Source of the DNA: Bombella sp. ESL0385
GTDB lineage: Bacteria > Pseudomonadota > Alphaproteobacteria > Acetobacterales > Acetobacteraceae
DNA length: 64,000 nucleotides
Direction of reading: 5' to 3'
Assembly (NCBI RefSeq): GCF_009725755.1
Contig: NZ_WNIJ01000001.1
Span: 744,001 to 808,000, forward strand
Shown here: piece by piece, positions 1 through 64,000 of the stretch
Numbering within the stretch: the stretch's first letter is position 1
How the letters are laid out: every line of letters begins with the position of its first letter
Position numbers and translations under genes: made by a program
The notes under the pieces: model-generated
Told to the model about the DNA's origin: nothing
Seen by the model: only the letters and a program-made list of their open reading frames with translations
The model's database searches: none

Positions 1-8
1 TAGAGGAG

Positions 9-218
9 ATGCACGCCCGTGCCCGTGCGATGACAGGTGCGGAGCTGCGGGATTGGGGTCTGACAGAGGTCGCTTATCTGCGGCCTCTCCCCTATGAGGG
101 GGCTTCTCTTGTGGCAATTTATGCCGCTGATGGCACACCCGTAGCGATTGCTGAGGATGAAGCCAGCGCGGTTGATGCCATCCTCGAGCAAGATATGGTG
201 CCGACCTTCCTGCATTAG
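9..218 (+). CDS. DUF1150 family small protein
   Basis: A 69-residue soluble protein whose sequence (GLTEVAYLRP near the start, then a run through AIYAADGTPVAIAEDEASA and a C-terminal EQDMVPTFLH) fits the alphaproteobacterial DUF1150 family. These are short proteins of unknown function, often beside small heat shock (Hsp20) genes. The start is uncertain: the frame stays open to the window edge, an AGGAG abuts the ATG with almost no spacing, and a second ATG lies at position 30, so the true start may be upstream of the window. It converges on lptB, 8 bp away. No catalytic motif is visible. Confidence 0.7.
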   Translation: MHARARAMTGAELRDWGLTEVAYLRPLPYEGASLVAIYAADGTPVAIAEDEASAVDAILEQDMVPTFLH

Positions 219-226
219 CTCTGGGA

Positions 227-973
227 TTAGAGGGAGAAGTTCTCCCCCAGATAGACGCGGCGAACGTCCTCGTTAGCCACAATGGCTTCCGGTGTGCCTT
301 CCATTAAGACGCGCCCGCTATGGAGGATATAAGCGCGGTCAATCACTTCCAGCGTTTCGCGGACATTATGGTCAGTAATTAACACGCCAATGCCGCGATC
401 TTTTAGGTGCGAGACAAGGTCGCGAATCTCACTCACCGCAATAGGATCAATCCCCGCTAGAGGCTCATCTAGGAGGATATAATTAGGCTGGCTAGCAAGA
501 GCGCGGGCGATTTCTAGCCGCCGCCGCTCACCCCCTGATAGAGCAAGGGCAGGGGACCGCCGCAGCCGTGTAATACCAAACTCTGCAAGCAGGCCATCTA
601 GCATAGCGTGGCGTTTGTCGCGGTCTTTCTCTACTGCTTCGAGCGCGACAAGAATATTCTGCTCAACATTTAACCCACGGAAGATGCTGGCTTCTTGGGG
701 GAGATAGCCAACGCCTAAGCGTGCCCGGCGATACATGGGGAGGGGGGTAATATCAGCACCATCAAGGGTGATGCTGCCCATATCGGCCTGCACAAGACCA
801 ACAATCATGTAAAAGCTGGTGGTTTTCCCTGCCCCATTCGGGCCAAGTAGCCCCACAGCCTCACCTCGTTGCACATGGAGGGAAACATCATGCACAACAG
901 TGCGCTTTTTATAGCTCTTGGCAATGCCATGTGCGGCTAAGCCGGGGGTCTCGCTGATAAGGTCGGTAGTCAT
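227..973 (-). CDS. lptB: LPS export ABC transporter ATPase LptB
   Basis: The cytoplasmic ATPase that drives extraction of lipopolysaccharide from the inner membrane with LptF/LptG. The 248 residues contain a Walker A motif GPNGAGKTT (about 44-52), the signature LSGGE (145-149), Walker B YILLDEP (165-171) and the H-loop in LITDHN (about 200). Length and the DITPLPMYRRARLGVGYLPQ stretch are typical of LptB. Its ATG overlaps the lptA stop by 4 bp, so the two are translationally coupled at the end of the kdsD-lptC-lptA-lptB cluster. In many proteobacteria rpoN follows; here a convergent DUF1150 gene sits there instead. Confidence 0.96.
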   Translation of the reverse strand: MTTDLISETPGLAAHGIAKSYKKRTVVHDVSLHVQRGEAVGLLGPNGAGKTTSFYMIVGLVQADMGSITLDGADITPLPMYRRARLGVGYLPQEASIFRGLNVEQNILVALEAVEKDRDKRHAMLDGLLAEFGITRLRRSPALALSGGERRRLEIARALASQPNYILLDEPLAGIDPIAVSEIRDLVSHLKDRGIGVLITDHNVRETLEVIDRAYILHSGRVLMEGTPEAIVANEDVRRVYLGENFSL

Positions 974-1887
974 TGCTTGGTCTCATTTGGGACAATTAGG
1001 CCCTGTACAGGGTCACTAGAGCCAGAGAGCATGTGGGAAATGCCTGTTTTAAAATCCACAATCGCTTGGGAGCCGTTATTTTGATTTTGCCCTTGGGTGA
1101 CATGTACATTACCCACCATACGGGCAAGTTGCGGCCCAGCCAGATACACCCCTCGGTCCCCCGTGGCGGTTTGTCGCTCGGTGCGGACGACCACATGCCC
1201 CCAACCGTAAGCGCGGTCTAGATTTGTGTCTTGTTGGTCAGAATTGTTAGCACTCTGCCCCTTTTGGCTGGCACGGTTAGCCGCCTTCTGGGCATCAGTG
1301 AGCTCAAAAGCTTGCATAATATCGGCGGTGATGCGTTTGCCGTCACTCGTATTGACAGTAGCATCTCCCCAGCCGATGGAGACGCGCGTATGGGGGTAAT
1401 ATTCCACAAGGTCGCGTGCGGTGAGGAGATGGCGTGGGCTTGTGAACTTCATGGCTTTGCCAGTCATCAGCATGACGCCTTTATCGACATCATAAAGCCC
1501 GTGATCCCCCCATCCTTGGTCCACAAGGTTATAGATATGGACATGCCCAAAGGCCTCTACGCGGTAAAGCTCCATATTCCCCGTATCGCTCTCTGTAGTT
1601 TGTGCGCTTTGGGGTTTGGGGCGGAGATAACCAACCAGCGTATCTGCATCCACAGTCATATCACCACGTTGGGCACGCGCTCCACCTGTGAGGGTAACGG
1701 TCTGGCGGTTATGGTCGTAAATCTCCTCCTTCTTCCAAAAGAGATGCACAACTTGCCCGTGTGATTGGTCGGGCATGACAGTATCAGCCGCATGAGCAGA
1801 GCAAGGGGCTGCAAGAAGGGAGGTGGCGAGTGTTAACCCGGCCACTGCCAGAGGAGTATAAGAGCGAGAGAGGACAGAAAAACGCAT
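970..1887 (-). CDS. lptA: LPS transport periplasmic protein LptA (OstA-like)
   Basis: The periplasmic bridge protein that carries LPS between LptC and LptD. An N-terminal signal peptide (MRFSVLSRSY, then a hydrophobic core ending near SAHA-ADT) is followed by an OstA/LptA beta-jellyroll region with repeats such as VTLTGGARAQRGDMTVDADT and VVVRTERQTATGDRG. At 305 residues it is longer than E. coli LptA (185), as is usual in alphaproteobacteria; a Gln/Asn/Ser-rich insert lies around 205-225. Of two tandem ATGs (1890 and 1887) the second has better spacing from AAGGAG. It follows lptC by 10 bp and overlaps lptB. Confidence 0.9.
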   Translation of the reverse strand: MRFSVLSRSYTPLAVAGLTLATSLLAAPCSAHAADTVMPDQSHGQVVHLFWKKEEIYDHNRQTVTLTGGARAQRGDMTVDADTLVGYLRPKPQSAQTTESDTGNMELYRVEAFGHVHIYNLVDQGWGDHGLYDVDKGVMLMTGKAMKFTSPRHLLTARDLVEYYPHTRVSIGWGDATVNTSDGKRITADIMQAFELTDAQKAANRASQKGQSANNSDQQDTNLDRAYGWGHVVVRTERQTATGDRGVYLAGPQLARMVGNVHVTQGQNQNNGSQAIVDFKTGISHMLSGSSDPVQGLIVPNETKQ

Positions 1888-1897
1888 CATGCCCTCC

Positions 1898-2638
1898 TTA
1901 TGGGCTTTTTACGGGTTTGGGAGAAGAGGGGGTGGGCGATAAATCAGCAAAATGATTCGTCTTTCCTGCCCCGATGAACTGAATCGTATTTGTTTGTTGG
2001 TCCATAAAAGCCCCTTCAGCGTCCTGTGTGCCAAAAGGCCCTTCTGCATGGACCCAATCATGCGTGGCGACAATTTGTTGTGGCAGGTCGATATCAGCCG
2101 TAGGGCTATTCAGTAATAAGCCATCACTGCGATAAAGGACAACATGGCCGGTTAGGGTCAATGTTTGTTCATGCTGGAGGTACATCCCTATATCAGCCCT
2201 CACATGAATCCATTGCCCGTTATGGAGCATAATATCGGCCACGGGGTCGGTCATATCAATGCGGTTATGCTCGCTTTGCTGGGCGATGCGCGCGGTGAGC
2301 GTGTAGGGCCGTTCATGCGAATCAATATCGTGATAAATAGCGTGTTCCATCATACCGCTATCAGTATGGGTATGGCGCATCATCTCTAAGATAGCTTTAT
2401 TTTGGTGGATGAGATGATTGATCTCCGGCCAAATGGCAATGCAGAGCAGCATAAAAGCTGCAAAAGCTGGCAATCCCCATTTCGCCCGTTTGAATAATAG
2501 GCGGCGGCGGGCCATTGCGGCGGCAGAGGGCGGTGTACGCCGGCGCGCGAGGGCCTCTTGCCGTAATTGGGCTAGTTGCTGCGTTTTTGCTGCGCGGTCT
2601 GGGTCAAAATCATCTCGATTAGGAGGGGGAGCCTTCAT
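1898..2638 (-). CDS. lptC: LPS export protein LptC
   Basis: An inner-membrane-anchored protein that passes LPS from LptB2FG to LptA. It has 246 residues: a basic cytoplasmic N-terminus, one membrane segment around 55-70 (LPAFAAFMLLCIAIWP), then a periplasmic LptC domain including ERPYTLTARIAQQ and TLTGHVVLYRSDG. The ATG overlaps the kdsD stop by 4 bp (ATGA), and lptA follows 10 bp later. Identification rests on topology, the LptC-like repeats and the order kdsD-lptC-lptA-lptB, since LptC sequences are weakly conserved. Confidence 0.88.
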   Translation of the reverse strand: MKAPPPNRDDFDPDRAAKTQQLAQLRQEALARRRTPPSAAAMARRRLLFKRAKWGLPAFAAFMLLCIAIWPEINHLIHQNKAILEMMRHTHTDSGMMEHAIYHDIDSHERPYTLTARIAQQSEHNRIDMTDPVADIMLHNGQWIHVRADIGMYLQHEQTLTLTGHVVLYRSDGLLLNSPTADIDLPQQIVATHDWVHAEGPFGTQDAEGAFMDQQTNTIQFIGAGKTNHFADLSPTPSSPKPVKSP

Positions 2639-3612
2639 GAGAGACCTGCCCGTAAAAGGTCATGGATATGGAGGATACCAAGAGGCCGGCGTTCTTCATC
2701 CAAGACGAACAAGCTGCTCACAGGGGTGGGACGGTGGCTCATAAGATGTTGCACCTCCTGTGCGCGGGCATGTGCTGTTGTGGTGAGCGGGCTGCGATTC
2801 ATAATATCGGCTGCATAGGTTGCATCAAGGTCGCGCTCCAAAGCGGGGCGGAGGTCACCATCGCTGATAAAGCCACTTAGGCGGCCAGCTTCATCTAAAA
2901 TGCCGATACAGCCAAAGCGTTTGCGCGTCATTTCTAAAATGATAGAACGCAGCGGCATGGTCTCTTGCCCGAGAGGCATCTCATCGCCGCTATGCATAAA
3001 GTCACTTACAGGGCGTAAGCGCGCGCCTAATGTGCCAGCAGGGTGCAGTTGGTGGAAATCGTCTTGATTAAACCCCCGGCGGCCTAAAAGGGCAATCGCT
3101 AGAGCATCACCCAGAGCGAGTTGCAGCAGGCAAGAGGTCGTAGGGGCTAGGCCCATTGGGCAGGCCTCGGGCACTTGTGGGAGGATAAGCGGAATCTGCA
3201 CAGCACGAGCAAGGGTAGAGTCGGGATTGCTGGTGAGGGCAATTTGCACCAACCCCAATCGCGTCGCATGGAGGAGAATCGGGGCTAATTCATCCGTCTC
3301 GCCGGAGTTGGAAAGATAGAGGATGACATCGCCACGCTCGACCATGCCGAGGTCCCCATGTGCTGCCTCAGCAGCATGGAGAAAGAGGGAGGGGGTTCCC
3401 GTGGAGGCTAAGGTCGCGTTGATTTTACGCCCAATATGGCCAGACTTCCCCATCCCTGTGAGAACAAGGCGGCCTTTCATAGTGAGGATAGCCTCTAAAG
3501 CCGCCTCAAACCCTACCTGCATAGGCCCTTGCAAAGCGGCTTCAAGCTGCTCAAGCCCCTGACGCTCCATCAATAAGGCGTGGCAGGCTGTCGCGAGGGA
3601 GGGAGAGGTCAT
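2635..3612 (-). CDS. kdsD: D-arabinose-5-phosphate isomerase (KpsF/GutQ family)
   Basis: Interconverts ribulose 5-phosphate and arabinose 5-phosphate, the first step to KDO for LPS. The 325 residues comprise an N-terminal SIS sugar-isomerase domain (GMGKSG at 53-58, HAAEAAHGDLGM at about 79-90, YLSNSGETDEL) and a C-terminal pair of CBS domains from about 205 (SDFMHSGDEMPL, GFISDGDLRPAL, DIMNRSPLTTTAHARAQE). This matches the family's usual length and layout. It heads the LPS operon and overlaps lptC by 4 bp. It begins 12 bp after the stop of the RNase D-like gene, so all five minus-strand genes may be one transcript. Confidence 0.95.
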   Translation of the reverse strand: MTSPSLATACHALLMERQGLEQLEAALQGPMQVGFEAALEAILTMKGRLVLTGMGKSGHIGRKINATLASTGTPSLFLHAAEAAHGDLGMVERGDVILYLSNSGETDELAPILLHATRLGLVQIALTSNPDSTLARAVQIPLILPQVPEACPMGLAPTTSCLLQLALGDALAIALLGRRGFNQDDFHQLHPAGTLGARLRPVSDFMHSGDEMPLGQETMPLRSIILEMTRKRFGCIGILDEAGRLSGFISDGDLRPALERDLDATYAADIMNRSPLTTTAHARAQEVQHLMSHRPTPVSSLFVLDEERRPLGILHIHDLLRAGLS

Positions 3613-3624
3613 GAAGCAGTCGTA

Positions 3625-4275
3625 TCAAGCGCGGTGAGCAAAAATATCCGACACATCATAGCCGAGAAGGTCTAGCTTTGCACGGGTGGGTAGAAACTCA
3701 TAACAGTCTTGAGCAAGCTCACGCCGCTCTTCGCGGATGAGCATAGCTTCTAGCTTCTCCCAAAGGGCATGGAGGTACAACACATCAGAGGCTGCATAGC
3801 GGAGCTGCTCCTCTGTTAAATGCGGGCTCCCCCAATCGGAGCTTTGTTGCTGTTTGGACATCTCAATACCGAGAAGCTCCCGGCTGAGATAGGCAAGGCC
3901 ATGCTTATCGGTGAATGTATAAACAAGCCGTGCGGCGATTTTTGTGCAGATGATTGCGTTAAGCGTGATGCCCAAATAATGCTGCAATACAGCGACATCA
4001 AAGCGAGCAAAATGCATCAGTTTGGTGACAGAGGCATCTTGCAATAAGGCTTTGAGATTCGGGCAATGATGATAGCCGCGCCCGCCAAGATGTTCCGGGA
4101 TGAATTGGACAAGATGTGCCTGCCCATCCCCGCTTGAGAGTTGAACAAGGCATAGCCTATCGCGGTGAGGGTTAAGGCCCATTGTCTCGGTATCAATCGC
4201 GACAATTTTCCCTAGGTCCAATCCGTCCGGGAGGTCGCCCTCATGAAGATGAATGGCGTTGTGCGGAGTACTCAT
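3625..4275 (-). CDS. RNase D-like 3'-5' exonuclease (DEDD family)
   Basis: A 216-residue DEDDy exonuclease domain: Exo I VAIDTETMGLNPHRDRLCLV, Exo II around LMHFARFDVAVLQHYLG, and Exo III YAASDVLYLHALWEKL with the catalytic Tyr and Asp. It lacks the HRDC domains of E. coli RNase D (375 residues), as in the short alphaproteobacterial form, so the substrate may be tRNA or other RNA 3' ends. The frame stays open upstream to 4416, but that extension is the translation of tRNA-Leu. The ATG at 4275 begins the domain after a short lead (MSTPHNAIHLHEGDLP); an ATG at 4308 is a weaker alternative. The gene lies about 60 bp downstream of the tRNA on the same strand. Confidence 0.9.
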   Translation of the reverse strand: MSTPHNAIHLHEGDLPDGLDLGKIVAIDTETMGLNPHRDRLCLVQLSSGDGQAHLVQFIPEHLGGRGYHHCPNLKALLQDASVTKLMHFARFDVAVLQHYLGITLNAIICTKIAARLVYTFTDKHGLAYLSRELLGIEMSKQQQSSDWGSPHLTEEQLRYAASDVLYLHALWEKLEAMLIREERRELAQDCYEFLPTRAKLDLLGYDVSDIFAHRA

Positions 4276-4335
4276 AAAACCACCGGATTGTCTAAGGGGA
4301 GAACACATCCCCCCACATGAGCGGGGAGAAAGCCT

Positions 4336-4422
4336 TGGTGCCCAGAAGAAGACTCGAACTTCCACGTCCTTGCGGACACAGGCACCTGAAGCCTGCGCGT
4401 CTACCAATTCCGCCATCTGGGC
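4336..4422 (-). tRNA. tRNA-Leu (anticodon CAG)
   Basis: Read on the minus strand the sequence folds as a class II tRNA. The acceptor stem GCCCAGA pairs with TCTGGGC, the D-arm contains GGCGGAATTGGTAGAC, the anticodon stem CAGGC/GCCTG encloses TTCAGGT (anticodon CAG), a variable arm GTGTCCGCAAGGACGT follows, and the T-loop is GTTCGAGTC. The CCA end is encoded at 4336-4338. The 87-nt length and long variable arm are standard for tRNA-Leu. It reads CUG codons. Confidence 0.97.
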
Positions 4423-4522
4423 TTGAGGAGGGTTCTAAGAGGAACTGGTCTTTTTTGCAAGATGCTAAACAAGGCAGAGAGAAAAGGTCCGCTTCGGAAC
4501 TATTTTATAAAGAGAAATAAGT

Positions 4523-4537
4523 TAAGAATCATTCTTA
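4523..4537. promoter_or_regulatory. Fur-box-like perfect 7-1-7 palindrome upstream of gltD
   Basis: TAAGAATCATTCTTA is a perfect 7-1-7 inverted repeat. It differs from the classical Fur core TGAGAATNATTCTCA only at the second and second-last positions. It lies about 105 bp upstream of the likely gltD start in an AT-rich stretch between the tRNA-Leu gene and gltD. Assignment to Fur is inference; glutamate synthase carries iron-sulfur clusters, so iron control would make sense. Confidence 0.5.
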
Positions 4538-4641
4538 GTAAGAATAGGAAGATAAAATTAGTCAGCAATGCTGTCTATTTTTCTATTTCGCATCTGTTTA
4601 TGAAAAGGGCTTAGATTATATAGCGAGGGATGGGGCGTAAA

Positions 4642-6075
4642 ATGGCTGAGCAGATGTTGCAATTTGTAAAATGGTCTCAAAAACGCCCCACAAAACGCTC
4701 TGCTGCGGAGAGACGCCGGGATTTTAGGGAGATTTATGAAGGTTTCCGCTCGGACGCTGCGCGGGAGCAAGCCTCTCGTTGTTCGCAATGCGGTATCCCT
4801 TATTGCACGGTGCATTGCCCGTTAGGCAATATCATCCCCGAATGGTTGCGCTTAGCGACAGAGGGACGGTTACAGGAGGCTTATGCGCTGTCCTCCCAAA
4901 CCAATAGCTTCCCTGAGATTTGCGGGCGTATTTGTCCCCAAGATCGCCTTTGTGAGGGGAATTGCGTCATCCAACCCGGCTTTAAGAGCGTGACCATCGG
5001 GGCAGTAGAGCGGTACATTACCGAGACCGCTTTTGAGGAAGGCTGGGTGCAACCACGCACACCGCGCCATGAGATAGGGCAGAGTATCGGGATTGTTGGC
5101 TCTGGCCCGGCGGGTTTAGCCTGTGCCGAGCGGCTGCGCGCGGCGGGGTATGAGGTGCATGTTTATGAGCGGCAGGAGAAGCCCGGCGGGTTGCTCATGT
5201 ATGGCATCCCCGGTTTTAAGCTAGATAAAAGCGTGGTGGAACGCCGCTGGAAGTTGCTGGAGGCACAAGGCATTATCTTTCATCTAGGCCAAGCGATTGG
5301 GCATGGTGAAGGGGCGATTGCGTTAGAGACCTTACGCCAGCAGCATGATGCTGTGTTTCTAGCGACAGGTGTGTATCGGGCGCGGCAGGTCAAAGCCCCC
5401 GGTGTGGGTTTAGCCAATGTGGTGGAGGCCCTGCCTTATCTTAAAGCCTCCCAAAGTGATGAAGCCACAACAGAGAGCCTTACAGCGCGAGGGAAGCGCG
5501 TTGTTGTGTTAGGTGGTGGTGATACGGCAATGGATTGTATGCGCACCGCTATTCGGCAAGGGGCGGCGGATGTGGTCTGCGCGTATCGGCGGGATCGTGA
5601 CAATATGCCCGGCTCTCGCCAAGAAGTGCTCAATGCCGAGGAAGAAGGCGCGCGGTTTGAATGGATGCTCACTCCAGAGGCCTTCTTAGGCGATGGGCAT
5701 GTGGAAGCTGTGCGGCTGCGTGAGATGCGCCTTGGTGCGGCTGATGAGACAGGCCGTCGAGCCGTAGAGCCGACCGAGCAGGTGAGAGACCTTAAAGCCG
5801 ATATGGTGATTTGCGCTTTGGGGTTTGAGGCAGAGCCTCTCCCCACCTTATGGGCAGAGCCAGACTTAGCGGTGACATCGTGGGGGACATTAGCTGTGGG
5901 GGAGCGTGGCTATGAGACGAGCCTACCCGGTGTGTTTGCTGGGGGGGATATTGTGCGCGGGGCGAGCTTGGTTGTGTGGGCTATTCGTGATGGGCGAGGG
6001 GCGGCAGACGCCATCATGAAGCATCTTTCTGCCTGCTCTGTGAGTGAAGAACCATCCGTTGGGGAGTGTGCCTAA
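4642..6075 (+). CDS. gltD: Glutamate synthase (NADPH) small subunit
   Basis: The beta subunit of GOGAT, passing electrons from NADPH through FAD to the large subunit for glutamate synthesis. The N-terminal region holds two cysteine clusters for [4Fe-4S] centres (CSQCGIPYCTVHCPLGN and CGRICPQDRLCEGNC). Next come the FAD-binding GIVGSGPAGLACAERL and the NADPH-binding VVVLGGGDTAMDCMRT; the C-terminus has VFAGGDIVRGASLVVWAI. The frame extends to an ATG at 4630, but the ATG at 4642 has a purine-rich GGGG site at suitable spacing and gives the common start MAEQMLQFV (477 residues). Its stop overlaps the gltB ATG (TAATG), so here the small subunit gene comes first. Confidence 0.95.
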   Translation: MAEQMLQFVKWSQKRPTKRSAAERRRDFREIYEGFRSDAAREQASRCSQCGIPYCTVHCPLGNIIPEWLRLATEGRLQEAYALSSQTNSFPEICGRICPQDRLCEGNCVIQPGFKSVTIGAVERYITETAFEEGWVQPRTPRHEIGQSIGIVGSGPAGLACAERLRAAGYEVHVYERQEKPGGLLMYGIPGFKLDKSVVERRWKLLEAQGIIFHLGQAIGHGEGAIALETLRQQHDAVFLATGVYRARQVKAPGVGLANVVEALPYLKASQSDEATTESLTARGKRVVVLGGGDTAMDCMRTAIRQGAADVVCAYRRDRDNMPGSRQEVLNAEEEGARFEWMLTPEAFLGDGHVEAVRLREMRLGAADETGRRAVEPTEQVRDLKADMVICALGFEAEPLPTLWAEPDLAVTSWGTLAVGERGYETSLPGVFAGGDIVRGASLVVWAIRDGRGAADAIMKHLSACSVSEEPSVGECA

Positions 6076-9000
6076 TGTCAGCCTCTTACAAACATTCTAA
6101 AAGCGCATCCTCTTCAGCCGAGACAGCGCAGGGTTTTGTGGCTTCTTATCAGGCGAATCTCCAACGGTTGGAGGGGTTGTACGACCCTCGCCAAGAGCAT
6201 GATGCTTGCGGTGTTGGGCTGGTCGCAGCGATGGATGGCAAACCCAGCCGTGCCGTGGTGAAAGCGGGTATCGAGGCGTTAGGTAATATTTGGCATCGCG
6301 GTGCAGTAGATGCCGATGGCAAAACCGGGGATGGGGCGGGGATTCATGTCGAAATCCCGCAGAACTTCTTTGAAGATGCCATTCATAATGCGGGGGATTT
6401 ACGGATTCAGGGCCGTATTTCTGTCGGGATGGTCTTTCTGCCTCGTACAGACCTTGCCGCGCAGGAGCGGTGCCGGCAGATTATTGAGACAGAAATCCTT
6501 AAATTTGGGTACGGGATTTATGGCTGGCGGCAAGTGCCGATTAATACAGCCTGCATTGGCGAAAAAGCGAATGAAACCCGCCCCGAGATTGAGCAGATTA
6601 TGATTCGTAACGCGCTGGGGCGTGATGAGGAGACGCTCGAGCGTGACCTTTATATCATCCGCCGGCGTATTGAGAAGGTGGCCACACAGGCGCATGTGGA
6701 TTTATATATCTGCTCTCTCTCATGCCGTTCTTTGATTTATAAGGGCATGTTCCTTGCGGAAAATCTGACGGATTTTTACCCTGATTTGCTTGATGAGCGT
6801 TTCATCTCTCGCTTTGCGATTTACCATCAGCGTTACTCCACCAATACCTTCCCAACATGGAAGCTCGCGCAGCCCTTCCGCAAGATTGCTCATAATGGGG
6901 AAATCAATACGCTTTCGGGCAATGTGAATTGGATGCGCGCGCATGAGACGCGCCTGAGCAGCCCTAAGCTTGATGCTTATATGGACGCCCTAAAACCGGT
7001 TGTGCAGGTTGCAGGTTCCGACACTGCGGCGTTGGATAATGTGTTCGAGCTGCTGACATTTGCGGGGCGTCATGCGCCTTTTGCTAAAGCGTTACTTATC
7101 CCCGCTGCTGCGGGGGCGAACTCGTCCCTCTCTAGCCGGGCGAAGGCGTTTTACCGCTATTGCAATGCCGTTATTGAGCCATGGGACGGCCCTGCGGCCT
7201 TATGTGGTACAGATGGCCGTTGGGTGATTGCGGGGTTGGATCGGGCAGGTCTTAGGCCCTTGCGCTACAGCCTCACAAAGGATGGGTTGCTGATTGTTGG
7301 CTCTGAGACGGGGATGGTCCGCGTGCCTGATGAGGCCATCGCACAACGGGGGCGGCTAGGGCCGGGCCAAACCCTCGCGCTCGATTTGGATGAAGGGCGT
7401 TTTTACACACCTGATGATGTGCAAGAGCAGCTCATCACACGGCAGGATTATGAGGGCTGGATTAAAGAGGGCATCCAAGACCTTGCCCCTATAATGGCAC
7501 AGGTGAGTGAGCCTGAGGGCATCGACCCTGAAACACTCCGCCGCCGTCAATTAGCGGTCAACCTCACTTATGAGGATATGGAAGCCACACTTCACCCGAT
7601 GGTGGAAAATGGGAGCGAGGCCTTGGCCTCTATGGGCGATGATACGCCCTTGCAGGTGCTCTCGCGCTATTATCGGGGCCTATCGCATTATTTCCGCCAA
7701 GGCTTTAGCCAAGTTACTAACCCCCCGATTGATAGTTTGCGAGAGACGCGGGCTATGAGCCTTGTGACCCGCTTGGGGAATCTGGGCAATATCCTTGCGG
7801 AGGAAGCAAGCCAATGCCGGCTTCTTCAACTCTCTAGCCCGATTTTAACCAATGGGGAGTTCCATCGCCTTCAGGAGATGTGCGGTTCGCAGGGGGCAAC
7901 GATTGATTGCACCTTCCCCGTAGCAGATGGGGAGGAGGGCATGCGCGCGGCTTTGACCCATCTATGCCAACAGGCTGAGGAGGCCGTGCGCGGCGGTTGT
8001 GCGCATCTCTTCCTCACAGATGAGCATAGTACGGCAGAGCGTGCCGCCGTGCCGATGGTGCTGGCTGTAGCGGCGGTGCATGTGCATCTCATCACGCATA
8101 GTTTGCGGACTTTCACCTCCGTGAATGTACGAGCCTCAGATGTGTTGGATGTTCATAGTCTAGCGGTGATGGTCGGTGTTGGGGCCTCGACTGTGAATCC
8201 GTGGTTGGCTCAGCAAAGCATTGCAGAGCGTCTCCGCCGGGGCCTGTTTGGCAAAATGACCCTTCGCCAAGCGATGGAGCAATACCGTAAGGCCGTGGAT
8301 AAAGGCCTTTTGAAGATTATGTCCAAAGCGGGGATTTCGGTCGTCTCGGCTTATCGTGGGGGCTATAATTTCGAGGCAATCGGCCTGTCGCGTGCTTTGG
8401 TGGCGGAGTTCTTCCCCGGTATGGCCTCGCGTATTTCGGGCATTGGGCTGCCGGGCATCGCGCGTAATGTCATCAAGGCGCATAAACGCGCATGGCAAGC
8501 GGCGAATATTTCGCCCCTGCCCATTGGGGGACGGTATAAAATCCGCCCCGGTGGGGAGGCTCATTCCTTCTCGGCGAGTGCTGTGCATATGCTGCAAACG
8601 GCAGTGCAGGCCAATAGTTACAAGCTCTTTCGCCGTTATGTTGAGACGTTGGAAGCCCAAGAGCCTGTTGCTCTGCGTGACTTGTTGGATTTCCGCTCCA
8701 CCGCGCGGCCTATTGATGTTGATGATGTTGAAGGCATCACTCAAATTCGCCGCCGCTTGGTGGCACCGGGTATTTCCCTCGGGGCTTTAAGCCCTGAAGC
8801 GCACGAGACCTTAGCCATCGCCATGAATCGCATCGGTGCGAAGTCTGATTCCGGCGAGGGGGGGGAGGACCCGGCGCGGGCGATGCCGCGGCCAAATGGG
8901 GATAATGCGTCCTCTGCGATTAAGCAGGTTGCCTCGGGGCGTTTTGGTGTTACGGCAGAATATCTCAATAATTGCCGCGAGCTGGAGATTAAGGTTGCTC

Positions 9001-10637
9001 AAGGGGCAAAACCGGGGGAAGGGGGTCAGCTTCCGGGCTTTAAAGTGACGGAGCTGATTGCACGCTTGCGCCATGCAACACCGGGTGTGACGTTGATTTC
9101 TCCACCCCCGCATCATGATATTTACTCCATCGAGGACCTCGCCCAGCTGATTTATGACCTCAAACAAATCAATCCAGAGGCCAGCGTGACGGTCAAGCTT
9201 GTGGCACGGACAGGCATCGGCACGATTGCTGCTGGTGTGGCGAAAGCCAAAGCGGATGCGATTTTGATTTCTGGTCATTCAGGCGGGACAGGGGCGAGTG
9301 CCCAATCCTCCATCTATTATGCAGGCTTACCATGGGAGATGGGGTTGAGTGAGACGCATCAGGTGTTGATGCTTAATCGCTTGCGTCATCGGTTGAAGTT
9401 GCGTGTGGATGGCGGGATTAAAACCGGGCGTGATGTCGTCATGGCCGCGATGTTAGGGGCGGAGGAGTTCGGCATCGGTACGGCGGCTCTGGTAGCGATG
9501 GGCTGTATCATGGTGCGGCAATGCCATACCAACACCTGCCCTGTTGGGGTATGCGTGCAGGATGAGGAGCTGCGTAAGAAGTTTGAGGGCACACCAGAGA
9601 AGGTGATTAACCTCTTTACCCTCATTGCCGAGGATGTTCGTAATATCCTTGCACGTTTAGGCTTCCGCTCCCTTGATGAGATTATCGGGCGGACAGATTT
9701 GCTGCATCAGGTCTATCGTGGCTCGGATTATTTGGATGATTTGGACTTAAACGCGCTGCTCGTACAGGCCGATACGGGTGGTTTTGCCCGCCATTGCACC
9801 CTAGAGGGCCGTAATGAAGTGCCTGATACGCTTGATGCGCAGATTATTGCTGATGCTCAACCACTCTTTGAGCGGCGCGAGAAATTGCATCTTCATTATA
9901 TTGTCCGCAATACACATCGCGCGGTGGGGACGCGTCTTTCCTCCCTCATCACCCGCCGCTTTGGGATGGCAAGTCTGCCAGAAGGGCACCTCACATTGTC
10001 GTTGCGCGGTTCTGCGGGGCAATCGCTAGGGGCTTTTGCCGTGCAAGGGCTACGCATTGAGGTAGAAGGGGATGCGAATGATTATGTTGGCAAAGGCCTC
10101 TCTGGGGCGACCTTAGTGCTGCGGCCTAGCAAAGCCACACCTTGTGCGACAGAGAAGAACGCCATCATCGGCAATACGGTGCTTTATGGGGCCACGGCGG
10201 GGGCATTATTTGCCGCTGGGCAAGCGGGGGAGCGATTTGCTGTGCGTAACTCCGGTGCTATTGCCGTGGTGGAGGGCTGTGGCTCTAATGGTTGTGAATA
10301 TATGACCGGCGGGACAGTCGTTGTGCTGGGTAAAGCGGGCGATAATTTTGGGGCAGGCTTTACCGGTGGAACAGCTTATGTGCTGGACCGGGAAGGGGAC
10401 TTCCTCAAACGGGTGAATCACGACACGGTGATGTGCCAGCCCGTGACAGCACAACGCTGGAAGGACGAGCTACGCACCCTTGTAGAGCGGCACGAGCGTG
10501 AGACAGGCAGTGCCTATGCAGCGGACTTACTGCACCATTGGGATGAGATGATGCCGCATTTTTGGCATGTCGTGCCGAAGGATTATGCTCGCATCATTGG
10601 CTATGAGGAGGCGGATTTAAAAAATCTTTCGGCCTAA
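6075..10637 (+). CDS. gltB: Glutamate synthase (NADPH) large subunit
   Basis: The alpha subunit of GOGAT, converting glutamine and 2-oxoglutarate into two glutamates. The 1520 residues include a class II glutaminase domain whose nucleophile is Cys45 in HDACGVGLVA; the preceding 44 residues are presumably a propeptide. A central domain, an FMN-binding synthase domain (ISGHSGGTGASAQSS, RVDGGIKTGRDVV) and the 3Fe-4S ligands in CIMVRQCHTNTCPVGVC (C-x5-C-x4-C) follow, then a glycine-rich GXGXG beta-helix domain. ATG 6075 overlaps the gltD stop and has GGGGAG eight bases upstream, which decides against the GTG at 6066. Confidence 0.97.
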   Translation: MSASYKHSKSASSSAETAQGFVASYQANLQRLEGLYDPRQEHDACGVGLVAAMDGKPSRAVVKAGIEALGNIWHRGAVDADGKTGDGAGIHVEIPQNFFEDAIHNAGDLRIQGRISVGMVFLPRTDLAAQERCRQIIETEILKFGYGIYGWRQVPINTACIGEKANETRPEIEQIMIRNALGRDEETLERDLYIIRRRIEKVATQAHVDLYICSLSCRSLIYKGMFLAENLTDFYPDLLDERFISRFAIYHQRYSTNTFPTWKLAQPFRKIAHNGEINTLSGNVNWMRAHETRLSSPKLDAYMDALKPVVQVAGSDTAALDNVFELLTFAGRHAPFAKALLIPAAAGANSSLSSRAKAFYRYCNAVIEPWDGPAALCGTDGRWVIAGLDRAGLRPLRYSLTKDGLLIVGSETGMVRVPDEAIAQRGRLGPGQTLALDLDEGRFYTPDDVQEQLITRQDYEGWIKEGIQDLAPIMAQVSEPEGIDPETLRRRQLAVNLTYEDMEATLHPMVENGSEALASMGDDTPLQVLSRYYRGLSHYFRQGFSQVTNPPIDSLRETRAMSLVTRLGNLGNILAEEASQCRLLQLSSPILTNGEFHRLQEMCGSQGATIDCTFPVADGEEGMRAALTHLCQQAEEAVRGGCAHLFLTDEHSTAERAAVPMVLAVAAVHVHLITHSLRTFTSVNVRASDVLDVHSLAVMVGVGASTVNPWLAQQSIAERLRRGLFGKMTLRQAMEQYRKAVDKGLLKIMSKAGISVVSAYRGGYNFEAIGLSRALVAEFFPGMASRISGIGLPGIARNVIKAHKRAWQAANISPLPIGGRYKIRPGGEAHSFSASAVHMLQTAVQANSYKLFRRYVETLEAQEPVALRDLLDFRSTARPIDVDDVEGITQIRRRLVAPGISLGALSPEAHETLAIAMNRIGAKSDSGEGGEDPARAMPRPNGDNASSAIKQVASGRFGVTAEYLNNCRELEIKVAQGAKPGEGGQLPGFKVTELIARLRHATPGVTLISPPPHHDIYSIEDLAQLIYDLKQINPEASVTVKLVARTGIGTIAAGVAKAKADAILISGHSGGTGASAQSSIYYAGLPWEMGLSETHQVLMLNRLRHRLKLRVDGGIKTGRDVVMAAMLGAEEFGIGTAALVAMGCIMVRQCHTNTCPVGVCVQDEELRKKFEGTPEKVINLFTLIAEDVRNILARLGFRSLDEIIGRTDLLHQVYRGSDYLDDLDLNALLVQADTGGFARHCTLEGRNEVPDTLDAQIIADAQPLFERREKLHLHYIVRNTHRAVGTRLSSLITRRFGMASLPEGHLTLSLRGSAGQSLGAFAVQGLRIEVEGDANDYVGKGLSGATLVLRPSKATPCATEKNAIIGNTVLYGATAGALFAAGQAGERFAVRNSGAIAVVEGCGSNGCEYMTGGTVVVLGKAGDNFGAGFTGGTAYVLDREGDFLKRVNHDTVMCQPVTAQRWKDELRTLVERHERETGSAYAADLLHHWDEMMPHFWHVVPKDYARIIGYEEADLKNLSA

Positions 10638-10709
10638 TTTAGCCTAATGAGGTGAGGAGAGTGATAAAGGGTGTTTTCAGAGGCTGCTTGCTTGCGGTAG
10701 TCTGACAGC

Positions 10710-12530
10710 ATGATAACATCTTTTCTCACCTCGCCTTCGTCTGTCTCAGCCTCTGGCCCGGTTGCGGCCCCACGCTGGGATTTGTCAGACCTCTATACCT
10801 CACCAGAGGACCCAGCCCTTGAGTCGGACTTCATCCGCTTAACAGCGGAGGCTCAGAGCTTTGAGACCCGCTGGAAGGGTAAACTTGGCAAAGCCTCCGC
10901 TGCGGAGCTGGCCCATGCCCTGCAAGGGTATGAGGTGATAGAGGAGGGGCTCGGGAAGATTGGCTCTTATGCTCAGCTTCTCTTTGCGGCCCATACGACA
11001 GAGGCCAGCGTAGGGCGGTTTGCCCAGAGCGTGCGTGAGCGTCTAACGGCTCTTTCGGCTCATCTGCTCTTTTTCCCCTTGGAGCTAAACCGGCTTGATG
11101 ATGCTGTTTTAGAGGCTGGCTTTCAGGAGAATAAAGACCTCGCCTCATGGCAATCTTATCTGCGGGATTTACGCGTCTTTCGGCCTTATCAGCTCTCTGA
11201 TGAGGTAGAGCGTGTATTGATGGATATGGCCGTGTCTGGTCGTAATGCGTGGGTGCGTCTTTTTGATGAGACCATGGCCGGGCTGATGGTCCATTTTGAG
11301 GGGAAAGACCAGCCCCTTGGTGATGTGTTCAATTACCTTACCGATAGTCAGCGTGAGCGGCGGGAGGCCGCGGCAAAGGCCATTAGTGCGACATTAGCAG
11401 CGGAGAATAAGCTGCTTGTTGGCATTACCAATACCTTAGCAAAGGATAAAGCCACAACTGATGCCATGCGCGGTTATCCGCGCCCTGTGAGCAGCCGTAA
11501 CCGGGCCAATATGGTGGAGGATGAGGTTGTTGATGCGCTGGTGGATGCTGTGCAGGCGGCTTTCCCGCGTTTATCGCACCGCTATTACAGCATGAAGGCC
11601 CGTTGGCTGGGGTTAGAGCAGCTGGAGCATTGGGACCGTAACGCCCCTCTGCCAGATGTTCAGGATAAACGGCTAAGCTGGGATGAGGGCAAGGCTATTG
11701 TTCATCGCGCTTATCAGGATTTTGATGAGGAGATGGGCCGTCATGCTCATAGTTTTTTGAGCAATCCATGGATTGATGCGGCAGCAGTGCCGGGTAAGTC
11801 CTCCGGGGCGTTTGCGCATCCTGTTGTGCCGTCTGTCCATCCTTATTTATTGATGAATTATCATGGCCGCCCGCGCGATGTGATGACCTTAGCCCATGAG
11901 ATGGGGCATGGGATTCATCAGATGTTAGCAGGGCAGAAGCAGGGCTATTTACGCTCCAACACGCCTTTAACGTTGGCAGAGACAGCCTCAGTTTTTGGGG
12001 AGATGTTGACTTTCCAATCTCTATTGGATGGGGAGAGTGACGCTAAATGCCGCCATCATCTCCTCGCGTCCAAAGTGGAGGATATGCTCAATACTGTGGT
12101 GCGGCAAATTGCCTTTTACCTCTTTGAGGTACAGGTCCATGATGAACGCCGCAAAGGGGAAATCCCTGCCGAGCGTTTAGGGGAAATCTGGCGTGATGTG
12201 CAAACGCGCAGCTTAGGGCCGGCCTTCCATTTCACCCCGGATTATGACCTTTATTGGTCATATATCCCACATTTCATTCATTCGCCTTTTTATGTCTATG
12301 CTTATGCGTTTGGCGATTGTTTGGTGAATGCCCTTTATGGTGTGTACCAGGATAGTCCCGCAGGTTTTGCCGGTAAGTATAAGGAGATGTTGGCCGCTGG
12401 GGGGACGTTGCGTCACCAAGAGCTGCTCGCTCCTTTTGGGTTGAATGCGGGTGATCCATCCTTCTGGACGCGTGGGTTGGATGTGATTTCTGGCCTTATT
12501 GACCAGCTTGAGGCCACGCCTCATTCCTAA
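10710..12530 (+). CDS. pepF: M3 family oligoendopeptidase F
   Basis: A cytoplasmic zinc metallopeptidase degrading short peptides. The 606 residues contain the zinc site HEMGH near residue 395 (within DVMTLAHEMGHGIHQM), with the downstream zinc-ligand Glu in LAETASVFGEM. An N-terminal PepF-type region begins WDLSDLYTSPEDPALESDF, and the C-terminus has HFIHSPFYVYAYAFGDCLVNALY, typical of the PepF/M3B group. It starts about 70 bp after gltB in the same direction with no obvious terminator between. Substrate is not predictable. Confidence 0.93.
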   Translation: MITSFLTSPSSVSASGPVAAPRWDLSDLYTSPEDPALESDFIRLTAEAQSFETRWKGKLGKASAAELAHALQGYEVIEEGLGKIGSYAQLLFAAHTTEASVGRFAQSVRERLTALSAHLLFFPLELNRLDDAVLEAGFQENKDLASWQSYLRDLRVFRPYQLSDEVERVLMDMAVSGRNAWVRLFDETMAGLMVHFEGKDQPLGDVFNYLTDSQRERREAAAKAISATLAAENKLLVGITNTLAKDKATTDAMRGYPRPVSSRNRANMVEDEVVDALVDAVQAAFPRLSHRYYSMKARWLGLEQLEHWDRNAPLPDVQDKRLSWDEGKAIVHRAYQDFDEEMGRHAHSFLSNPWIDAAAVPGKSSGAFAHPVVPSVHPYLLMNYHGRPRDVMTLAHEMGHGIHQMLAGQKQGYLRSNTPLTLAETASVFGEMLTFQSLLDGESDAKCRHHLLASKVEDMLNTVVRQIAFYLFEVQVHDERRKGEIPAERLGEIWRDVQTRSLGPAFHFTPDYDLYWSYIPHFIHSPFYVYAYAFGDCLVNALYGVYQDSPAGFAGKYKEMLAAGGTLRHQELLAPFGLNAGDPSFWTRGLDVISGLIDQLEATPHS

Positions 12531-12577
12531 AAGGTCATTCCCCGCCCTCATGGGCAGAGTAAAGAAGGATGATGAGC

Positions 12578-13936
12578 ATGGCGCGTGAACGTGACATCGA
12601 TAAGACCGGCTTTGTCGATAACATGCAGCGTATGTTTCAGGCATCTGGCATGGTGGGCGGTGTTGCAGTGCGCATGGCAGGCCATAAGCTGGGGCTGCGC
12701 AGCAATAAAACGAGCCATGCGGAGGAGTTACGCGCTGTTTTAGGCTCATTAAAAGGGCCGATGATGAAAGCCGCGCAGCTTCTCTCCACCATCCCCGGGG
12801 CTTTGCCGGATGAATATGCGGAGGAGTTAGCACATCTCCAATCCAATGCGCCGCCTATGGGGTGGAGCTTCGTGCAACGGCGGATGAAGGCCGAGCTAGG
12901 GCCGGGCTGGGAGGGGCATTTCCGCTCTTTTAGCCATGAGGCTGTTGCAGCGGCATCATTAGGGCAGGTGCATCGCGCGGCTTTGGCCGATGGGCGCGAG
13001 GTTGCATGCAAACTGCAATATCCCGGTATGGCCGGCGCGATGGAGCAGGATTTAAAGCAGCTTAAACGCGGTTTAGGGGTCTTTAGTCTTGTGGGTAATG
13101 CCATTAGGCAAGATGAGGTCTATACCGAGCTTGCGGAGCGGATGCGCGAGGAGTTGGATTATATTCGTGAGGCCAGCCATGTGCGGCTTTACCAGCATAT
13201 GTTGGCCGATGTGCCAGAGGTTACCGTCCCTCACCCTGTGGCAGAGCTAACAACAGGGCGACTTTTGACGATGGATTGGGTGCCAGGTCGCTCCATGAAG
13301 TCCGTTTTGGCCGAGCAACGCTCCCAAGAGGAGCGTAATGCGATTGCGGTAGCGTTGTTTAAAGCATGGTACACGCCTTTTTATCGCTATGGGGTGATTC
13401 ATGGTGACCCGCATATGGGTAATTTTACCGTGCGAAAAAATGGCGGGTTGAATCTGTTGGATTTCGGCGCGGTGCGGATTTTCTCGCCTCGTTTTGTAGA
13501 GGGTGTCCTTGCGCTTTTTCATGCTCTGCGGGATGGGGATGAGGAGCGCGCTTATGAGGCTTATTATGCTTGGGGCTTTAAGGATATTTCCCGCGAGCGT
13601 GCAGCGGTGTTGAATGAATGGGCACGCTTTTTCTACCGCCCTTTGATGACGGACCATGTTTGTGATGTAGGGGAGAGCAATAACCCCCAAGAGGCCCGTA
13701 AAGTGTTAGAGCGTGTTTATGAGGGGTTAAAACGGACGGGCGGCATCACCTTACCGCGTGAGTTCGTGATGTTAGACCGCTCTGCCATTGGGTTAGGCAG
13801 TGCCTTCTTACGGTTGGGGGCGAAGGTGAATTGGCACCGGCTCTTTATGGAGCTCACACAGGACTTCACGGTGGAAGCCCTCACAGCCCGCCAAAAAGAG
13901 GCCTTGGAGAAAGCGCAGGTTAGTCCCGCTCAGTAA
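12578..13936 (+). CDS. ABC1/AarF (UbiB-like) atypical kinase family protein
   Basis: A member of the ABC1/ADCK/UbiB protein-kinase-like family, linked to ubiquinone and lipid metabolism. Visible motifs are KAAQLLSTIPGALP (the family KxGQ site with Ala for Gly), the Ala-rich loop AAASLGQVHRAAL, the lysine in VACKLQYPGM, HGDPHMGNF (catalytic HxDxxxxN) and LLDFGAVR (DFG). At 453 residues it lacks the two C-terminal membrane helices of E. coli UbiB, so it is more like the ADCK group. Three ATGs cluster at 12569, 12572 and 12578; AGAAGG ending at 12568 is best spaced for the last. Exact role unknown. Confidence 0.85.
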   Translation: MARERDIDKTGFVDNMQRMFQASGMVGGVAVRMAGHKLGLRSNKTSHAEELRAVLGSLKGPMMKAAQLLSTIPGALPDEYAEELAHLQSNAPPMGWSFVQRRMKAELGPGWEGHFRSFSHEAVAAASLGQVHRAALADGREVACKLQYPGMAGAMEQDLKQLKRGLGVFSLVGNAIRQDEVYTELAERMREELDYIREASHVRLYQHMLADVPEVTVPHPVAELTTGRLLTMDWVPGRSMKSVLAEQRSQEERNAIAVALFKAWYTPFYRYGVIHGDPHMGNFTVRKNGGLNLLDFGAVRIFSPRFVEGVLALFHALRDGDEERAYEAYYAWGFKDISRERAAVLNEWARFFYRPLMTDHVCDVGESNNPQEARKVLERVYEGLKRTGGITLPREFVMLDRSAIGLGSAFLRLGAKVNWHRLFMELTQDFTVEALTARQKEALEKAQVSPAQ

Positions 13937-13941
13937 AAATA

Positions 13942-13980
13942 AGGCCCAACGCGCTTAATACGTGTTGGGCCTCATCATAA
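13942..13980. terminator. Bidirectional intrinsic terminator
   Basis: Arms AGGCCCAACGCG (13942-13953) and CGTGTTGGGCCT (13961-13972) form a 12-bp stem with one wobble and a 7-nt loop. On the minus strand the stem is followed by TTATTTTTA, so it best terminates the convergent small gene; it also sits 5 bp after the ABC1 kinase stop. Confidence 0.8.
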
Positions 13981-13999
13981 TGCAGATTATGGCCGGTCC

Positions 14000-14356
14000 T
14001 TACCGGAGGAACTTCTTTAGCAATGCGCCACCAATCTCTTGGATAACATCTTGCTGAAGAGACTTGCCGAAGTTTGCGACATCGCCGCCTTGCTCCCCAG
14101 AGCTTGCTCCGTCTGTCTTTTCACCAAGATGGCTAACAAGCCCAGCAAGCTGCCCCACAAGGTCGCCCGCATGGCCTTGACCATTTTGGAAGATGGAGGA
14201 AATTTTCTGGAGGCTCTCGGCCCATTCACCAGCTTGCGCATCGCCATTTTGGGAGGCTTCCTGCATTTGGCCGGTTAACCGGTCAATGAGTTGAAAAGCC
14301 TCTTGCGCTGTGTTGCGAAACTGCGTGTAGCTCCGCGTAATTTGTTCAATATCCAT
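14000..14356 (-). CDS. Small hydrophilic protein of unknown function
   Basis: A 118-residue protein I do not recognise. It has no signal peptide or membrane segment. The first 60 residues are rich in Gln, Glu and Ala and look like amphipathic helix (MDIEQITRSYTQFRNTAQEA onward). The middle is Gly/Ser/Asp-rich (GEKTDGASSGEQGGDVANFG), and the end is a short basic helix (GGALLKKFLR). It is monocistronic, ends at a strong bidirectional terminator, and is divergent from uvrB. The helical lead and glycine-rich section loosely recall phasin-like or coat-associated proteins, but that is only resemblance. Coding potential is supported by the terminator and the absence of a competing gene. Confidence 0.6.
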   Translation of the reverse strand: MDIEQITRSYTQFRNTAQEAFQLIDRLTGQMQEASQNGDAQAGEWAESLQKISSIFQNGQGHAGDLVGQLAGLVSHLGEKTDGASSGEQGGDVANFGKSLQQDVIQEIGGALLKKFLR

Positions 14357-14524
14357 AAGGGTCCAACCTTTTTAGAGATGTGACGTTTGAAGAAGCGGGC
14401 TCGCGGTAAATAATCTCTCAAGAGCTACTAGTTTTATAGGGATGGAGCAGCCCGAGGAGGGCGAGCCATTTATTCCGTCATTAGCATCTTGTGATAGCAG
14501 AAAGATAGTCCCATTTTAGGGGGC

Positions 14525-16660
14525 ATGGTAGTCTCATCCTCTCGTAAGAAGAAAAAACCTATCGCCCCGCGTCAGACGGATTTTTTCCCTGAACGCCAAC
14601 CGGCAAAGCCAAAGCTAAAGCGGCTTGTTGTGCAGTCGGACTATGAGCCTTCTGGTGATCAACCCCAAGCGATTGCAAGTTTGGTAGAAGGGTTGGCCGC
14701 TGGAGAGCGGGACCAAGTGCTTATGGGCGTGACAGGCTCTGGTAAGACCTTCACCATGGCGAAGGTGATTGAGGCCGCCCAACGCCCTACGCTCATCATG
14801 GCCCCCAATAAGACCTTAGCCGCCCAGCTTTATAGCGAGATGAAGCAGTTTTTCCCCGATAATGCGGTGGAATATTTCGTCTCCTACTATGATTATTACC
14901 AGCCAGAAGCTTACGTTCCGCGCTCAGATACGTTCATTGAGAAAGATAGCCAGCGTAATGAGCGCATCGACCGGATGCGCCATGCCGCCACACAAGCATT
15001 GTTGGAGCGCAATGATGTCATCATCGTAGCGTCTGTCTCTTGTATTTACGGTATTGGATCGCCCGAATCATATGCGCGGATGAAGATTCGCCTCGTGCCG
15101 GGGGAGATTATCGACCGTGACGACCTCATCCGTCATTTGGTGGAGCTGCAATATCAACGCAATGACCTCGCTTTTGAGCGTGGAACCTTCCGTGTGCGGG
15201 GGGAGCAGGTGGATATTTTCCCCATCCAGAATGAGGATCGCGCTTGGCGTGTAATGCTCTTTGGTGATGAGGTGGAGAGTATTACAGAGTTCGACCCGTT
15301 AACAGGGGAGAAAACGGCAGAGTTGGAGGAGGTAAGCCTCTATGCCAGCTCTCATTACGTCACGCCCCGGCCAACGCTGAATCAAGCGATGGTGAGCATC
15401 AAAGATGAGCTGCAAGAGCGGATTCGGTATTTCCAAAATGCGGGGAAACCGCTGGAGGAGGAGCGCATCCTCCAACGGACCAATTTTGACCTTGAAATGC
15501 TAGAGACAACAGGCGTGTGTAAGGGGATCGAGAATTATTCCCGCTATCTCTCTGGGCGTAGGCCCGGTGACCCGCCACCAACCCTCTTTGAATATCTCCC
15601 CGAAGATGCGTTGCTCATTGTTGATGAGAGCCATGTGGGCGTGCCGCAAATTGGTGGGATGGAGCGAGGCGACCGCGCACGGAAGGAAACGCTGGCGGAT
15701 TTCGGCTTTCGTTTGCCATCATGTTTGGATAACCGGCCTTTATCTTTTTCGGAGTGGGATGCGTTCCGCCCGCAAAGTATCTTCGTTTCCGCCACGCCAG
15801 GGCCGTGGGAAATGGAACAAACAGAAGGGGCCTTTGCCGAGCAGATTATCCGCCCCACAGGCTTAACAGACCCGATAACCATCATCCGCCCGGTAGAAGG
15901 GCAGGTGGACGATTTGTTGCATGAGGCCAAAGCCACGATTGCCGAGAATGGTCGTGTTCTGGTCACAACCCTCACAAAACGCATGGCCGAGGATTTGACA
16001 GAATATCTCTCCGAACATGGCGTAAAGGTTCGCTATCTCCATTCCGATATTGATACGTTGGAGCGCATGGAGATTATTCGAGATTTGCGGCTAGGCGCGT
16101 TTGATGTGCTGGTGGGCATTAACCTCCTGCGGGAGGGGTTGGATATTCCCGAATGTGCCCTTGTGGCGATTCTTGATGCGGATAAAGAGGGCTTTTTGCG
16201 CTCGCGTACTTCGCTTGTGCAGACTATTGGCCGTGCCGCTCGTAACGTGAATGGCCGTGTCTTACTTTATGCGGATAAGGAGACCGATAGCCTACGTTAT
16301 GCGATTGAGGAAACAGCCCGCCGCCGTGAGAAGCAAATGGCGTGGAATGAGGCCCACGGCATCACCCCGCAAACTGTGCGAAGCCGTATTAGTGATACGC
16401 TCTTTCAAGAAGAAATCGCGGGCAAGGAGCCTTCTGCCGAGGCAGACCCACAGCTTACCCTTGATGAATTGCGTAAAAAGATGCGAGAAGCCGCAGCAGA
16501 GCTTGACTTCGAGCAGGCAGCGGCCTTTCGTGATGAGATTCACCGGCGGGAGGCAAGTGATATTGGCTTGGTAGCTCCCCCCATGCCCGCCAAAGCCGCC
16601 CCCCAAGGGCCAGCCCGTAAGACGACCAAACGGACAAGCAAACGCAGAAAGAAGGATTAG
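14525..16660 (+). CDS. uvrB: UvrABC system protein B (excinuclease subunit)
   Basis: The damage-verifying helicase-like subunit of nucleotide excision repair. The 711 residues include Walker [12 protein letters not shown] (about 68-78), the beta-hairpin region [22 protein letters not shown], motif [16 protein letters not shown], motif [15 protein letters not shown], and a C-terminal UVR motif ([24 protein letters not shown]) that contacts UvrC. The basic N-terminal extension (about 35 residues) and the Lys-rich tail are common additions. I found no alphaproteobacterial SOS box (GTTC-N7-GTTC) in the upstream 170 bp. The stop is 2 bp before the epimerase start. Confidence 0.97.
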
Positions 16661-16662
16661 CC

Positions 16663-17568
16663 ATGTTAACCCTAAAGAGAGACGAGCAGAGCCTTACTAT
16701 CCTGCCTGATGTCGGGGCCGCTTTGGTGCAATGGCAGGTGCGGGGGCATGATATTCTTCGCCCTGTCGCTAATGAGGCTTTACGCGGGCAAAAGGGTATA
16801 GCGGTGGGGGCTTACCCGCTTCTGCCTTATGTGAATCGTCTTGCGAAGGGGCAATTCGCTTTTGGGGGGGAGGCGCATCAGCTTGCTTTGAATATGGAAG
16901 GCTGCCCTCATTCTATCCACGGTAATGGGTGGGAGCATGAATGGCAGGTCTCTCATAAGACGGAGAGCCACGCTATTTTGACCTTCGAACATAAGCCAGA
17001 GGATGAAGCGGCGAAGCGGGAATGGCCTTACGCGTATCGAGCTGTCATCTCGTATGAGTTACGCGCTGATGGGCTGCATATCTCTTTAGTGATGAAGAAT
17101 TGCGATGAGCGTGACCAGCCTGTAGGGTTTGGCTTTCATCCCTTCTTCCATGCAACAGAGGCAGCCCGTTTAACCTTTAACGCGGCCTCCGTGTGGTTGA
17201 CGGATAAGACAGGCCTGCCAGAGACGCAAAAAGCCTGCGAGGGGGAGTGGGATTTCTCCAAAGGGCAGGCTTTGGCAGGGCGCGTGTTGGATAACGGTTT
17301 TGCAGGCTTTACCGGTTCTGCGCTTTTGGAGCCATCCCCTACAATTCCGTCTGTGACGATAAAGGCGGATGGAATATTCTCTCATCTGGTGGTGTTCTCC
17401 CAACTCGCTGATGACTATGTGGCTATTGAGCCTGTAACGAGCATGACGGACGCGCTTAATCGGCCTGATAGTGCAGGGCGGGGCGTACATGTTCTTGCGC
17501 CGGGGCAAAGCTGTGGGGGGATGCTGCATGTCCAAGTTGAGGCCCCACGCCGCCCGGCAGAAGGCTAG
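16663..17568 (+). CDS. Aldose 1-epimerase family protein
   Basis: A 301-residue galactose mutarotase-like beta-sandwich protein, predicted to interconvert alpha and beta anomers of aldoses in the cytoplasm. Family landmarks are LLPYVNRLAKGQFAFGG, the histidine in CPHSIHGNGWEHEW, and VGFGFHPFFH. C-terminal VAIEPVTSMTDALN carries the likely catalytic Glu. Length is slightly short of GalM (about 340). AAGGA lies 7 bases before the ATG. It starts 2 bp after uvrB and is followed 5 bp later by greB, so the three are probably co-transcribed although unrelated in function. Sugar specificity cannot be told. Confidence 0.85.
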   Translation: MLTLKRDEQSLTILPDVGAALVQWQVRGHDILRPVANEALRGQKGIAVGAYPLLPYVNRLAKGQFAFGGEAHQLALNMEGCPHSIHGNGWEHEWQVSHKTESHAILTFEHKPEDEAAKREWPYAYRAVISYELRADGLHISLVMKNCDERDQPVGFGFHPFFHATEAARLTFNAASVWLTDKTGLPETQKACEGEWDFSKGQALAGRVLDNGFAGFTGSALLEPSPTIPSVTIKADGIFSHLVVFSQLADDYVAIEPVTSMTDALNRPDSAGRGVHVLAPGQSCGGMLHVQVEAPRRPAEG

Positions 17569-17573
17569 GCTGT

Positions 17574-18074
17574 ATGGCTGGTGAGAAGATTGCGCTGCAT
17601 CGTTATCTCTCCCCTCAAGGGGCTGCGCGGATGCGGGCGGAGCTTAAAGAGCTAACCCAAAAGGAACGCCCGCAGGTTGTGGAGATTGTCTCTTGGGCGG
17701 CGAGTAATGGGGATCGCTCCGAGAATGCGGATTATCAATATGGTAAACGCCGCCTCCGCGAGATTGACCGGCGCATCCGCTTCCTAACCAAAAGGCTGGA
17801 TCAGGCCGTGATTGTGGACCCCGCCGCGCAGACCAATCGCCAGCGTGTCTTTTTTGGGGCTACTGTATGTTACGCTGATGAGGAGGACCGCCATTATACG
17901 GTGACCATCCTCGGTGTGGATGAAGCGCGGTTGGAGCATGGGGAGATTAGCCTGCAAGCCCCTGCTGCACGGGCCTTGATGAAGGCGGCTGTGCATGATG
18001 AAGTGACTATGCACACCCCCTCTGGCCCTGTATTGGTAGAGGTCCTATCTATCACCTATCCTCATCCGGCTTAA
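17574..18074 (+). CDS. greB: Transcription elongation factor GreB
   Basis: A cleavage factor that rescues backtracked RNA polymerase. The 166 residues start with a coiled-coil domain containing the acidic tip motif NGDRSENADYQYGKRRLREI, followed by RRIRFLTKRLDQAVIVDP. This YQYGKRRLREIDRRIRFL form is characteristic of GreB rather than GreA (which has EYHAAKE). The C-terminal FKBP-like domain covers about 80-166. It follows the epimerase by 5 bp in the uvrB operon. Confidence 0.92.
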   Translation: MAGEKIALHRYLSPQGAARMRAELKELTQKERPQVVEIVSWAASNGDRSENADYQYGKRRLREIDRRIRFLTKRLDQAVIVDPAAQTNRQRVFFGATVCYADEEDRHYTVTILGVDEARLEHGEISLQAPAARALMKAAVHDEVTMHTPSGPVLVEVLSITYPHPA

Positions 18075-18136
18075 GTCCGGCCTAAGAGAGCCATCTGGCT
18101 TGCGCCTTTGTGACCTGCTTTGCGGAGTAATAAGTT

Positions 18137-19123
18137 ATGGTGTCGTTATCATCGTCCTCATGCCGTGTGGCTGTGCAGATGGACCCGTTGGAGGAGATTA
18201 ATATTGATGGCGATTCCACCTTCGCATTGATGTTAGAAGCCCAACGGCGTGGTCATGAGCTTTATGTCTATCATCCCACCACATTGTCTTTATTGGAGGG
18301 GAAGGGCACCTCAAGCCGCCTCCAAGCGCGGGGACGTAAGGTGAGTGTCCAGCGTAAAAAGGGGGACCATGCGGCTTTTGGCCCAGAGGAGGTATTAGAC
18401 CTCGGCAGTTTTGATGTCATTCTCATGCGGCAAGACCCGCCTTTTGATATGGGCTATATCACAGCGACCCATATGTTAGAGCATATTCATGGCACAGGGC
18501 CGGGGCGGGCATTGGTGGTGAATGACCCTATCTCGGTGCGCAATGCGCCAGAGAAGTTGCTGGTCACGCATTTTCCCCAGCTTATGCCGCCAACCTTGGT
18601 TACATGGGATAAGGAGGCGATTGCCGCTTTCCGCCAGACGCATAAGGACATTATCCTCAAGCCTCTGTACGGCAATGGTGGGGTGGGCATCTTTCGGGTG
18701 AAGGAGGATGATGAGAACTTCTCATCCCTTTTGGAGATGCACTTCTCTCGCTCGCGTGAGCCTTTAATGGTGCAGCGTTACGAACCTGCTGTGCGGTTAG
18801 GCGATAAGCGCATCATCCTTGTAGATGGGGAGCCGATTGGGGCGATCAACCGCGTGCCAGCCCAGGGTGATGCGCGCTCTAACATGCATGTCGGTGGTCG
18901 TGCCGAGCGTGTGGCCCTGACAGCGCGGGATAAGGAGATCTGCAAAGCGATAGGCCCTTACCTTAAAGAGCACGGGCTTATCTTCACCGGCATTGATGTG
19001 ATTGGCGATTGGCTGACGGAGATCAACGTCACGTCCCCAACAGGCCTACAAGAGCTGGATCGCTTTGATGGCATTAATAGTGCTGGGTTAATTTGGGAGT
19101 GTATTGAGGGGCGTCTAGCCTGA
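18137..19123 (+). CDS. gshB: Glutathione synthetase
   Basis: Joins gamma-glutamylcysteine and glycine to make glutathione, using ATP. The 328 residues have the GshB N-terminal substrate domain ([41 protein letters not shown]) and an ATP-grasp domain ([58 protein letters not shown]). Length matches the family. The start has GGAG nine bases upstream and lies 62 bp after greB. Its product would feed the glutathione peroxidase-family gene at 41 kb, though that enzyme may use thioredoxin. Confidence 0.96.
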
Positions 19124-19135
19124 CCTCTTTATACC

Positions 19136-19450
19136 CTATGGCTGGTGCGGGGGAGGTGGAGCATCACCCTCCGCACCATGCTTCTGCATCTGTTGAGGCG
19201 ATGGCTCTGTGTTTTCCCCTTCTTCTGCTTGTGAGGGCTTTTTAGAGGGGTGGAGATTTTCGCGGAAGGGGACGGCTATACCGTCAGAGAAATAGCCGTC
19301 CTTTATGTCGATACTTTTAGGCATTTTATCGCGCGTAAAACGGTTAATCGCCCAGGGGATGAGTTTCTCTTTATAATAAACGAGATACAGGCTTACCCAT
19401 GTAAGCAGGCAGAGCAGAGCAAGAATGAGGTTAAGATGCTTCATCCTCAT
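19136..19450 (-). CDS. Small membrane-anchored protein, unknown function
   Basis: A 104-residue protein I do not recognise. One N-terminal membrane segment (MRMKHLNLILALLCLLTW onward, to about residue 25) is followed by a basic stretch (YYKEKLIPWAINRFTRDKMP). A hydrophilic tail rich in Pro, Glu and Gln ends in PPPPHQP. The frame extends to 19480, but the ATG at 19450 has AAGAGG seven bases upstream and begins right at the hydrophobic segment. It converges on gshB with 12 bp between and is divergent from pmtA. Confidence 0.6.
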   Translation of the reverse strand: MRMKHLNLILALLCLLTWVSLYLVYYKEKLIPWAINRFTRDKMPKSIDIKDGYFSDGIAVPFRENLHPSKKPSQAEEGENTEPSPQQMQKHGAEGDAPPPPHQP

Positions 19451-19505
19451 AGTCCTGCCTCTTAGACCAAGGCGATGCAAGGCAGATACGCAATTTTTTT
19501 TACAT

Positions 19506-19632
19506 TATACTGCTCCGTGACCTTGTCATCTAAGGGTGATGAGAGGCAAGAAGGAGGCGAACTGACTGGTGTCAGTAGCGATTATGCTCCCCGCTTTAAT
19601 TGGGGGCAGACTGTTGAGGCTGCGTTTTTTTC
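19506..19632 (+). promoter_or_regulatory. Structured leader of pmtA with possible attenuator
   Basis: Downstream of a TATACT (19506-19511, possible -10; no convincing -35) the leader contains successive hairpins. These are CTTG-TCATC-loop-GATGA-GAGG-CAAG (19522-19550), ACTGAC-TGGT-GTCAGT (19561-19576), and TGCTCCC/GGGGGCA (19585-19608). The GCA of the last arm is also needed by an alternative hairpin GCAGAC/GGCTGC (19606-19623), which is followed directly by GTTTTTTT, ending two bases before the pmtA ATG. Mutually exclusive stems with a terminal U-run are the usual design of attenuators and riboswitches. No known class is recognised. Confidence 0.4.
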
Positions 19633-20292
19633 ATGGTGTCTTCCCCTAACCCTCGTTCTTCTCTTGATGCAGATAGTGTGCGTGAGGCGTATCGCCGTTG
19701 GGCACGGATGTATGACAAAGTCTTTGGTGGTGTCTCTGCCTTTGGGCGGCGGCGGGCTGTAGCCGCGGTGAATGCCCTATCGGGAGAGCGCGTGCTGGAG
19801 GTTGGTGTTGGTACCGGGCTTGCTTTGCCCTCTTATCGGGCTGAAAAACGCATTACAGGAATCGATCTTTCAGAAGATATGCTGGCCTTAGCCAAAGAGC
19901 GCGTAAAGCGCGATGGCCTGCGTAATATTGATGAACTTTTGGTGATGGATGCAGAGCAAACAAGCTTTGCTGATAATAGTTTTGACATCGCCGTAGGGAT
20001 GTTTGTGGCTTCTGTGGTGCCGCATCCTGACCGCCTGTTGGCCGAGCTAAAACGGGTGGTAAAGCCGGGGGGGCATATCCTTTTTGTCAACCACTTCCTA
20101 GCCCGGGGGGGGATTCGTTTGCATGTGGAGCGTGTGATGGCACGGGCCTCGCGTGCGCTAGGTTGGCATCCTGATTTTGCGATTGAATCACTCCTGCCCC
20201 CGGAGGATTTAGCGCGTGCGACGATTACACCTGTTCCTCCAGCGGGGTTGTTTACCCTCGTGACATTGCCGCCAGAGCCGTCTAAAGAATAA
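19633..20292 (+). CDS. pmtA: Phosphatidylethanolamine N-methyltransferase (PmtA-type)
   Basis: A 219-residue class I SAM-dependent methyltransferase. It opens with VREAYRRWARMYDKVFGGV and FGRRRAVAAVNAL, then motif I VLEVGVGTGLALPSY (about 54-68), TGIDLSEDMLALAKERV, and AELKRVVKPGGHILFVNHF. This pattern matches the Rhodobacter-type PmtA that makes phosphatidylcholine by three methylations of phosphatidylethanolamine at the membrane face. There is no membrane segment, as expected for this soluble form. A generic methyltransferase remains possible, but the lead region is quite specific. The start lies right after a T7 run in a structured leader. Confidence 0.82.
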   Translation: MVSSPNPRSSLDADSVREAYRRWARMYDKVFGGVSAFGRRRAVAAVNALSGERVLEVGVGTGLALPSYRAEKRITGIDLSEDMLALAKERVKRDGLRNIDELLVMDAEQTSFADNSFDIAVGMFVASVVPHPDRLLAELKRVVKPGGHILFVNHFLARGGIRLHVERVMARASRALGWHPDFAIESLLPPEDLARATITPVPPAGLFTLVTLPPEPSKE

Positions 20293-20326
20293 GGTCTTCC
20301 ATTCGTTTAAGGATGGTTAGATTGGA

Positions 20327-21586
20327 TTGAGACAAGAACAAACTGGCATCAAAGACGTGACTGCAAGGCCCTTATTTCATAAAACATCCTCCGTTCCAGC
20401 GTATCAGGGGGGCGGGGCGTTCTTCCTATTGGCATTTTTTGCGGGCATGTTAGGGGGAATGTTAGGGCTGCCTTTCCTCCATGTGCAACCCTCTGCTGGT
20501 GTTGTGGTGGCTCATGCGTTGTTGATGACGCTTTATGTCGTCTGCCCTGTGATGTTGGGGGGCATGGCGCAATGGTTTCTCCCCAAGCTGTTAAAGGGTG
20601 AGGGGATGGCCCTCCCCACTGCCTCTCATATTGGGTTTGTGCTGTTAGCTGTCGGTGTGTTTTTGCTGCCTGTTATGCCCTATGGGGGGTTAGCCCTTTG
20701 GGCCTTGGGGATGTTGGCTTTGGCCGTCAATGTTCTTGCCACAATATTGGAGATGCGCTCTATCACCTTTCGGGCGTTTCCTCCCCTCATTTGGGCTTTT
20801 GTGGGGAGTGCTTTGTCCGTTCTCATCGTAGCACCGGTTCTTTTGGCTTTCCTCGTGCGTAGTGGCTTTGCGGGTGGTGGGGCAACAGCTTTGCTGGCAG
20901 TCCTGCATGGTGGGGTCGAGATGAGCTTGCTGAGCGTTCCTTCTTTAGGGATTATTGTTGCAGCCCTGCTCCCTGCCAAAGCGGAACGTGGCATGGTCGT
21001 ACGATGCGCCCCTTATGCTTTTGGGGTGATGGGGCTTGTGCCTGTTTTATGCTGGGCAGACCATCTATTTGGGGGGCTATCCTCCACGGCGTATAGGGTC
21101 GGGCTTGTGGTGGGGCTCGCGATGCCCTGCTTGGCTCTTTTAGGAGCGTTTCTAGTTGATATGTGGCGCGCACGTTTGCCATCCGGCCCTGTGGCAAGCT
21201 GGGCCTCTGGTGGTTTGGTGTTGCTTTTAGCGGGCTGGATTTTGATGGTGTTGGGGGATGTGCAGTCACTCCCCTTTGGGCTTTCAGGCGCGGCGAGCCA
21301 TCAATTAGTTATGTTTGGTAGCTTATTGGCATTAGGCGCGGCATTTTATGCGTGGTGCTCTACGGGGTTGGCTCAGCATAATAAAGGGCTGGCCTTTTTT
21401 GGCTCCCTTCATGCTTTTGTGACATTTATAGGGGCGGTCTGCTCGGTCATGCCGCAGCTTGCTCTCCCCGCGGTTATCTTGATGACGGCGAGTCTGGTCA
21501 TGTTCGGCTTGGTCGCAGGGCGGCTTTGGTACGCTCTGTTAGTGGCGCGTGCCAACATTAGAGCCGAGCTTGAGTGTAAAGGGTAA
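20327..21586 (+). CDS. Degenerate heme-copper oxidase subunit I-like membrane protein
   Basis: A 419-residue polytopic membrane protein with about 12 hydrophobic segments. HALLMTLYVVCPVMLGGMAQ (63-82) aligns with helix II of cytochrome oxidase subunit I, VEMSLLSVPSLGII with helix VI (HPEVY region), CWADHLF (242-248) with WAHHMF, and SHQLVMF with the AHFHYV region of helix X. By eye both low-spin heme ligands are kept (His63, His325). The CuB and high-spin ligands are altered: the HPEVY His and Tyr are lost, the first His of HH is Asp245, and the a3-heme His is Ala323. It is also shorter than the usual 530 or so residues. The start shown is an alternative codon (TTG, in GATTGAGACAAG); it is uncertain. 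ctaB follows immediately. Confidence 0.65.
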   Translation: MRQEQTGIKDVTARPLFHKTSSVPAYQGGGAFFLLAFFAGMLGGMLGLPFLHVQPSAGVVVAHALLMTLYVVCPVMLGGMAQWFLPKLLKGEGMALPTASHIGFVLLAVGVFLLPVMPYGGLALWALGMLALAVNVLATILEMRSITFRAFPPLIWAFVGSALSVLIVAPVLLAFLVRSGFAGGGATALLAVLHGGVEMSLLSVPSLGIIVAALLPAKAERGMVVRCAPYAFGVMGLVPVLCWADHLFGGLSSTAYRVGLVVGLAMPCLALLGAFLVDMWRARLPSGPVASWASGGLVLLLAGWILMVLGDVQSLPFGLSGAASHQLVMFGSLLALGAAFYAWCSTGLAQHNKGLAFFGSLHAFVTFIGAVCSVMPQLALPAVILMTASLVMFGLVAGRLWYALLVARANIRAELECKG

Positions 21587-21593
21587 TCGCATC

Positions 21594-22559
21594 ATGCAGG
21601 CATCATCCACACCATCCTCATCGCTACTAACGCGGTTTATGGCTATGTTGCGTGTAGAGGGGCAAAATGGTGATGCCGCCTTGCAAGATTGGATCGCCTT
21701 GCTCAAACCGCGGGTGATTTCGCTGGTTGTATTTACGGGGCTTGCAGGCATGGCTGTGGCCCCTAAATGGCCGTCTATCCCCGTTGGTCTTGTTATCATT
21801 GCTTGTATTTGCATCGGGGCTGGGGCGGCTGGGGCCATCAATATGTGGTATGACCGCGATATTGATGCGATTATGAAGCGTACGCAGGTTCGCCCTGTGC
21901 CAGGCGGGCGTGTAGAGCCGACGAGCGCGCTGGTTTATGCCGTGATTCTCTCCGTGGCGTCGGTTGTGGTGCTGTGGTTGGCGACAAACCTGCTCGCAGC
22001 GGGGATTTTGGCGTTCTCCATCTTCTTTTACGGCGTGATTTATACGATGTGGCTTAAGCGTAGCACGCCGCAGAATATTGTGATTGGTGGGGCGGCGGGG
22101 GCTTTCCCCCCCATGATAGGCTGGGCTGCGAGCATGGGCTCGCTAGATGTGTTGCCTGTAGTGATGTTCGCGATTGTCTTTTTATGGACGCCGCCGCATT
22201 TTTGGTCTCTCTCCCTTTATGCGTGTAAGGATTATGAGAGTGCGGGCATCCCCATGTTGCCAGTCGTAAAAGGTGCACGCCATACGCGCTGGCAGATTGT
22301 CATTTATACTGTGATTTTAAGCCTTGTCTCGCTCGTGCCGAGTGTGGTGGGTCAATGTGGCTGGTTCTACACAGTTTGCACCAGCCTGTTAGACCTCGGC
22401 TTTATCTATTACGGGCTGCGCGTTCTCTGTGATAAGCAAGATGACAAGGGTAACAGCCTGACAAAGGATAAACCAGCTCGCTACGCTTTTCGCTACTCGC
22501 TGGCATATCTCTTTTTTCTCTTTTGTGGTCTATTGATTGATAGGGTTCCTCTGATATGA
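21594..22559 (+). CDS. ctaB: Protoheme IX farnesyltransferase (heme O synthase)
   Basis: A UbiA-family membrane enzyme that farnesylates heme B to heme O. Landmarks are LKPRVISLVVFTGLAGM, the polyprenyl-diphosphate site NMWYDRDIDAIMKRTQVRPV, and DYESAGIPMLPVVKG. Seven to nine membrane segments are visible. The frame extends to 21549 inside the previous gene, but the ATG at 21594 has AAAGGG upstream and gives 321 residues, close to the family length. Acetic acid bacteria generally use a bo3 quinol oxidase, so heme O is the probable end use; no oxidase structural genes other than the degenerate subunit lie here. The stop overlaps the next ATG. Confidence 0.95.
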   Translation: MQASSTPSSSLLTRFMAMLRVEGQNGDAALQDWIALLKPRVISLVVFTGLAGMAVAPKWPSIPVGLVIIACICIGAGAAGAINMWYDRDIDAIMKRTQVRPVPGGRVEPTSALVYAVILSVASVVVLWLATNLLAAGILAFSIFFYGVIYTMWLKRSTPQNIVIGGAAGAFPPMIGWAASMGSLDVLPVVMFAIVFLWTPPHFWSLSLYACKDYESAGIPMLPVVKGARHTRWQIVIYTVILSLVSLVPSVVGQCGWFYTVCTSLLDLGFIYYGLRVLCDKQDDKGNSLTKDKPARYAFRYSLAYLFFLFCGLLIDRVPLI

Positions 22560-22666
22560 GCGATCTTAATACGACCCCCCGTCGGCAAGGCCGCCTTTTT
22601 GGCATTGTTGTTGGCTTGTCCTTCTTTGCTCTTTCCCTTTTTGTGGCAGCTCTTTATCGGCTGTAA
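22556..22666 (+). CDS. 36-residue membrane peptide, CoxF-like
   Basis: A 36-residue reading frame whose ATG overlaps the ctaB stop (ATGA): MSDLNTTPRRQGRLFGIVVG followed by a hydrophobic stretch and the end ALYRL. It has a short basic N-terminus and one membrane span. In many alphaproteobacteria the ctaB gene is followed by a small one-span protein (CoxF) ahead of ctaG and coxC, and this peptide has that position and shape. ctaG and coxC are absent; a terminator follows 23 bp later. Coding status rests on position, overlap and topology only. Confidence 0.6.
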   Translation: MSDLNTTPRRQGRLFGIVVGLSFFALSLFVAALYRL

Positions 22667-22689
22667 GGTGCCCTCAATAAGGGCCTATA

Positions 22690-22735
22690 AAAACCCCACA
22701 TCCCACCAGCACAGGCAGGATGCGGGGTTTTCTTT
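22690..22735. terminator. Bidirectional intrinsic terminator after the ctaB operon
   Basis: Arms AAAACCCCACATCC (22690-22703) and GGATGCGGGGTTTT (22718-22731) pair with one mismatch around a 14-nt loop. The plus strand continues TTTTCTTT and the minus strand TTTTTATA, so it can serve both ctaB and the convergent Tim44 gene. Confidence 0.85.
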
Positions 22736-22758
22736 ACCTATGCTCAGCAGGTGTAAGA

Positions 22759-23724
22759 TTACCCTGCTTGTTGGATGGCAGAGAGAATCCAATTACCGCG
22801 TCCATCGGCCCGGAGGAAGGTCCAAAGCTCTGTAATAGTTTGTGGCTCGGTTTTGCTGCCATCAAGCACTGTGCCCATACTATCGGTCGTGACATCGACA
22901 GCAGAATATTGCAGAGCAACGCTAGCATAAGTGATGTTGCCTTCTCGCCATGCCTCGGCGAGGTCCCCACGAATGAAACGTACCTGAGAGACAATATTGC
23001 GCGCCCCACGGCTTGTAAGCTCAGAGAGTTGGTTATTGAAGTAACTCACCATCTCCGGCGTGGCCATACGTTGCAGGGAGGCCATGTCCTGCGCGCTCCA
23101 TGCCGCTTGGACATTGAGCAAGAGTTGTTGGAAGCTCTGATAATCCTCTGGTGTTAAGGTAACATCTTGTGCTGGTGTCGCCTGAGGTTGGCTGGGGAAG
23201 GGAGATGCCCCACCATTAGCGGGCGTAAACCCCGTTGTAGGGCCATTATTCGTGCTTGAGGATCGCCGCCATAATTTGATGATGAAGTTTATCAGCAACG
23301 CAACGAGCAGTGCTTGGAAGATAAAGCCAAAGAAGGAACCGCCACCACTAAAGCCCCCAAAGAAGCCATGCCCGCTAAGCATTCCAAAAAGGCCAGCCCC
23401 TAAGAAGCCACCGGCCAAGCTGGTCAGGAAGGGATGACGTGTCGCAAAGGGAGGGCGCATCCCACCACCAAAAGCAGGACGGTTAAAGCCACTGCCCATG
23501 GAAGGCTCTGCCGTGCCGTAAGAGGGGGTGCGTGGGGTCATGCTACGGTCCATAGGCCGTGTCCAGCTAGGGGTAACGCTGGTGCGGGGCGGTGCGCTCC
23601 ATGTACGGGAGCCACGGCTGCCAAGGGAGGAGCCCATCCCAGCGCGGGCCTCAGCGGCAGGGGCGAGGGCAAAGAGCGGCAGGCACAGCACCGCTGTGGC
23701 AAGAGGGATAAGACGAATACGCAT
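22759..23724 (-). CDS. Tim44-like domain protein, membrane-bound
   Basis: A signal or anchor sequence (MRIRLIPLATAVLCLPLFAL) is followed by a Ser/Arg/Pro-rich linker, a Gly/Phe-rich section (GFFGGFSGGGSFFGF) and a membrane segment (FQALLVALLINFIIKLW). A C-terminal Tim44-like domain covers about 200-321 (DYQSFQQLLLNVQAAWSAQD, ATPEMVSYFNNQLSEL, ELWTFLRADGRGNWILSAIQ). Bacterial proteins of this build are abundant but unassigned; the fold is shared with the mitochondrial import factor. A TTG at 23745 opens the frame, but the ATG at 23724 sits 7 bp after the pmbA stop and begins the signal sequence (321 residues). It is likely co-transcribed with pmbA. Confidence 0.8.
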   Translation of the reverse strand: MRIRLIPLATAVLCLPLFALAPAAEARAGMGSSLGSRGSRTWSAPPRTSVTPSWTRPMDRSMTPRTPSYGTAEPSMGSGFNRPAFGGGMRPPFATRHPFLTSLAGGFLGAGLFGMLSGHGFFGGFSGGGSFFGFIFQALLVALLINFIIKLWRRSSSTNNGPTTGFTPANGGASPFPSQPQATPAQDVTLTPEDYQSFQQLLLNVQAAWSAQDMASLQRMATPEMVSYFNNQLSELTSRGARNIVSQVRFIRGDLAEAWREGNITYASVALQYSAVDVTTDSMGTVLDGSKTEPQTITELWTFLRADGRGNWILSAIQQAG

Positions 23725-23731
23725 AATCGGG

Positions 23732-25078
23732 TTAGTCTCCAGCAAGACTCATATGGTCGATACGAATGGTCGGGGCGTGATAACCAGCCATGAGGTCGAG
23801 GTCATTGGCCGGGATAAGGCGGGCAAACATCTCAAGCAGATTGCCAGCAATGGTAATGCCAGAGACAGGCTCGGCAATCTCACCATTGCGAATCATAAAG
23901 CCAGAGCCACCACGGCTATAATCCCCAGTGAGCATATTGATGGCATTGCCCATAAGTTCTGTCAGTAACACGCCTTCTTTAATATCAGATTGCAACGCAG
24001 AGGGGGAATGGTCTCCAGGATGGAGATAGAATGTGGAAAGACCCGGCCGTACACTCCCTCCGCTGCGGACAGCCCGCCCATTGCTTGTAGGGAAGCCTAG
24101 CTTACGCGCGCAGCGGCTATCTAGCAACCAGTGGTTGAGTTGGCCATTCTCAACAAGATTTAATGGAAGAGTCGCGCTCCCTTCACCATCAAAGGGGCGA
24201 GACCCCGCAAGGCGAGGGAGGGTTGGGTCATCAGTTAAGGTGATGCCCTTATGAAAAAGGGCCGCTCCGCGCTTATCTTTAAGAAAGGAGGCCTCTTGTA
24301 CAATGGCCGCGCCATTAATAGCTGCGGCGAAATGCGCTAAGAGAGAGGAGGAGACGCGTGGGGCGAATAATACGGGATAAAAGCCCGTTTTAGGCCGGAT
24401 AGGGTTGAGACGAGCCAACGCATGACGGGCTGCTTCATCCCCTAAGTGAGTCGGATTGTGCAAATCGGCCTGATGCACCGCGTTATGGAAGGCATAATCA
24501 CGCTGCATATGCGGACCTGTGCCTGCCACAACGCTGATGCTTCGGCTATGCCCACTGCGTTGATACTGCCCCGCAAAACCTGCGCTTGTGGCAAGGGCAA
24601 TGTCATGCGTGCTGGCACTCGCTGCGGCCCCGCTACTATTTGTGATGCCCTTATGGGCGAGGGCCGTACCTTCCATTTCCTTCGCTGTGGCGAGGAGGGC
24701 GTCTATCTCTGGTGTGGGTGTGGAGTCAAAGAGGTCTAGCTTTGTGATGGCCTCTTGTGGGAGCGGGATGAGCGGATGCTCGGCTAATCCATCCCCTGGG
24801 GAGGGCGGAACGGCTTGAGCCATCGCACAAGCGCGTTCGGCTAGCTGGTCGAGTGCGTGTGTGGTGAGGTCATTGCCTGACACACTGGCAACACGCCCTT
24901 GATGAAAGACACGCAAGCTGAGGGAGAGCCCCTCTGCATGGCGGATGCCCTCCGCCTTGCCTTGCCGAATCATAGCAGAGCGGTTCTGGCTCCGCATAAT
25001 GAGGGCATCAGCATGGTCCGCTCCGTGATGGCGCGCACGTGTGAGAGCATCGTGAAGGGAAGTGAGGAGGTCTGTCAT
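23732..25078 (-). CDS. pmbA: TldD/PmbA family metalloprotease, PmbA-type
   Basis: A 448-residue PmbA-like protein. TldD/TldE (PmbA) pairs form a zinc protease that trims modified peptides and antitoxins; in the pair, the PmbA subunit lacks the metal site. Visible landmarks are the N-terminal ADALIMRSQNRSAMIRQGKAEGIRHAEG, the middle NGQLNHWLLDSRCARKLGFPTSNG, and the C-terminal LLTELMGNAINMLTGDYSRGGSGFMIRNGEI. No HExxxH motif is present, consistent with PmbA. Its start overlaps the stop of the M16 peptidase gene by 4 bp, and a Tim44 gene follows. TldD is not in the window. Confidence 0.9.
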   Translation of the reverse strand: MTDLLTSLHDALTRARHHGADHADALIMRSQNRSAMIRQGKAEGIRHAEGLSLSLRVFHQGRVASVSGNDLTTHALDQLAERACAMAQAVPPSPGDGLAEHPLIPLPQEAITKLDLFDSTPTPEIDALLATAKEMEGTALAHKGITNSSGAAASASTHDIALATSAGFAGQYQRSGHSRSISVVAGTGPHMQRDYAFHNAVHQADLHNPTHLGDEAARHALARLNPIRPKTGFYPVLFAPRVSSSLLAHFAAAINGAAIVQEASFLKDKRGAALFHKGITLTDDPTLPRLAGSRPFDGEGSATLPLNLVENGQLNHWLLDSRCARKLGFPTSNGRAVRSGGSVRPGLSTFYLHPGDHSPSALQSDIKEGVLLTELMGNAINMLTGDYSRGGSGFMIRNGEIAEPVSGITIAGNLLEMFARLIPANDLDLMAGYHAPTIRIDHMSLAGD

Positions 25079-26343
25079 GCCGCCTTCAAAGCGTTATGGA
25101 GGCTATCCAGCGTTGGAATGTTGCGCGCGGGCCCCATAGTGGTGAGGGTTGGTGCCCCTTCAAAGATGGTGCGTGCCATAGCGAGAACATCGCCCTCTGT
25201 CACAGTGTCAATCTTGCGGACAATCTCCTCTGTCGAGATGATGCGGTCATGAACCTGGATTTGCCGCGCAATTTGGGCGCAACGGCTGCCTGTACTTTCC
25301 AGCGACATGAGCAAAGAGGCTTTTAGCTGCGTGCGGGCGCGATTGAGCTCCTCATCATTGATGCCATGTTGCAGATTGCGTAGCTCAGCAAGGGCGGCGG
25401 GGATGAGTTCATCGGTTTTATCTGGCCCTGTCCCAGCATAAAGGCCGAACAAGCCGCTATCAGCAAAGGGGCTAGCGAAGGAATAGACGCTATAAACCAA
25501 ACCGCGCCGCTCCCGGATTTCTTGGAACAAACGGGAGGACATGCCCCCACCGAGTAAGGTGGAGAGGACCATCGCGCTATAATAGCCTTGCTCCCGATAG
25601 CCAGGGGCGGGGAAGCCCATAAGGATATGCACCTGGTCTAGCTTGCGTTCTGTCTGCTTCATCCCCCCTTTATAATGGGCGGGAACAGCTGGCGGGGGCG
25701 TATGTGTGGGGAGGTCGGCAAAATGTTTGCGGACTAATGCGACCACCTCATCATGATGGAGATTCCCTGCCGCGGCGATGACCATATTTTGCGTGCTATA
25801 ATGGCGGTGCATATAAGCCATTAAGGTGTCACGGCTCATAGTAGCGATGCCGTTTTCCGTCCCGAGGATGGGGCGGCCCATCGGTTGGTCGGGATAAGCA
25901 CAATCCTGAAAATGGTCAAAAACGATGTCATCAGGCGTATCATTGGCTTGGCCAATTTCCTGCAGAATAACGCCCCGCTCACGCTCTACCTCCTCTGGGA
26001 GGAAGGTGCTGTGGGTGAGAATATCGCCAATGAGATCCACCCCTAAAGGGAGGTCATTTTTAAGGAGCTTGACGTAATAAGCGGTATTTTCGCGCGCCGT
26101 ATAGGCGTTGATATACCCGCCGACATTCTCAATCTCCTCGGCAATGCGGATGGCAGAGCGGCGTTGTGTGCCCTTAAAGGCCATATGCTCAAGGAAGTGA
26201 GCCGCCCCGTTTGTCTCTGCCTCCTCATGACGGCTGCCAGCGGCAACATAGGCCCCAAAAGAGACCGTCTCGACCCGTTCCATTCGCTCTGTGACGATGT
26301 TGAGGCCATTATCAAGAGTTGTACGTTTGATTTGTTCGTTCAT
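25075..26343 (-). CDS. M16 family zinc peptidase (processing-peptidase-like)
   Basis: A 422-residue insulinase/mitochondrial-processing-peptidase-like protein. The inverted zinc motif HFLEH (HxxEH, about 48-52, in AAHFLEHMAFKGT) and the downstream glutamate region (YTARENTAYYVKLLKNDL) are intact, so it should be active. The second half carries the typical ILMGFPAPGYREQGYYSAMVLSTLLGGGMSSRLFQEIRE region, here cited by its GGGMSSRLFQEIRERRGLVY core. It lies between thrC and pmbA, an order common in alphaproteobacteria, and overlaps pmbA by 4 bp. No signal peptide is seen, so a cytoplasmic role is likely. Confidence 0.93.
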   Translation of the reverse strand: MNEQIKRTTLDNGLNIVTERMERVETVSFGAYVAAGSRHEEAETNGAAHFLEHMAFKGTQRRSAIRIAEEIENVGGYINAYTARENTAYYVKLLKNDLPLGVDLIGDILTHSTFLPEEVERERGVILQEIGQANDTPDDIVFDHFQDCAYPDQPMGRPILGTENGIATMSRDTLMAYMHRHYSTQNMVIAAAGNLHHDEVVALVRKHFADLPTHTPPPAVPAHYKGGMKQTERKLDQVHILMGFPAPGYREQGYYSAMVLSTLLGGGMSSRLFQEIRERRGLVYSVYSFASPFADSGLFGLYAGTGPDKTDELIPAALAELRNLQHGINDEELNRARTQLKASLLMSLESTGSRCAQIARQIQVHDRIISTEEIVRKIDTVTEGDVLAMARTIFEGAPTLTTMGPARNIPTLDSLHNALKAA

Positions 26344-26391
26344 GCAGTTTCGTGATGGTCCATGCGTGTAAAAGAATGGGATATGCGCACT

Positions 26392-27789
26392 TTAACGGCC
26401 CCGATGAGCGCGCACAGCCGCTTTGACCTTGTCTATATCGTTTGGCAGGACGTCATAACGCTCCTTACGAGAGAACAAGTCGGCCAGATGAGGGGGAAGG
26501 GCTGGGTGAATCCCCGTTGCTTTTTTCACCGCATCGGGGAACTTTGCTGGATGCGCCGTGGCAGCGGCAACCATCGGCACGCCTGCCTCGCGGAAGCGTT
26601 TACCCGCAGCAAGGCCGATGGCCGTGTGAGGGTCCGCTAGATAATGGCTGCTTTTATAAAGTGCGCGCATAGTCTCGGCAGTGTGCTCATCATCCAAGGC
26701 CATGCCAGAAAAGATCTCCCGAATTTGCTCCCACGCATCATGGGGGACCGCCATGCACCCGGTTTGGCGGAACTCCGTCATAATAGCGCGGCAGCGGTTG
26801 GAATCCCGGCCTAGCATCTCAAACAATAACCGCTCGAAATTGGAGGAGACTTGAATATCCATCGAGGGTGAGAGGCTCGGCTCCACCTTGCGCTTGGTCA
26901 TGTCGTTATTGAGGAGGAAGCGCGTGAGAATGTCATTACGGTTGGAGCCAACGCAGAGATGCTCAATGGGTAGGCCCATCTGGCTGGCGACCCATGCGGC
27001 GAGAATATTGCCAAAATTACCCGTCGGCACAGCAAAGGAGACAGGCCTATCCGGCCCACCAAGGGCGAGGGCTGCATGTACATAATAGGGGATTTGTGCG
27101 GCAATCCGTGCCCAGTTGATGGAATTAACAGCCGAGAGCGAACATTCCTGACGGAAGGTCTCATCAGCAAACATGGCTTTCACCATATCCTGACAATCAT
27201 CAAAATCGCCCTCTATGGCGATGTTGAGGACGTTATCCTCCAACACGGTGGTCATTTGCCGCCGCTGGACCTCGGATGTCCGATTATGGGGGTGGAGGAT
27301 GATGATGGAGATATGCTCTCGCCCGCGGAAGGCCTCAATCGCGGCAGAGCCTGTATCGCCAGAAGTAGCCCCAACGATGGTTACATGGTGGTTGCGTTGC
27401 TTCAACACATATTCAAAAAGGCGGCCAAGCATCTGCATGGCCATATCTTTAAAAGCGAGGGTAGGGCCGTGGAATAATTCTAGCGAGAACAGCCCGTCAT
27501 CCACCTCAACTAACGGGGTAACAGCGGCATGGTCGAAGGTGCCATAAACCTCCCGCGCCATTGTGCGGAGTGTATCGCGGTCTATGCTGCCTTCGGTAAA
27601 GAGGCCGATGACCTCTGCAGCAAGGTCAGCATAAGGGAGGGCACGCCAGCTTGTTAAGGTCTCACGCGGGATGTGGGGCCAATGGTCGGGCATATATAGC
27701 CCGCCATCATCGGCCAATCCGCTGAGAAGGATATCGGAAAAATCAGGAGCAGCGGCATCTAATGTGCCGCGAGTAGATCGATAACGCAT
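26392..27789 (-). CDS. thrC: Threonine synthase
   Basis: Converts O-phosphohomoserine to threonine using PLP, the last step of threonine synthesis. The 465 residues start with the family hallmark MRYRSTRG and include the PLP lysine in HGPTLAFKDMAMQML, plus TIVGATSGDTGSAAIEAFRG, which binds the cofactor phosphate, and FAVPTGNFGNILAAWVASQM. The frame extends to 27816, but ATG 27789 has AGAGG nearby and gives the standard start. It is followed 48 bp later by the M16 peptidase gene. Confidence 0.97.
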   Translation of the reverse strand: MRYRSTRGTLDAAAPDFSDILLSGLADDGGLYMPDHWPHIPRETLTSWRALPYADLAAEVIGLFTEGSIDRDTLRTMAREVYGTFDHAAVTPLVEVDDGLFSLELFHGPTLAFKDMAMQMLGRLFEYVLKQRNHHVTIVGATSGDTGSAAIEAFRGREHISIIILHPHNRTSEVQRRQMTTVLEDNVLNIAIEGDFDDCQDMVKAMFADETFRQECSLSAVNSINWARIAAQIPYYVHAALALGGPDRPVSFAVPTGNFGNILAAWVASQMGLPIEHLCVGSNRNDILTRFLLNNDMTKRKVEPSLSPSMDIQVSSNFERLLFEMLGRDSNRCRAIMTEFRQTGCMAVPHDAWEQIREIFSGMALDDEHTAETMRALYKSSHYLADPHTAIGLAAGKRFREAGVPMVAAATAHPAKFPDAVKKATGIHPALPPHLADLFSRKERYDVLPNDIDKVKAAVRAHRGR

Positions 27790-27815
27790 GGAACCTCTAT
27801 AACACTGAAATGCCA

Positions 27816-28826
27816 TTAGGGCAGAGCAATTTCCAGAAGATGATAATGGCTATCTGCTGCTGTTGGGCCAAGCAGGACCGCCAAATGGCGTTGTGGGCTG
27901 GTTTTATCCTTTAAAACAGTGAGGGCTTGGGCATCATAAAGCCGGTCATCATGGAGGAGACGCAGCGGGATTCGGTCTGGCCCAAAGGCGAGGAGGTCGC
28001 CATGCTCAATATCAGCCATATAAAGCACATCGTGGCTATCTATCGTTAGGCCACCAAGGCTAGGGGTGCGCCGCCAATTCGCCATGCCCTCAATGCGTTC
28101 AGCTGGGCCGAGGCTCGGGTCGGTGAGTAGGTTTGTACCAATGCGATAAAGCGGCCCTGTTGGAGCCTGATAAAAAAGCCATTGGCGGTTGTGATCTAAA
28201 GCGAGGAAGCGGATATTCCCGCCTGTCTCTGCTTGGCCGCTAGCGGTGGTAACAGGCTGCCCCCGGCGCATAAGAGGGCCGTGCCCGCTCAAGGTAGGGG
28301 AGCCTTCTAACAGCCGTTGCATTTTGCCTGTTTTTAGGTCGATGATGATAAAGGCCGGGACGCCATCATCAGCAAGAATGGCGGTATCATGCGCAATACG
28401 CATCGCTGCGATATGGCTACCCGTTGTGAGAACTTTTGTAATGCTAATATGATTAAGAATAACACCAGTATCAGGCGCGAGATTGAGGAGCTCTGGCTTA
28501 GGGGCTGGGGCTACAGCCCATAAGCCTTGTGCTGTAGCGGTGACGGCACTGAGGGGGGGAAGCTCATCCATGAGGGTGGTGAGGCGGCCATCAACGGGGT
28601 CTAAGCGGTAGAGCTTGCCTGTTTTGTCTAACGTAAAGGGAGCCCCAGCGGGGAGGGCTGTGAGCACAGGGGCGAGCGGTTGGCTGAGGGGGAACTCCTT
28701 TACCACCTGCGCAGGCGTGGGAACATCCCGCCAAGGGCGGTCCGCATGTGCGGCAGTACTCACGCCCAAGAGGGTGGCAGGGAGGATTAAGGCTGAGGCC
28801 AGAAGGCGAGAGAAACAGACTTTCAT
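27816..28826 (-). CDS. Secreted protein of the major royal jelly/Yellow family
   Basis: A 336-residue secreted protein. A signal peptide (MKVCFSRLLASALILPATLL, ending near AAHA) precedes a beta-propeller-like body. The stretches AILADDGVPAFIIIDLKTGK with QRLLEGSPTL, IRFLALDHNRQWLFYQAPTG with LYRIGTNLL, and GGLTIDSHDVLYMADIEHGD match the pattern of bacterial MRJP/Yellow-family proteins (Pfam MRJP). Function in bacteria is unknown. The frame extends to 28853, but the signal peptide begins at 28826; no clear ribosome binding site is seen. It lies between thrC and the iron-uptake locus. A generic SMP-30-like propeller is the alternative. Confidence 0.7.
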   Translation of the reverse strand: MKVCFSRLLASALILPATLLGVSTAAHADRPWRDVPTPAQVVKEFPLSQPLAPVLTALPAGAPFTLDKTGKLYRLDPVDGRLTTLMDELPPLSAVTATAQGLWAVAPAPKPELLNLAPDTGVILNHISITKVLTTGSHIAAMRIAHDTAILADDGVPAFIIIDLKTGKMQRLLEGSPTLSGHGPLMRRGQPVTTASGQAETGGNIRFLALDHNRQWLFYQAPTGPLYRIGTNLLTDPSLGPAERIEGMANWRRTPSLGGLTIDSHDVLYMADIEHGDLLAFGPDRIPLRLLHDDRLYDAQALTVLKDKTSPQRHLAVLLGPTAADSHYHLLEIALP

Positions 28827-28880
28827 AACGGGTATTTTGAGGCTTCCTGTCATTTTTGCAAGTAGTGTTCCGCTAAGGTT

Positions 28881-29159
28881 TCATTTTCGCATGAGCTTTT
28901 GGGGAAGGTAAGGCAAGGCAATGCCGAGGAAAACACCCATAAGTGGCGCGCTAAAGCCCCAGAGAAAAAGGCCATCTAGCCCTGCAAGGCGATAGCTTAG
29001 GGCTAAGGCGATGAAAGGGCCTGCGATATAGCAGGAGCGTTGCCATGGGGTAGAGCGTGGAAGATGGCATGGGTTCTGCCGCCTATGGGGAGGCAGGCTG
29101 TTGAGATAACAGAGCCCAATGAATCCCCATAGGGGGAGGAGTATCAGGAGGGTTATCAT
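28881..29159 (-). CDS. Small membrane protein, DUF3325-like, of the iron-uptake locus
   Basis: A 92-residue protein with about three membrane segments (ITLLILLPLWGFIGLCYL, AGPFIALALSYRL, WGFSAPLMGVFLGIALPYL) and a short basic loop between the first two. Size, segment spacing and position after a PepSY-type membrane protein resemble the DUF3325 proteins found in siderophore uptake clusters. The frame extends to 29225, but the ATG at 29159 overlaps the upstream stop by 4 bp and begins directly at the first hydrophobic segment. Function is unknown; the neighbourhood implies iron uptake. Confidence 0.6.
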   Translation of the reverse strand: MITLLILLPLWGFIGLCYLNSLPPHRRQNPCHLPRSTPWQRSCYIAGPFIALALSYRLAGLDGLFLWGFSAPLMGVFLGIALPYLPQKLMRK

Positions 29160-30628
29160 CGTTTTGACCTCAAAATAGCGCGTTTTTTGGCATAATGAGG
29201 ATGGTAAAGAAGGGCCAATAGGCACGCCCCTCCCAGACAGGCAGCAAGAGCATCAATGCTAAGAAAAAGGGCTGGGCGGCCTGTATGGAAGGGACGAGTG
29301 GCAAGGTCTAGCCCGCTTGTGCCAAGGCCTAAGAGCATCAACATCATCAATAAATGGCGGGCAGCATGGCGGCTTATCAAGGCGTAAAGAAGTGATACAC
29401 CCCATAAGGTGAAGAAAAGCCCTTCCTCCCATAAGATGGGGGGGAGGGGGGCAGGGAGCCGTGTACTCCAGAAAAGAGCAAGGGTGGCGAGGGGTAAGCC
29501 GAATATTGTCGCCATGCTCACTGCGCGATAGAGCCGTTGCTGAATATGCTGACTGTAAGTGATGGCGTGATGATGGCAGAGGTGATTTTGCTCCGATTGT
29601 AAGAACAGCCTCATGCCGGAGCCGATAATTAAGCACCCTAAAAGGCCAGTGAGCCCATAAAGACAACGTGTGACGAACCCCGCCCAGCGCAGGTTATGCA
29701 CCCCGAGGAAAACGCTATGTAGAGTAGGGCATAAATTGTGCGGGGGAAGGCGCGGGCGTGAAGCTGTTATGGCTTGGCGGTAAAGGCAGAAATGTAGTGT
29801 ATCAGGGGCATATAAGGCGAGCTCTTTGCCCGCAAGCATGAAGAAGCCATCGCCCTCATCACCCCATTGCTGTTGTGCGTTTTGGGCTAATTTGGTGATG
29901 AGTGCATCAGAGATAGGGGGTGATGTTTGACTATGGGCCTGATGGCGGTTTGCAGGTCGTGCTGCGTGGGAGGGCGGATTGATAAAATGAAGGAGTTTTT
30001 GGGATTGCAGCACAAGGCCAGAGCCCCCCACGATGAAAAGAATTGGTATGCTGAGCGTTCCCCCAAGGAGGTGGAGGTCCAACCATTGGCGATGGCGTGC
30101 CGCATGAGGGCGGAAAAGGAGCAAGTCAGGGAGAAAGCGGCGGAGTTGAAGCCATAAACCGCTGATGAGGGCTATCATCAAGGTCAAGCCAGCTAAGGCA
30201 GTGAGACATTGTCCCCACGGCGTAGGAAGATACAGGCTGCTATGGAGGGTGGTGAAAAAGGAGCCCCCGACAACATCCGATGTGAGGAGAGGCAAGCCGG
30301 TATCGGCAGCAAGCGTAGGGCCGCGGAAAATATGGCCATCATAATGCCATAGGCGGAAAACAGGGTCTCGTTGTGAGGGCAGTTTTAAAAAGGCGAACAG
30401 GCCTTTATCAAGCTGGGCTTTAAGCTGATGGCTTGCCTCTATAAGGCCGGTTTGGCTCATGGGAGGGGAAGAGGGGCGCAAGGCTGCCTCTGGCTGCATC
30501 CAGTTTTGGACTTCTGGCCCAAAGCAAGCAAGGCTCCCTGTAAAACAGAGGATGAATAAAAAGACCCCAAAGGGAAAGCCAACCCAACGGTGGATAACGC
30601 GCAAAATGGTGCGGAGCCTAGGGGACAT
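29156..30628 (-). CDS. PepSY-associated membrane protein (iron-regulated)
   Basis: A 490-residue inner-membrane protein of the PepSY_TM family. The N-terminus (ILRVIHRWVGFPFGVFLFIL, then FTGSLACFGPEVQNWM) is the hallmark, including the conserved His-Arg-Trp. More membrane segments occur around 140-160, 190-210, 335-355 and in the last 130 residues. Relatives such as FsrB act in periplasmic reduction or release of iron from siderophores, but that function is inferred. No clear Shine-Dalgarno precedes the ATG. A Fur box lies 22 bp upstream of the start. It is divergent from the TonB-dependent receptor and coupled to a small membrane protein. Confidence 0.85.
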   Translation of the reverse strand: MSPRLRTILRVIHRWVGFPFGVFLFILCFTGSLACFGPEVQNWMQPEAALRPSSPPMSQTGLIEASHQLKAQLDKGLFAFLKLPSQRDPVFRLWHYDGHIFRGPTLAADTGLPLLTSDVVGGSFFTTLHSSLYLPTPWGQCLTALAGLTLMIALISGLWLQLRRFLPDLLLFRPHAARHRQWLDLHLLGGTLSIPILFIVGGSGLVLQSQKLLHFINPPSHAARPANRHQAHSQTSPPISDALITKLAQNAQQQWGDEGDGFFMLAGKELALYAPDTLHFCLYRQAITASRPRLPPHNLCPTLHSVFLGVHNLRWAGFVTRCLYGLTGLLGCLIIGSGMRLFLQSEQNHLCHHHAITYSQHIQQRLYRAVSMATIFGLPLATLALFWSTRLPAPLPPILWEEGLFFTLWGVSLLYALISRHAARHLLMMLMLLGLGTSGLDLATRPFHTGRPALFLSIDALAACLGGACLLALLYHPHYAKKRAILRSKR

Positions 30629-30649
30629 AGGGGTGCGACAACATATGAA

Positions 30650-30664
30650 TGAGAATTGTTCGCA
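30650..30664 (-). promoter_or_regulatory. Fur box upstream of the PepSY gene
   Basis: TGAGAATTGTTCGCA matches the 7-1-7 Fur core TGAGAATNATTCTCA except at two positions in the right half. It lies 22 bp from the PepSY gene start, where Fur would block its promoter. Confidence 0.7.
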
Positions 30665-30765
30665 TCTTTAATGGGCTTTCTAAACGCTGTAAATGGCGGT
30701 GAGAAAGATTGTTAAATGTCGGCAACAGAGGGAGGGGGAAGGTGAGAGTGCTGATAAAGAATCAT

Positions 30766-30780
30766 TGCGAATAATTTTCA
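30766..30780 (+). promoter_or_regulatory. Fur box upstream of the TonB-dependent receptor
   Basis: TGCGAATAATTTTCA matches TGAGAATNATTCTCA except at one position in each half, about 40 bp upstream of the first possible start of the receptor gene. With the site at 30650 it forms a pair serving the two divergent transcripts. Confidence 0.75.
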
Positions 30781-30819
30781 TTTACATATAAACAGCACTC
30801 CCTGGCTCCCTTATTTAGG

Positions 30820-33069
30820 ATGATTGAAGAGATGGTGTCTCTATTTCGTATGTCTTATAAAACTGTTGGTTTATGGGGATTGGTGGTTGGGAGTAGTGTG
30901 GCAAGCACACCTTTATGGGCTGCGGAATCATCTCACTATGCTCCTGTTGGTAAAGGAAAGAGTGACGCACAACACCCTTCTTCCAAAGTGACGAAAGCGA
31001 ACCTAAAACAGCAACACCCTCCACAAGAGACGATCATCGTTAAAGCGCGGCGGCGTGAGCGGATGGAGGTTCAGCTTGGGGGGCAAGCTGGTGTGTTGGG
31101 GACTAAAAAGGGGTTAGACCTCCCCTTTAACCTCCGTAGCTATACCTCCAGCATGATTTTGAATCAGCAATCACAGACATTAGGTCAGGTTTTGGAGAAT
31201 GACCCCTCCGTACGGACAACCTATGGCTACGGCAATTTCTCGGAAGTATTCATCATTCGTGGTCTGCCTATTTATGGGGATGATGTTGCCATTAATGGGC
31301 TTTATGGCATTACCCCGCGCCAGCTTGTCTCACCGCAGCTTTATGATTCTGTGCAGGTGATGAATGGGGCGAATGCCTTCCTCAATGGGGCGGCTCCCGG
31401 TGGGACCTCTATTGGTGGGAATATCAATCTTCAATTCAAACATGCCGGGAAAGACCCGCTATTACGCGTGACAGGCGATTATACCGGGACAGGCCAAGGC
31501 GGCGGTAATGTGGATATGAGCCGGCGGTTTGGGGAAAGTCAGCAATTTGGTGTTCGCTTTAATGCTGCTGGAATGGACGGGCAGACCTCCATCCACGGGG
31601 AGCGGCGACATTCCGTGGCATTAGGGTTGGATACGGATTGGCATAATGAGGCAGAGACAACCCGCATTACGATGGATATTAACTACCAGAATCAGAACGT
31701 CCAGCAGGGGCGCGGTGGGGTTTTGTTATCATCTGCCTTAACCTCTGTCCCCAAACCAACGGCACCGTCTCATAATTGGGGCCAGCGTTGGAGCTATGAA
31801 GACATGCATTATGTCTTTGGGATGGTGAATGTAGAGCATGACCTTAACAAGCACATCACGCTTTACGGAGCGTTTGGCGGGTTAACAGGGAAAGAGGAAG
31901 GGAATTATAGCTCTCTCACCGTGACGAACGCCCAAACAGGGGCGGGGACAGATGGCTTCCTTTATGTGCCGTATCAGGAGACGAATGAGAGTACGCGTGG
32001 CGGGGCGCGTGTGCATGTTAATACCGGGCCATTAAAGCATGAGATTAATCTTGGGGCATCCAGCTTGTGGAATGAGGTTGCACGCGCATGGGGTTTTGGG
32101 AAGTCGAGTGCGAGCAACCTCTATGCACCTATTTATTCGCCTTTGCCTGAAACGACCTTAACAGGGGGGAATGTTCATCATCCTAAAAGAGATATGATGA
32201 CACGGCTTTATAGCGTGTTCTTCTCCGATACTGTGTCTTTCTGGCATGACCGTATCGCTTTGACAGGGGGCTTCCGTTATCAGAACATTATGACAAAATC
32301 CTACGGCTATAAGCAGGTTTTGACGGACCATTATGACCGTGATGCCATCACCCCTGTGGTAGGGCTTGTCATCCATATGACAAAACATTCCTCCTTTTAT
32401 TTTAACCGTGTTGAAGGGTTGGCGCCGGGCCCACAGGCAACAGGGGCGAATATTGTTAATATGGGACAGCTCTTTGCCCCAGTGCGGACAGTGCAATATG
32501 AGTTCGGCGGGAAGTACGATATTGGACGGTTTAGCGCGTCTTTAGCTTTTTACCGCTTAACGCAGCCTAATAGCTATGTCCGCCCTTATGGCAATACAGG
32601 GCAAGGTATTTTCACCGTGGATGGAGAGCAGCGTAACCAAGGGATTGAGTTCAATATCAATGGGGAAATTATCAAGGGCCTGCGCTTTAATGGGGGAACG
32701 GCCCTCATTGATGCCAAACAGATGAAAGGAACCTATGAAGGGCAACGGGCCATCGGGGTGCCCGGTTATACGATCAATGGGAATATAGAATATGACATCC
32801 CTTTTGCTAAAGGGCTGACCTTAACGGGGCGCGTGATTCATACTGGCCATCAATGGGCGAATGCACAGAACACACAGCGTATTGCCAACTGGACGACTTA
32901 CGACCTCGGCGGGCGATATACGTTCTTGATGACGCGTAAACAGCCTATGACATTACGCTTTGGTGTAGAGAACCTGACCAATAGCCATTATTGGGCATCC
33001 TCTTATGGTGGCTATCTGACAGAGGGGCTACCGCGGACCTTTAAAGCCTCGTTGACAATGGATTTATAA
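30820..33069 (+). CDS. TonB-dependent siderophore receptor
   Basis: An outer-membrane gated channel for a ferric siderophore. The 749-residue frame has a signal peptide (around MSYKTVGLWGLVVGSSVAST, cleavage near WAA-ES) and a TonB-box-like ETIIVKA. The plug domain follows (LGQVLENDPSVRTTYGYGNF, FIIRGLPIYGDDVAINGLYG, FLNGAAPGGTSIGGNINLQF). A 22-strand barrel fills the rest, ending FGVENLTNSHYW and FKASLTMDL. The plug suggests the FhuA/FhuE-type subfamily; the exact siderophore is unknown. ATGs at 30820, 30832 and 30850 are all possible; none has an ideal ribosome binding site. A Fur box precedes it and a terminator follows. Confidence 0.93.
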   Translation: MIEEMVSLFRMSYKTVGLWGLVVGSSVASTPLWAAESSHYAPVGKGKSDAQHPSSKVTKANLKQQHPPQETIIVKARRRERMEVQLGGQAGVLGTKKGLDLPFNLRSYTSSMILNQQSQTLGQVLENDPSVRTTYGYGNFSEVFIIRGLPIYGDDVAINGLYGITPRQLVSPQLYDSVQVMNGANAFLNGAAPGGTSIGGNINLQFKHAGKDPLLRVTGDYTGTGQGGGNVDMSRRFGESQQFGVRFNAAGMDGQTSIHGERRHSVALGLDTDWHNEAETTRITMDINYQNQNVQQGRGGVLLSSALTSVPKPTAPSHNWGQRWSYEDMHYVFGMVNVEHDLNKHITLYGAFGGLTGKEEGNYSSLTVTNAQTGAGTDGFLYVPYQETNESTRGGARVHVNTGPLKHEINLGASSLWNEVARAWGFGKSSASNLYAPIYSPLPETTLTGGNVHHPKRDMMTRLYSVFFSDTVSFWHDRIALTGGFRYQNIMTKSYGYKQVLTDHYDRDAITPVVGLVIHMTKHSSFYFNRVEGLAPGPQATGANIVNMGQLFAPVRTVQYEFGGKYDIGRFSASLAFYRLTQPNSYVRPYGNTGQGIFTVDGEQRNQGIEFNINGEIIKGLRFNGGTALIDAKQMKGTYEGQRAIGVPGYTINGNIEYDIPFAKGLTLTGRVIHTGHQWANAQNTQRIANWTTYDLGGRYTFLMTRKQPMTLRFGVENLTNSHYWASSYGGYLTEGLPRTFKASLTMDL

Positions 33070-33082
33070 GACCAGCTTATGG

Positions 33083-33119
33083 AAAAGGACCATGCAGTAA
33101 AATGGCATGGTCCTTTTTA
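33083..33119. terminator. Bidirectional intrinsic terminator
   Basis: Arms AAAAGGACCATGC (33083-33095) and GCATGGTCCTTTT (33105-33117) form a perfect 13-bp stem with a 9-nt loop and flanking A and T runs. It ends the receptor gene and the convergent glnD. Confidence 0.93.
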
Positions 33120-33133
33120 AGGGGCGGGTAAAG

Positions 33134-35926
33134 CTAGGTTGGTGGCTCTGCTGTTTGATGGAGGGTGTTGATTAACGCAGCCGCCAAGGCTTCTTCCTGC
33201 GCTGGGGAGGTGAGTTTATGGCCCGTTGCATCAGTGATGTAAAAGACATCCACCGCGCGTAGCCCATAGGTCATAATATGGGCGGAGGAGATATGCAGCT
33301 TCATCCGGCTGAGCGTGGCTGTGATGTTGTGCAGAAGAGCAGGCCGGTCCCGCCCATTGACCTCCACAATACTACAGCTTTCTGAGGCTTCATTATCAAT
33401 AAGTACTTGCGAGGGGATATGCAGGGCCTCTAGCCGCCGTGTAAGCGGGAATTGCGCTGCCTTGAGCGTCTCGCTGAGGTCAATCTCACCATGAATGGCT
33501 TGGATGACCGTCTCACGCAAGCGGTCCAGATGCTCTTCCTCTATAAAGGCTTCCCCATAGGGGTCTTGGAACCAGAATGTATCGAGCACCATATTGCCGT
33601 TAAGCGTATGGATGCGCGCATCGGCAATGGAAGCCCCACATAACGCTAACGCCCCTGTAATGCGGGAGAATAGCCCCGGTTGATCCTTACAAAAAACAGT
33701 TAGCTCTGTAATGCCGCGCTCTGGTAGGGGGGCGATATCTAAGAGGATGGCATCATCCCGCCCTTCGGCACGATAGCGGCTAACAAGCCGTGCATGGCGG
33801 AGCTGGCTATCTCCATCAAAGCCGAGCCAATAGCCCGGGCGGCCTAACTTGATGAAATGAGCAATATCAGCAGGGGTCATGCCTTCTGCCTGCAATGCCT
33901 CTTGGACAAAGATTTTATTTTGCTCTACGCGTTCATCATCTTCTTGGGCTTGTAATCCACCCTCTAAGACATCAGCTATACGGCTGTAGAGGCGGCCAAG
34001 GAGAGTCGCCTTCCACGCATTCCATGCGTGTGGGCCAACGGCGCGAATATCAATAATGCTAAGGAGCAATAAAAGCCGGAGCCGCTTGGGGGACTGGATA
34101 ATATCGGCTAGGTCTAAGATGGTTTGTGGGTCATCAATATCCCGGCTAAAGGCGGTGCGGGAGAGAAGTAAATGATGCAGCACAAGCCATGAGACTGTAT
34201 CGCTATCGCTAGCAGAGAGACCAAGTTGTTGGCAAATGCGTGTAGCAATTTGTGCGCCAATTTCGGAATGTCCGCCCCCACGTCCTTTGCCAATATCGTG
34301 CAATAAGGCTGCGAGATAAAGGATTGTCCTTTGGGTAATGGTGCGGGCAATTTTATAAGCAAGAGGAAGCTCATCAGCCATTTGCCCTTGCTCAATTAGC
34401 CGTAAAATACGGATAGATTCAATGATGTGGGCATCAACACTATAAAGGTGATAGCCGTCAAATTGTGTCCGCCCTAAAATGCGAGACCAGCCGGGGAGGA
34501 AGTGTGAGAGTATCCCCGTCTCATTAAGCAAAGGCAGCCAGAAGGTGCGCTCTTTTATTGCCTCATGAGTAGGGGCGTCTGCTGGGGCATGGGCCTCTTT
34601 TAATGGGTCGCACAGGAGTTTTAAAAAGAGGGAGGCAGCCTCTGCGTTTTCGCGTAGGGCCGCGCTATGGCGTTCAAAGCGGATGAGTTGCTGTAGGGCT
34701 GTTGGATGAAGGGTGAGCTGATGGCGGCGGGCACAATCAAGAAAACGGAAAACCGTCACCGGCTCTTTAACCAAAGCGAGAGGGTTCGGCAGGCTAAGAT
34801 AGCCATCAATACGTTTAAAAGCCTCAGGCCCGGCCTCAATATGCGGGGGGCTTTGCTGGATTTGATGGCGCAGATAGAGAATAAGAGCCGGTTGGAAAAC
34901 ATGCGATAGCCGCATCACCGCGCGTGCCATAAGGAAATGATGCCGCATAAAGCGATCCACCCCACGCTGATGGCCATGATTACCATAACGCATCCGCGCG
35001 CCAATAATGGGCTGGACGTCAAACGTTAGCCGTTCTTCATTACGGCCGGTGATGTAATGGAGGTGAAGGCGGACTGTCCAAAAGAAGTTCCATAAAATGC
35101 GGGTACGGGCGACCTCACGCTTTGTGAGTAAGCCTAATAAGGTGCTGATAGGCGCAAGACCGCGTGCATGTTGGCGGGTGGATTGCTCTGGTATATCATA
35201 GCCAAGAGCTGCATGGCCTATCCAGTTTAGGACTTGTAGGTCCCGCAATCCCCCTTTGCCTTCTTTAATATGGGGCTCGACAAGGTATGGGGTATCACCA
35301 AAAGCGAGGTGACGTTCCTCTCGCTGAGCGATGGCCCCGCGGATGAATTTTTTAAGCGAGGGGCCTTTAAGGTAAATATCATGCTGTTTGCGTAATGTAT
35401 GGGCCAAAGCGGTTTGGCCATAAAGAGGACGAATATCTAAGAGGGTGGTGCAGGCTGTTTGGTCGGTTTTAGCCATCTCCATTGCGCTCTCTATGGTGCG
35501 GGTCGCATGGCCAACGCGCAAGCCAAGGTCCCAAAGCGTATAGAGGACATATTCAATAGATTTGATGAGATCGGCTGAAGGGGGCGTCTGGGTGAGAAAG
35601 AGGAGGTCCACATCGCTAAAAGGTGCCATGAGGGCCGCCCCATATCCCCCTGTCGCACAAAGGCAGAAGGCTTCACTATGTGCAGGCTGTTCCGTTTCAG
35701 AGCCGGGGAGGCCTGCATAACGGGCGAGTGTCTCGATAATATGGTCCATCAAAAGAGCGAGGTTACGGGCTGTTTCGACCCCGTTTGTCTCGCGTTGCTC
35801 AAAGGCTTGGCGGATATGCTCACGCCGTGTCCCAAGCTCTGTCCGCAAACGTGTGAGGGCTTCCTCCCTTGGGATGAGGGGCTGATAGGGCGATGGGGGG
35901 GCGGAGGTGTAAGGCGTGTTGGTCAT
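33134..35926 (-). CDS. glnD: PII uridylyltransferase / uridylyl-removing enzyme GlnD
   Basis: The sensor of glutamine that modifies PII proteins and so controls nitrogen assimilation. The domain order is standard. A nucleotidyltransferase (GGYGAALMAPFSDVDLLFL with catalytic Asp pair) is followed by a linker, an HD domain for UMP removal (LAALLHDIGKGRGGGHSEIG), and two C-terminal ACT domains (ELTVFCKDQPGLFSRITGAL and SIVEVNGRDRPALLHNITAT). The frame runs to 36019 inside mutS, but the ATG at 35926 (MTNTPYTSAPPSPYQPLIPR) is the likely start, 40 bp after the mutS stop, giving 930 residues. Its partner pathway includes the gltD-gltB genes in this window. Confidence 0.95.
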   Translation of the reverse strand: MTNTPYTSAPPSPYQPLIPREEALTRLRTELGTRREHIRQAFEQRETNGVETARNLALLMDHIIETLARYAGLPGSETEQPAHSEAFCLCATGGYGAALMAPFSDVDLLFLTQTPPSADLIKSIEYVLYTLWDLGLRVGHATRTIESAMEMAKTDQTACTTLLDIRPLYGQTALAHTLRKQHDIYLKGPSLKKFIRGAIAQREERHLAFGDTPYLVEPHIKEGKGGLRDLQVLNWIGHAALGYDIPEQSTRQHARGLAPISTLLGLLTKREVARTRILWNFFWTVRLHLHYITGRNEERLTFDVQPIIGARMRYGNHGHQRGVDRFMRHHFLMARAVMRLSHVFQPALILYLRHQIQQSPPHIEAGPEAFKRIDGYLSLPNPLALVKEPVTVFRFLDCARRHQLTLHPTALQQLIRFERHSAALRENAEAASLFLKLLCDPLKEAHAPADAPTHEAIKERTFWLPLLNETGILSHFLPGWSRILGRTQFDGYHLYSVDAHIIESIRILRLIEQGQMADELPLAYKIARTITQRTILYLAALLHDIGKGRGGGHSEIGAQIATRICQQLGLSASDSDTVSWLVLHHLLLSRTAFSRDIDDPQTILDLADIIQSPKRLRLLLLLSIIDIRAVGPHAWNAWKATLLGRLYSRIADVLEGGLQAQEDDERVEQNKIFVQEALQAEGMTPADIAHFIKLGRPGYWLGFDGDSQLRHARLVSRYRAEGRDDAILLDIAPLPERGITELTVFCKDQPGLFSRITGALALCGASIADARIHTLNGNMVLDTFWFQDPYGEAFIEEEHLDRLRETVIQAIHGEIDLSETLKAAQFPLTRRLEALHIPSQVLIDNEASESCSIVEVNGRDRPALLHNITATLSRMKLHISSAHIMTYGLRAVDVFYITDATGHKLTSPAQEEALAAALINTLHQTAEPPT

Positions 35927-35966
35927 AGGGCATTCCCATCTATCGGGGCGGTGGGCCGGGGGGTGG

Positions 35967-38663
35967 TCATGAGGCTGCACTCTCATCATGCGGCGTGTTG
36001 GCGGTGGGGTGCCCTTCAAGCAAGGTTTTTAACTGATAAAGGACGTTATGGGCCTCTCGTGGGGAGAGGGAGTCTGGGTCTAGTTCTTTTAGCGTATGCT
36101 CTATGGTGTCTAGCGCGGTGGGTGGTAACGCTGGTTGGGGAGAGGGGTCTTGTTGCTCAAAAAGGGGAAGGGAGGCGGCATGGTGGTTGCTTCTGTGGTC
36201 TTCTTCTAAACGGGTTAGAAGCGTACGGGCGCGTTGGATAATAGTAGTCGGTATTCCCGCTAATTTTGCAACATGTAAACCCCAGCTTTTTTGTGCGAGT
36301 CCGGGATGGACTTCATGTTGGAAGATGACCTCTCCCTTCCATTCCCGCACGGCCATTGTATAGGCCCCAAGGCGGGGGAGTGTGTCCAGTAATGCGCCAA
36401 GCTCATGATAATGCGTGGCAAAGATGGTGCGGCAGCGTAATTGGGAATGGAGTGCCTCTAACGTTGCCCATGCGATGGAAAGCCCATCCAGCGTTGAGGT
36501 GCCACGACCAATTTCATCCACCACGACCAGGGAACGCGGCCCCGCTTGGTTGAGGATAGCGGCAGTCTCAGTCATTTCCACCATAAAGGTGGAGCGGCCA
36601 CGCGCGAGGTCATCAGCGGCTCCAACGCGGGAGAAGAGACGGTCCACAATCCCAATTTTGGCCTCTTGAGCAGGGAGGGGGAGGCCGGCTTGGGCAAGAA
36701 TGACCGCTAGAGCATTTTGGCGGAGGAAGGTCGATTTCCCCGCCATGTTAGGCCCGGTGAGTAAGATAGCGTGCTTCTCTGGCGGTAGGGCGCAATCATT
36801 CGCGATGAAGGGGCTATTATGGGCGGGGTTATCCTGCAAAGCCGCTTCCACCACAGGGTGACGGCAGGCATGGAGGCTGAAATCCTGCCCCTCGGTCATG
36901 ACCGGGCGGCACCATGAGCCGCGTGCCATGAGAGTAGCGCATGAGAGCAGAACATCCAGCTCGGCCAAAGCAAGGCCGATTTCATCAAGGGCAGGGGTGT
37001 TTAGGCATTGCTGGGCGAGGTCGGTAAAGAGGTGGCGTTCTAATTGGTCTGCTTTTTCAGATGCTTCTAAAATAGCTTGATTAAGGGATGTGAGTTCTTC
37101 GTTGGAGAAACGCGCGAGGCTTGCCGTCCCTTGGCGGAAGCTTAACTCCTCATGCTGGCGTAAGGTACGACCGGCCGCCGTGGGGACCTCAATAACATAA
37201 CCAAGTTGATTGTGATGGCGGATACGCAAGCTCGTTATGTTATAATGCTCTGCCAAACGTACTTGAAGCTGAGCCACCAAACGGCGACTATTATCGCGGA
37301 GGTCCCGTTGATGGTCTAATTCCGCATCAAAGCCGGGGGCGATGACCCCGCCATCCTCAATCTTGGCGGGGAGGTCCGGGTTTAGCGCAGCGTCTAAGCG
37401 TTCAAGTAAGTTATCAGCACGGCCATAAAGACTTGCCCCGATTTGGCGGATGCGAGCGGGCATTGCGTCTGTTGCGAAAGCTTTAAGGGCCTCTGTAATC
37501 AGGTTAGCCGCCCTGAGCGTATCGCGGAGTGCTGCAAGGTCCCGTGGGAGGGGGCGTCCGCTAGAGATACGCCCTAAAGCACGCGCTGAATCAGGTGCCT
37601 GTTTGAGGATCTCGCGTAACGTAGTGGCAAGCTGAAGGTGTTGATGCAGCCAATCCCACCCCTCTTGTCGTTGCGTGATGAGGGTGAGGTCTGTGCTAGG
37701 GCTGCTAAGCCATGAGGCGAGCAGACGCGTCCCCGCTGCCATTGTGGTATGGTTAACACTGCTAAAAAGAGTGTGTTTTGTCCCGCCATCGCGGGATTGG
37801 AGAATATCAAGGCTGCTGCGTGTAGCAGGGTCTAGCCCCATGATGGTGTCTAAACCATGGTCGATGGGTGGGGCTAAGCGGGGGAGGCCGCCAGCCTGAC
37901 TACGGCGGACATAATTTAGCAATACCGCACAAGCTATGCTTTGCTCTGTACTGAAATCCCCTAACGAATCTATTTGAGCAACGTGATAAGCCTCTTTTAT
38001 CGTGCGCTCTGCTGCGGCTTGGTCTGGGCAGGCCGTGGAGGGGGTGAGAAGGCCTGCATAATCAGCAGGGATGAGGGATGGCTCAGCTACAATCTCGGAG
38101 GGGGCGAGGCGGGCAAGAAGTTCCGCTAGCGTATCGCGTTTGAGGCTAAGCATTTCCAACGTGCCGGTGGAAATATCAATCCACGCTGCGCCAAGCTGCT
38201 CTTTACGGCGTTTATCAGGGGCAATAACGGCAAGGAGGGTGTTAGCCCGCCCAGCTTCTAGGAGTTCATCCTCTGTGAGGGTGCCGGGAGTTATAACACG
38301 GATAATCTCGCGCCGGAGCGGGCCTTTTTGGCCTTTACTTGGGGTTTCCGTCTGCTCGGCAACAGCAACGCGAAAGCCACGGCGGATGAGGCGGGAGAGG
38401 TAAATCTGCGCCGTGCCAACAGGGACGCCGCACATAGGGATAGGGGCATCATCATGCATACCGCGCTGGGTGAGGGTGATGTCCAAAGCCAGAGAGGCGG
38501 CTTCCGCATCCCCGAAGAATAATTCGTAAAAATCCCCCATGCGGAAGAAAAGTAACGCGTCAGGTTCTTGGTGTTTTAGGCTAAACCACTGCTCCATGGT
38601 CGGTGTGACCTTGCCCGTTTTTTGAGCGGGGATTGGGGGGATATGTGGTTTCTGGTCGACCAT
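35967..38663 (-). CDS. mutS: DNA mismatch repair protein MutS
   Basis: Recognises mismatches and signals through its ATPase. The 898 residues have the mismatch-binding Phe-x-Glu in RMGDFYELFFGDAEAA, a connector and lever region, the ATPase Walker A GPNMAGKSTFLRQNA, Walker B SLVVVDEIGRGTSTLDGLSI, and a C-terminal helix-turn-helix/dimer region (KSWGLHVAKLAGIPTTIIQR). Length is typical. It lies 40 bp upstream of glnD, an adjacency common in alphaproteobacteria, and is divergent from the methionine sulfoxide reductase gene. No mutL is seen here. Confidence 0.97.
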   Translation of the reverse strand: MVDQKPHIPPIPAQKTGKVTPTMEQWFSLKHQEPDALLFFRMGDFYELFFGDAEAASLALDITLTQRGMHDDAPIPMCGVPVGTAQIYLSRLIRRGFRVAVAEQTETPSKGQKGPLRREIIRVITPGTLTEDELLEAGRANTLLAVIAPDKRRKEQLGAAWIDISTGTLEMLSLKRDTLAELLARLAPSEIVAEPSLIPADYAGLLTPSTACPDQAAAERTIKEAYHVAQIDSLGDFSTEQSIACAVLLNYVRRSQAGGLPRLAPPIDHGLDTIMGLDPATRSSLDILQSRDGGTKHTLFSSVNHTTMAAGTRLLASWLSSPSTDLTLITQRQEGWDWLHQHLQLATTLREILKQAPDSARALGRISSGRPLPRDLAALRDTLRAANLITEALKAFATDAMPARIRQIGASLYGRADNLLERLDAALNPDLPAKIEDGGVIAPGFDAELDHQRDLRDNSRRLVAQLQVRLAEHYNITSLRIRHHNQLGYVIEVPTAAGRTLRQHEELSFRQGTASLARFSNEELTSLNQAILEASEKADQLERHLFTDLAQQCLNTPALDEIGLALAELDVLLSCATLMARGSWCRPVMTEGQDFSLHACRHPVVEAALQDNPAHNSPFIANDCALPPEKHAILLTGPNMAGKSTFLRQNALAVILAQAGLPLPAQEAKIGIVDRLFSRVGAADDLARGRSTFMVEMTETAAILNQAGPRSLVVVDEIGRGTSTLDGLSIAWATLEALHSQLRCRTIFATHYHELGALLDTLPRLGAYTMAVREWKGEVIFQHEVHPGLAQKSWGLHVAKLAGIPTTIIQRARTLLTRLEEDHRSNHHAASLPLFEQQDPSPQPALPPTALDTIEHTLKELDPDSLSPREAHNVLYQLKTLLEGHPTANTPHDESAAS

Positions 38664-38842
38664 GCAGAGAAGGGAGCCCTAACGAATATGTAATAATTTG
38701 ACTAGGTTAGCTAAGATTAACAAGGATTCAACCGCTAAAGCGACTATTTTCTTGCCCTAAAATGGGGAAAAGGCTGGGTATAGGGGGAGATATGATATAT
38801 TCCCTCTTGTCATCACAGTATTGAGAACGGCATGGTGTGTTC

Positions 38843-39316
38843 ATGAGTACTGCACCGCAAAATCCAATTTTATTTGATGATGTTCTGCCGATGGCCCAAG
38901 GATTGCTAGAGGCCGAATGTGATGAGATTGCTAACCTCGCCAATATCGCTGCTTTGTTGTTTGAGGCAATGGCTCAAGTAAATTGGGTTGGGTTTTACAT
39001 GATGAAAGCCGGCGATCTTGTGCTTGGGCCTTTCCAAGGGCGGGTTGCTTGTACGCGGATTGCTGTTGGTAAAGGCGTGTGCGGCACAGCCGTAGCAGAG
39101 CGTGCGACCCAGCGCGTGGCGGATGTGCATACCTTTCCCGGTCATATTGCCTGCGATGGGGCCTCAGCCTCGGAGATTGTTATCCCGATTATGCGCGGCG
39201 GGCAGGTTTATGGCGTGTTGGATATTGATAGCCCCGTGACGAATCGTTTTTCAGCAGATGACCAAGAGCAGCTTGAATCATTAGTCCGTTTGATAGAAGC
39301 GCATTTCGCTGGCTGA
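38843..39316 (+). CDS. msrC: Free methionine-(R)-sulfoxide reductase (GAF domain)
   Basis: A 157-residue GAF-domain enzyme that reduces free Met-R-sulfoxide. The family pattern is complete: VNWVGFYMMKAGDLVLGPFQ, GRVACTRIAVGKGVCGTAVA, and HTFPGHIACDGASASEIVIP. The three cysteines in ACTR, GVCG and IACD correspond to the catalytic and resolving residues of fRMsr. A GTG at 38837 is in frame, but the ATG at 38843 is more natural. It is a single gene divergent from mutS and convergent with murJ. It likely protects against oxidative stress. Confidence 0.92.
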   Translation: MSTAPQNPILFDDVLPMAQGLLEAECDEIANLANIAALLFEAMAQVNWVGFYMMKAGDLVLGPFQGRVACTRIAVGKGVCGTAVAERATQRVADVHTFPGHIACDGASASEIVIPIMRGGQVYGVLDIDSPVTNRFSADDQEQLESLVRLIEAHFAG

Positions 39317-39320
39317 AGGC

Positions 39321-40877
39321 TTAGCGTTTTAAGCGTTGGAGGAGACGTGCGCGTAGCTCGGTGAGGTTTAAAACACCGAGGAGAAGGAGCAGCCCCCCAT
39401 AAAGGGCCGCACTGCTGCTGATGAGCAGCATCAACATCCCTAATTTGGGTAGGGCATGCCAGTTGGGGAGGTTAGGGGTAAAGAGGGCGGCTCCACCCCA
39501 TGCCCACAGCCCCATCAGCACGCCTGCCCCTAGGATACGCCCCGCGCGCGTCAGGCTTGTCATGGTGGGGCGGAAGGAGTCTCGCCGCCATAACATCCAG
39601 CCGAGGGCGAGCATATTCACGAGTGCGGCTAAGGTGCTGGCAAGGGGCGGGGCAAGATGAGCTAATGTGCGGTAAAGGAGGAGATTGAGGGCGAGATTGA
39701 GCCCTAGCGTGACGAAACCGATACGCACAGGCGTTGTGGTATCGCCCTCAGCAAAAAAGGCCGGGGCTAATAATTTCACGATGATAAAAGCGGGCAGGCC
39801 AAGCGCATACATACGCAAAGCCGCTGCGGAGTTGTGAACATCACGGGGGGTGAAGTGCCCATAGCCAAATAGGGTTGCCATAATTTCTGGGGCGAGGCTG
39901 AATAGGCCAATCATTGCCGGTAGGCTAAGGAGCAGCGCGTAATCCAGAGCGCGGTTAAGGCTTGCTTGGAGGGCGGGGCGGTCATTGGCGGTGATATGGC
40001 GTGTAAAGAGGGGGAGAAGCGTTGTGCCTAACGCCGCCCCTAAGACGCCTAAAGGCAGCTGATTAACGCGGTCAGCAAAATAGAGCCACGAGATAGAGCC
40101 TGTGGGTAATAAGGTGGCGATGATGGTATCAATCGTGAGGTTGATTTGCGTTACGCCAGAGCCAATAAGCCCCGGCATCATACGGCGGAGTAAGCGTTTT
40201 ATGTCGGCTGAAAGAGTGGGGCGGACCAAAGGGGGCATGACCCCGGCGCGTTTAGCGGCCCATAAAAGGCCAGCGAGTTGGACAATACCAGAGAGGGTAA
40301 TGCCCCAAGCACTGGCTGGGGCGACGCTATGTTGCCCGCAATAAGCCCCGATTAAGATGGCCGCAATCCCAACAATATTGAAGCTGATATAAGCAGCAGA
40401 GGCCGCCGCAAAATGGCTGCGTGCATTGAGGATGCCCGCCACAAGGGCCGCGCCGCAAATCAGCACCGTATAGGGCATTGTAATGCGCGTGAGCTGGACT
40501 GCGAGGGTGAAACGCTCTGCCCCAGAATGGCGGAAGCCGGGGGCGATGAGGTTAATCACCCATGGCATGAAGATTTCAGCAAGGAGGGTGAGGAAGGTGA
40601 GCCATAGCAGCAATAAAGAGAAGGCTTGCCCTGCGAGTAAGAGAGCTTGCTTGCGGCCCTGCTCCTCATAACGTGCGGTAAAGAGCGGCACAAAGGCTGC
40701 GTTAAGCGCGCCCTCGCCAAATAAGCGGCGGAACATATTGGGCAGGCGGAAGGCGATTTGATACGCATCTTGCACCGCTCCCGCACCGAGGAACATAGCA
40801 AGGAGCTGGTCTCGCACAAGGCCGAGCAGGCGGGAGAGCATGGTCCACCCGCCAACAGTGAGGAGGTTCCGCAGCAT
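39321..40877 (-). CDS. murJ: Lipid II flippase MurJ
   Basis: Flips the peptidoglycan precursor lipid II across the inner membrane. The 518 residues form about 14 membrane segments of the MviN/MOP fold, starting LLTVGGWTMLSRLLGLVRDQ and including FRLPNMFRRLFGEGALNAAF and WLYFADRVNQLPLGVLGAAL. These sequences are diagnostic of MurJ, and the conserved Arg residues of the cavity (RDQLLA, RRLFGEG) are present. It is separated by 3 bp from the glutathione peroxidase stop upstream, so both are probably on one transcript. In many alphaproteobacteria murJ follows glnD-mutS, as here apart from the fRMsr insertion. Confidence 0.95.
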   Translation of the reverse strand: MLRNLLTVGGWTMLSRLLGLVRDQLLAMFLGAGAVQDAYQIAFRLPNMFRRLFGEGALNAAFVPLFTARYEEQGRKQALLLAGQAFSLLLLWLTFLTLLAEIFMPWVINLIAPGFRHSGAERFTLAVQLTRITMPYTVLICGAALVAGILNARSHFAAASAAYISFNIVGIAAILIGAYCGQHSVAPASAWGITLSGIVQLAGLLWAAKRAGVMPPLVRPTLSADIKRLLRRMMPGLIGSGVTQINLTIDTIIATLLPTGSISWLYFADRVNQLPLGVLGAALGTTLLPLFTRHITANDRPALQASLNRALDYALLLSLPAMIGLFSLAPEIMATLFGYGHFTPRDVHNSAAALRMYALGLPAFIIVKLLAPAFFAEGDTTTPVRIGFVTLGLNLALNLLLYRTLAHLAPPLASTLAALVNMLALGWMLWRRDSFRPTMTSLTRAGRILGAGVLMGLWAWGGAALFTPNLPNWHALPKLGMLMLLISSSAALYGGLLLLLGVLNLTELRARLLQRLKR

Positions 40878-40880
40878 AAA

Positions 40881-41378
40881 TTAGCGGCGTTGTGCGCTTA
40901 CCCGTTGGATTTCCTCCAACAGACGGGGGGCATGCGGGGTTGTGAGGGGGGTGAACCAGCGTTGTAAATGCCCCTCCCGATTGATGAGATATTTATAGAA
41001 GTTCCAACGCGGGCGGGAGAGGAAGCCGCCCTCCTTTGCTAACCATTGAAAGAGCGGAATCGCCGCATGTCCCTTGACGATGGATCGCGCGGTAAGGGGG
41101 AAACTCACACCATAACGCCGTTGGCAGAATTGCTTAATCTGCCCTGAATCCCCCGGCTCTTGCTGGCCAAAATCATTACTGGGAACGCCTAAGATGATAA
41201 GTCCATCCGGCGTAGAATGGCCCATCTCCCGCCAGAGTTGTTGGAGGCCCTCATATTGCTTGGTAAAACCACATTCTGATGCTGTATTGACGATTAAAAC
41301 CGGACGCCCCCGCCATTGTGAGAGGTCAATCTCTCCCCCTTCAAGCGCGGGTAGTTTGAAATCATACAGGCTGGTCAT
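40881..41378 (-). CDS. Glutathione peroxidase family protein (thiol peroxidase)
   Basis: A 165-residue GPx-fold peroxidase. The peroxidatic cysteine is in NTASECGFTKQYEGL, the Gln of the catalytic set in FGQQEPG, and the Trp-Asn in RWNFYKYL. It uses Cys, not selenocysteine. A further Cys (IKQFCQRRYG) may be the resolving residue, which would favour thioredoxin over glutathione as reductant. The frame starts at 41402, but ATG 41378 (MTSLYDFKLP) gives the standard N-terminus. It precedes murJ by 3 bp and follows gpsA by about 56 bp on the same strand. Confidence 0.9.
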   Translation of the reverse strand: MTSLYDFKLPALEGGEIDLSQWRGRPVLIVNTASECGFTKQYEGLQQLWREMGHSTPDGLIILGVPSNDFGQQEPGDSGQIKQFCQRRYGVSFPLTARSIVKGHAAIPLFQWLAKEGGFLSRPRWNFYKYLINREGHLQRWFTPLTTPHAPRLLEEIQRVSAQRR

Positions 41379-41434
41379 GAGGGTATATCCTGAAAGCAGC
41401 ATAAGGCCATAAGAGCCGGACTCGGGGCGGCATA

Positions 41435-42406
41435 TTATTCAAAACAAGGAGGACGGTCCAATAATTCATCACGGGCTTGATGGGGGGTCAGCTCCCCGGA
41501 GAGTAAGCGGGTGATGACATTAATAATGGGCGTATCAATTTCAAAACGGCGGCCAAGTTCGCGTAGGGTTGGGGCGGTGAGAACGCCTTCTGCCACTGTA
41601 TTGCGGCGGGCGAGGATGTCATCAATATTCTCGCCCTTACCCATTGCCACACCAAGGCTATAATTGCGTGAGCCCGCCCCCGTGGCAGTGAGGATGAGGT
41701 CCCCCATCCCAGCGAGGCCGTACATAGTGCGCCCTTGCCCGCCCATAGCTTCGACAAGGCGGGCGGTCTCGGCTAAAGCACGGGTAATGATGGCAGCACG
41801 GGCATTTTCTCCCATGCCTGCCCCCACACTAATGCCCGCCCCAATGGCGATGACATTTTTCGCAGCCCCAGCAAGTTGCACACCAAGCGGGTCCGTACTG
41901 GCATAAAGACGTAAGCTCGGTGTCGTGAGGGCCTGCGTAAGTTGTGCGCTTAATGCGGCATCCTCTGTAGCTAGCGTGGCCGCGCTGGGCATACCTTGGG
42001 CGACTTCGATAGCAAAATTGGGACCGGATAAAACCGCAGCAGGGCGGCCGGGCATGGTTTGGGCGAGGACCTCCAACGGGAGGAGGAAGGTGCCTTGCTC
42101 CATCCCTTTGCAGCATGTGACGACAGGGACATGAGCAGCAAGCTGCTTTTGTAGTGCAAGGCTTGTATCACGCAGCCCCTGAGTGGGGACGACCAGCAAC
42201 ACAATATCCGCCTCGCTAGGCAATGAGCTGGAAATTGTAACGCTCTCGGGGACAGTCACTTGGGGGAGATGCGGCATGTTGCGCGTCCCTGCGGGGACGG
42301 GGGTGCGCGTCCATAAGCTGACCTTAGCAATAGGGGCGAGGCTACAGGCGAGGGCGATTCCCCACGCTCCAGCCCCGATGACGGCAATGCGTGGCGGGGC
42401 AGTCAT
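41435..42406 (-). CDS. gpsA: Glycerol-3-phosphate dehydrogenase [NAD(P)+]
   Basis: Makes sn-glycerol 3-phosphate from DHAP for phospholipid synthesis. The Rossmann motif AVIGAGAWGIALA lies at the start; VSLWTRTP, LSGPNFAIEVAQGMPSAAT and NVIAIGAGISVGAGMGENAR (the catalytic Lys lies just before NVIA) follow, then AGMGDLILTATGAGSRNYS. The frame opens at 42484, but ATG 42406 overlaps the tsaD stop by 4 bp (ATGA) and gives a 323-residue protein of normal length. The tsaD-gpsA pairing is common in proteobacteria. Confidence 0.96.
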   Translation of the reverse strand: MTAPPRIAVIGAGAWGIALACSLAPIAKVSLWTRTPVPAGTRNMPHLPQVTVPESVTISSSLPSEADIVLLVVPTQGLRDTSLALQKQLAAHVPVVTCCKGMEQGTFLLPLEVLAQTMPGRPAAVLSGPNFAIEVAQGMPSAATLATEDAALSAQLTQALTTPSLRLYASTDPLGVQLAGAAKNVIAIGAGISVGAGMGENARAAIITRALAETARLVEAMGGQGRTMYGLAGMGDLILTATGAGSRNYSLGVAMGKGENIDDILARRNTVAEGVLTAPTLRELGRRFEIDTPIINVITRLLSGELTPHQARDELLDRPPCFE

Positions 42407-43518
42407 GATGATGGCTCCATTAACGAGGGGGAGATTGAAGCAGAAGGATGAGCAGAAGGCGCGCAGCGTTCGCTTAAGGGCCAACGAGGGCGTGGGGCAA
42501 GGGCGATATCACCGGGTTGCTCACCTTGATATAGGCGTTCCAAAGCGGCCCAGCCAATCATGGCTGCATTATCGGTGCAGAAGCGCAAAGGCGGGGCGAG
42601 GAAGGCGATATGATGCTCTTGTGCAATGTTCTCTAAGCGTTGGCGCAGCGTTTGATTCGCAGCCACCCCACCCGCTACGACCAAAGCCGTGACAGGTGGG
42701 GCTATAGCGAGAGCTTGCTTTACACGGTCTGTCATTACATCAGCGACAGCTTGCTGAAAGGATGCAGCAAGGTCTGCGGCGATGTGTCGAGGCAGAGCCT
42801 CTCGGCCAAAGGGTTCAAGATGGCGGGAGACGGCTGTTTTAAGCCCGGAGAAGGAGAAGTCACAGCCGGGGCGACCTTTGAGCGGGCGGGGCAGGGTGTA
42901 AGCGCGGGGGTTACCCTCTTTTGCCAGTGCCTCCAAAGCGGGGCCGCCGGGCCAGCCAAGGCCAAGCATCTTTGCAACTTTATCGAAGGCTTCCCCCGCA
43001 GAATCATCAATCGTACCGCCAAGACGGCGATATTGGCCGACGCCTTCCACAAGGATGCATTGGCAATGCCCCCCAGAGACTAACAAGGCTAAGTAAGGGA
43101 AGTTTGGTGCGGTTTCTTCTGGGCGGAGAGAGGCCGGTAGGCGTGGTGTGAGGATGTGCGCTTCAATATGATTAATGCCCATAAAGGGCTTCCCGCGCGC
43201 CATGGCTAGCCCCTTGGCGTAAGAGCTACCAACAATCAAACCGCCAATTAAACCGGGGCCTGTCGTGGCGGCAAAAAGGGCAATATCGCTAAGGGCTAGC
43301 CCTGCACGCTCTAAGGTGAGGTCCACAAGGCTGGGCAAAGCTTTAAGATGGGCACGGGCGGCAATTTCCGGCACGACCCCCCCTAAGGCTGCGTGGTCCT
43401 CTTGCGAGAGGACGCTTTCCCCCAACAAGGTGCCATGACTATCGAGAATCGCGCAGGCGGTATCATCGCAGGAGGTCTCAATAGCTAAGAGGGGGGTGAG
43501 GGAGGATAGGTCGGACAT
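42403..43518 (-). CDS. tsaD: tRNA N6-adenosine threonylcarbamoyltransferase TsaD
   Basis: Transfers the threonylcarbamoyl group in t6A37 tRNA modification, working with TsaB and TsaE. The 371 residues begin with LLAIETSCDDTACAILDSHG and contain the metal-binding HIEAH in GINHIEAHILTPRL. Other hallmarks are LALLVSGGHCQCILVEG and GRPGCDFSFSGLKTAVSR, and the C-terminal CTDNAAMIGWAALER. It is slightly longer than E. coli TsaD (337) owing to a C-terminal tail. It is divergent from hemC with 69 bp between, and translationally coupled to gpsA. Confidence 0.97.
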   Translation of the reverse strand: MSDLSSLTPLLAIETSCDDTACAILDSHGTLLGESVLSQEDHAALGGVVPEIAARAHLKALPSLVDLTLERAGLALSDIALFAATTGPGLIGGLIVGSSYAKGLAMARGKPFMGINHIEAHILTPRLPASLRPEETAPNFPYLALLVSGGHCQCILVEGVGQYRRLGGTIDDSAGEAFDKVAKMLGLGWPGGPALEALAKEGNPRAYTLPRPLKGRPGCDFSFSGLKTAVSRHLEPFGREALPRHIAADLAASFQQAVADVMTDRVKQALAIAPPVTALVVAGGVAANQTLRQRLENIAQEHHIAFLAPPLRFCTDNAAMIGWAALERLYQGEQPGDIALAPRPRWPLSERCAPSAHPSASISPSLMEPSS

Positions 43519-43587
43519 AGTGCCTTATTATGCCGGATTCTCCAGAAGCATGACACCCCTTAGAAAATCGGTTATGGAGGGCAGACC

Positions 43588-44637
43588 ATGAATGCTTCTT
43601 CTTTTTCTTCCGCTTCGCTCCAAAAGGTCGCTGCTGAGGCAGCGCGCCGTTCGCACGCGCAAACCCCGCCGGACCGCCGTAAACTCCCCTTACGAGTGGG
43701 GACGCGGGCATCCCCACTGGCCCTTGTGCAAACGCGGCATTTTTTAACGCGGCTAACGCGATTTTGCCCCGTATTGCGGGATATGGGGGCTTTTAAAGAG
43801 GAGCAGATGCAAACCTCTGGCGACCTGAATCTAAAAGACAGGCTCGCTGAGATTGGCGGAAAAGGGCTGTTCTCTAAGGAAATTCATGAGCTTCTCGCTG
43901 TCGGTGGGATTGATTTTGCCGTCCATAGTCTCAAAGACCTTGAGACGCATCTCCCGCCGGGGCTTGTGCTAGCTTGTACGATGAAGCGTGAAGATGCGCG
44001 CGATGTCCTCATGCTACGTAAGCGTGGGGTAAAGGTGGACCCGGCCAAGCCGTTTGATTGCCTGCCAGAAGGGGCCTTAGTGGGCTGTGCGTCTGTACGG
44101 CGGCAGGCGCAGATGCTCCATGTCCGGCCAGACCTCCGCTTCACCCTTCTGCGTGGAAATGTGCAGACTCGCTTGGATAAGCTGGGTGCGGGGCAATGTG
44201 ATGCCACCTTGTTGGCTTATGCGGGGCTAAAACGGTTAGGCATGGAGGACCGGATTGATGTTCCTCTCTCCCCCGAGGTGATGTTGCCTGCCTCTGGCCA
44301 AGGGATTGTCGGCGTTACCGTGCGCGAGAGCGATCATGAATTACGGGAGCTTCTCTCAGCTATTGAGGACCCGGAGGCCCGCGCTGTTGCGACGGCTGAG
44401 CGTGCTTTATTGGCAGAGCTTGATGGCTCGTGCCGGACCCCGATTGGGGGCTATGCCCAGTTGAAAGAAGGGCGGTTGCATCTCTCTGGCCTTGTGGCGA
44501 GTGAGGATGGCACCTTCTTGCTACGGCGTGAGTATGAGGGCCTCCCAGAGGATGCCGCGCGGATGGGGTATGAGCTTGCTTGTGAGCTAAGGCGCGATAC
44601 ACCACCGGCGATTTTTGCAAAGATTGTTCAATCATAA
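43588..44637 (+). CDS. hemC: Hydroxymethylbilane synthase
   Basis: Polymerises four porphobilinogens into hydroxymethylbilane in heme synthesis. Motifs include LRVGTRASPLALVQTRHFL, GGKGLFSKEIHELL, DFAVHSLKDLETHLPPGL and RRQAQMLHVRPDLRFTLLRG. The dipyrromethane-cofactor cysteine is in ELDGSCRTPIGGYAQ. At 349 residues it is about 35 longer than usual because of a Ser/Ala-rich N-terminal extension (MNASSFSSASLQKVAAEAAR). GGAGG stands seven bases before the ATG, which supports this start. hemD follows after 2 bp. Confidence 0.96.
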   Translation: MNASSFSSASLQKVAAEAARRSHAQTPPDRRKLPLRVGTRASPLALVQTRHFLTRLTRFCPVLRDMGAFKEEQMQTSGDLNLKDRLAEIGGKGLFSKEIHELLAVGGIDFAVHSLKDLETHLPPGLVLACTMKREDARDVLMLRKRGVKVDPAKPFDCLPEGALVGCASVRRQAQMLHVRPDLRFTLLRGNVQTRLDKLGAGQCDATLLAYAGLKRLGMEDRIDVPLSPEVMLPASGQGIVGVTVRESDHELRELLSAIEDPEARAVATAERALLAELDGSCRTPIGGYAQLKEGRLHLSGLVASEDGTFLLRREYEGLPEDAARMGYELACELRRDTPPAIFAKIVQS

Positions 44638-44639
44638 AG

Positions 44640-45323
44640 ATGATGCGCCGGGTTGTTCTTATCACCCGGCCAGAGCCGGGCTTGTGGGAGACGCTTGCGC
44701 GTGTGCAGGCACAAGGTTGGCACGGTGTGGCAAGCCCTGTGATGCACATACAGCCCACCCCGCCTATTGCTGATTATCCCTGCCAGGCGATGTTGGTGAC
44801 GAGTCGGCAGGCCCTCCCTTTTTTAGCGCATCAGAATCGAGAGCGTTTGGTCCTGACTGTGGGGGAGGCCACAGCGCGTCATGCGCGGGCGATGGGCTTT
44901 CAGCATGTCGAGGCTGCAAGTGGTGACCAAGAAGCGTTAGAGACTCTTTGCCAGCAAAAAGGCTTGCGCGGGCCGAGCCTTGTTTTGGCGTGTGGACGTG
45001 GGCGTGATGGCCAGCTTTATGGGGCAGGGCTAGTGCAGTCCTTGGGGGTGCAACGGCTCGAGGCGTATCATGTGCGGCCGGTTCCGTCTTTAAGTGATGC
45101 AGCCCTGAGGGCTCTTGCTCATGATGAAGTAGCGGCCATCTTCTTTTATTCGCGTGAGACGGTAACGCTTTTTATGGAGCTCTGCCCCGCAGAGCTACGC
45201 GCTGTATTACGCCATTGCCGTGCGCTTTGCTTGTCGGAGGCCATCGCAGCCCATGCCAGAAGCTATAATATATGGGGCGAGGTGGAGTTTGGACCTCCTC
45301 TTACCCTTTTGGGCCACATATAG
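44640..45323 (+). CDS. hemD: Uroporphyrinogen-III synthase
   Basis: Closes hydroxymethylbilane to uroporphyrinogen III. The 227-residue protein is weakly conserved like the family, but the starting VLITRPEPGLWETLARVQAQ, the central LVLACGRGRDGQLYGAGLVQ with VQRLEAYHV, and VAAIFFYSRETVTLFMEL are typical HemD features. It begins 2 bp after hemC, the classical hemCD pairing, which supports the call. In several alphaproteobacteria a mitofilin-like gene follows; here the convergent secB does. Confidence 0.9.
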   Translation: MMRRVVLITRPEPGLWETLARVQAQGWHGVASPVMHIQPTPPIADYPCQAMLVTSRQALPFLAHQNRERLVLTVGEATARHARAMGFQHVEAASGDQEALETLCQQKGLRGPSLVLACGRGRDGQLYGAGLVQSLGVQRLEAYHVRPVPSLSDAALRALAHDEVAAIFFYSRETVTLFMELCPAELRAVLRHCRALCLSEAIAAHARSYNIWGEVEFGPPLTLLGHI

Positions 45324-45369
45324 CGGCTATGGAGGGTAAAAGGAGGCCAAGAGGCTAGGCCTTCGGTGA

Positions 45370-45888
45370 TTATGCTTCGCCTTCTGGCTCGGGGAAGTTT
45401 TGTTCCTGCTTTGCTTGCCATAGGGCTGCGAAATCAATCGGCTGGAGAACAACCGGCGGGAAGCCCCCATCACGCGTTACATCACTGATGATGGCGCGGG
45501 CGAAGGGGAAGAGCAAACGAGGGATTTCAACCAACAGAATCGGCTCAATCAGCTCTTGGGGTGGGTTCTCTAACGTGATGATGGCGGCATAGGAGAGCTC
45601 TGCAATAAAGACGACAGGCCCAGCCGTTTGTTCACCCTCAGCAGGGGCCTCGGTGGCTTCTGCACGGATGATGAGCGTGACCTCATAGATGGATTGCTCT
45701 TCCTCAATTCGGCTGGCTTGGACATCAATATTCACACCTACTTGCGGTGGTGCTTGGAGGGAAGCAAAGGTCGCTGCCCCGCGGGGGACTTCAAAAGAGA
45801 GGTCCTTTGTATATTGCAGATTAATGGCCAAAGGCAGGGCTGGCGGGGTGTTATCTTGTGCAGCGGTCGGGCCGTTAGAAGCTGACAT
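45370..45888 (-). CDS. secB: Protein-export chaperone SecB
   Basis: A tetrameric cytoplasmic chaperone delivering preproteins to SecA. The 172-residue protein contains INLQYTKDLSFEVPRGA, VNIDVQASRIEEEQSIYEVT, FIAELSYAAIITLENPP and the signature ILLVEIPRLLFPFARAIISD followed by GGFPPVVLQPIDFAALW. The frame opens at 45942, but AAGGA eight bases before ATG 45888 (MSASNGPTAAQ) supports the shorter start. It is convergent with hemCD and divergent from the Tim44-like gene, across a 330-nt hairpin-rich region. Confidence 0.95.
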   Translation of the reverse strand: MSASNGPTAAQDNTPPALPLAINLQYTKDLSFEVPRGAATFASLQAPPQVGVNIDVQASRIEEEQSIYEVTLIIRAEATEAPAEGEQTAGPVVFIAELSYAAIITLENPPQELIEPILLVEIPRLLFPFARAIISDVTRDGGFPPVVLQPIDFAALWQAKQEQNFPEPEGEA

Positions 45889-45939
45889 GGGGGTCATCCT
45901 TGCATGATGTAGAGAGTAGGTTCGTAAAAATGATGTAAG

Positions 45940-46065
45940 CATACTGTAGTGAAGTGACCTTCACCATGGGCAGAGGCGTCTATCTTCTTTTGCCGGTAGC
46001 ATGTCTTGGAGACAGGGCCAAGCGAGGGAAACATCTTTTATCGGGGCTCCGATATGTTTATTTAG
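45940..46065 (+). ncRNA. Candidate small structured RNA in the secB-Tim44 gap
   Basis: The 330-nt gap 45889-46218 has no convincing gene but holds consecutive hairpins. These are GTGAAG-TGAC-CTTCAC (45949-45964), GTCT-TGG-AGAC (46003-46013), and AAACAT-CTTTT-ATCGG-GGCT-CCGAT-ATGTTT (46029-46059), followed by a T-rich ATTTAG. A CATACT at 45940-45945 could be a weak -10 but no -35 is clear. The last hairpin plus T-rich tail could be a terminator. It could be a small RNA or just leader structure; the known SRP, 6S and RNase P signatures are not visible. The rest of the gap shows only a TATATA near 46086 as possible promoter for the Tim44 gene. Confidence 0.3.
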
Positions 46066-46218
46066 CGGGGGTAAAAGCATCTCCTTTATATATGCATCAT
46101 TTACGGGGATGTAATAGAGGCACTTGAGATTGTGGCGGGGGCGTCCTACCTTTGAGCTATTGTTGGGTGGGGGTGTTGAGGCTCCTTCCTTATTAGGATG
46201 AATAATTTAGGACATAAA

Positions 46219-46914
46219 ATGGCGGACTTCCCTTGGGACATTGTGATGTGGGCCGTGTTGGCTGTCATTATTGGCAGCGCCGTGTTTTTCGTATTAGGGC
46301 GGCGTATAGGGGCGCAGGCCTTCCGGCGGGAGACCATCTCCTCGCCCCGTCCGGCGCAGCTTCCTAAGCAACCGGGTGCGACAGATGCCCTCAAGCCGCC
46401 ACCATTACCAAAGAGCGTAGGGCTAGAGCAAAAGGCAACAGAGTACGGCCTCCCAGCGGAGGGAACAGCTCTTGCACAATCTCTGGCGCGAGTCGGTAGC
46501 GTAGTGAATGGCTTCTCAGCAGATTATTTTCTTAAAAATGCGGAAGATATGTTTGCGCGCACCGTTAAAGCCTTTGCCTGTGCTGATAAAGCTGTGTTGA
46601 AGTCTGTGCTTGCTCCTGCGGTTTTAGAGTCTTTTACAAAGGTTTTGGATGAGCGTGCCGAGCGGCATGAGCGTGTGCATCTGGAGCTAAGGCAGATTGA
46701 GCGGCTGGATTATGTCTCCATTACTGGTGTGGAGGTAGGGGAAGGCCCGTGCCAGATAGGGGTAAGAATTGTCTCATGGCAGGTGAGTTATTGCCGCGAT
46801 GAGAAGGATGTTATCGTAGAGGGAACAGAAGCTCTCACGGAGTTCCGTGACCGTTGGGTGTTTGAGCCTAAAGTGAATGGGCAATGGATGATTGTTGCTA
46901 CACAAGCTGACTAA
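46219..46914 (+). CDS. Tim44/TimA-like domain protein
   Basis: A 231-residue protein with one N-terminal membrane segment (MADFPWDIVMWAVLAVIIGS) and a Pro-rich linker. The C-terminal Tim44-like domain runs from about 95 to 231 (FSADYFLKNAEDMFARTVKA, LAPAVLESFTKVLDER, FRDRWVFEPKVNGQWMIV). It resembles the alphaproteobacterial TimA group, the bacterial relatives of mitochondrial Tim44; the bacterial role is uncertain. The frame opens at 46198, but AGGA eight bases before ATG 46219 favours that start. Location between secB and mltA is the usual one for this family. Confidence 0.85.
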   Translation: MADFPWDIVMWAVLAVIIGSAVFFVLGRRIGAQAFRRETISSPRPAQLPKQPGATDALKPPPLPKSVGLEQKATEYGLPAEGTALAQSLARVGSVVNGFSADYFLKNAEDMFARTVKAFACADKAVLKSVLAPAVLESFTKVLDERAERHERVHLELRQIERLDYVSITGVEVGEGPCQIGVRIVSWQVSYCRDEKDVIVEGTEALTEFRDRWVFEPKVNGQWMIVATQAD

Positions 46915-47000
46915 GAGGTTCCTTCTGCGCTAAAGGGCCTCCCTGCGGGGCGTAATGCTAAGAAACTAGCGTCTATTAGACTGGGTTATGGTGTGTTCGT

Positions 47001-48224
47001 ATGGCAAAGCATTATTCTCCGTTAGTATGTTTGGTAATGGTCCCACTTTGCATAGCACTAGCGGGGTGTATGCCGGGTTTGCCTTCTGCGCAGATGGATG
47101 TAAAACCCGCCGATTATAGCCAGCTCTCCGGTTGGGAGCGGGAGGATCATCTCCAGCTTTTTAAGATGCTAGCGGAGGAGTGTCAGCGTATAGACCACCT
47201 ACCTGCCGGGACGTTCCTTGGTGGGGCGAGTACGTTGCCGTCTGGTAAGAATGTGGAGGAATGGAAGGGTGTTTGTACCGCTGTAAAAACGGGGGCAGTC
47301 GACCAGCCAGCGCAGGCACGGCAGTTCTTTGAGGCATGGTTTCAGCCTTACCTGATTACAAAACAGGCTTTCTATACAGGGTATTATGATCCAGAGGTCC
47401 CCGCATCCCTTACAAAAGGGGGAGAGTATCAGGTTCCGCTCTATCGCCGTCCAGCGGATTTGCTTCATGGTCGTAATGCGGCAGGTGAGTTAGAGTTCGG
47501 CCACTGGGTTGATTCTGTTTTCCGCCCGTATGATGACCGCGCCACGATTAATGCAGGTTCGTTAGAGGGAAAAGGATTGGAACTTGCATGGTTGAAAAGC
47601 CCTGTGGACCTTCTTTTTCTACAAACGCAAGGCTCTGGCCGTTTGAGACTACCTGATGGTGGGGAGTTATTTGTCGGATATGATGGGCGCAATGGTCGGC
47701 CTTATGTCCCAGTCGGTCGTATTTTAGTGCGCCGTGGCGCGATGCGTGCAGAAGATGTTAGCGTCAAAACCATCCGGGCATGGTTGGAGGCTCATCCAGA
47801 CCAAGTAAAATCGGTCTTAGAATCCAATCCAAGCTATGTCTTTTTCCGTTCGGTGGAGCGTAAAGCGGGGGAAGGACCTGTAGGCGGATTTGGTATTGCT
47901 CTGCAAGCACAACGCTCTTTGGCTATTGATAGGCATTTTGTAAGTTATGGTATGCCCGTTTGGGTGGAGATAAATGATAAAGGCCGTGATGGGCAGGCTG
48001 TTTCATGGGCGCATATGACCTTTGCTCAAGATTCGGGGAGCGATATACGCGGGGCAGGTCGTGGGGACCTCTTCCTTGGGGAAGGGGAGAAAGCTGCCAC
48101 GATTGCAGGGGATATGAAGGTATATGGCCGGATGTTTGTCTTAGCCCCGCGCCTCTCTTTGCCTAACGCACCGAATGTGGGTGCTAGCACAGCCTCTGCC
48201 AGTGGGGGACAGACGGCCAAATGA
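47001..48224 (+). CDS. mltA: Membrane-bound lytic murein transglycosylase A
   Basis: Cleaves peptidoglycan glycan strands with formation of 1,6-anhydromuramic acid. The lipoprotein signal is VPLCIALAGC, with Cys23 as lipid anchor. The MltA barrel covers FFEAWFQPYLITKQAFYTGY to LLFLQTQGSGRLRLPDGGEL, and the C-terminal 3D domain contains the catalytic Asp region MTFAQDSGSDIRGAGRGDLF. A 407-residue length suits the alphaproteobacterial form. Its stop overlaps the ATG of the DNA methyltransferase gene by 4 bp. Confidence 0.95.
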   Translation: MAKHYSPLVCLVMVPLCIALAGCMPGLPSAQMDVKPADYSQLSGWEREDHLQLFKMLAEECQRIDHLPAGTFLGGASTLPSGKNVEEWKGVCTAVKTGAVDQPAQARQFFEAWFQPYLITKQAFYTGYYDPEVPASLTKGGEYQVPLYRRPADLLHGRNAAGELEFGHWVDSVFRPYDDRATINAGSLEGKGLELAWLKSPVDLLFLQTQGSGRLRLPDGGELFVGYDGRNGRPYVPVGRILVRRGAMRAEDVSVKTIRAWLEAHPDQVKSVLESNPSYVFFRSVERKAGEGPVGGFGIALQAQRSLAIDRHFVSYGMPVWVEINDKGRDGQAVSWAHMTFAQDSGSDIRGAGRGDLFLGEGEKAATIAGDMKVYGRMFVLAPRLSLPNAPNVGASTASASGGQTAK

Positions 48225-49045
48225 TACGTGCGCGTCGCGAGACGCTAGGAGAACATGCTTTAATCCGGGGTGATTGCCTCAGCGTGATGCGGCGTATGCC
48301 TATAGGGAGTGTGGATGTCGTGGTGACATCGCCTCCTTATAACCTTGGTCTTGCCTATCGCAGTTATAAAGATAGCCTCTCTGAAGAAAGCTATTTGGAT
48401 TGGATGGAGCTTATCTGCCAAAAGATAGCCCGTGTTCTTAAAGAAGATGGTTCGTTCTTTCTTAATATTGCAGGCTCCTCCGCACAGCCTTGGTTACCTT
48501 TTGAGCTTATGGTCCGGCTGCGTGGTATCTTTGTGCTGCAAAATCATATTTCATGGGTCAAATCTATAGCCATTGGTGAGGTCACGCATGGGCATTTTAA
48601 GCCTGTAAACTCCCCGCGCTATGTTAATCGTAATCATGAACATATTTTTCACCTCACCAAACAAGGTGCAGTAGAGCTTGATAGGCTAGGGGCGGGGGTG
48701 CCCTTTACGGATAAGAGCAATATTCATCGCCGCCAACATCAAGAGGATAGGCGGTGTCGGGGGGATACATGGTTCATCCCTTACGAGACGGTACGGAGTC
48801 GTCACGCGCGGTATAGCCATCCCGGTATCTTTCCCGTTGCCTTGCCAGAGCGTTGTATTCGCCTGCATGGCTTGAGGCCTGATATGATGGTATTAGACCC
48901 CTTTATGGGCACAGGCACCACCCTTATCGCCGCAGAGGCGTTAAAGGTGCGGTCCATCGGGATTGAAGCCGATACAACATATGTCCGCTTTGCGCGTAAG
49001 CGTCTGCGTGCGATGATAGAGCAAGGCCAAGAGGCGGATGTATGA
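48221..49045 (+). CDS. Orphan beta-class DNA methyltransferase
   Basis: A 274-residue SAM-dependent DNA methyltransferase. The catalytic motif IV TSPPYNLGLAYRSY (about 38-51) precedes the SAM motif DPFMGTGTTLIAAEALKVRS (about 226-245), the order of the beta class. TSPPY is most common in N4-cytosine enzymes but also occurs in N6-adenine ones, so the base is undecided. It lacks the C-terminal domain of CcrM and its DPPYN motif, so it is not the cell-cycle methylase. No restriction enzyme gene is adjacent. It is coupled to mltA by an ATGA overlap and followed 21 bp later by an Smr gene. Recognition site unknown. Confidence 0.88.
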   Translation: MIRARRETLGEHALIRGDCLSVMRRMPIGSVDVVVTSPPYNLGLAYRSYKDSLSEESYLDWMELICQKIARVLKEDGSFFLNIAGSSAQPWLPFELMVRLRGIFVLQNHISWVKSIAIGEVTHGHFKPVNSPRYVNRNHEHIFHLTKQGAVELDRLGAGVPFTDKSNIHRRQHQEDRRCRGDTWFIPYETVRSRHARYSHPGIFPVALPERCIRLHGLRPDMMVLDPFMGTGTTLIAAEALKVRSIGIEADTTYVRFARKRLRAMIEQGQEADV

Positions 49046-49066
49046 TGGAAGTGGGGCGGTAAGAGC

Positions 49067-49639
49067 GTGGCAAAGCGAGCATTAGGTGAGGATGAAGCCG
49101 CCCTTTGGCGTGCCGTGATGCAGGATGTCACGCCATTGCGCTCTCGTCAGGCTGTTAGGGCGGTGCGTCCGCCTAAGTCCCCTCATAAGCCAGAGTTAAA
49201 GCAAGAGGCGGGGGTAGAAACGCGGGCGCAGCCTGCCCCAATGGTGATGATGCAGCTTGCCGTATCGCCAGCTAAACCGCTCATCAAACCTCGGCCTGTG
49301 CCGCATGTGGGGGTGAGGGCGGCTGGGTTGGATGATACACAATGGCGGCGTCTCTCACGGGGGCAATTACGCGTTGATGCACGGCTCGATTTACATGGCT
49401 ATATCGTGCAAGAGGCTTTTGAGGCGTTCCATCGGTTTATGCAACGCGGCCGCGTGATGGGGTGGCGATGTGTGGAAATTGTTACAGGGCTAGGTAGCGG
49501 GGCGCGCGGCGGAACCATACGTCAGGAATTGCCCTTGTGGTTGCAGCGCGGTGATATTGCGCCCATGGTGTTGGGGGTTGTTCATAGTCATCGTGGGAAT
49601 CAGGGGGCTTTGAGGGTTTTATTACGGAAAAAGCGTTAG
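49067..49639 (+). CDS. Smr domain protein
   Basis: A 190-residue protein with a basic, Pro-rich N-terminal half and a C-terminal Smr (small MutS-related) domain. The DLHGYIVQEAFEAFHRFM motif and the VEIVTGLGSGARGGTIRQEL loop are the two hallmarks (DLHG and TGxG) of the nuclease-like fold. Smr proteins act in RNA or DNA cleavage, for instance in ribosome rescue. The start is GTG at 49067. In alphaproteobacteria smr normally follows mltA directly; here the methyltransferase lies between. Confidence 0.9.
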   Translation: MAKRALGEDEAALWRAVMQDVTPLRSRQAVRAVRPPKSPHKPELKQEAGVETRAQPAPMVMMQLAVSPAKPLIKPRPVPHVGVRAAGLDDTQWRRLSRGQLRVDARLDLHGYIVQEAFEAFHRFMQRGRVMGWRCVEIVTGLGSGARGGTIRQELPLWLQRGDIAPMVLGVVHSHRGNQGALRVLLRKKR

Positions 49640-49701
49640 TTGACGAGAAAGATGTTATTTACCCTTGGATAAGGGCTTAGGCTCTTTTATAGATAGCGTA
49701 A

Positions 49702-49716
49702 CGCGAATGATTATTA
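49702..49716 (+). promoter_or_regulatory. Fur-box-like site upstream of the iron ABC transporter
   Basis: CGCGAATGATTATTA matches the 7-1-7 Fur core at ten of fourteen fixed positions and lies about 75 bp ahead of the substrate-binding protein gene. It is weaker than the sites at 30.6 and 30.8 kb; the transporter type is what makes iron control likely. Confidence 0.4.
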
Positions 49717-49790
49717 ATTGAGGCATAAAGTCCAGACCATCGAGCAGAAGCAACGATGGGCCGGCGTCTCTAGCGGATAAAGGCGTAATA

Positions 49791-50930
49791 ATGATGGTCT
49801 CACTCAAAAGCTTCTTTAATTCTGTAGGGTTAACAGTAGCCATGCTGGCGGGGGCTATGCTTCCGTTATCAGCACAGGCGAAGGATGTGCGTGATATTAC
49901 GGGCGAGGTTGTCTCTGTCCCGGACCATCCGCAGCGGATTATCCTTGGTGAAGGACGGCTGATTTACGCGCTGGAGCCTTTAGAAGGCCGCCATTTGTTT
50001 GACCATATTGTGGGTTGGCAAGGGGAGTTTCGCGAGGCAGATACGCAGAATTATGAGCAAATGCTCAAAACCTTCCCAGAGGCGGCGCGTGTTGCAGTGA
50101 TTGGCCGCACAACAGCCGATACGATTAGCCCAGAGAAGGTGCTAGACCTCCACCCAGACCTTGCCATCTTTAGCACAACAGGCCACGGGCCGGGGCAATC
50201 TGGCGATGTAACAGCGCGGCTTAGAGCAGCGCACATTCCTGTTTTATTTGTGGATTTCCGCCAAGACCCGGTAAAGACGACTGTGCCGAGTATGCTCATT
50301 TTAGGGCAAGCTCTTGGTCGTGAGGCCGAGGCCAAGGCCTATACAGATTTTTATGAAGAACGGTTAAAGGCTATTCGTTCGGTCGTGGAGACCATCCCAG
50401 AGGCACAAAAGCCGACTGTATTCATCAATATGCTAGCCGGGGCACGCCAAAGCTGCTGCCATACAGCTGGGCGTGGGAATATGGGTGCGTTTATTGAGGC
50501 CGCTGGTGGTCGTAATATCGCGGCATCTCTTTTGCCCGGTTATATTGGGGATGTCTCTGCCGAGATGGTTATCGCCCAAGACCCTGACGTGCTTATCTTG
50601 GATGGGACACGCGGCCCCGGCCATAGTGGTCCGGGCCTAAAGATGGGCTCTCAAGTCACGCCGGAGATGGCAGAAGCCTCATTAAATAGCCTCCTACAAG
50701 CCCCGGAGCTTGCAGGGTTGAAAGCGGTGCGGAATGGGCGTGCTTATGGCATTTGGCATACATTTTATGATAGCCCCTTCAATATCCTAGCGATTGAGGT
50801 CATGGCTAAGTGGTTTTACCCAGAGCGTTTTAAGGATTTAGATCCAGAGGCGGATCGTAGCCTTGTGCAGAGCCGCTTTACGGCTATGCCAAATAGCGGG
50901 ACATATTGGATCAAGGCGCATGCCCAATAA
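49791..50930 (+). CDS. Iron-chelate ABC transporter, substrate-binding protein
   Basis: A periplasmic binding protein of the FecB/FepB/BtuF class. The signal peptide spans MMVSLKSFFNSVGLTVAMLA onward, cleaved near AQA-KD. The mature protein starts VRDITGEVVSVPDHPQRIIL, then VLDLHPDLAIFSTTG and AEMVIAQDPDVLILDG, with a long linking helix typical of the class. At 379 residues it is longer than FecB (about 300). Substrate could be a siderophore, heme or cobalamin; the weak Fur-like site and hemF nearby favour iron. The permease gene starts 7 bp after its stop. Confidence 0.88.
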   Translation: MMVSLKSFFNSVGLTVAMLAGAMLPLSAQAKDVRDITGEVVSVPDHPQRIILGEGRLIYALEPLEGRHLFDHIVGWQGEFREADTQNYEQMLKTFPEAARVAVIGRTTADTISPEKVLDLHPDLAIFSTTGHGPGQSGDVTARLRAAHIPVLFVDFRQDPVKTTVPSMLILGQALGREAEAKAYTDFYEERLKAIRSVVETIPEAQKPTVFINMLAGARQSCCHTAGRGNMGAFIEAAGGRNIAASLLPGYIGDVSAEMVIAQDPDVLILDGTRGPGHSGPGLKMGSQVTPEMAEASLNSLLQAPELAGLKAVRNGRAYGIWHTFYDSPFNILAIEVMAKWFYPERFKDLDPEADRSLVQSRFTAMPNSGTYWIKAHAQ

Positions 50931-50937
50931 GGATGTT

Positions 50938-52014
50938 ATGAAAGACAGTGATGCTTCATCTGCGGAGATGACCCGTCTAGCCGCACGTTTGACGGGCATA
51001 CAAACGGCCTACGCACAGCTTACGCGTCATAGGGTGGCTTTGTTGGGCATATTGGGTGGGTTGATACTGCTCTCATTATTGTTGGACTTCTCCTTAGGCC
51101 CAGCAGGGTTGGGGCCGCGCGCTTTAGTACATGCGCTCCTTAACCCCTCCTCCGGGACAAATGGTGTGATTGTCTGGCATATTCGTTTGCCTTACGCGCT
51201 TATGGCTATCCTTGTTGGGTGTGCTTTAGGCATTGCCGGTGGCGAGATGCAAACTGTGTTGGATAATCCATTGGCCAGCCCTTACACGCTTGGCGTGTCT
51301 GCGGCTGCGGCCTTTGGGGCATCTTTAGCGATTGTGCTGCATTGGCACATTCCTTATGTGCCAGAGACATGGATGGTCCCGCTAGAGGCCTTCTTATTTG
51401 CTGTTGGATCAGCTTGTTTGCTGGAGGTTGTGGCACGGGCACGGGGCCATTCCACCACGATGGTGGTTTTATTTGGTATTGCGCTTGTGTTTACCTTCCA
51501 TGCTTTTGTGGCGTTGATGCAGTTCATTGCTGATGAGGATGCCCTACAAGACCTCGTCTTTTGGACAATGGGCAGTTTGACACGCGCTGATTGGGGGAAG
51601 ATTAGCGTCATGGCGGTAGGCTGTGCGGTGGTCTTGCCTTTCTGCTTCCGTGCGGCCCCAGCTCTGACGGCTCTGCGTCTAGGCGAGGACCGTGCGGCGA
51701 GCTATGGGGTGGACGTTAAACGCTTGCGGATGATGTCTTTATTGCGGATTAGCATCCTCTCGGCCTTGGCGGTGTCCTTTGTGGGGACGATTGGGTTTGT
51801 CGGGCTGGTAGCCCCGCATATTGCACGGCGGCTTTTGGGGGAGGATCATCGTTTTTATCTTCCCGGTTCTGCTTTATGTGGGTGCTTGATAATGTCTCTT
51901 GCCTCCATCGCGGCAAAGAACATCATGCCGGGGGTTGTGATTCCTGTCGGGATTGTGACCTCCTTAGTGGGGATTCCTTTCTTCCTTGCTGTGGTTTTAC
52001 GAAAGGGGGCGTAG
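50938..52014 (+). CDS. Iron-chelate ABC transporter, FecCD-type permease
   Basis: An integral membrane subunit with about nine segments. The FecCD signature is clear: IRLPYALMAILVGCALGIAG, MQTVLDNPLASPYTLGVSAA, AASYGVDVKRLRMMSLLRIS (the ATPase contact loop) and FVGTIGFVGLVAPHIARRLL. The frame opens at 50863 inside the previous gene. ATG 50938 follows AAGGA by four bases and the earlier stop by 7 bp; ATG 50920 is the other option. Only one permease gene is present, so it is expected to act as a homodimer. 358 residues. Confidence 0.93.
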   Translation: MKDSDASSAEMTRLAARLTGIQTAYAQLTRHRVALLGILGGLILLSLLLDFSLGPAGLGPRALVHALLNPSSGTNGVIVWHIRLPYALMAILVGCALGIAGGEMQTVLDNPLASPYTLGVSAAAAFGASLAIVLHWHIPYVPETWMVPLEAFLFAVGSACLLEVVARARGHSTTMVVLFGIALVFTFHAFVALMQFIADEDALQDLVFWTMGSLTRADWGKISVMAVGCAVVLPFCFRAAPALTALRLGEDRAASYGVDVKRLRMMSLLRISILSALAVSFVGTIGFVGLVAPHIARRLLGEDHRFYLPGSALCGCLIMSLASIAAKNIMPGVVIPVGIVTSLVGIPFFLAVVLRKGA

Positions 52015-52791
52015 ATGCTGGAGATTGAGAGCCTTTGCGTCCATTATGGGCGGCGGGAAGTGCTGCACCGTATGACATTGGCCCCCATGCAAGCAGGGCG
52101 TGTTACAGCCCTTTTGGGGCCGAACGGGTCGGGAAAATCGACCTTTATGCGCGGTATTGCGGGGCTTATTCGGGCAGAGGGGCGTATTCGCCTAGGGGGG
52201 AAGGACCTCTCTAGCCTTGCCGTGGGGGAGCGGTCACGCTTAGCGGCGTATTTACCGCAGAGCCTTCCTCCAACAGTGCATCTTCAGGTGATTGAAGCAG
52301 TGATGGTAGCGCGCCGAGCGGGCGAGGCTGTCTCGGCTGAATGTGCGTTGCGCGATAGCACTGATGTGTTGGAGGAGCTGGGGATTGGCCATCTTGCCCT
52401 CCGCTATATGGATGAGCTCTCCGGCGGGCAGCGTCAGATGGTTGGTCTGGCACAAGCCTTAGTGCGCCGTCCCGCGATGCTGTTGCTGGATGAGCCCTTA
52501 AGCGCGCTAGATTTACGCTATCAGTTTGCTGTGATGGATGTTGTGAGGCGGGAGACGCGTAAACGCAATATCGTCACATTGCTGGTTGTGCATGACCTCA
52601 ACATCGCTCTCCAACGCGCTGATGATGTCGTCTATATGCGCAATGGTCGCCTTGTCGCACAGGGTAGCGTGATGGGTGTTACCACACCTGAGGTTCTCGG
52701 TGATGTTTATGGGGTTGAGACCCGTCTCGAGGTCTGCCCCCGTGGCCTGCCTCATGTGCTGGTGGATGGCATTATAGGAGAGGATGCTTAA
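52015..52791 (+). CDS. Iron-chelate ABC transporter, ATP-binding protein
   Basis: The FecE/FepC-type ATPase of the transporter. The 258 residues contain Walker A GPNGSGKST (about 35-43), the Q-loop in LAAYLPQSLPP, the signature LSGGQRQMVGLAQALV, Walker B MLLLDEPLSALD, and the H-loop LLVVHDLN. It starts immediately after the permease stop (zero-base gap), so the three transporter genes form one operon. It ends in a hairpin that serves as terminator, convergent with hemF. Confidence 0.95.
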   Translation: MLEIESLCVHYGRREVLHRMTLAPMQAGRVTALLGPNGSGKSTFMRGIAGLIRAEGRIRLGGKDLSSLAVGERSRLAAYLPQSLPPTVHLQVIEAVMVARRAGEAVSAECALRDSTDVLEELGIGHLALRYMDELSGGQRQMVGLAQALVRRPAMLLLDEPLSALDLRYQFAVMDVVRRETRKRNIVTLLVVHDLNIALQRADDVVYMRNGRLVAQGSVMGVTTPEVLGDVYGVETRLEVCPRGLPHVLVDGIIGEDA

Positions 52792-52812
52792 AAGAAGGGC
52801 ATCCTCTTATAA
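52778..52812. terminator. Intrinsic terminator overlapping the ATPase gene end
   Basis: GAGAGGATGC (52778-52787) pairs with GCATCCTCTT (52799-52808) around an 11-nt loop that includes the stop codon; TTAT follows on the plus strand. A usable but not strong terminator, placed between convergent genes. Confidence 0.55.
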
Positions 52813-52817
52813 GGGGA

Positions 52818-53723
52818 TTAGGGCCAGATGACCTCTGGCGGCATGGACATAAGGATAGCCTCCGTATTGCCACCTGTTTTTAACCCAAAGAGCGTGCCTC
52901 TGTCGTAAAGGAGGTTAAACTCCACATAACGACCACGCCGTTTGAGCTGCGCTAAGCGGTCTTCCTCGGTCCACGGGGTGAACATGCGCTTGCGAACAAT
53001 GGCGGTATAACATTCCAAAAACGCATCGCCGACATCGCGGGTGAAGGTAAAGTCGCTTGCGAGATTACCGCTATCGAGCCAATCGTAAAAGATGCCCCCA
53101 AGCCCGCGTGGCTCATTGCGATGTTTGAGGAAGAAATATTCATCACACCAAGCTTTAAAGCGTGGGTAATAAGCAGGGTCGTGCCTATCGCACGCTTGCT
53201 TAAAGGCGGCATGAAACATAGCCGCATCATCAAGAGCTTCTTGGCTCTCGGGGAACATGGGGGTGATATCGCCACCACCGCCAAACCAGCCCTTGGAGGT
53301 CAGGATCATCCGTGTGTTGAAATGCGCTGCACTGACATGCGGGTTACAGGGATGAGCTACGAGAGAAATACCAGTAGCAAAAAAGCGTGGGTCATTTTCT
53401 GCTCCGGGGATGGATTTGCGGAACTCCGGCGTGAACTCCCCCCACACGGTGGAAATATTGACGCCCACTTTCTCAAAAACGCGCCCTTTCATGACGGACA
53501 TAACCCCGCCGCCACCTTCAGCACGCTTCCATGATGTTTGTTGGAAGCGACCAGCCTCCGCACGCCCCTTCAATGTTGGGGCATTTTCTGCAACAGCTTT
53601 ATCCTCCAAAGCTTCATAAGTAGCACAAAGCCGATCACGCAGGTTCTCAAACCAATATTGGGCGTCTTTTGTTAGCCCAGTATGAGGGAGATCGGGGAGA
53701 ACAAAGCTCGTGGAGGAAGGCAT
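52818..53723 (-). CDS. hemF: Oxygen-dependent coproporphyrinogen-III oxidase
   Basis: Decarboxylates coproporphyrinogen III to protoporphyrinogen IX with O2. Landmarks are [59 protein letters not shown] and [20 protein letters not shown], ending [20 protein letters not shown]. Of two ATGs (53744 and 53723), the second has AGGA eight bases before it, giving 301 residues, the usual length. It is convergent with the iron transporter genes and supplies the same heme pathway as hemC and hemD at 43-45 kb. Its own 288-nt upstream region shows no Fur box that I can see. Confidence 0.97.
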
Positions 53724-53744
53724 AATAATCTTCCTATTCTTCAT

Positions 53745-53928
53745 AGAAGGATGTGATTTCTTTTACTTTACCATAGGGGGGATGCCTCACAAGACAAAAA
53801 GCCGTGTTCGCTTACTGGCTGTTCCTGATGCTGTCATTAGTAAAGGAAATGATTATGCTTTCCTTCATTTTATGGTGTAAGGGCAGAAGGAGGGCGTAAT
53901 AATTTTTGCTCTTGATTTTAGGGGTGCC
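53745..53928. other. Intergenic region hemF-mtnP without a gene
   Basis: This AT-rich stretch lies between divergent hemF and mtnP. It should hold both promoters. I find no credible reading frame with a ribosome binding site, no Fur box and no tRNA. The mtnP-proximal part (53929-54014) is described separately as a structured leader. Confidence 0.5.
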
Positions 53929-54014
53929 CTGCTGAAAAACTCTCCGTTATCAGAGGAGAGACTGTCAGCAGCCTGTATGGGGGCAATGTGCCCATCAGTA
54001 AGGCGAGTTCAGGC
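53929..54014 (+). promoter_or_regulatory. Structured leader RNA upstream of mtnP
   Basis: Two nested hairpins in a row. First, CTGCTGA (53929-53935) pairs with TCAGCAG (53965-53971) and encloses CTCTCC (53940-53945) / GGAGAG (53955-53960). Second, GCCTG (53971-53975) pairs with CAGGC (54010-54014) and encloses ATGGG (53977-53981) / CCCAT (53991-53995). The two outer stems share one base. The element ends 18 bases before the mtnP ATG, close enough to affect ribosome access. It does not match SAM-II, SAM/SAH, SRP, 6S or other RNA consensus that I know. Confidence 0.45.
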
Positions 54015-54032
54015 AGGATGAAGTGAGGATTT

Positions 54033-54929
54033 ATGGTTGCAGAAGATACAATCGAGCCTGTCATCGGTGTTATCGGAGGCTCCGGCCTTTATGAGATTGA
54101 TGGGCTGGAAAACCGGGAATGGCGTCGTTGTGAGTCGCCATGGGGTAAGCCTTCGGACGAGCTGCTTTTTGGTACGCTGGAGGGTGTGCGATGCGTCTTT
54201 TTACCACGTCACGGCCGTGGGCATCCTATCCCACCTTCCCATTTGAATTATCGTGCCAATATTGATGCGTTAAAACGCGCAGGCGTGACGGATATTATCT
54301 CCCTTTCTGCTGTTGGCTCTTTGAAGGAAGATTTAGCTCCCGGTCATTTTGTGTTGGTTGACCAGTTTATCGACCTCACACAAGGCCGCCCCCGGACCTT
54401 CTTTGAGGAAGGCTGCGTGGCCCATGTGGCCATGGGTGAGCCTGTTTCAGCACGAATGGCTAAAACATTAGCGGAAGAAGCTGAAAAGCTGGATATTTCC
54501 GTCACGAAGGGCGGGACTTATGTGGTGATCGAGGGGCCTCAATTCTCCACACGGGCTGAGAGTGAGCTTTATCGCTCTTGGGGGGCGTCTGTCATTGGGA
54601 TGACAAACATGCCAGAAGCACGTCTCGCGCGGGAAGCAGAGATGAACTACGCTACCGTTGCGATGGTGACGGATTATGATTGCTGGCATGAGGAGCATGA
54701 GCATGTCACGGTGGAGGCTGTAATTCGGACGATGAAGAGCAACTCCACCCATGCGCGGGAGCTTGTCCGCCGCGCTATTCCTGCCCTTGGGAAGCCGCGG
54801 CCTATTTGCACAGGCCCCGGTGCGGCAGAGCGTGCGTTGGATAACGCCATTATCACCCCGCCAGAAGCACGGGATTTTGCGGCTATTTCACGTTTGGATG
54901 CGGTCGCAGGCCGTGTTTTGATGGGCTAA
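54033..54929 (+). CDS. mtnP: S-methyl-5'-thioadenosine phosphorylase
   Basis: Splits methylthioadenosine to adenine and methylthioribose 1-phosphate, the entry to methionine salvage. The 298 residues show GVIGGSGLYEIDGL, the phosphate-site FLPRHGRGHPIPPSHLNYRA, STRAESELYRSWGASVIGMT and NMPEARLAREAEMNYATVAM with VTDYDCW. TDYDCW separates MTA phosphorylases from purine nucleoside phosphorylases. AGGA five bases before the ATG supports this start. It is monocistronic, preceded by a structured leader and followed by a strong terminator; other mtn genes are not in the window. Confidence 0.95.
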   Translation: MVAEDTIEPVIGVIGGSGLYEIDGLENREWRRCESPWGKPSDELLFGTLEGVRCVFLPRHGRGHPIPPSHLNYRANIDALKRAGVTDIISLSAVGSLKEDLAPGHFVLVDQFIDLTQGRPRTFFEEGCVAHVAMGEPVSARMAKTLAEEAEKLDISVTKGGTYVVIEGPQFSTRAESELYRSWGASVIGMTNMPEARLAREAEMNYATVAMVTDYDCWHEEHEHVTVEAVIRTMKSNSTHARELVRRAIPALGKPRPICTGPGAAERALDNAIITPPEARDFAAISRLDAVAGRVLMG

Positions 54930-54964
54930 GTCCAGCCTGTAATGATGCAGGAATGACGCTGTAG

Positions 54965-55006
54965 AAAAGCCCCTCTGTTCCATCGTAAGCAGAGGGGCTT
55001 TTTTTA
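54965..55006. terminator. Intrinsic terminator after mtnP
   Basis: AAAAGCCCCTCTG (54965-54977) pairs with CAGAGGGGCTTTT (54990-55002), a 13-bp stem with a 12-nt loop followed by a T run; the A run on the left could also serve the convergent SDR gene. Confidence 0.93.
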
Positions 55007-55029
55007 TCTTTTTCTAGGATGAATGGGGC

Positions 55030-55818
55030 CTAAAATCCGTGAAGCAAGCCGCCATCAATCGGGATGCGCGTCCCGGTGATATAAGCGGCAAGCGGGCTTG
55101 CGAGAAATGCTACGAGATGGCCGAACTCCTCAGGCTGGGCATAACGGCCTGCGGGGATCCCAGCTTCTTTTTGTTTGCGAAACTCTGCGAGGGGAATACC
55201 CGCCTTTTCGGCACGGATTTTATTAAGCGTTGCGGTGCGCTCTGTCTCAAACCGACCGGGGAGAATGGTGTTAACAGTCACGCCATCCTGCGCTACCTCA
55301 CGCGCAAGCGTTTTGCCCCAACTCGCTAAAGCAGAGCGTAACGCGCTAGAGAGAACAAGATTAGGGATAGGCTCCACAATACTGGTGGAGGAAATCATAA
55401 GGATGCGCCCAAATTGCCGTTGCCTCATCCCCGGTAGATATTGGCTGACAAGCTGCATAATGGGCAGCAGCATGGTTGTGGCTTCTTGCTGCCATAGGGC
55501 TGGGTCGCACTCTGTTGCAGGGCCAAGGGGCGGGCCGCCGCCATTGCCGATGATAATATCAACTTCTGGCAAATCTGCTTTTAAGGTTTTGAGGCACGCT
55601 TGGACACTCTCTTGAGAGGCAAAATCTACACTATGCCACTGTGGTGTGATGCTTGTCTCAGCCGTGATTTTTGTTGCAGCCTGCTGGAGGGTCGCCTCAT
55701 TGCGGGCGAGGAGATAAGGGCGTACCCCTTCTTTTGCAAGGGCTAGGGCGGCCCCTAGTCCCAGCCCTTGGCTACCCCCCATAATAATGGCCGAGCGGCG
55801 CGTAAGATGTAGGTCCAT
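55030..55818 (-). CDS. SDR-family protein lacking the usual catalytic Tyr-Lys
   Basis: A 262-residue Rossmann-fold protein. SAIIMGGSQGLGLGAALALA is a modified TGxxxGxG cofactor site (GGSQGLGLG); VDIIIGNGGGPPLGPATECD is the NNAG-region variant with GNGGGPP, and C-terminal YITGTRIPIDGG is typical. After the catalytic-Ser segment MISSTSIVEPIPNLVLSSAL, the expected YxxxK is replaced by LSSALR, so both Tyr and Lys are missing. Such variants exist as a beta-ketoacyl-reductase-like SDR subgroup with imperfect active sites. GGGGGAG lies 7 bases before the ATG. Substrate unknown. Confidence 0.85.
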   Translation of the reverse strand: MDLHLTRRSAIIMGGSQGLGLGAALALAKEGVRPYLLARNEATLQQAATKITAETSITPQWHSVDFASQESVQACLKTLKADLPEVDIIIGNGGGPPLGPATECDPALWQQEATTMLLPIMQLVSQYLPGMRQRQFGRILMISSTSIVEPIPNLVLSSALRSALASWGKTLAREVAQDGVTVNTILPGRFETERTATLNKIRAEKAGIPLAEFRKQKEAGIPAGRYAQPEEFGHLVAFLASPLAAYITGTRIPIDGGLLHGF

Positions 55819-55892
55819 AATCTGGCTCCCCCTTTTAAAAGACCTTCACACCATTCATCCTCTCGGAGAGGAGCGCAAGAGGGAGATGGTGT

Positions 55893-55921
55893 TTGACATA
55901 GAATAAGAAAATCTAATGAAT
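55893..55921 (+). promoter_or_regulatory. Candidate housekeeping promoter of groES-groEL
   Basis: TTGACA at 55893-55898 is a perfect -35 hexamer; 17 bases later ATGAAT (55916-55921) matches four of six -10 positions. It would give a leader of about 190 nt to groES. Confidence 0.4.
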
Positions 55922-55978
55922 AATAGATATTAAAAGGCAATAACGATTAAAAAACATCATAAGGACGCCTCTCTCCTG

Positions 55979-56007
55979 CTTGACGCTGCTAGAGGGCATC
56001 ACTATTT
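55979..56007 (+). promoter_or_regulatory. Candidate sigma-32 (RpoH) heat-shock promoter of groES-groEL
   Basis: CTTGAC (55979-55984), a 15-base spacer, and CACTATTT (56000-56007) resemble the RpoH elements CTTGAA and CCCCATNT. It lies about 110 bases before the groES start. No CIRCE element (TTAGCACTC-N9-GAGTGCTAA) is present, so heat-shock control would be by RpoH rather than HrcA. Confidence 0.5.
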
Positions 56008-56115
56008 CTCATTCGCCCCACAAAATGGGGAGTTTTCTTGGTGCGCTGCTAGATTGAGCGCAATAACCCGGCTGCGCTGCTTTATGAGAAGGGCCAGCCT
56101 AGAATGGAGTAATCC

Positions 56116-56406
56116 ATGACGAAATTTCGTCCCCTTCACGACCGTGTAGTGGTCCGCCGCTTAGATGGTGAGGAAAAAACCGCTGGTGGCATTATCATTC
56201 CTGAGACCGCTAAGGAAAAGCCAATGGAAGGCGAGGTTCTCGCTGTTGGCTCTGGTGCCCGTAACGAGCAAGGCCAGGTTGTGCCGTTGGATGTTAAAGT
56301 GGGCGACCGTGTCCTCTTTGGCAAATGGTCCGGCACTGAGGTGAAGGTCAATGGGGAAGACCTGTTGATCATGAAAGAGAGCGACATTCTTGGCGTTGTT
56401 GGCTAA
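56116..56406 (+). CDS. groES: Co-chaperonin GroES
   Basis: The 96-residue lid of the GroEL chaperonin. It begins [20 protein letters not shown], has the GroEL-binding mobile loop in [19 protein letters not shown] and ends [18 protein letters not shown] is seven bases upstream of the ATG. It is separated from groEL by 57 bp, in the standard operon order. Upstream lie two candidate promoters and a repeat-rich leader. Confidence 0.98.
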
Positions 56407-56448
56407 GGCTGCGCCCTCTCTTTAAATCCTGTTCTGACCTTTGTTTAA

Positions 56449-58125
<1,677 letters not shown>

Positions 58126-58140
58126 TCGCTCATCCTTCCC

Positions 58141-58226
58141 CATCCCGGTCATGTGGCCGGGATGGCCACCTGTCACGACAGGTCAAAAGAAAAGCCCTGT
58201 TTCTTGCCGGAGCGGGGCTTTTTTTA
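58141..58226. terminator. Hairpins and intrinsic terminator after groEL
   Basis: Three stems follow groEL: CATCCCGG/CCGGGATG (58141-58164), ACCTGTC/GACAGGT (58168-58183), and AAAGCCCTG with GCGGGGCTTT (58191-58221) followed by a T run. The last is a rho-independent terminator; the first two probably stabilise the mRNA 3' end. Confidence 0.85.
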
Positions 58227-58243
58227 TGCGTTGTTTTTGTGCG

Positions 58244-61174
58244 TTATGGGTTAAGAAACCCATTAATATCCTCCAACGCTTCAGCAAGAGGGAGCCTTTG
58301 GATGGGCACTCCCTCGGGGAAGGCGGAGAGTAAGCGGGAGGGCATGCGGCGGTCTAAAATAATGAACACCCCGCGGTCATCCGCACGGCGAATAAGCCGC
58401 CCAAAGGCTTGTTGTAGGCGCATCCGGGTGATGAGGTCGTCATAATCACCAGGCCTGCCGCCGGAGAGATGGCGGCGGCGTTCACGGTGGAGGATATCGG
58501 GCCGTGGCCAAGGGGTGCGCTCTAACACGACCATACGCAGGGCCTCACCGGGGACATCCACGCCATCGCGCATCGCATCTGTGCCGAGTAAGCAGCTATT
58601 GGTCTCGGTGCGGAAAACATCCACCAAGGTGGCGTTATTCATCGCATCAATATGCTGGGCATAGAGGGGGATATGGTTCATCCCCAAAGGTTCATGAATA
58701 CGGCGATGAACCTCTTTAAGCCGATTAATGGCGGTAAATAACCCTAACGCGCCGCCATGAGCAACTTCAAAAAGGGCTTGGAAGGCTTGCGCCTGCGCGG
58801 CAGGGCCTTTGGCGAGGTCGGTAATGATGTAAGCGCGGGTTTGATGGGCGTAATCAAAGGGACTCATTAAAGAAGCCCGCATAGGCGGCTTGAGGAAATG
58901 CGTCGTCCCTAGCCGCCTTTCAGCGCGTTCCCAGCCGTCTTTTTCATCATCATCAGCTTTGCGGTCCCGCAATGTTGCGGAGGTAATAAGCAGCCCGTGG
59001 GTGGTGCTTTGCAGTGTGCTGGCAAAGGGGATAGTAGGGTCTAACCAATGGCGGTTGAGGGCAATATTATGCCCCTCTTGCCCAAAGCGTGCCGTGGGTA
59101 AGAGTTCGCGATGGATGAAGTCCACAAAGGTGGGGAGTGTTGGGCTGAGGGGAGAGCTTGCAAGGATAGAGCGCAACATACTAATCCACCCCTGCAAACG
59201 GGAGAGGGCACGGCGGTAGAGGCTGCGTATTGCGCCTTCCACCCGTTGTTGAAAAGCGGTGTCGAGCTCCTCTTGGTCTTCCAACGCCTCACGAAGAATA
59301 CGCAGGATGTCATCAAGTGGGGTGACAATCGCTTGCAGAGCAGTAAGGAGGGCCTCGGTTTGGTCTTTCAGAGTCGGGGGAATAGGGTGGAGGTCACATT
59401 CTTGCCGTGCATAGGCTCCATGCTCGCCTCGTGTTTGTAGGCTGATTTCTGCCAAGCGGGCATCAAGATGGGTATCAAGAGATTGAAGAAAAGCCTCTGC
59501 TGGTTGTTGTGCTGCGGCATCATCTAGGTTGGCTTCATGCTCGGCTTCCATAATAGGAGCATTGAGGCGGTTTTGCCGTGCCTCATGGATCCGGTCGCTC
59601 CAACCGGGGCGGGGTAAGCCTTGCTGCGTGGCATAGACCAGTTTTTGGAAGGGGTCTTTTAGGGCAGGGAGAGCCTCTATGAGGTCCTCCATCCGGCGTA
59701 ATAAGCCGCGTGCGCGAGAGCGGCTCCCTTCCGCACCGAGAATCCAACGCCGTAGCTCTGCGGTTTCTAACCCGGAGAAGGTGAGGGAGAAGGCACTATC
59801 GGCAGCATCGGGGATGTGATGGCCTTCATCAAATACATAACGGGAGGGGATGCCGTTTTCATCGGGCAAATTGCCGGGGGCAAGCTCTTGGGGGAGGAGG
59901 GCGTTCCATGCCGCTTGGGAGAGGACGAGCGCATGATTAGCGATGACGAATTGGGCATGATGGGCACGGCGTATGCCATGCTCGATAAAGCAGCTTTGAT
60001 AATGTGGGCAGGCCGAATGGATGCATTCACCGCGCCGGTCTGCCAGCGTATTTAATAAGCCACGTTGAAATAGCTCCCCAAACCAGCCGGGGAGGTCGCC
60101 CCCCATGAGGTCACCATCCTGCGTATGCTCAGCCCAAAGGGCGAGAAAGATAAGTGGGATAAGGCCATGTTGCTCATGCGGGGGGCGGTTAAGCCACGCA
60201 TTTGTGAGGTCTTCCAAGTTTAAAAGGCAAAGATAATTCTCACGTCCTTTACGGATGACGGCTTGCTCCCGCCGCTCTATTGGGTCGGGATAGAGGCGGG
60301 TGAGTTCTTGCTCAATTTGGCGTTGTAGATGGCGTGTATAGGTGCTGACCCATACCGCCCCATCGTTCTTTTCCGCCCATAAGCTGGCTGGGGCGATATA
60401 GCCCATCGTTTTGCCTGTGCCTGTTCCAGCCTCGGCCAACATGATGTTGGGGGCGTTGGCAATATCGCGTGGGGCAAAAGCATAGCTGGCAGCAGAGGCA
60501 AAATCCGCTTGGCCGGGCCGTGGCTCTGCCGTGTGACCGAGCAAGGTGGCGAGGCGTTTGCGGGCCTCTTGCGGGTCCACCGGTTGGCTAGCGGCTTGGG
60601 GGCGAGGCGCGCGCTCCTCCCATTGGGGGAGACGTTTCCATATTTTCAGCGCATCAATCTCTTGCGCGCGGTTGGGGGGTGTTGTGTCAGGCGATGGCGG
60701 AAGGGCCTGCGTGACGATGTCATGCCAGCTCCACCCTGCTTGCTTTAGGGAGGGAAGAAGGAGGCGAATTGTGGCAAGGTGATGAGGTGGACGCGCGGGG
60801 AGGTCATCAAGCAGCTTCTGCGCGATTTCATAAAGGCTATCAGCTTGGAGGGGCTGTGTATTCTCGGGGGCGATGAGGCCAAGCTCTAAGGCGAGGCCAC
60901 GGGCGGTAGGGGTAACATTACGCGCAGGATGAATGAGAAGGAAAAGCTCCAGCAGGTCTAACCACGGGGCTGGTGGGGGTTCTGGCGGGAGGTCCAACAG
61001 GCGTAGCGTGGCCGGGCCGTGGATGAGCAAAGGCGGGGGAAGCTGGTGTAATGTGCTGCGCAGCTCCTCTAACGGTAAGTCCAGCATTTCCCCATCAGGT
61101 GTGATGAGGGAGGATAAGCCATGGCGGGCAATGAGAGCCGGGGCATCAAAAAAGGAGTGAAAAAGGCTGGGCAT
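58244..61174 (-). CDS. DinG/XPD-like ATP-dependent DNA helicase
   Basis: A 976-residue superfamily 2 helicase. After a proteobacterial N-terminal extension of about 240 residues come Walker A EAGTGTGKTMGYIAP, four cysteines that suit an XPD-type [4Fe-4S] cluster (YLCLLN, then CIHSACPHYQSC), the DEGHH (DEAH-type) box, and C-terminal motifs with GTDAMRDGVDVPGEALRMVV and QQAFGRLIRRADDRGVFII. Together these match the DinG-like family seen in alphaproteobacteria. The frame opens at 61222; ATG 61174 (MPSLFHSFFD) is chosen as the likely start, with ATG 61186 an alternative. It is divergent from lysS. Confidence 0.9.
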   Translation of the reverse strand: MPSLFHSFFDAPALIARHGLSSLITPDGEMLDLPLEELRSTLHQLPPPLLIHGPATLRLLDLPPEPPPAPWLDLLELFLLIHPARNVTPTARGLALELGLIAPENTQPLQADSLYEIAQKLLDDLPARPPHHLATIRLLLPSLKQAGWSWHDIVTQALPPSPDTTPPNRAQEIDALKIWKRLPQWEERAPRPQAASQPVDPQEARKRLATLLGHTAEPRPGQADFASAASYAFAPRDIANAPNIMLAEAGTGTGKTMGYIAPASLWAEKNDGAVWVSTYTRHLQRQIEQELTRLYPDPIERREQAVIRKGRENYLCLLNLEDLTNAWLNRPPHEQHGLIPLIFLALWAEHTQDGDLMGGDLPGWFGELFQRGLLNTLADRRGECIHSACPHYQSCFIEHGIRRAHHAQFVIANHALVLSQAAWNALLPQELAPGNLPDENGIPSRYVFDEGHHIPDAADSAFSLTFSGLETAELRRWILGAEGSRSRARGLLRRMEDLIEALPALKDPFQKLVYATQQGLPRPGWSDRIHEARQNRLNAPIMEAEHEANLDDAAAQQPAEAFLQSLDTHLDARLAEISLQTRGEHGAYARQECDLHPIPPTLKDQTEALLTALQAIVTPLDDILRILREALEDQEELDTAFQQRVEGAIRSLYRRALSRLQGWISMLRSILASSPLSPTLPTFVDFIHRELLPTARFGQEGHNIALNRHWLDPTIPFASTLQSTTHGLLITSATLRDRKADDDEKDGWERAERRLGTTHFLKPPMRASLMSPFDYAHQTRAYIITDLAKGPAAQAQAFQALFEVAHGGALGLFTAINRLKEVHRRIHEPLGMNHIPLYAQHIDAMNNATLVDVFRTETNSCLLGTDAMRDGVDVPGEALRMVVLERTPWPRPDILHRERRRHLSGGRPGDYDDLITRMRLQQAFGRLIRRADDRGVFIILDRRMPSRLLSAFPEGVPIQRLPLAEALEDINGFLNP

Positions 61175-61282
61175 TGCTGCTACCATACACGCGAATGGTC
61201 TTTTCTGCGAGAGAGAAGACATGCCTCCCTCGCATTAGGATACTTGACCCGTAGAGTGTGGCTTCATAATTACCGTGGGATT

Positions 61283-62899
61283 ATGACAAAACATTCACCG
61301 TCTTCTCAGACTGATTCGTCCCTTCCCAAGCTCTGGCCGTTTGAGGAAGCCCGCAAGCTCGCCGCCCGAGTGGCAGAGAGGGACCCTAGCAAACCGGTCT
61401 TGATGGAGACAGGTTACGGCCCCTCTGGTCTGCCGCATATTGGCACATTTGGCGAGGTAGCGCGGACAACATGGGTCCGTCAGGCATTTGAGGAGCTTAC
61501 AGGCCGTAAGACCCGGCTCTTGGCGTTCTCTGATGATATGGACGCTTTGCGTAAAGTGCCGGGCAATGTGCCACAACAAGAGATGTTGGCAGAGCATCTC
61601 GGCTTGCCCCTCTCACGTATTCCTGATCCTTTTGGTACGCATGAAAGCTTTGCGGCCCATAATAATGCTCGCTTGCGTCAGTTTTTAGATGCCTTTGGCT
61701 TTGATTACGAATTCGCCTCAGCCACTGATTATTACACCTCTGGCATTTTCGATGCGGCTTTGAAGCGTGTTCTGGAGGAGCATGATCGCATTATTGAGGT
61801 CATCGCCCCTACATTGGGGAAGGAACGCCGCGCGACTTATTCCCCCGTGCTGCCCATCCATCCAGAGACGGGCCGTGTCATGCAGGTGCCTATCATCAGT
61901 GTGGATCCTGATGCTGGTACAGTGGCTTGGAAGGATGAGGGTGGCAAGAGCTTTGAGACCTCTGTGTATGGCGGCCAGGCCAAAATGCAATGGAAGGCGG
62001 ATTGGGCCATGCGCTGGTACGCCTTAGGGGTCGATTACGAGATGTCCGGTAAGGACCTCATCGATAGTGTGAAGCTTTCCTCCAAAATCTGCCGTATTTT
62101 GGGGAAAGAGCCGCCGCTAAATCTGACCTATGAGCTGTTCCTTGATGCTCATGGGCAGAAGATTAGTAAGTCCAAAGGTAATGGCCTCTCGGTAGAGGAG
62201 TGGCTGCGCTATGGCCCGGCGGAAAGTTTGGCGCATTATATGTTCCAGCAACCTACGCGGGCGAAGCGGCTTTACACCGATATGATTCCGCGTGCTACGG
62301 ATGAATATTTGGCCCTTGTGCAAAAGGGCGAGCAGCAAACAGCGGAGGAGTTCCGCTCTAATCCGGTTTGGTTTGTGCATGATGGGACGTTACGCCCGCA
62401 AGATACCAGCCCGGTTTCCTTCACAGCTCTGTTGAATCTGGCTAGTGTGGCGAATGCGCGGGAGGTGGAGACCTTGTGGAAGTTCCTGCGCCGTTATGAT
62501 GCGTCTCTCTCGCCAGAGACACATCCTTATGTGGCGCGGTTGGTGCAACATGCGTTGGATTATTTTAATGAACGCGTCCGCCCGACAAAGGTCTTCCGTG
62601 CCCCAACGGAGACAGAGCGCAAAGCGTTGGAGGACCTTGCCGCCACGCTAAAGACTGTACCCGAGACGGCCAGCCCGGATGATGTGCAAAATGTCGTCTT
62701 TGAAGTAGGTAAGCGGTATTTTGCCAAGCCAGAGCTGCGGTCATGGTTCGGTTGTTTATATGAGGTCCTACTGGGCCAGAAGGAAGGGCCGCGCTTTGGG
62801 ATTTTTGCAGCACTCTTTGGGCTGAAAGAAACCATTGCTTTGATTGATGAAGCTCTAGCGCACCCTGTAGATGCCCATGCTGGAGAGGCTGAAGGCTAA
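61283..62899 (+). CDS. lysS: Class I lysyl-tRNA synthetase
   Basis: Charges tRNA-Lys. This is the archaeal-type class I enzyme, not the class II LysRS of most bacteria; its presence is characteristic of many alphaproteobacteria. The HIGH-type motif is PHIGTFGE, the KMSKS motif KISKSKGN, with YGPSGLPHIGTFGEVARTTW as N-terminal context. The frame opens upstream at 61121 over the helicase gene, but ATG 61283 with GTGGGA upstream is the proper start (538 residues). The next gene begins 1 bp after its stop. Confidence 0.97.
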   Translation: MTKHSPSSQTDSSLPKLWPFEEARKLAARVAERDPSKPVLMETGYGPSGLPHIGTFGEVARTTWVRQAFEELTGRKTRLLAFSDDMDALRKVPGNVPQQEMLAEHLGLPLSRIPDPFGTHESFAAHNNARLRQFLDAFGFDYEFASATDYYTSGIFDAALKRVLEEHDRIIEVIAPTLGKERRATYSPVLPIHPETGRVMQVPIISVDPDAGTVAWKDEGGKSFETSVYGGQAKMQWKADWAMRWYALGVDYEMSGKDLIDSVKLSSKICRILGKEPPLNLTYELFLDAHGQKISKSKGNGLSVEEWLRYGPAESLAHYMFQQPTRAKRLYTDMIPRATDEYLALVQKGEQQTAEEFRSNPVWFVHDGTLRPQDTSPVSFTALLNLASVANAREVETLWKFLRRYDASLSPETHPYVARLVQHALDYFNERVRPTKVFRAPTETERKALEDLAATLKTVPETASPDDVQNVVFEVGKRYFAKPELRSWFGCLYEVLLGQKEGPRFGIFAALFGLKETIALIDEALAHPVDAHAGEAEG

Positions 62900-62900
62900 G

Positions 62901-64000
62901 ATGGCCGAGCATGCCGGTACGCCGCAGGAGGAGCCTGCCCAAACGCCATGCTCTGTAAAGGGTAAATGGTTAAGGCGGTTGCTTACTCGGTTGCCTGCAT
63001 TGGTCGGGCTGGTGTTGTTGGTCGCTGCCATTATTGTGATGTGGCGTGAGGTGCAGCATCTTTCCTTCCCCCAAATTATTGGGGGATTACGGGCTATCCC
63101 CGCTCTGAGTTTGTGGGAGGGGGCGGGGGCTACTTTGCTCTCTTATGGGATTTTATCGTTTTACGATGGTCTTGCATGTCGCCATGTGGGGGCGGGTGTC
63201 TCGTGGGGGCGTTCGGCCTTTGTGGCGTTTTGCTCCTATGTGTTGTCTCATAATCTAGGCTGTGCTGCGATATCAGGCACGGCGGTGCGCTATAGGCTGT
63301 ACCGAAATTGGGGCGTCTCGGGGCGGAAGATTGCCTCCATCGTCGCGTTTTGTTCAATTACATATTGGCTGGGGATGATTGGCTTAGTTGGGGTTATTTT
63401 GCTCACTCAGCCGGGCATTATCCCTTATATTCGCACGATGCCGCTTTGGGTGCCTAAGCTTGCCGGGGGTGGTTGCTTTGCTGTTTTGCTGGCTTATGTA
63501 CTCATCCCATGTTGGAAGCGTGAGATAACGCTTTATAAATGGACTTTGCCGCTCCCTACATGGCGTATCGGGCTGGGGCAGATTCTTGCGAGTATGGCCG
63601 ATATGTCCGCCACGGCTTTGATCGCCTGGTGCGTGATGGGTCCTTTGCCTGCGGGATGTAACCTAACCTTTGGCGGGTTCCTCGCGATTTATATCGGGGC
63701 TTATACAGCGGGGCTTTTGGCCAATGTTCCCGGGGGCCTCGGTGTGTTTGATAGCACCATGATGCTGGCTCTCTCCCCGTGGTTTTCCATCCCTCATATT
63801 ATGAGCGGCATCCTCGTTTTTCGCCTATTTTACTACATTATCCCCTTACTTGTGGCTGGGCTGATGTTCGCAGGGCATGAGTTAATGGTACGCGGGGCTC
63901 CCTTCCTAGCGCGCTTTGGTCGTGTGGTTGAGGCCAGCCAAGCGTTGCGTACGTCTGAGGGGGACTTCTCCACCATCGTGGCAACGAGTAGCCAAGCCGT
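62901..64000 (+). CDS. UPF0104/MprF N-terminal-type membrane protein (partial)
   Basis: An open frame from ATG 62901 to the window end (over 366 codons, no stop). The first 25 residues are hydrophilic, followed by repeated membrane segments: LPALVGLVLLVAAIIVMW, LLSYGILSFY, FVAFCSYVLSHNLGC, and others. The stretch FCSYVLSHNLGCAAISGTAV with VRYRLYRNWGVS and the motif LLANVPGGLGVFDSTM are hallmarks of the UPF0104/YbhN and MprF flippase domain family. Whether a C-terminal MprF aminoacyl transferase domain follows cannot be seen. The start is 1 bp after lysS; coupling to a LysRS would suit lysyl-lipid synthesis, though this is only suggestive. Confidence 0.8.
   Translation, partial: MAEHAGTPQEEPAQTPCSVKGKWLRRLLTRLPALVGLVLLVAAIIVMWREVQHLSFPQIIGGLRAIPALSLWEGAGATLLSYGILSFYDGLACRHVGAGVSWGRSAFVAFCSYVLSHNLGCAAISGTAVRYRLYRNWGVSGRKIASIVAFCSITYWLGMIGLVGVILLTQPGIIPYIRTMPLWVPKLAGGGCFAVLLAYVLIPCWKREITLYKWTLPLPTWRIGLGQILASMADMSATALIAWCVMGPLPAGCNLTFGGFLAIYIGAYTAGLLANVPGGLGVFDSTMMLALSPWFSIPHIMSGILVFRLFYYIIPLLVAGLMFAGHELMVRGAPFLARFGRVVEASQALRTSEGDFSTIVATSSQA

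Follow-up and report, generated by a model that had tools for sequence, protein, structure and literature searches.

A degenerate oxidase subunit I beside ctaB in Acetobacteraceae selectively retains the low-spin heme histidines

Introduction

In Acetobacter, a 'deranged' COX1-like protein, said to be 'lacking all' metal ligands and located beside ctaB, is described in the accessible part of PMC10715153, which cites Matsutani 2014. An excerpt of PMC5158111 places ctaD (APT_01775) next to ctaB (APT_01774) and reports both genes as conserved in three A. pasteurianus strains, and the available text of PMC5112900 reports no cytochrome c oxidase genes for Bombella intestini.

Here, we analyzed a gene from a stretch of 64,000 nucleotides of Bombella sp. 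ESL0385 (the window), whose genome is 1.9 Mb and whose closest named relatives, judged by this protein, are Bombella saccharophila and 'Parasaccharibacter apium'. The gene has the same position beside ctaB as the 'deranged' COX1-like gene, or partial ctaBD cluster, of Acetobacter, and the homologs that we collected include copies from A. ascendens (L145) and A. aceti (L166). The published trait of degenerate ctaD, a COX1-like gene directly before ctaB in quinol-oxidase genomes, was found here as well. While the existence of the gene was already known, the selective retention of its low-spin ligands, its breadth and the selection acting on it were not found in the literature searched, as far as the available excerpts go.

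Results

Gene layout and start codon

The 419-aa open reading frame at 20327-21586 (+) given by the first-pass annotation exists as listed, but its TTG start at 20327 is doubtful. Translation probably begins at GTG 20357, giving 409 aa, because in the two closest relatives (L003 and L004, 95% identical) the longer reading is interrupted by an in-frame TAA at its fifth codon; agreement with the other Bombella sequences, all but L012, begins at the Val-Thr of this GTG. No clear Shine-Dalgarno sequence was seen by eye before GTG 20357, and a consensus scan of the + strand from 19500 to 22800 returned no promoter-like site. The ATG of ctaB lies 7 bases past the stop of degenerate ctaD. The features of the locus are as follows:

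20357..21586, + strand: degenerate CtaD/COX1, 409 aa from GTG 20357, COX1 fold with the low-spin heme ligands alone; start set by comparison with relatives
20327..20356, + strand: 5' part of the mechanical open reading frame (TTG start), probably untranslated; codon 5 is an in-frame TAA in L003 and L004
20513..20515, + strand: His63 codon (CAT), helix II low-spin heme ligand; His in 104/104 readable homologs, 0 changes on the tree
21299..21301, + strand: His325 codon (CAT), helix X low-spin heme ligand; His in 104/104 readable homologs, 0 changes on the tree
21293..21295, + strand: Ala323 codon, replacing the high-spin heme ligand; His in 2/100 homologs, 18 changes on the tree
21059..21064, + strand: Asp245 and His246 codons, position of the CuB His-His pair; His at 245 in 47/100 and at 246 in 10/100
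21578..21583, + strand: AAAGGG, Shine-Dalgarno-like for ctaB by its sequence, within the last codons of degenerate ctaD
21594..22559, + strand: ctaB, heme O synthase (TIGR01473, E = 1e-98); same-strand neighbor in 104/104 testable loci

The next gene upstream (window 19633-20292, +) encodes a methyltransferase, with phospholipid N-methyltransferase PmtA as its best NCBIfam match at 162 bits, below the cut-off of 390. Convergent with ctaB is a gene for a Tim44-like domain protein (window 22759-23745, −; PF04280), which TimA models match weakly.

Homology to A-type subunit I

Taken alone, the window protein matched no Pfam or NCBIfam model at E ≤ 1; the Pfam COX1 model was matched by 46 of its 59 relatives. 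A single-sequence phmmer search with the window protein reached COX1 chains in the PDB (E = 3e-10). The profile alignment against subunit I that the first-pass annotation had proposed as a check, made here from the 59 relatives, gave E = 4e-73 to COX1 7jro_a, with the low-spin histidines aligned, and E = 6e-32 to E. coli CyoB 1fft. A structure prediction, likewise proposed, returned a COX1 fold: an AlphaFold model of the 409-residue protein, built from the relatives' alignment, had a pLDDT of 91.5 and a pTM of 0.90 and superposed on Rhodobacter COX1 6pw1_C with Z = 32.0 (2.9 Å over 363 residues). By structure comparison only, the fold scores were Z = 26.4 for NOR 4xyd and up to Z = 28.5 for cbb3, against 32.0 for COX1. 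Based on the phmmer search, the profile and the model superposition, homology to A-type subunit I is therefore beyond doubt, and the earlier reading of the gene product as a membrane protein descended from an oxidase subunit I, without the oxygen-reducing residues, appears to be right.

The shape of the model also bears on whether the protein could be a heme sensor, one of the roles named in the first-pass annotation, or a heme store that reports heme supply. A putative single heme site near heme O synthase would suit such a role, but there is no room for a signaling domain, because the model is a helix bundle that aligns to COX1 over residues 15-394 of 409; we consider this explanation very improbable.

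Metal and heme ligands

Both the phmmer and the profile alignments place His63 at the helix II low-spin ligand and His325 at the second histidine of the helix X HFH motif, as had been read by eye from the sequence. The losses claimed at the same time were borne out by the alignments and by checking the codons: the window protein has Ala323 at the high-spin ligand, and both the His and the Tyr of HPEVY are replaced. At the His-His pair the account was incomplete, since Asp245 does stand at the first position, as stated, and the second histidine (His246) is still present. The window protein has His246, as do 10 of 11 Bombella sequences and none of the 89 others (n = 100).

Across the homologs, the two low-spin histidines were each present in all 104 readable sequences. 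Among the first 93 sequences, the helix II histidine was found in 92, the helix X low-spin histidine in 93, the high-spin histidine in 2 and the HPEVY CuB histidine in 0, with the His-His pair present in 45 and 10, and the cross-link tyrosine and the K-channel lysine each in 0. Extension to 100 sequences gave 99 and 99 for the helix II and helix X low-spin histidines, 2 for the high-spin histidine, 0 for the HPEVY histidine, 47 and 10 for the His-His pair and 0 for the tyrosine. The two low-spin misses are explained by a frame shift in L134 and by a contig end in L171; we considered the serine at the helix II site of L134 as a ligand loss and rejected this, since the frame shift upstream explains it. 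Five divergent sequences (L203-L206 and L209) keep both low-spin histidines and have lost the high-spin ligand, the HPEVY ligands and at least one histidine of the pair. Within the Acetobacter genus group, both low-spin ligands were present in 12 of 12 sequences, and so, judged from their sequences, the published statement that all metal ligands are lacking is contradicted for A. ascendens and A. aceti.

Distribution and origin

The search for orthologs with the same ligand loss beside ctaB, the third check that had been proposed, found them across the Acetobacteraceae, with at least 105 degenerate homologs in at least 21 genus groups. These were collected from 100 relatives and then with a profile against 397 genomes of the family, giving 93 sequences, to which follow-up searches of 20 and then 41 further genomes added 7 and 5; genomes with a true-CtaD-like best match may carry another, more divergent copy. 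Degenerate frames measured 404-504 aa, with two others open further upstream, as compared with mostly 530-580 aa for true CtaD. Frames of at least 404 aa were open in 104 of 105 loci, including the frame-shifted L134, and the remaining locus is cut by a contig end. Bearers could be named by exact plasmid match in four cases: Acetobacter ascendens (G217; five records match, of which this one is full-length), A. aceti NBRC 14818 (G414), Komagataeibacter medellinensis NBRC 3288 (G346) and Neokomagataea tanensis (G429). A class-wide search of 289 genomes at E ≤ 1e-67, a threshold too strict to catch copies that have diverged as far as those of g96 or part of g31, gave three matches, all within the family and none outside it. 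A CtaD-like sequence from another family of the class (L022, genome G085) keeps HPEVY and HFH and has Tyr and Gln at the CuB His-His pair; by sequence, it represents another type of partial degradation of subunit I.

In a tree with CtaD, the degenerate rows, those of g96 and g111 included, fall on one side of a branch with support of 100/100 (34 versus 13 rows), and the corresponding branch in the tree holding 58 degenerate rows has an SH-aLRT of 100. This is consistent with a single origin of degenerate ctaD, provided that the tree is rooted on the CtaD side; long branches blur the details. Several separate origins were considered and are unneeded, as even the divergent g96 and g111 rows lie on the same side of the branch. 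In the CtaB tree, the bearers require two changes because G011 falls among them. The copies of g96 and g111 (L203-L206, L209 and L181) are early-branching degenerate copies, with a frame of 526 aa in L206, and may show intermediate steps of the loss.

Conservation and selection

Of 167 columns that are invariant in 14 true CtaD sequences, 5 survive at ≥98% in 98 degenerate sequences, and both histidines are among them (hypergeometric P = 7e-4). On the tree of 58 degenerate rows, which spans 44.5 substitutions per site and on which the median column changes 19 times, 4 of 356 columns are unchanged: H63, W156, W243 and H325. Chance retention of the histidine pair was rejected on both grounds. 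The histidine codons are CAT or CAC in ratios of 61 to 31 and 77 to 16 at the two sites, indicating that the codons turn over and the residue stays.

For degenerate ctaD, dN/dS had a median of 0.159 and a maximum of 0.458, and was below 0.5 in all 215 within-genus pairs, as given by a simple Nei-Gojobori count over non-independent pairs with L134 left out. For the 208 pairs in which both genes were measured, the medians were 0.159 for degenerate ctaD and 0.058 for ctaB; one genus group (g42) had a higher median, 0.30. Such low ratios indicate that, by this sequence measure, degenerate ctaD is under purifying selection.

These results bear on the simplest alternative, that the gene is a decaying, functionless ctaD remnant kept by chance. 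The function of ctaD has reportedly been read by Matsutani in 2014 as gone through accumulated mutations, and the loss of the whole active site, one frame-shifted copy (L134) and fast evolution, with dN/dS nearly three times that of ctaB, would all fit decay. Against this stand the long open frames, the uniformly low dN/dS and two invariant histidines in at least 21 genus groups; a dead gene was rejected on dN/dS and conservation, and we find the remnant reading barely credible. The holding of one heme-binding pair of histidines instead suggests a working heme protein.

Linkage to ctaB and respiratory context

The adjacency to heme O synthase pointed out in the first-pass annotation extends to every testable relative. 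In all 104 of these loci, degenerate ctaD is followed directly by ctaB in the same orientation, and the ctaB domain begins at −38 to +82 bases relative to the degenerate ctaD stop; the 105th locus (L171) is cut off by a contig edge. Since true CtaD also stands ahead of ctaB in five of seven loci, the ctaD-ctaB order was inherited, and the linkage may reflect no more than this inheritance; the notable point is that the order outlived the oxidase.

Among 43 sampled bearers, all have CtaB over the cut-off and all have a CyoB-like subunit I by score and length; CtaA is present in 19 and absent in 24, and the histidine pair stays in both groups. The window genome has one PF00115 match, which is CyoB-like and about 46 kb away, and showed no other CtaD-like PF00115 match and no CtaA match, so that heme A is not expected; as a ligand in this genome it was considered and judged unlikely. 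Across 98 degenerate rows, the arginine taken to contact the heme a formyl is kept in 7%. Its single PF00116 match adjoins cyoB, and no subunit II of the CuA or CyoA type is encoded with degenerate ctaD. Seven bearers (G051, G109, G122, G190, G231, G261 and G427) carry, in addition to CyoB, another PF00115 frame with a high score (544-624 aa), and there the degenerate copy persists beside an apparent further oxidase.

This context can be set against the possibility that the protein is a redox cytochrome, that is, a b-type membrane cytochrome relaying electrons, for example from quinol or cytochrome c to another acceptor. Within a membrane protein of the COX1 type, with the fold taken from the model, a low-spin heme held by two histidines would suit electron transfer. 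However, no separate CuA-type donor was found, the sole PF00116 match of the window genome being the one next to cyoB; the gene linked to it is one for heme synthesis, not for a dehydrogenase, and no quinol-site residues were seen in an inspection by eye only. We regard an electron relay as unlikely.

Genomes without the degenerate copy inform the link to CtaB in two ways. Eight of 65 genomes have no CtaB over the cut-off, and no degenerate copy was found in any of them. Five of these eight, all small (G039, G165, G115, G119 and G257), have no COX2-family subunit, and their sequences suggest that they lost the whole bo3 branch. The joint absence with CtaB thus coincides with the absence of the quinol oxidase in these five, which weighs against a CtaB-specific role. 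The same five genomes are without a CyoB-scoring subunit I, and three of them show just a frame of 785-833 aa with E of about 1e-41. Conversely, CtaB over the cut-off without a degenerate copy was found in seven of 65 genomes: three have an ordinary PF00115-scoring frame near ctaB (G014, G059 and G126), three end at contig edges (G017, G022 and G041), and one (G011) is a clear absence, with no COX1-like frame in 7 kb of sequence surrounding ctaB. G011 has CtaB, which groups with that of the bearers, and two large CyoB-scoring subunits I; CtaB can thus do without degenerate CtaD in that genome, a case that counts against the role favored below and is not accounted for by it.

The low-spin heme pocket

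Outside the histidines, much of the pocket has changed. Arginines R481 and R482, which we take to be the propionate arginines (bovine/Rhodobacter oxidase numbering), are deleted in 93 of 93 degenerate rows. Two further sites were presumed to be low-spin pocket contacts, namely a serine at the farnesyl hydroxyl and the loop with W126. In the 98 rows that remain without L134 and L171, the serine is kept in 7%, and the loop is absent from all 98. W125 is near-invariant in the degenerate set (92/93), and alanine stands there in five of seven true CtaD sequences. Mean pocket retention was 0.35 for the low-spin heme versus 0.16 for the high-spin heme. By sequence comparison, then, the low-spin pocket seems largely altered, which counts against heme binding and is left unexplained by the reading that we favor.

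These losses, together with the constant neighborhood of ctaB, would fit a heme-free structural partner that stabilizes CtaB by contact and uses the histidine pair for packing or hydrogen bonding, and a structural role of this kind, stabilizing CtaB, is suggested in the accessible part of PMC10715153. However, that text describes a protein without all metal ligands, whereas here the low-spin residues and two tryptophans alone are unchanged among 356 columns. We hold a heme-free partner to be distinctly unlikely.

Discussion

Degenerate CtaD is most likely a membrane cytochrome that binds one bis-His heme (b or o) and works with heme O synthase. Our estimate is a probability of roughly 0.85 for a protein under selection that carries one bis-His heme, given the histidine pair, the fold and the selection described above. 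That its role is heme handling linked to CtaB is a tentative proposal, at slightly under even odds. Two descriptions of oxidase assembly favor it. During maturation of subunit I, the low-spin heme forms first, according to an excerpt of PMC9145763, and the multimerization of Cox10, the heme O synthase of yeast, apparently relies on freshly synthesized Cox1 and the early intermediates that it forms, as stated in the available text of PMC7140478; a CtaB-partner role in heme handling is therefore favored.

Under this proposal, an ancestor would have replaced its cytochrome c oxidase with a quinol oxidase of the bo3 type and retained subunit I beside CtaB, the heme O synthase. Subunit I would then have shed the high-spin heme, CuB and the K-channel lysine and retained the helix II and helix X histidine pair, leaving a protein that most likely binds one six-coordinate heme, of type b or o. 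Such a protein could act as a heme-loaded stand-in for the early state of subunit I assembly that has the low-spin heme only, holding heme b or o at CtaB, keeping CtaB active, or both, and heme O would thereby reach the bo3 oxidase. Heme binding, the type of heme, contact with CtaB and the effect on heme O supply are all steps that we infer. A. pasteurianus ctaB expressed in E. coli reportedly made heme O (Matsutani 2014), which indicates that degenerate CtaD is not strictly needed for catalysis. In its most specific form, the proposal is of an assembly intermediate made permanent, in which a low-spin-heme-only subunit I would be a dedicated acceptor of heme O and an activator of heme O synthase, passing heme O to the bo3 quinol oxidase; we judge this version somewhat unlikely. 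If true, it would amount to a heme O chaperone built from an oxidase.

The route by which heme O and heme A pass from the synthases that make them to the oxidases is poorly known, and the degenerate CtaD family may offer a natural separation of the heme-receiving from the catalytic part of an oxidase, carried by easily grown laboratory bacteria. The analysis also corrects a published statement, and a supposedly dead gene becomes a candidate cytochrome of vinegar bacteria.

Compared with A-type CtaD/COX1, the degenerate protein shares the fold, the helix II and helix X low-spin histidines, the tryptophan of WxHH and the ctaD-ctaB gene order. It differs in having no high-spin ligand, HPEVY CuB ligand, cross-link tyrosine, K-channel lysine or propionate arginines, in the partial or whole loss of the His-His pair and in its length (about 410 versus about 540 aa). 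CyoB, the subunit I of bo3 oxidase, belongs to the same superfamily, as reflected in the profile match to 1fft, and its low-spin site binds heme b. Unlike degenerate CtaD, CyoB retains the full active site and measures 660 aa or more, and the window genome has a separate CyoB-like protein. The 'deranged' COX1-like protein of Acetobacter occupies the same position, but in the accessible description it lacks all metal residues, whereas both low-spin ligands are present here. Lastly, degenerate CtaD may resemble the early Cox1 intermediates that aid yeast Cox10 (PMC7140478, in the text available), as a state of subunit I without a finished heme a3-CuB center; those intermediates are transient and mitochondrial, whereas the protein proposed here would be permanent and separate.
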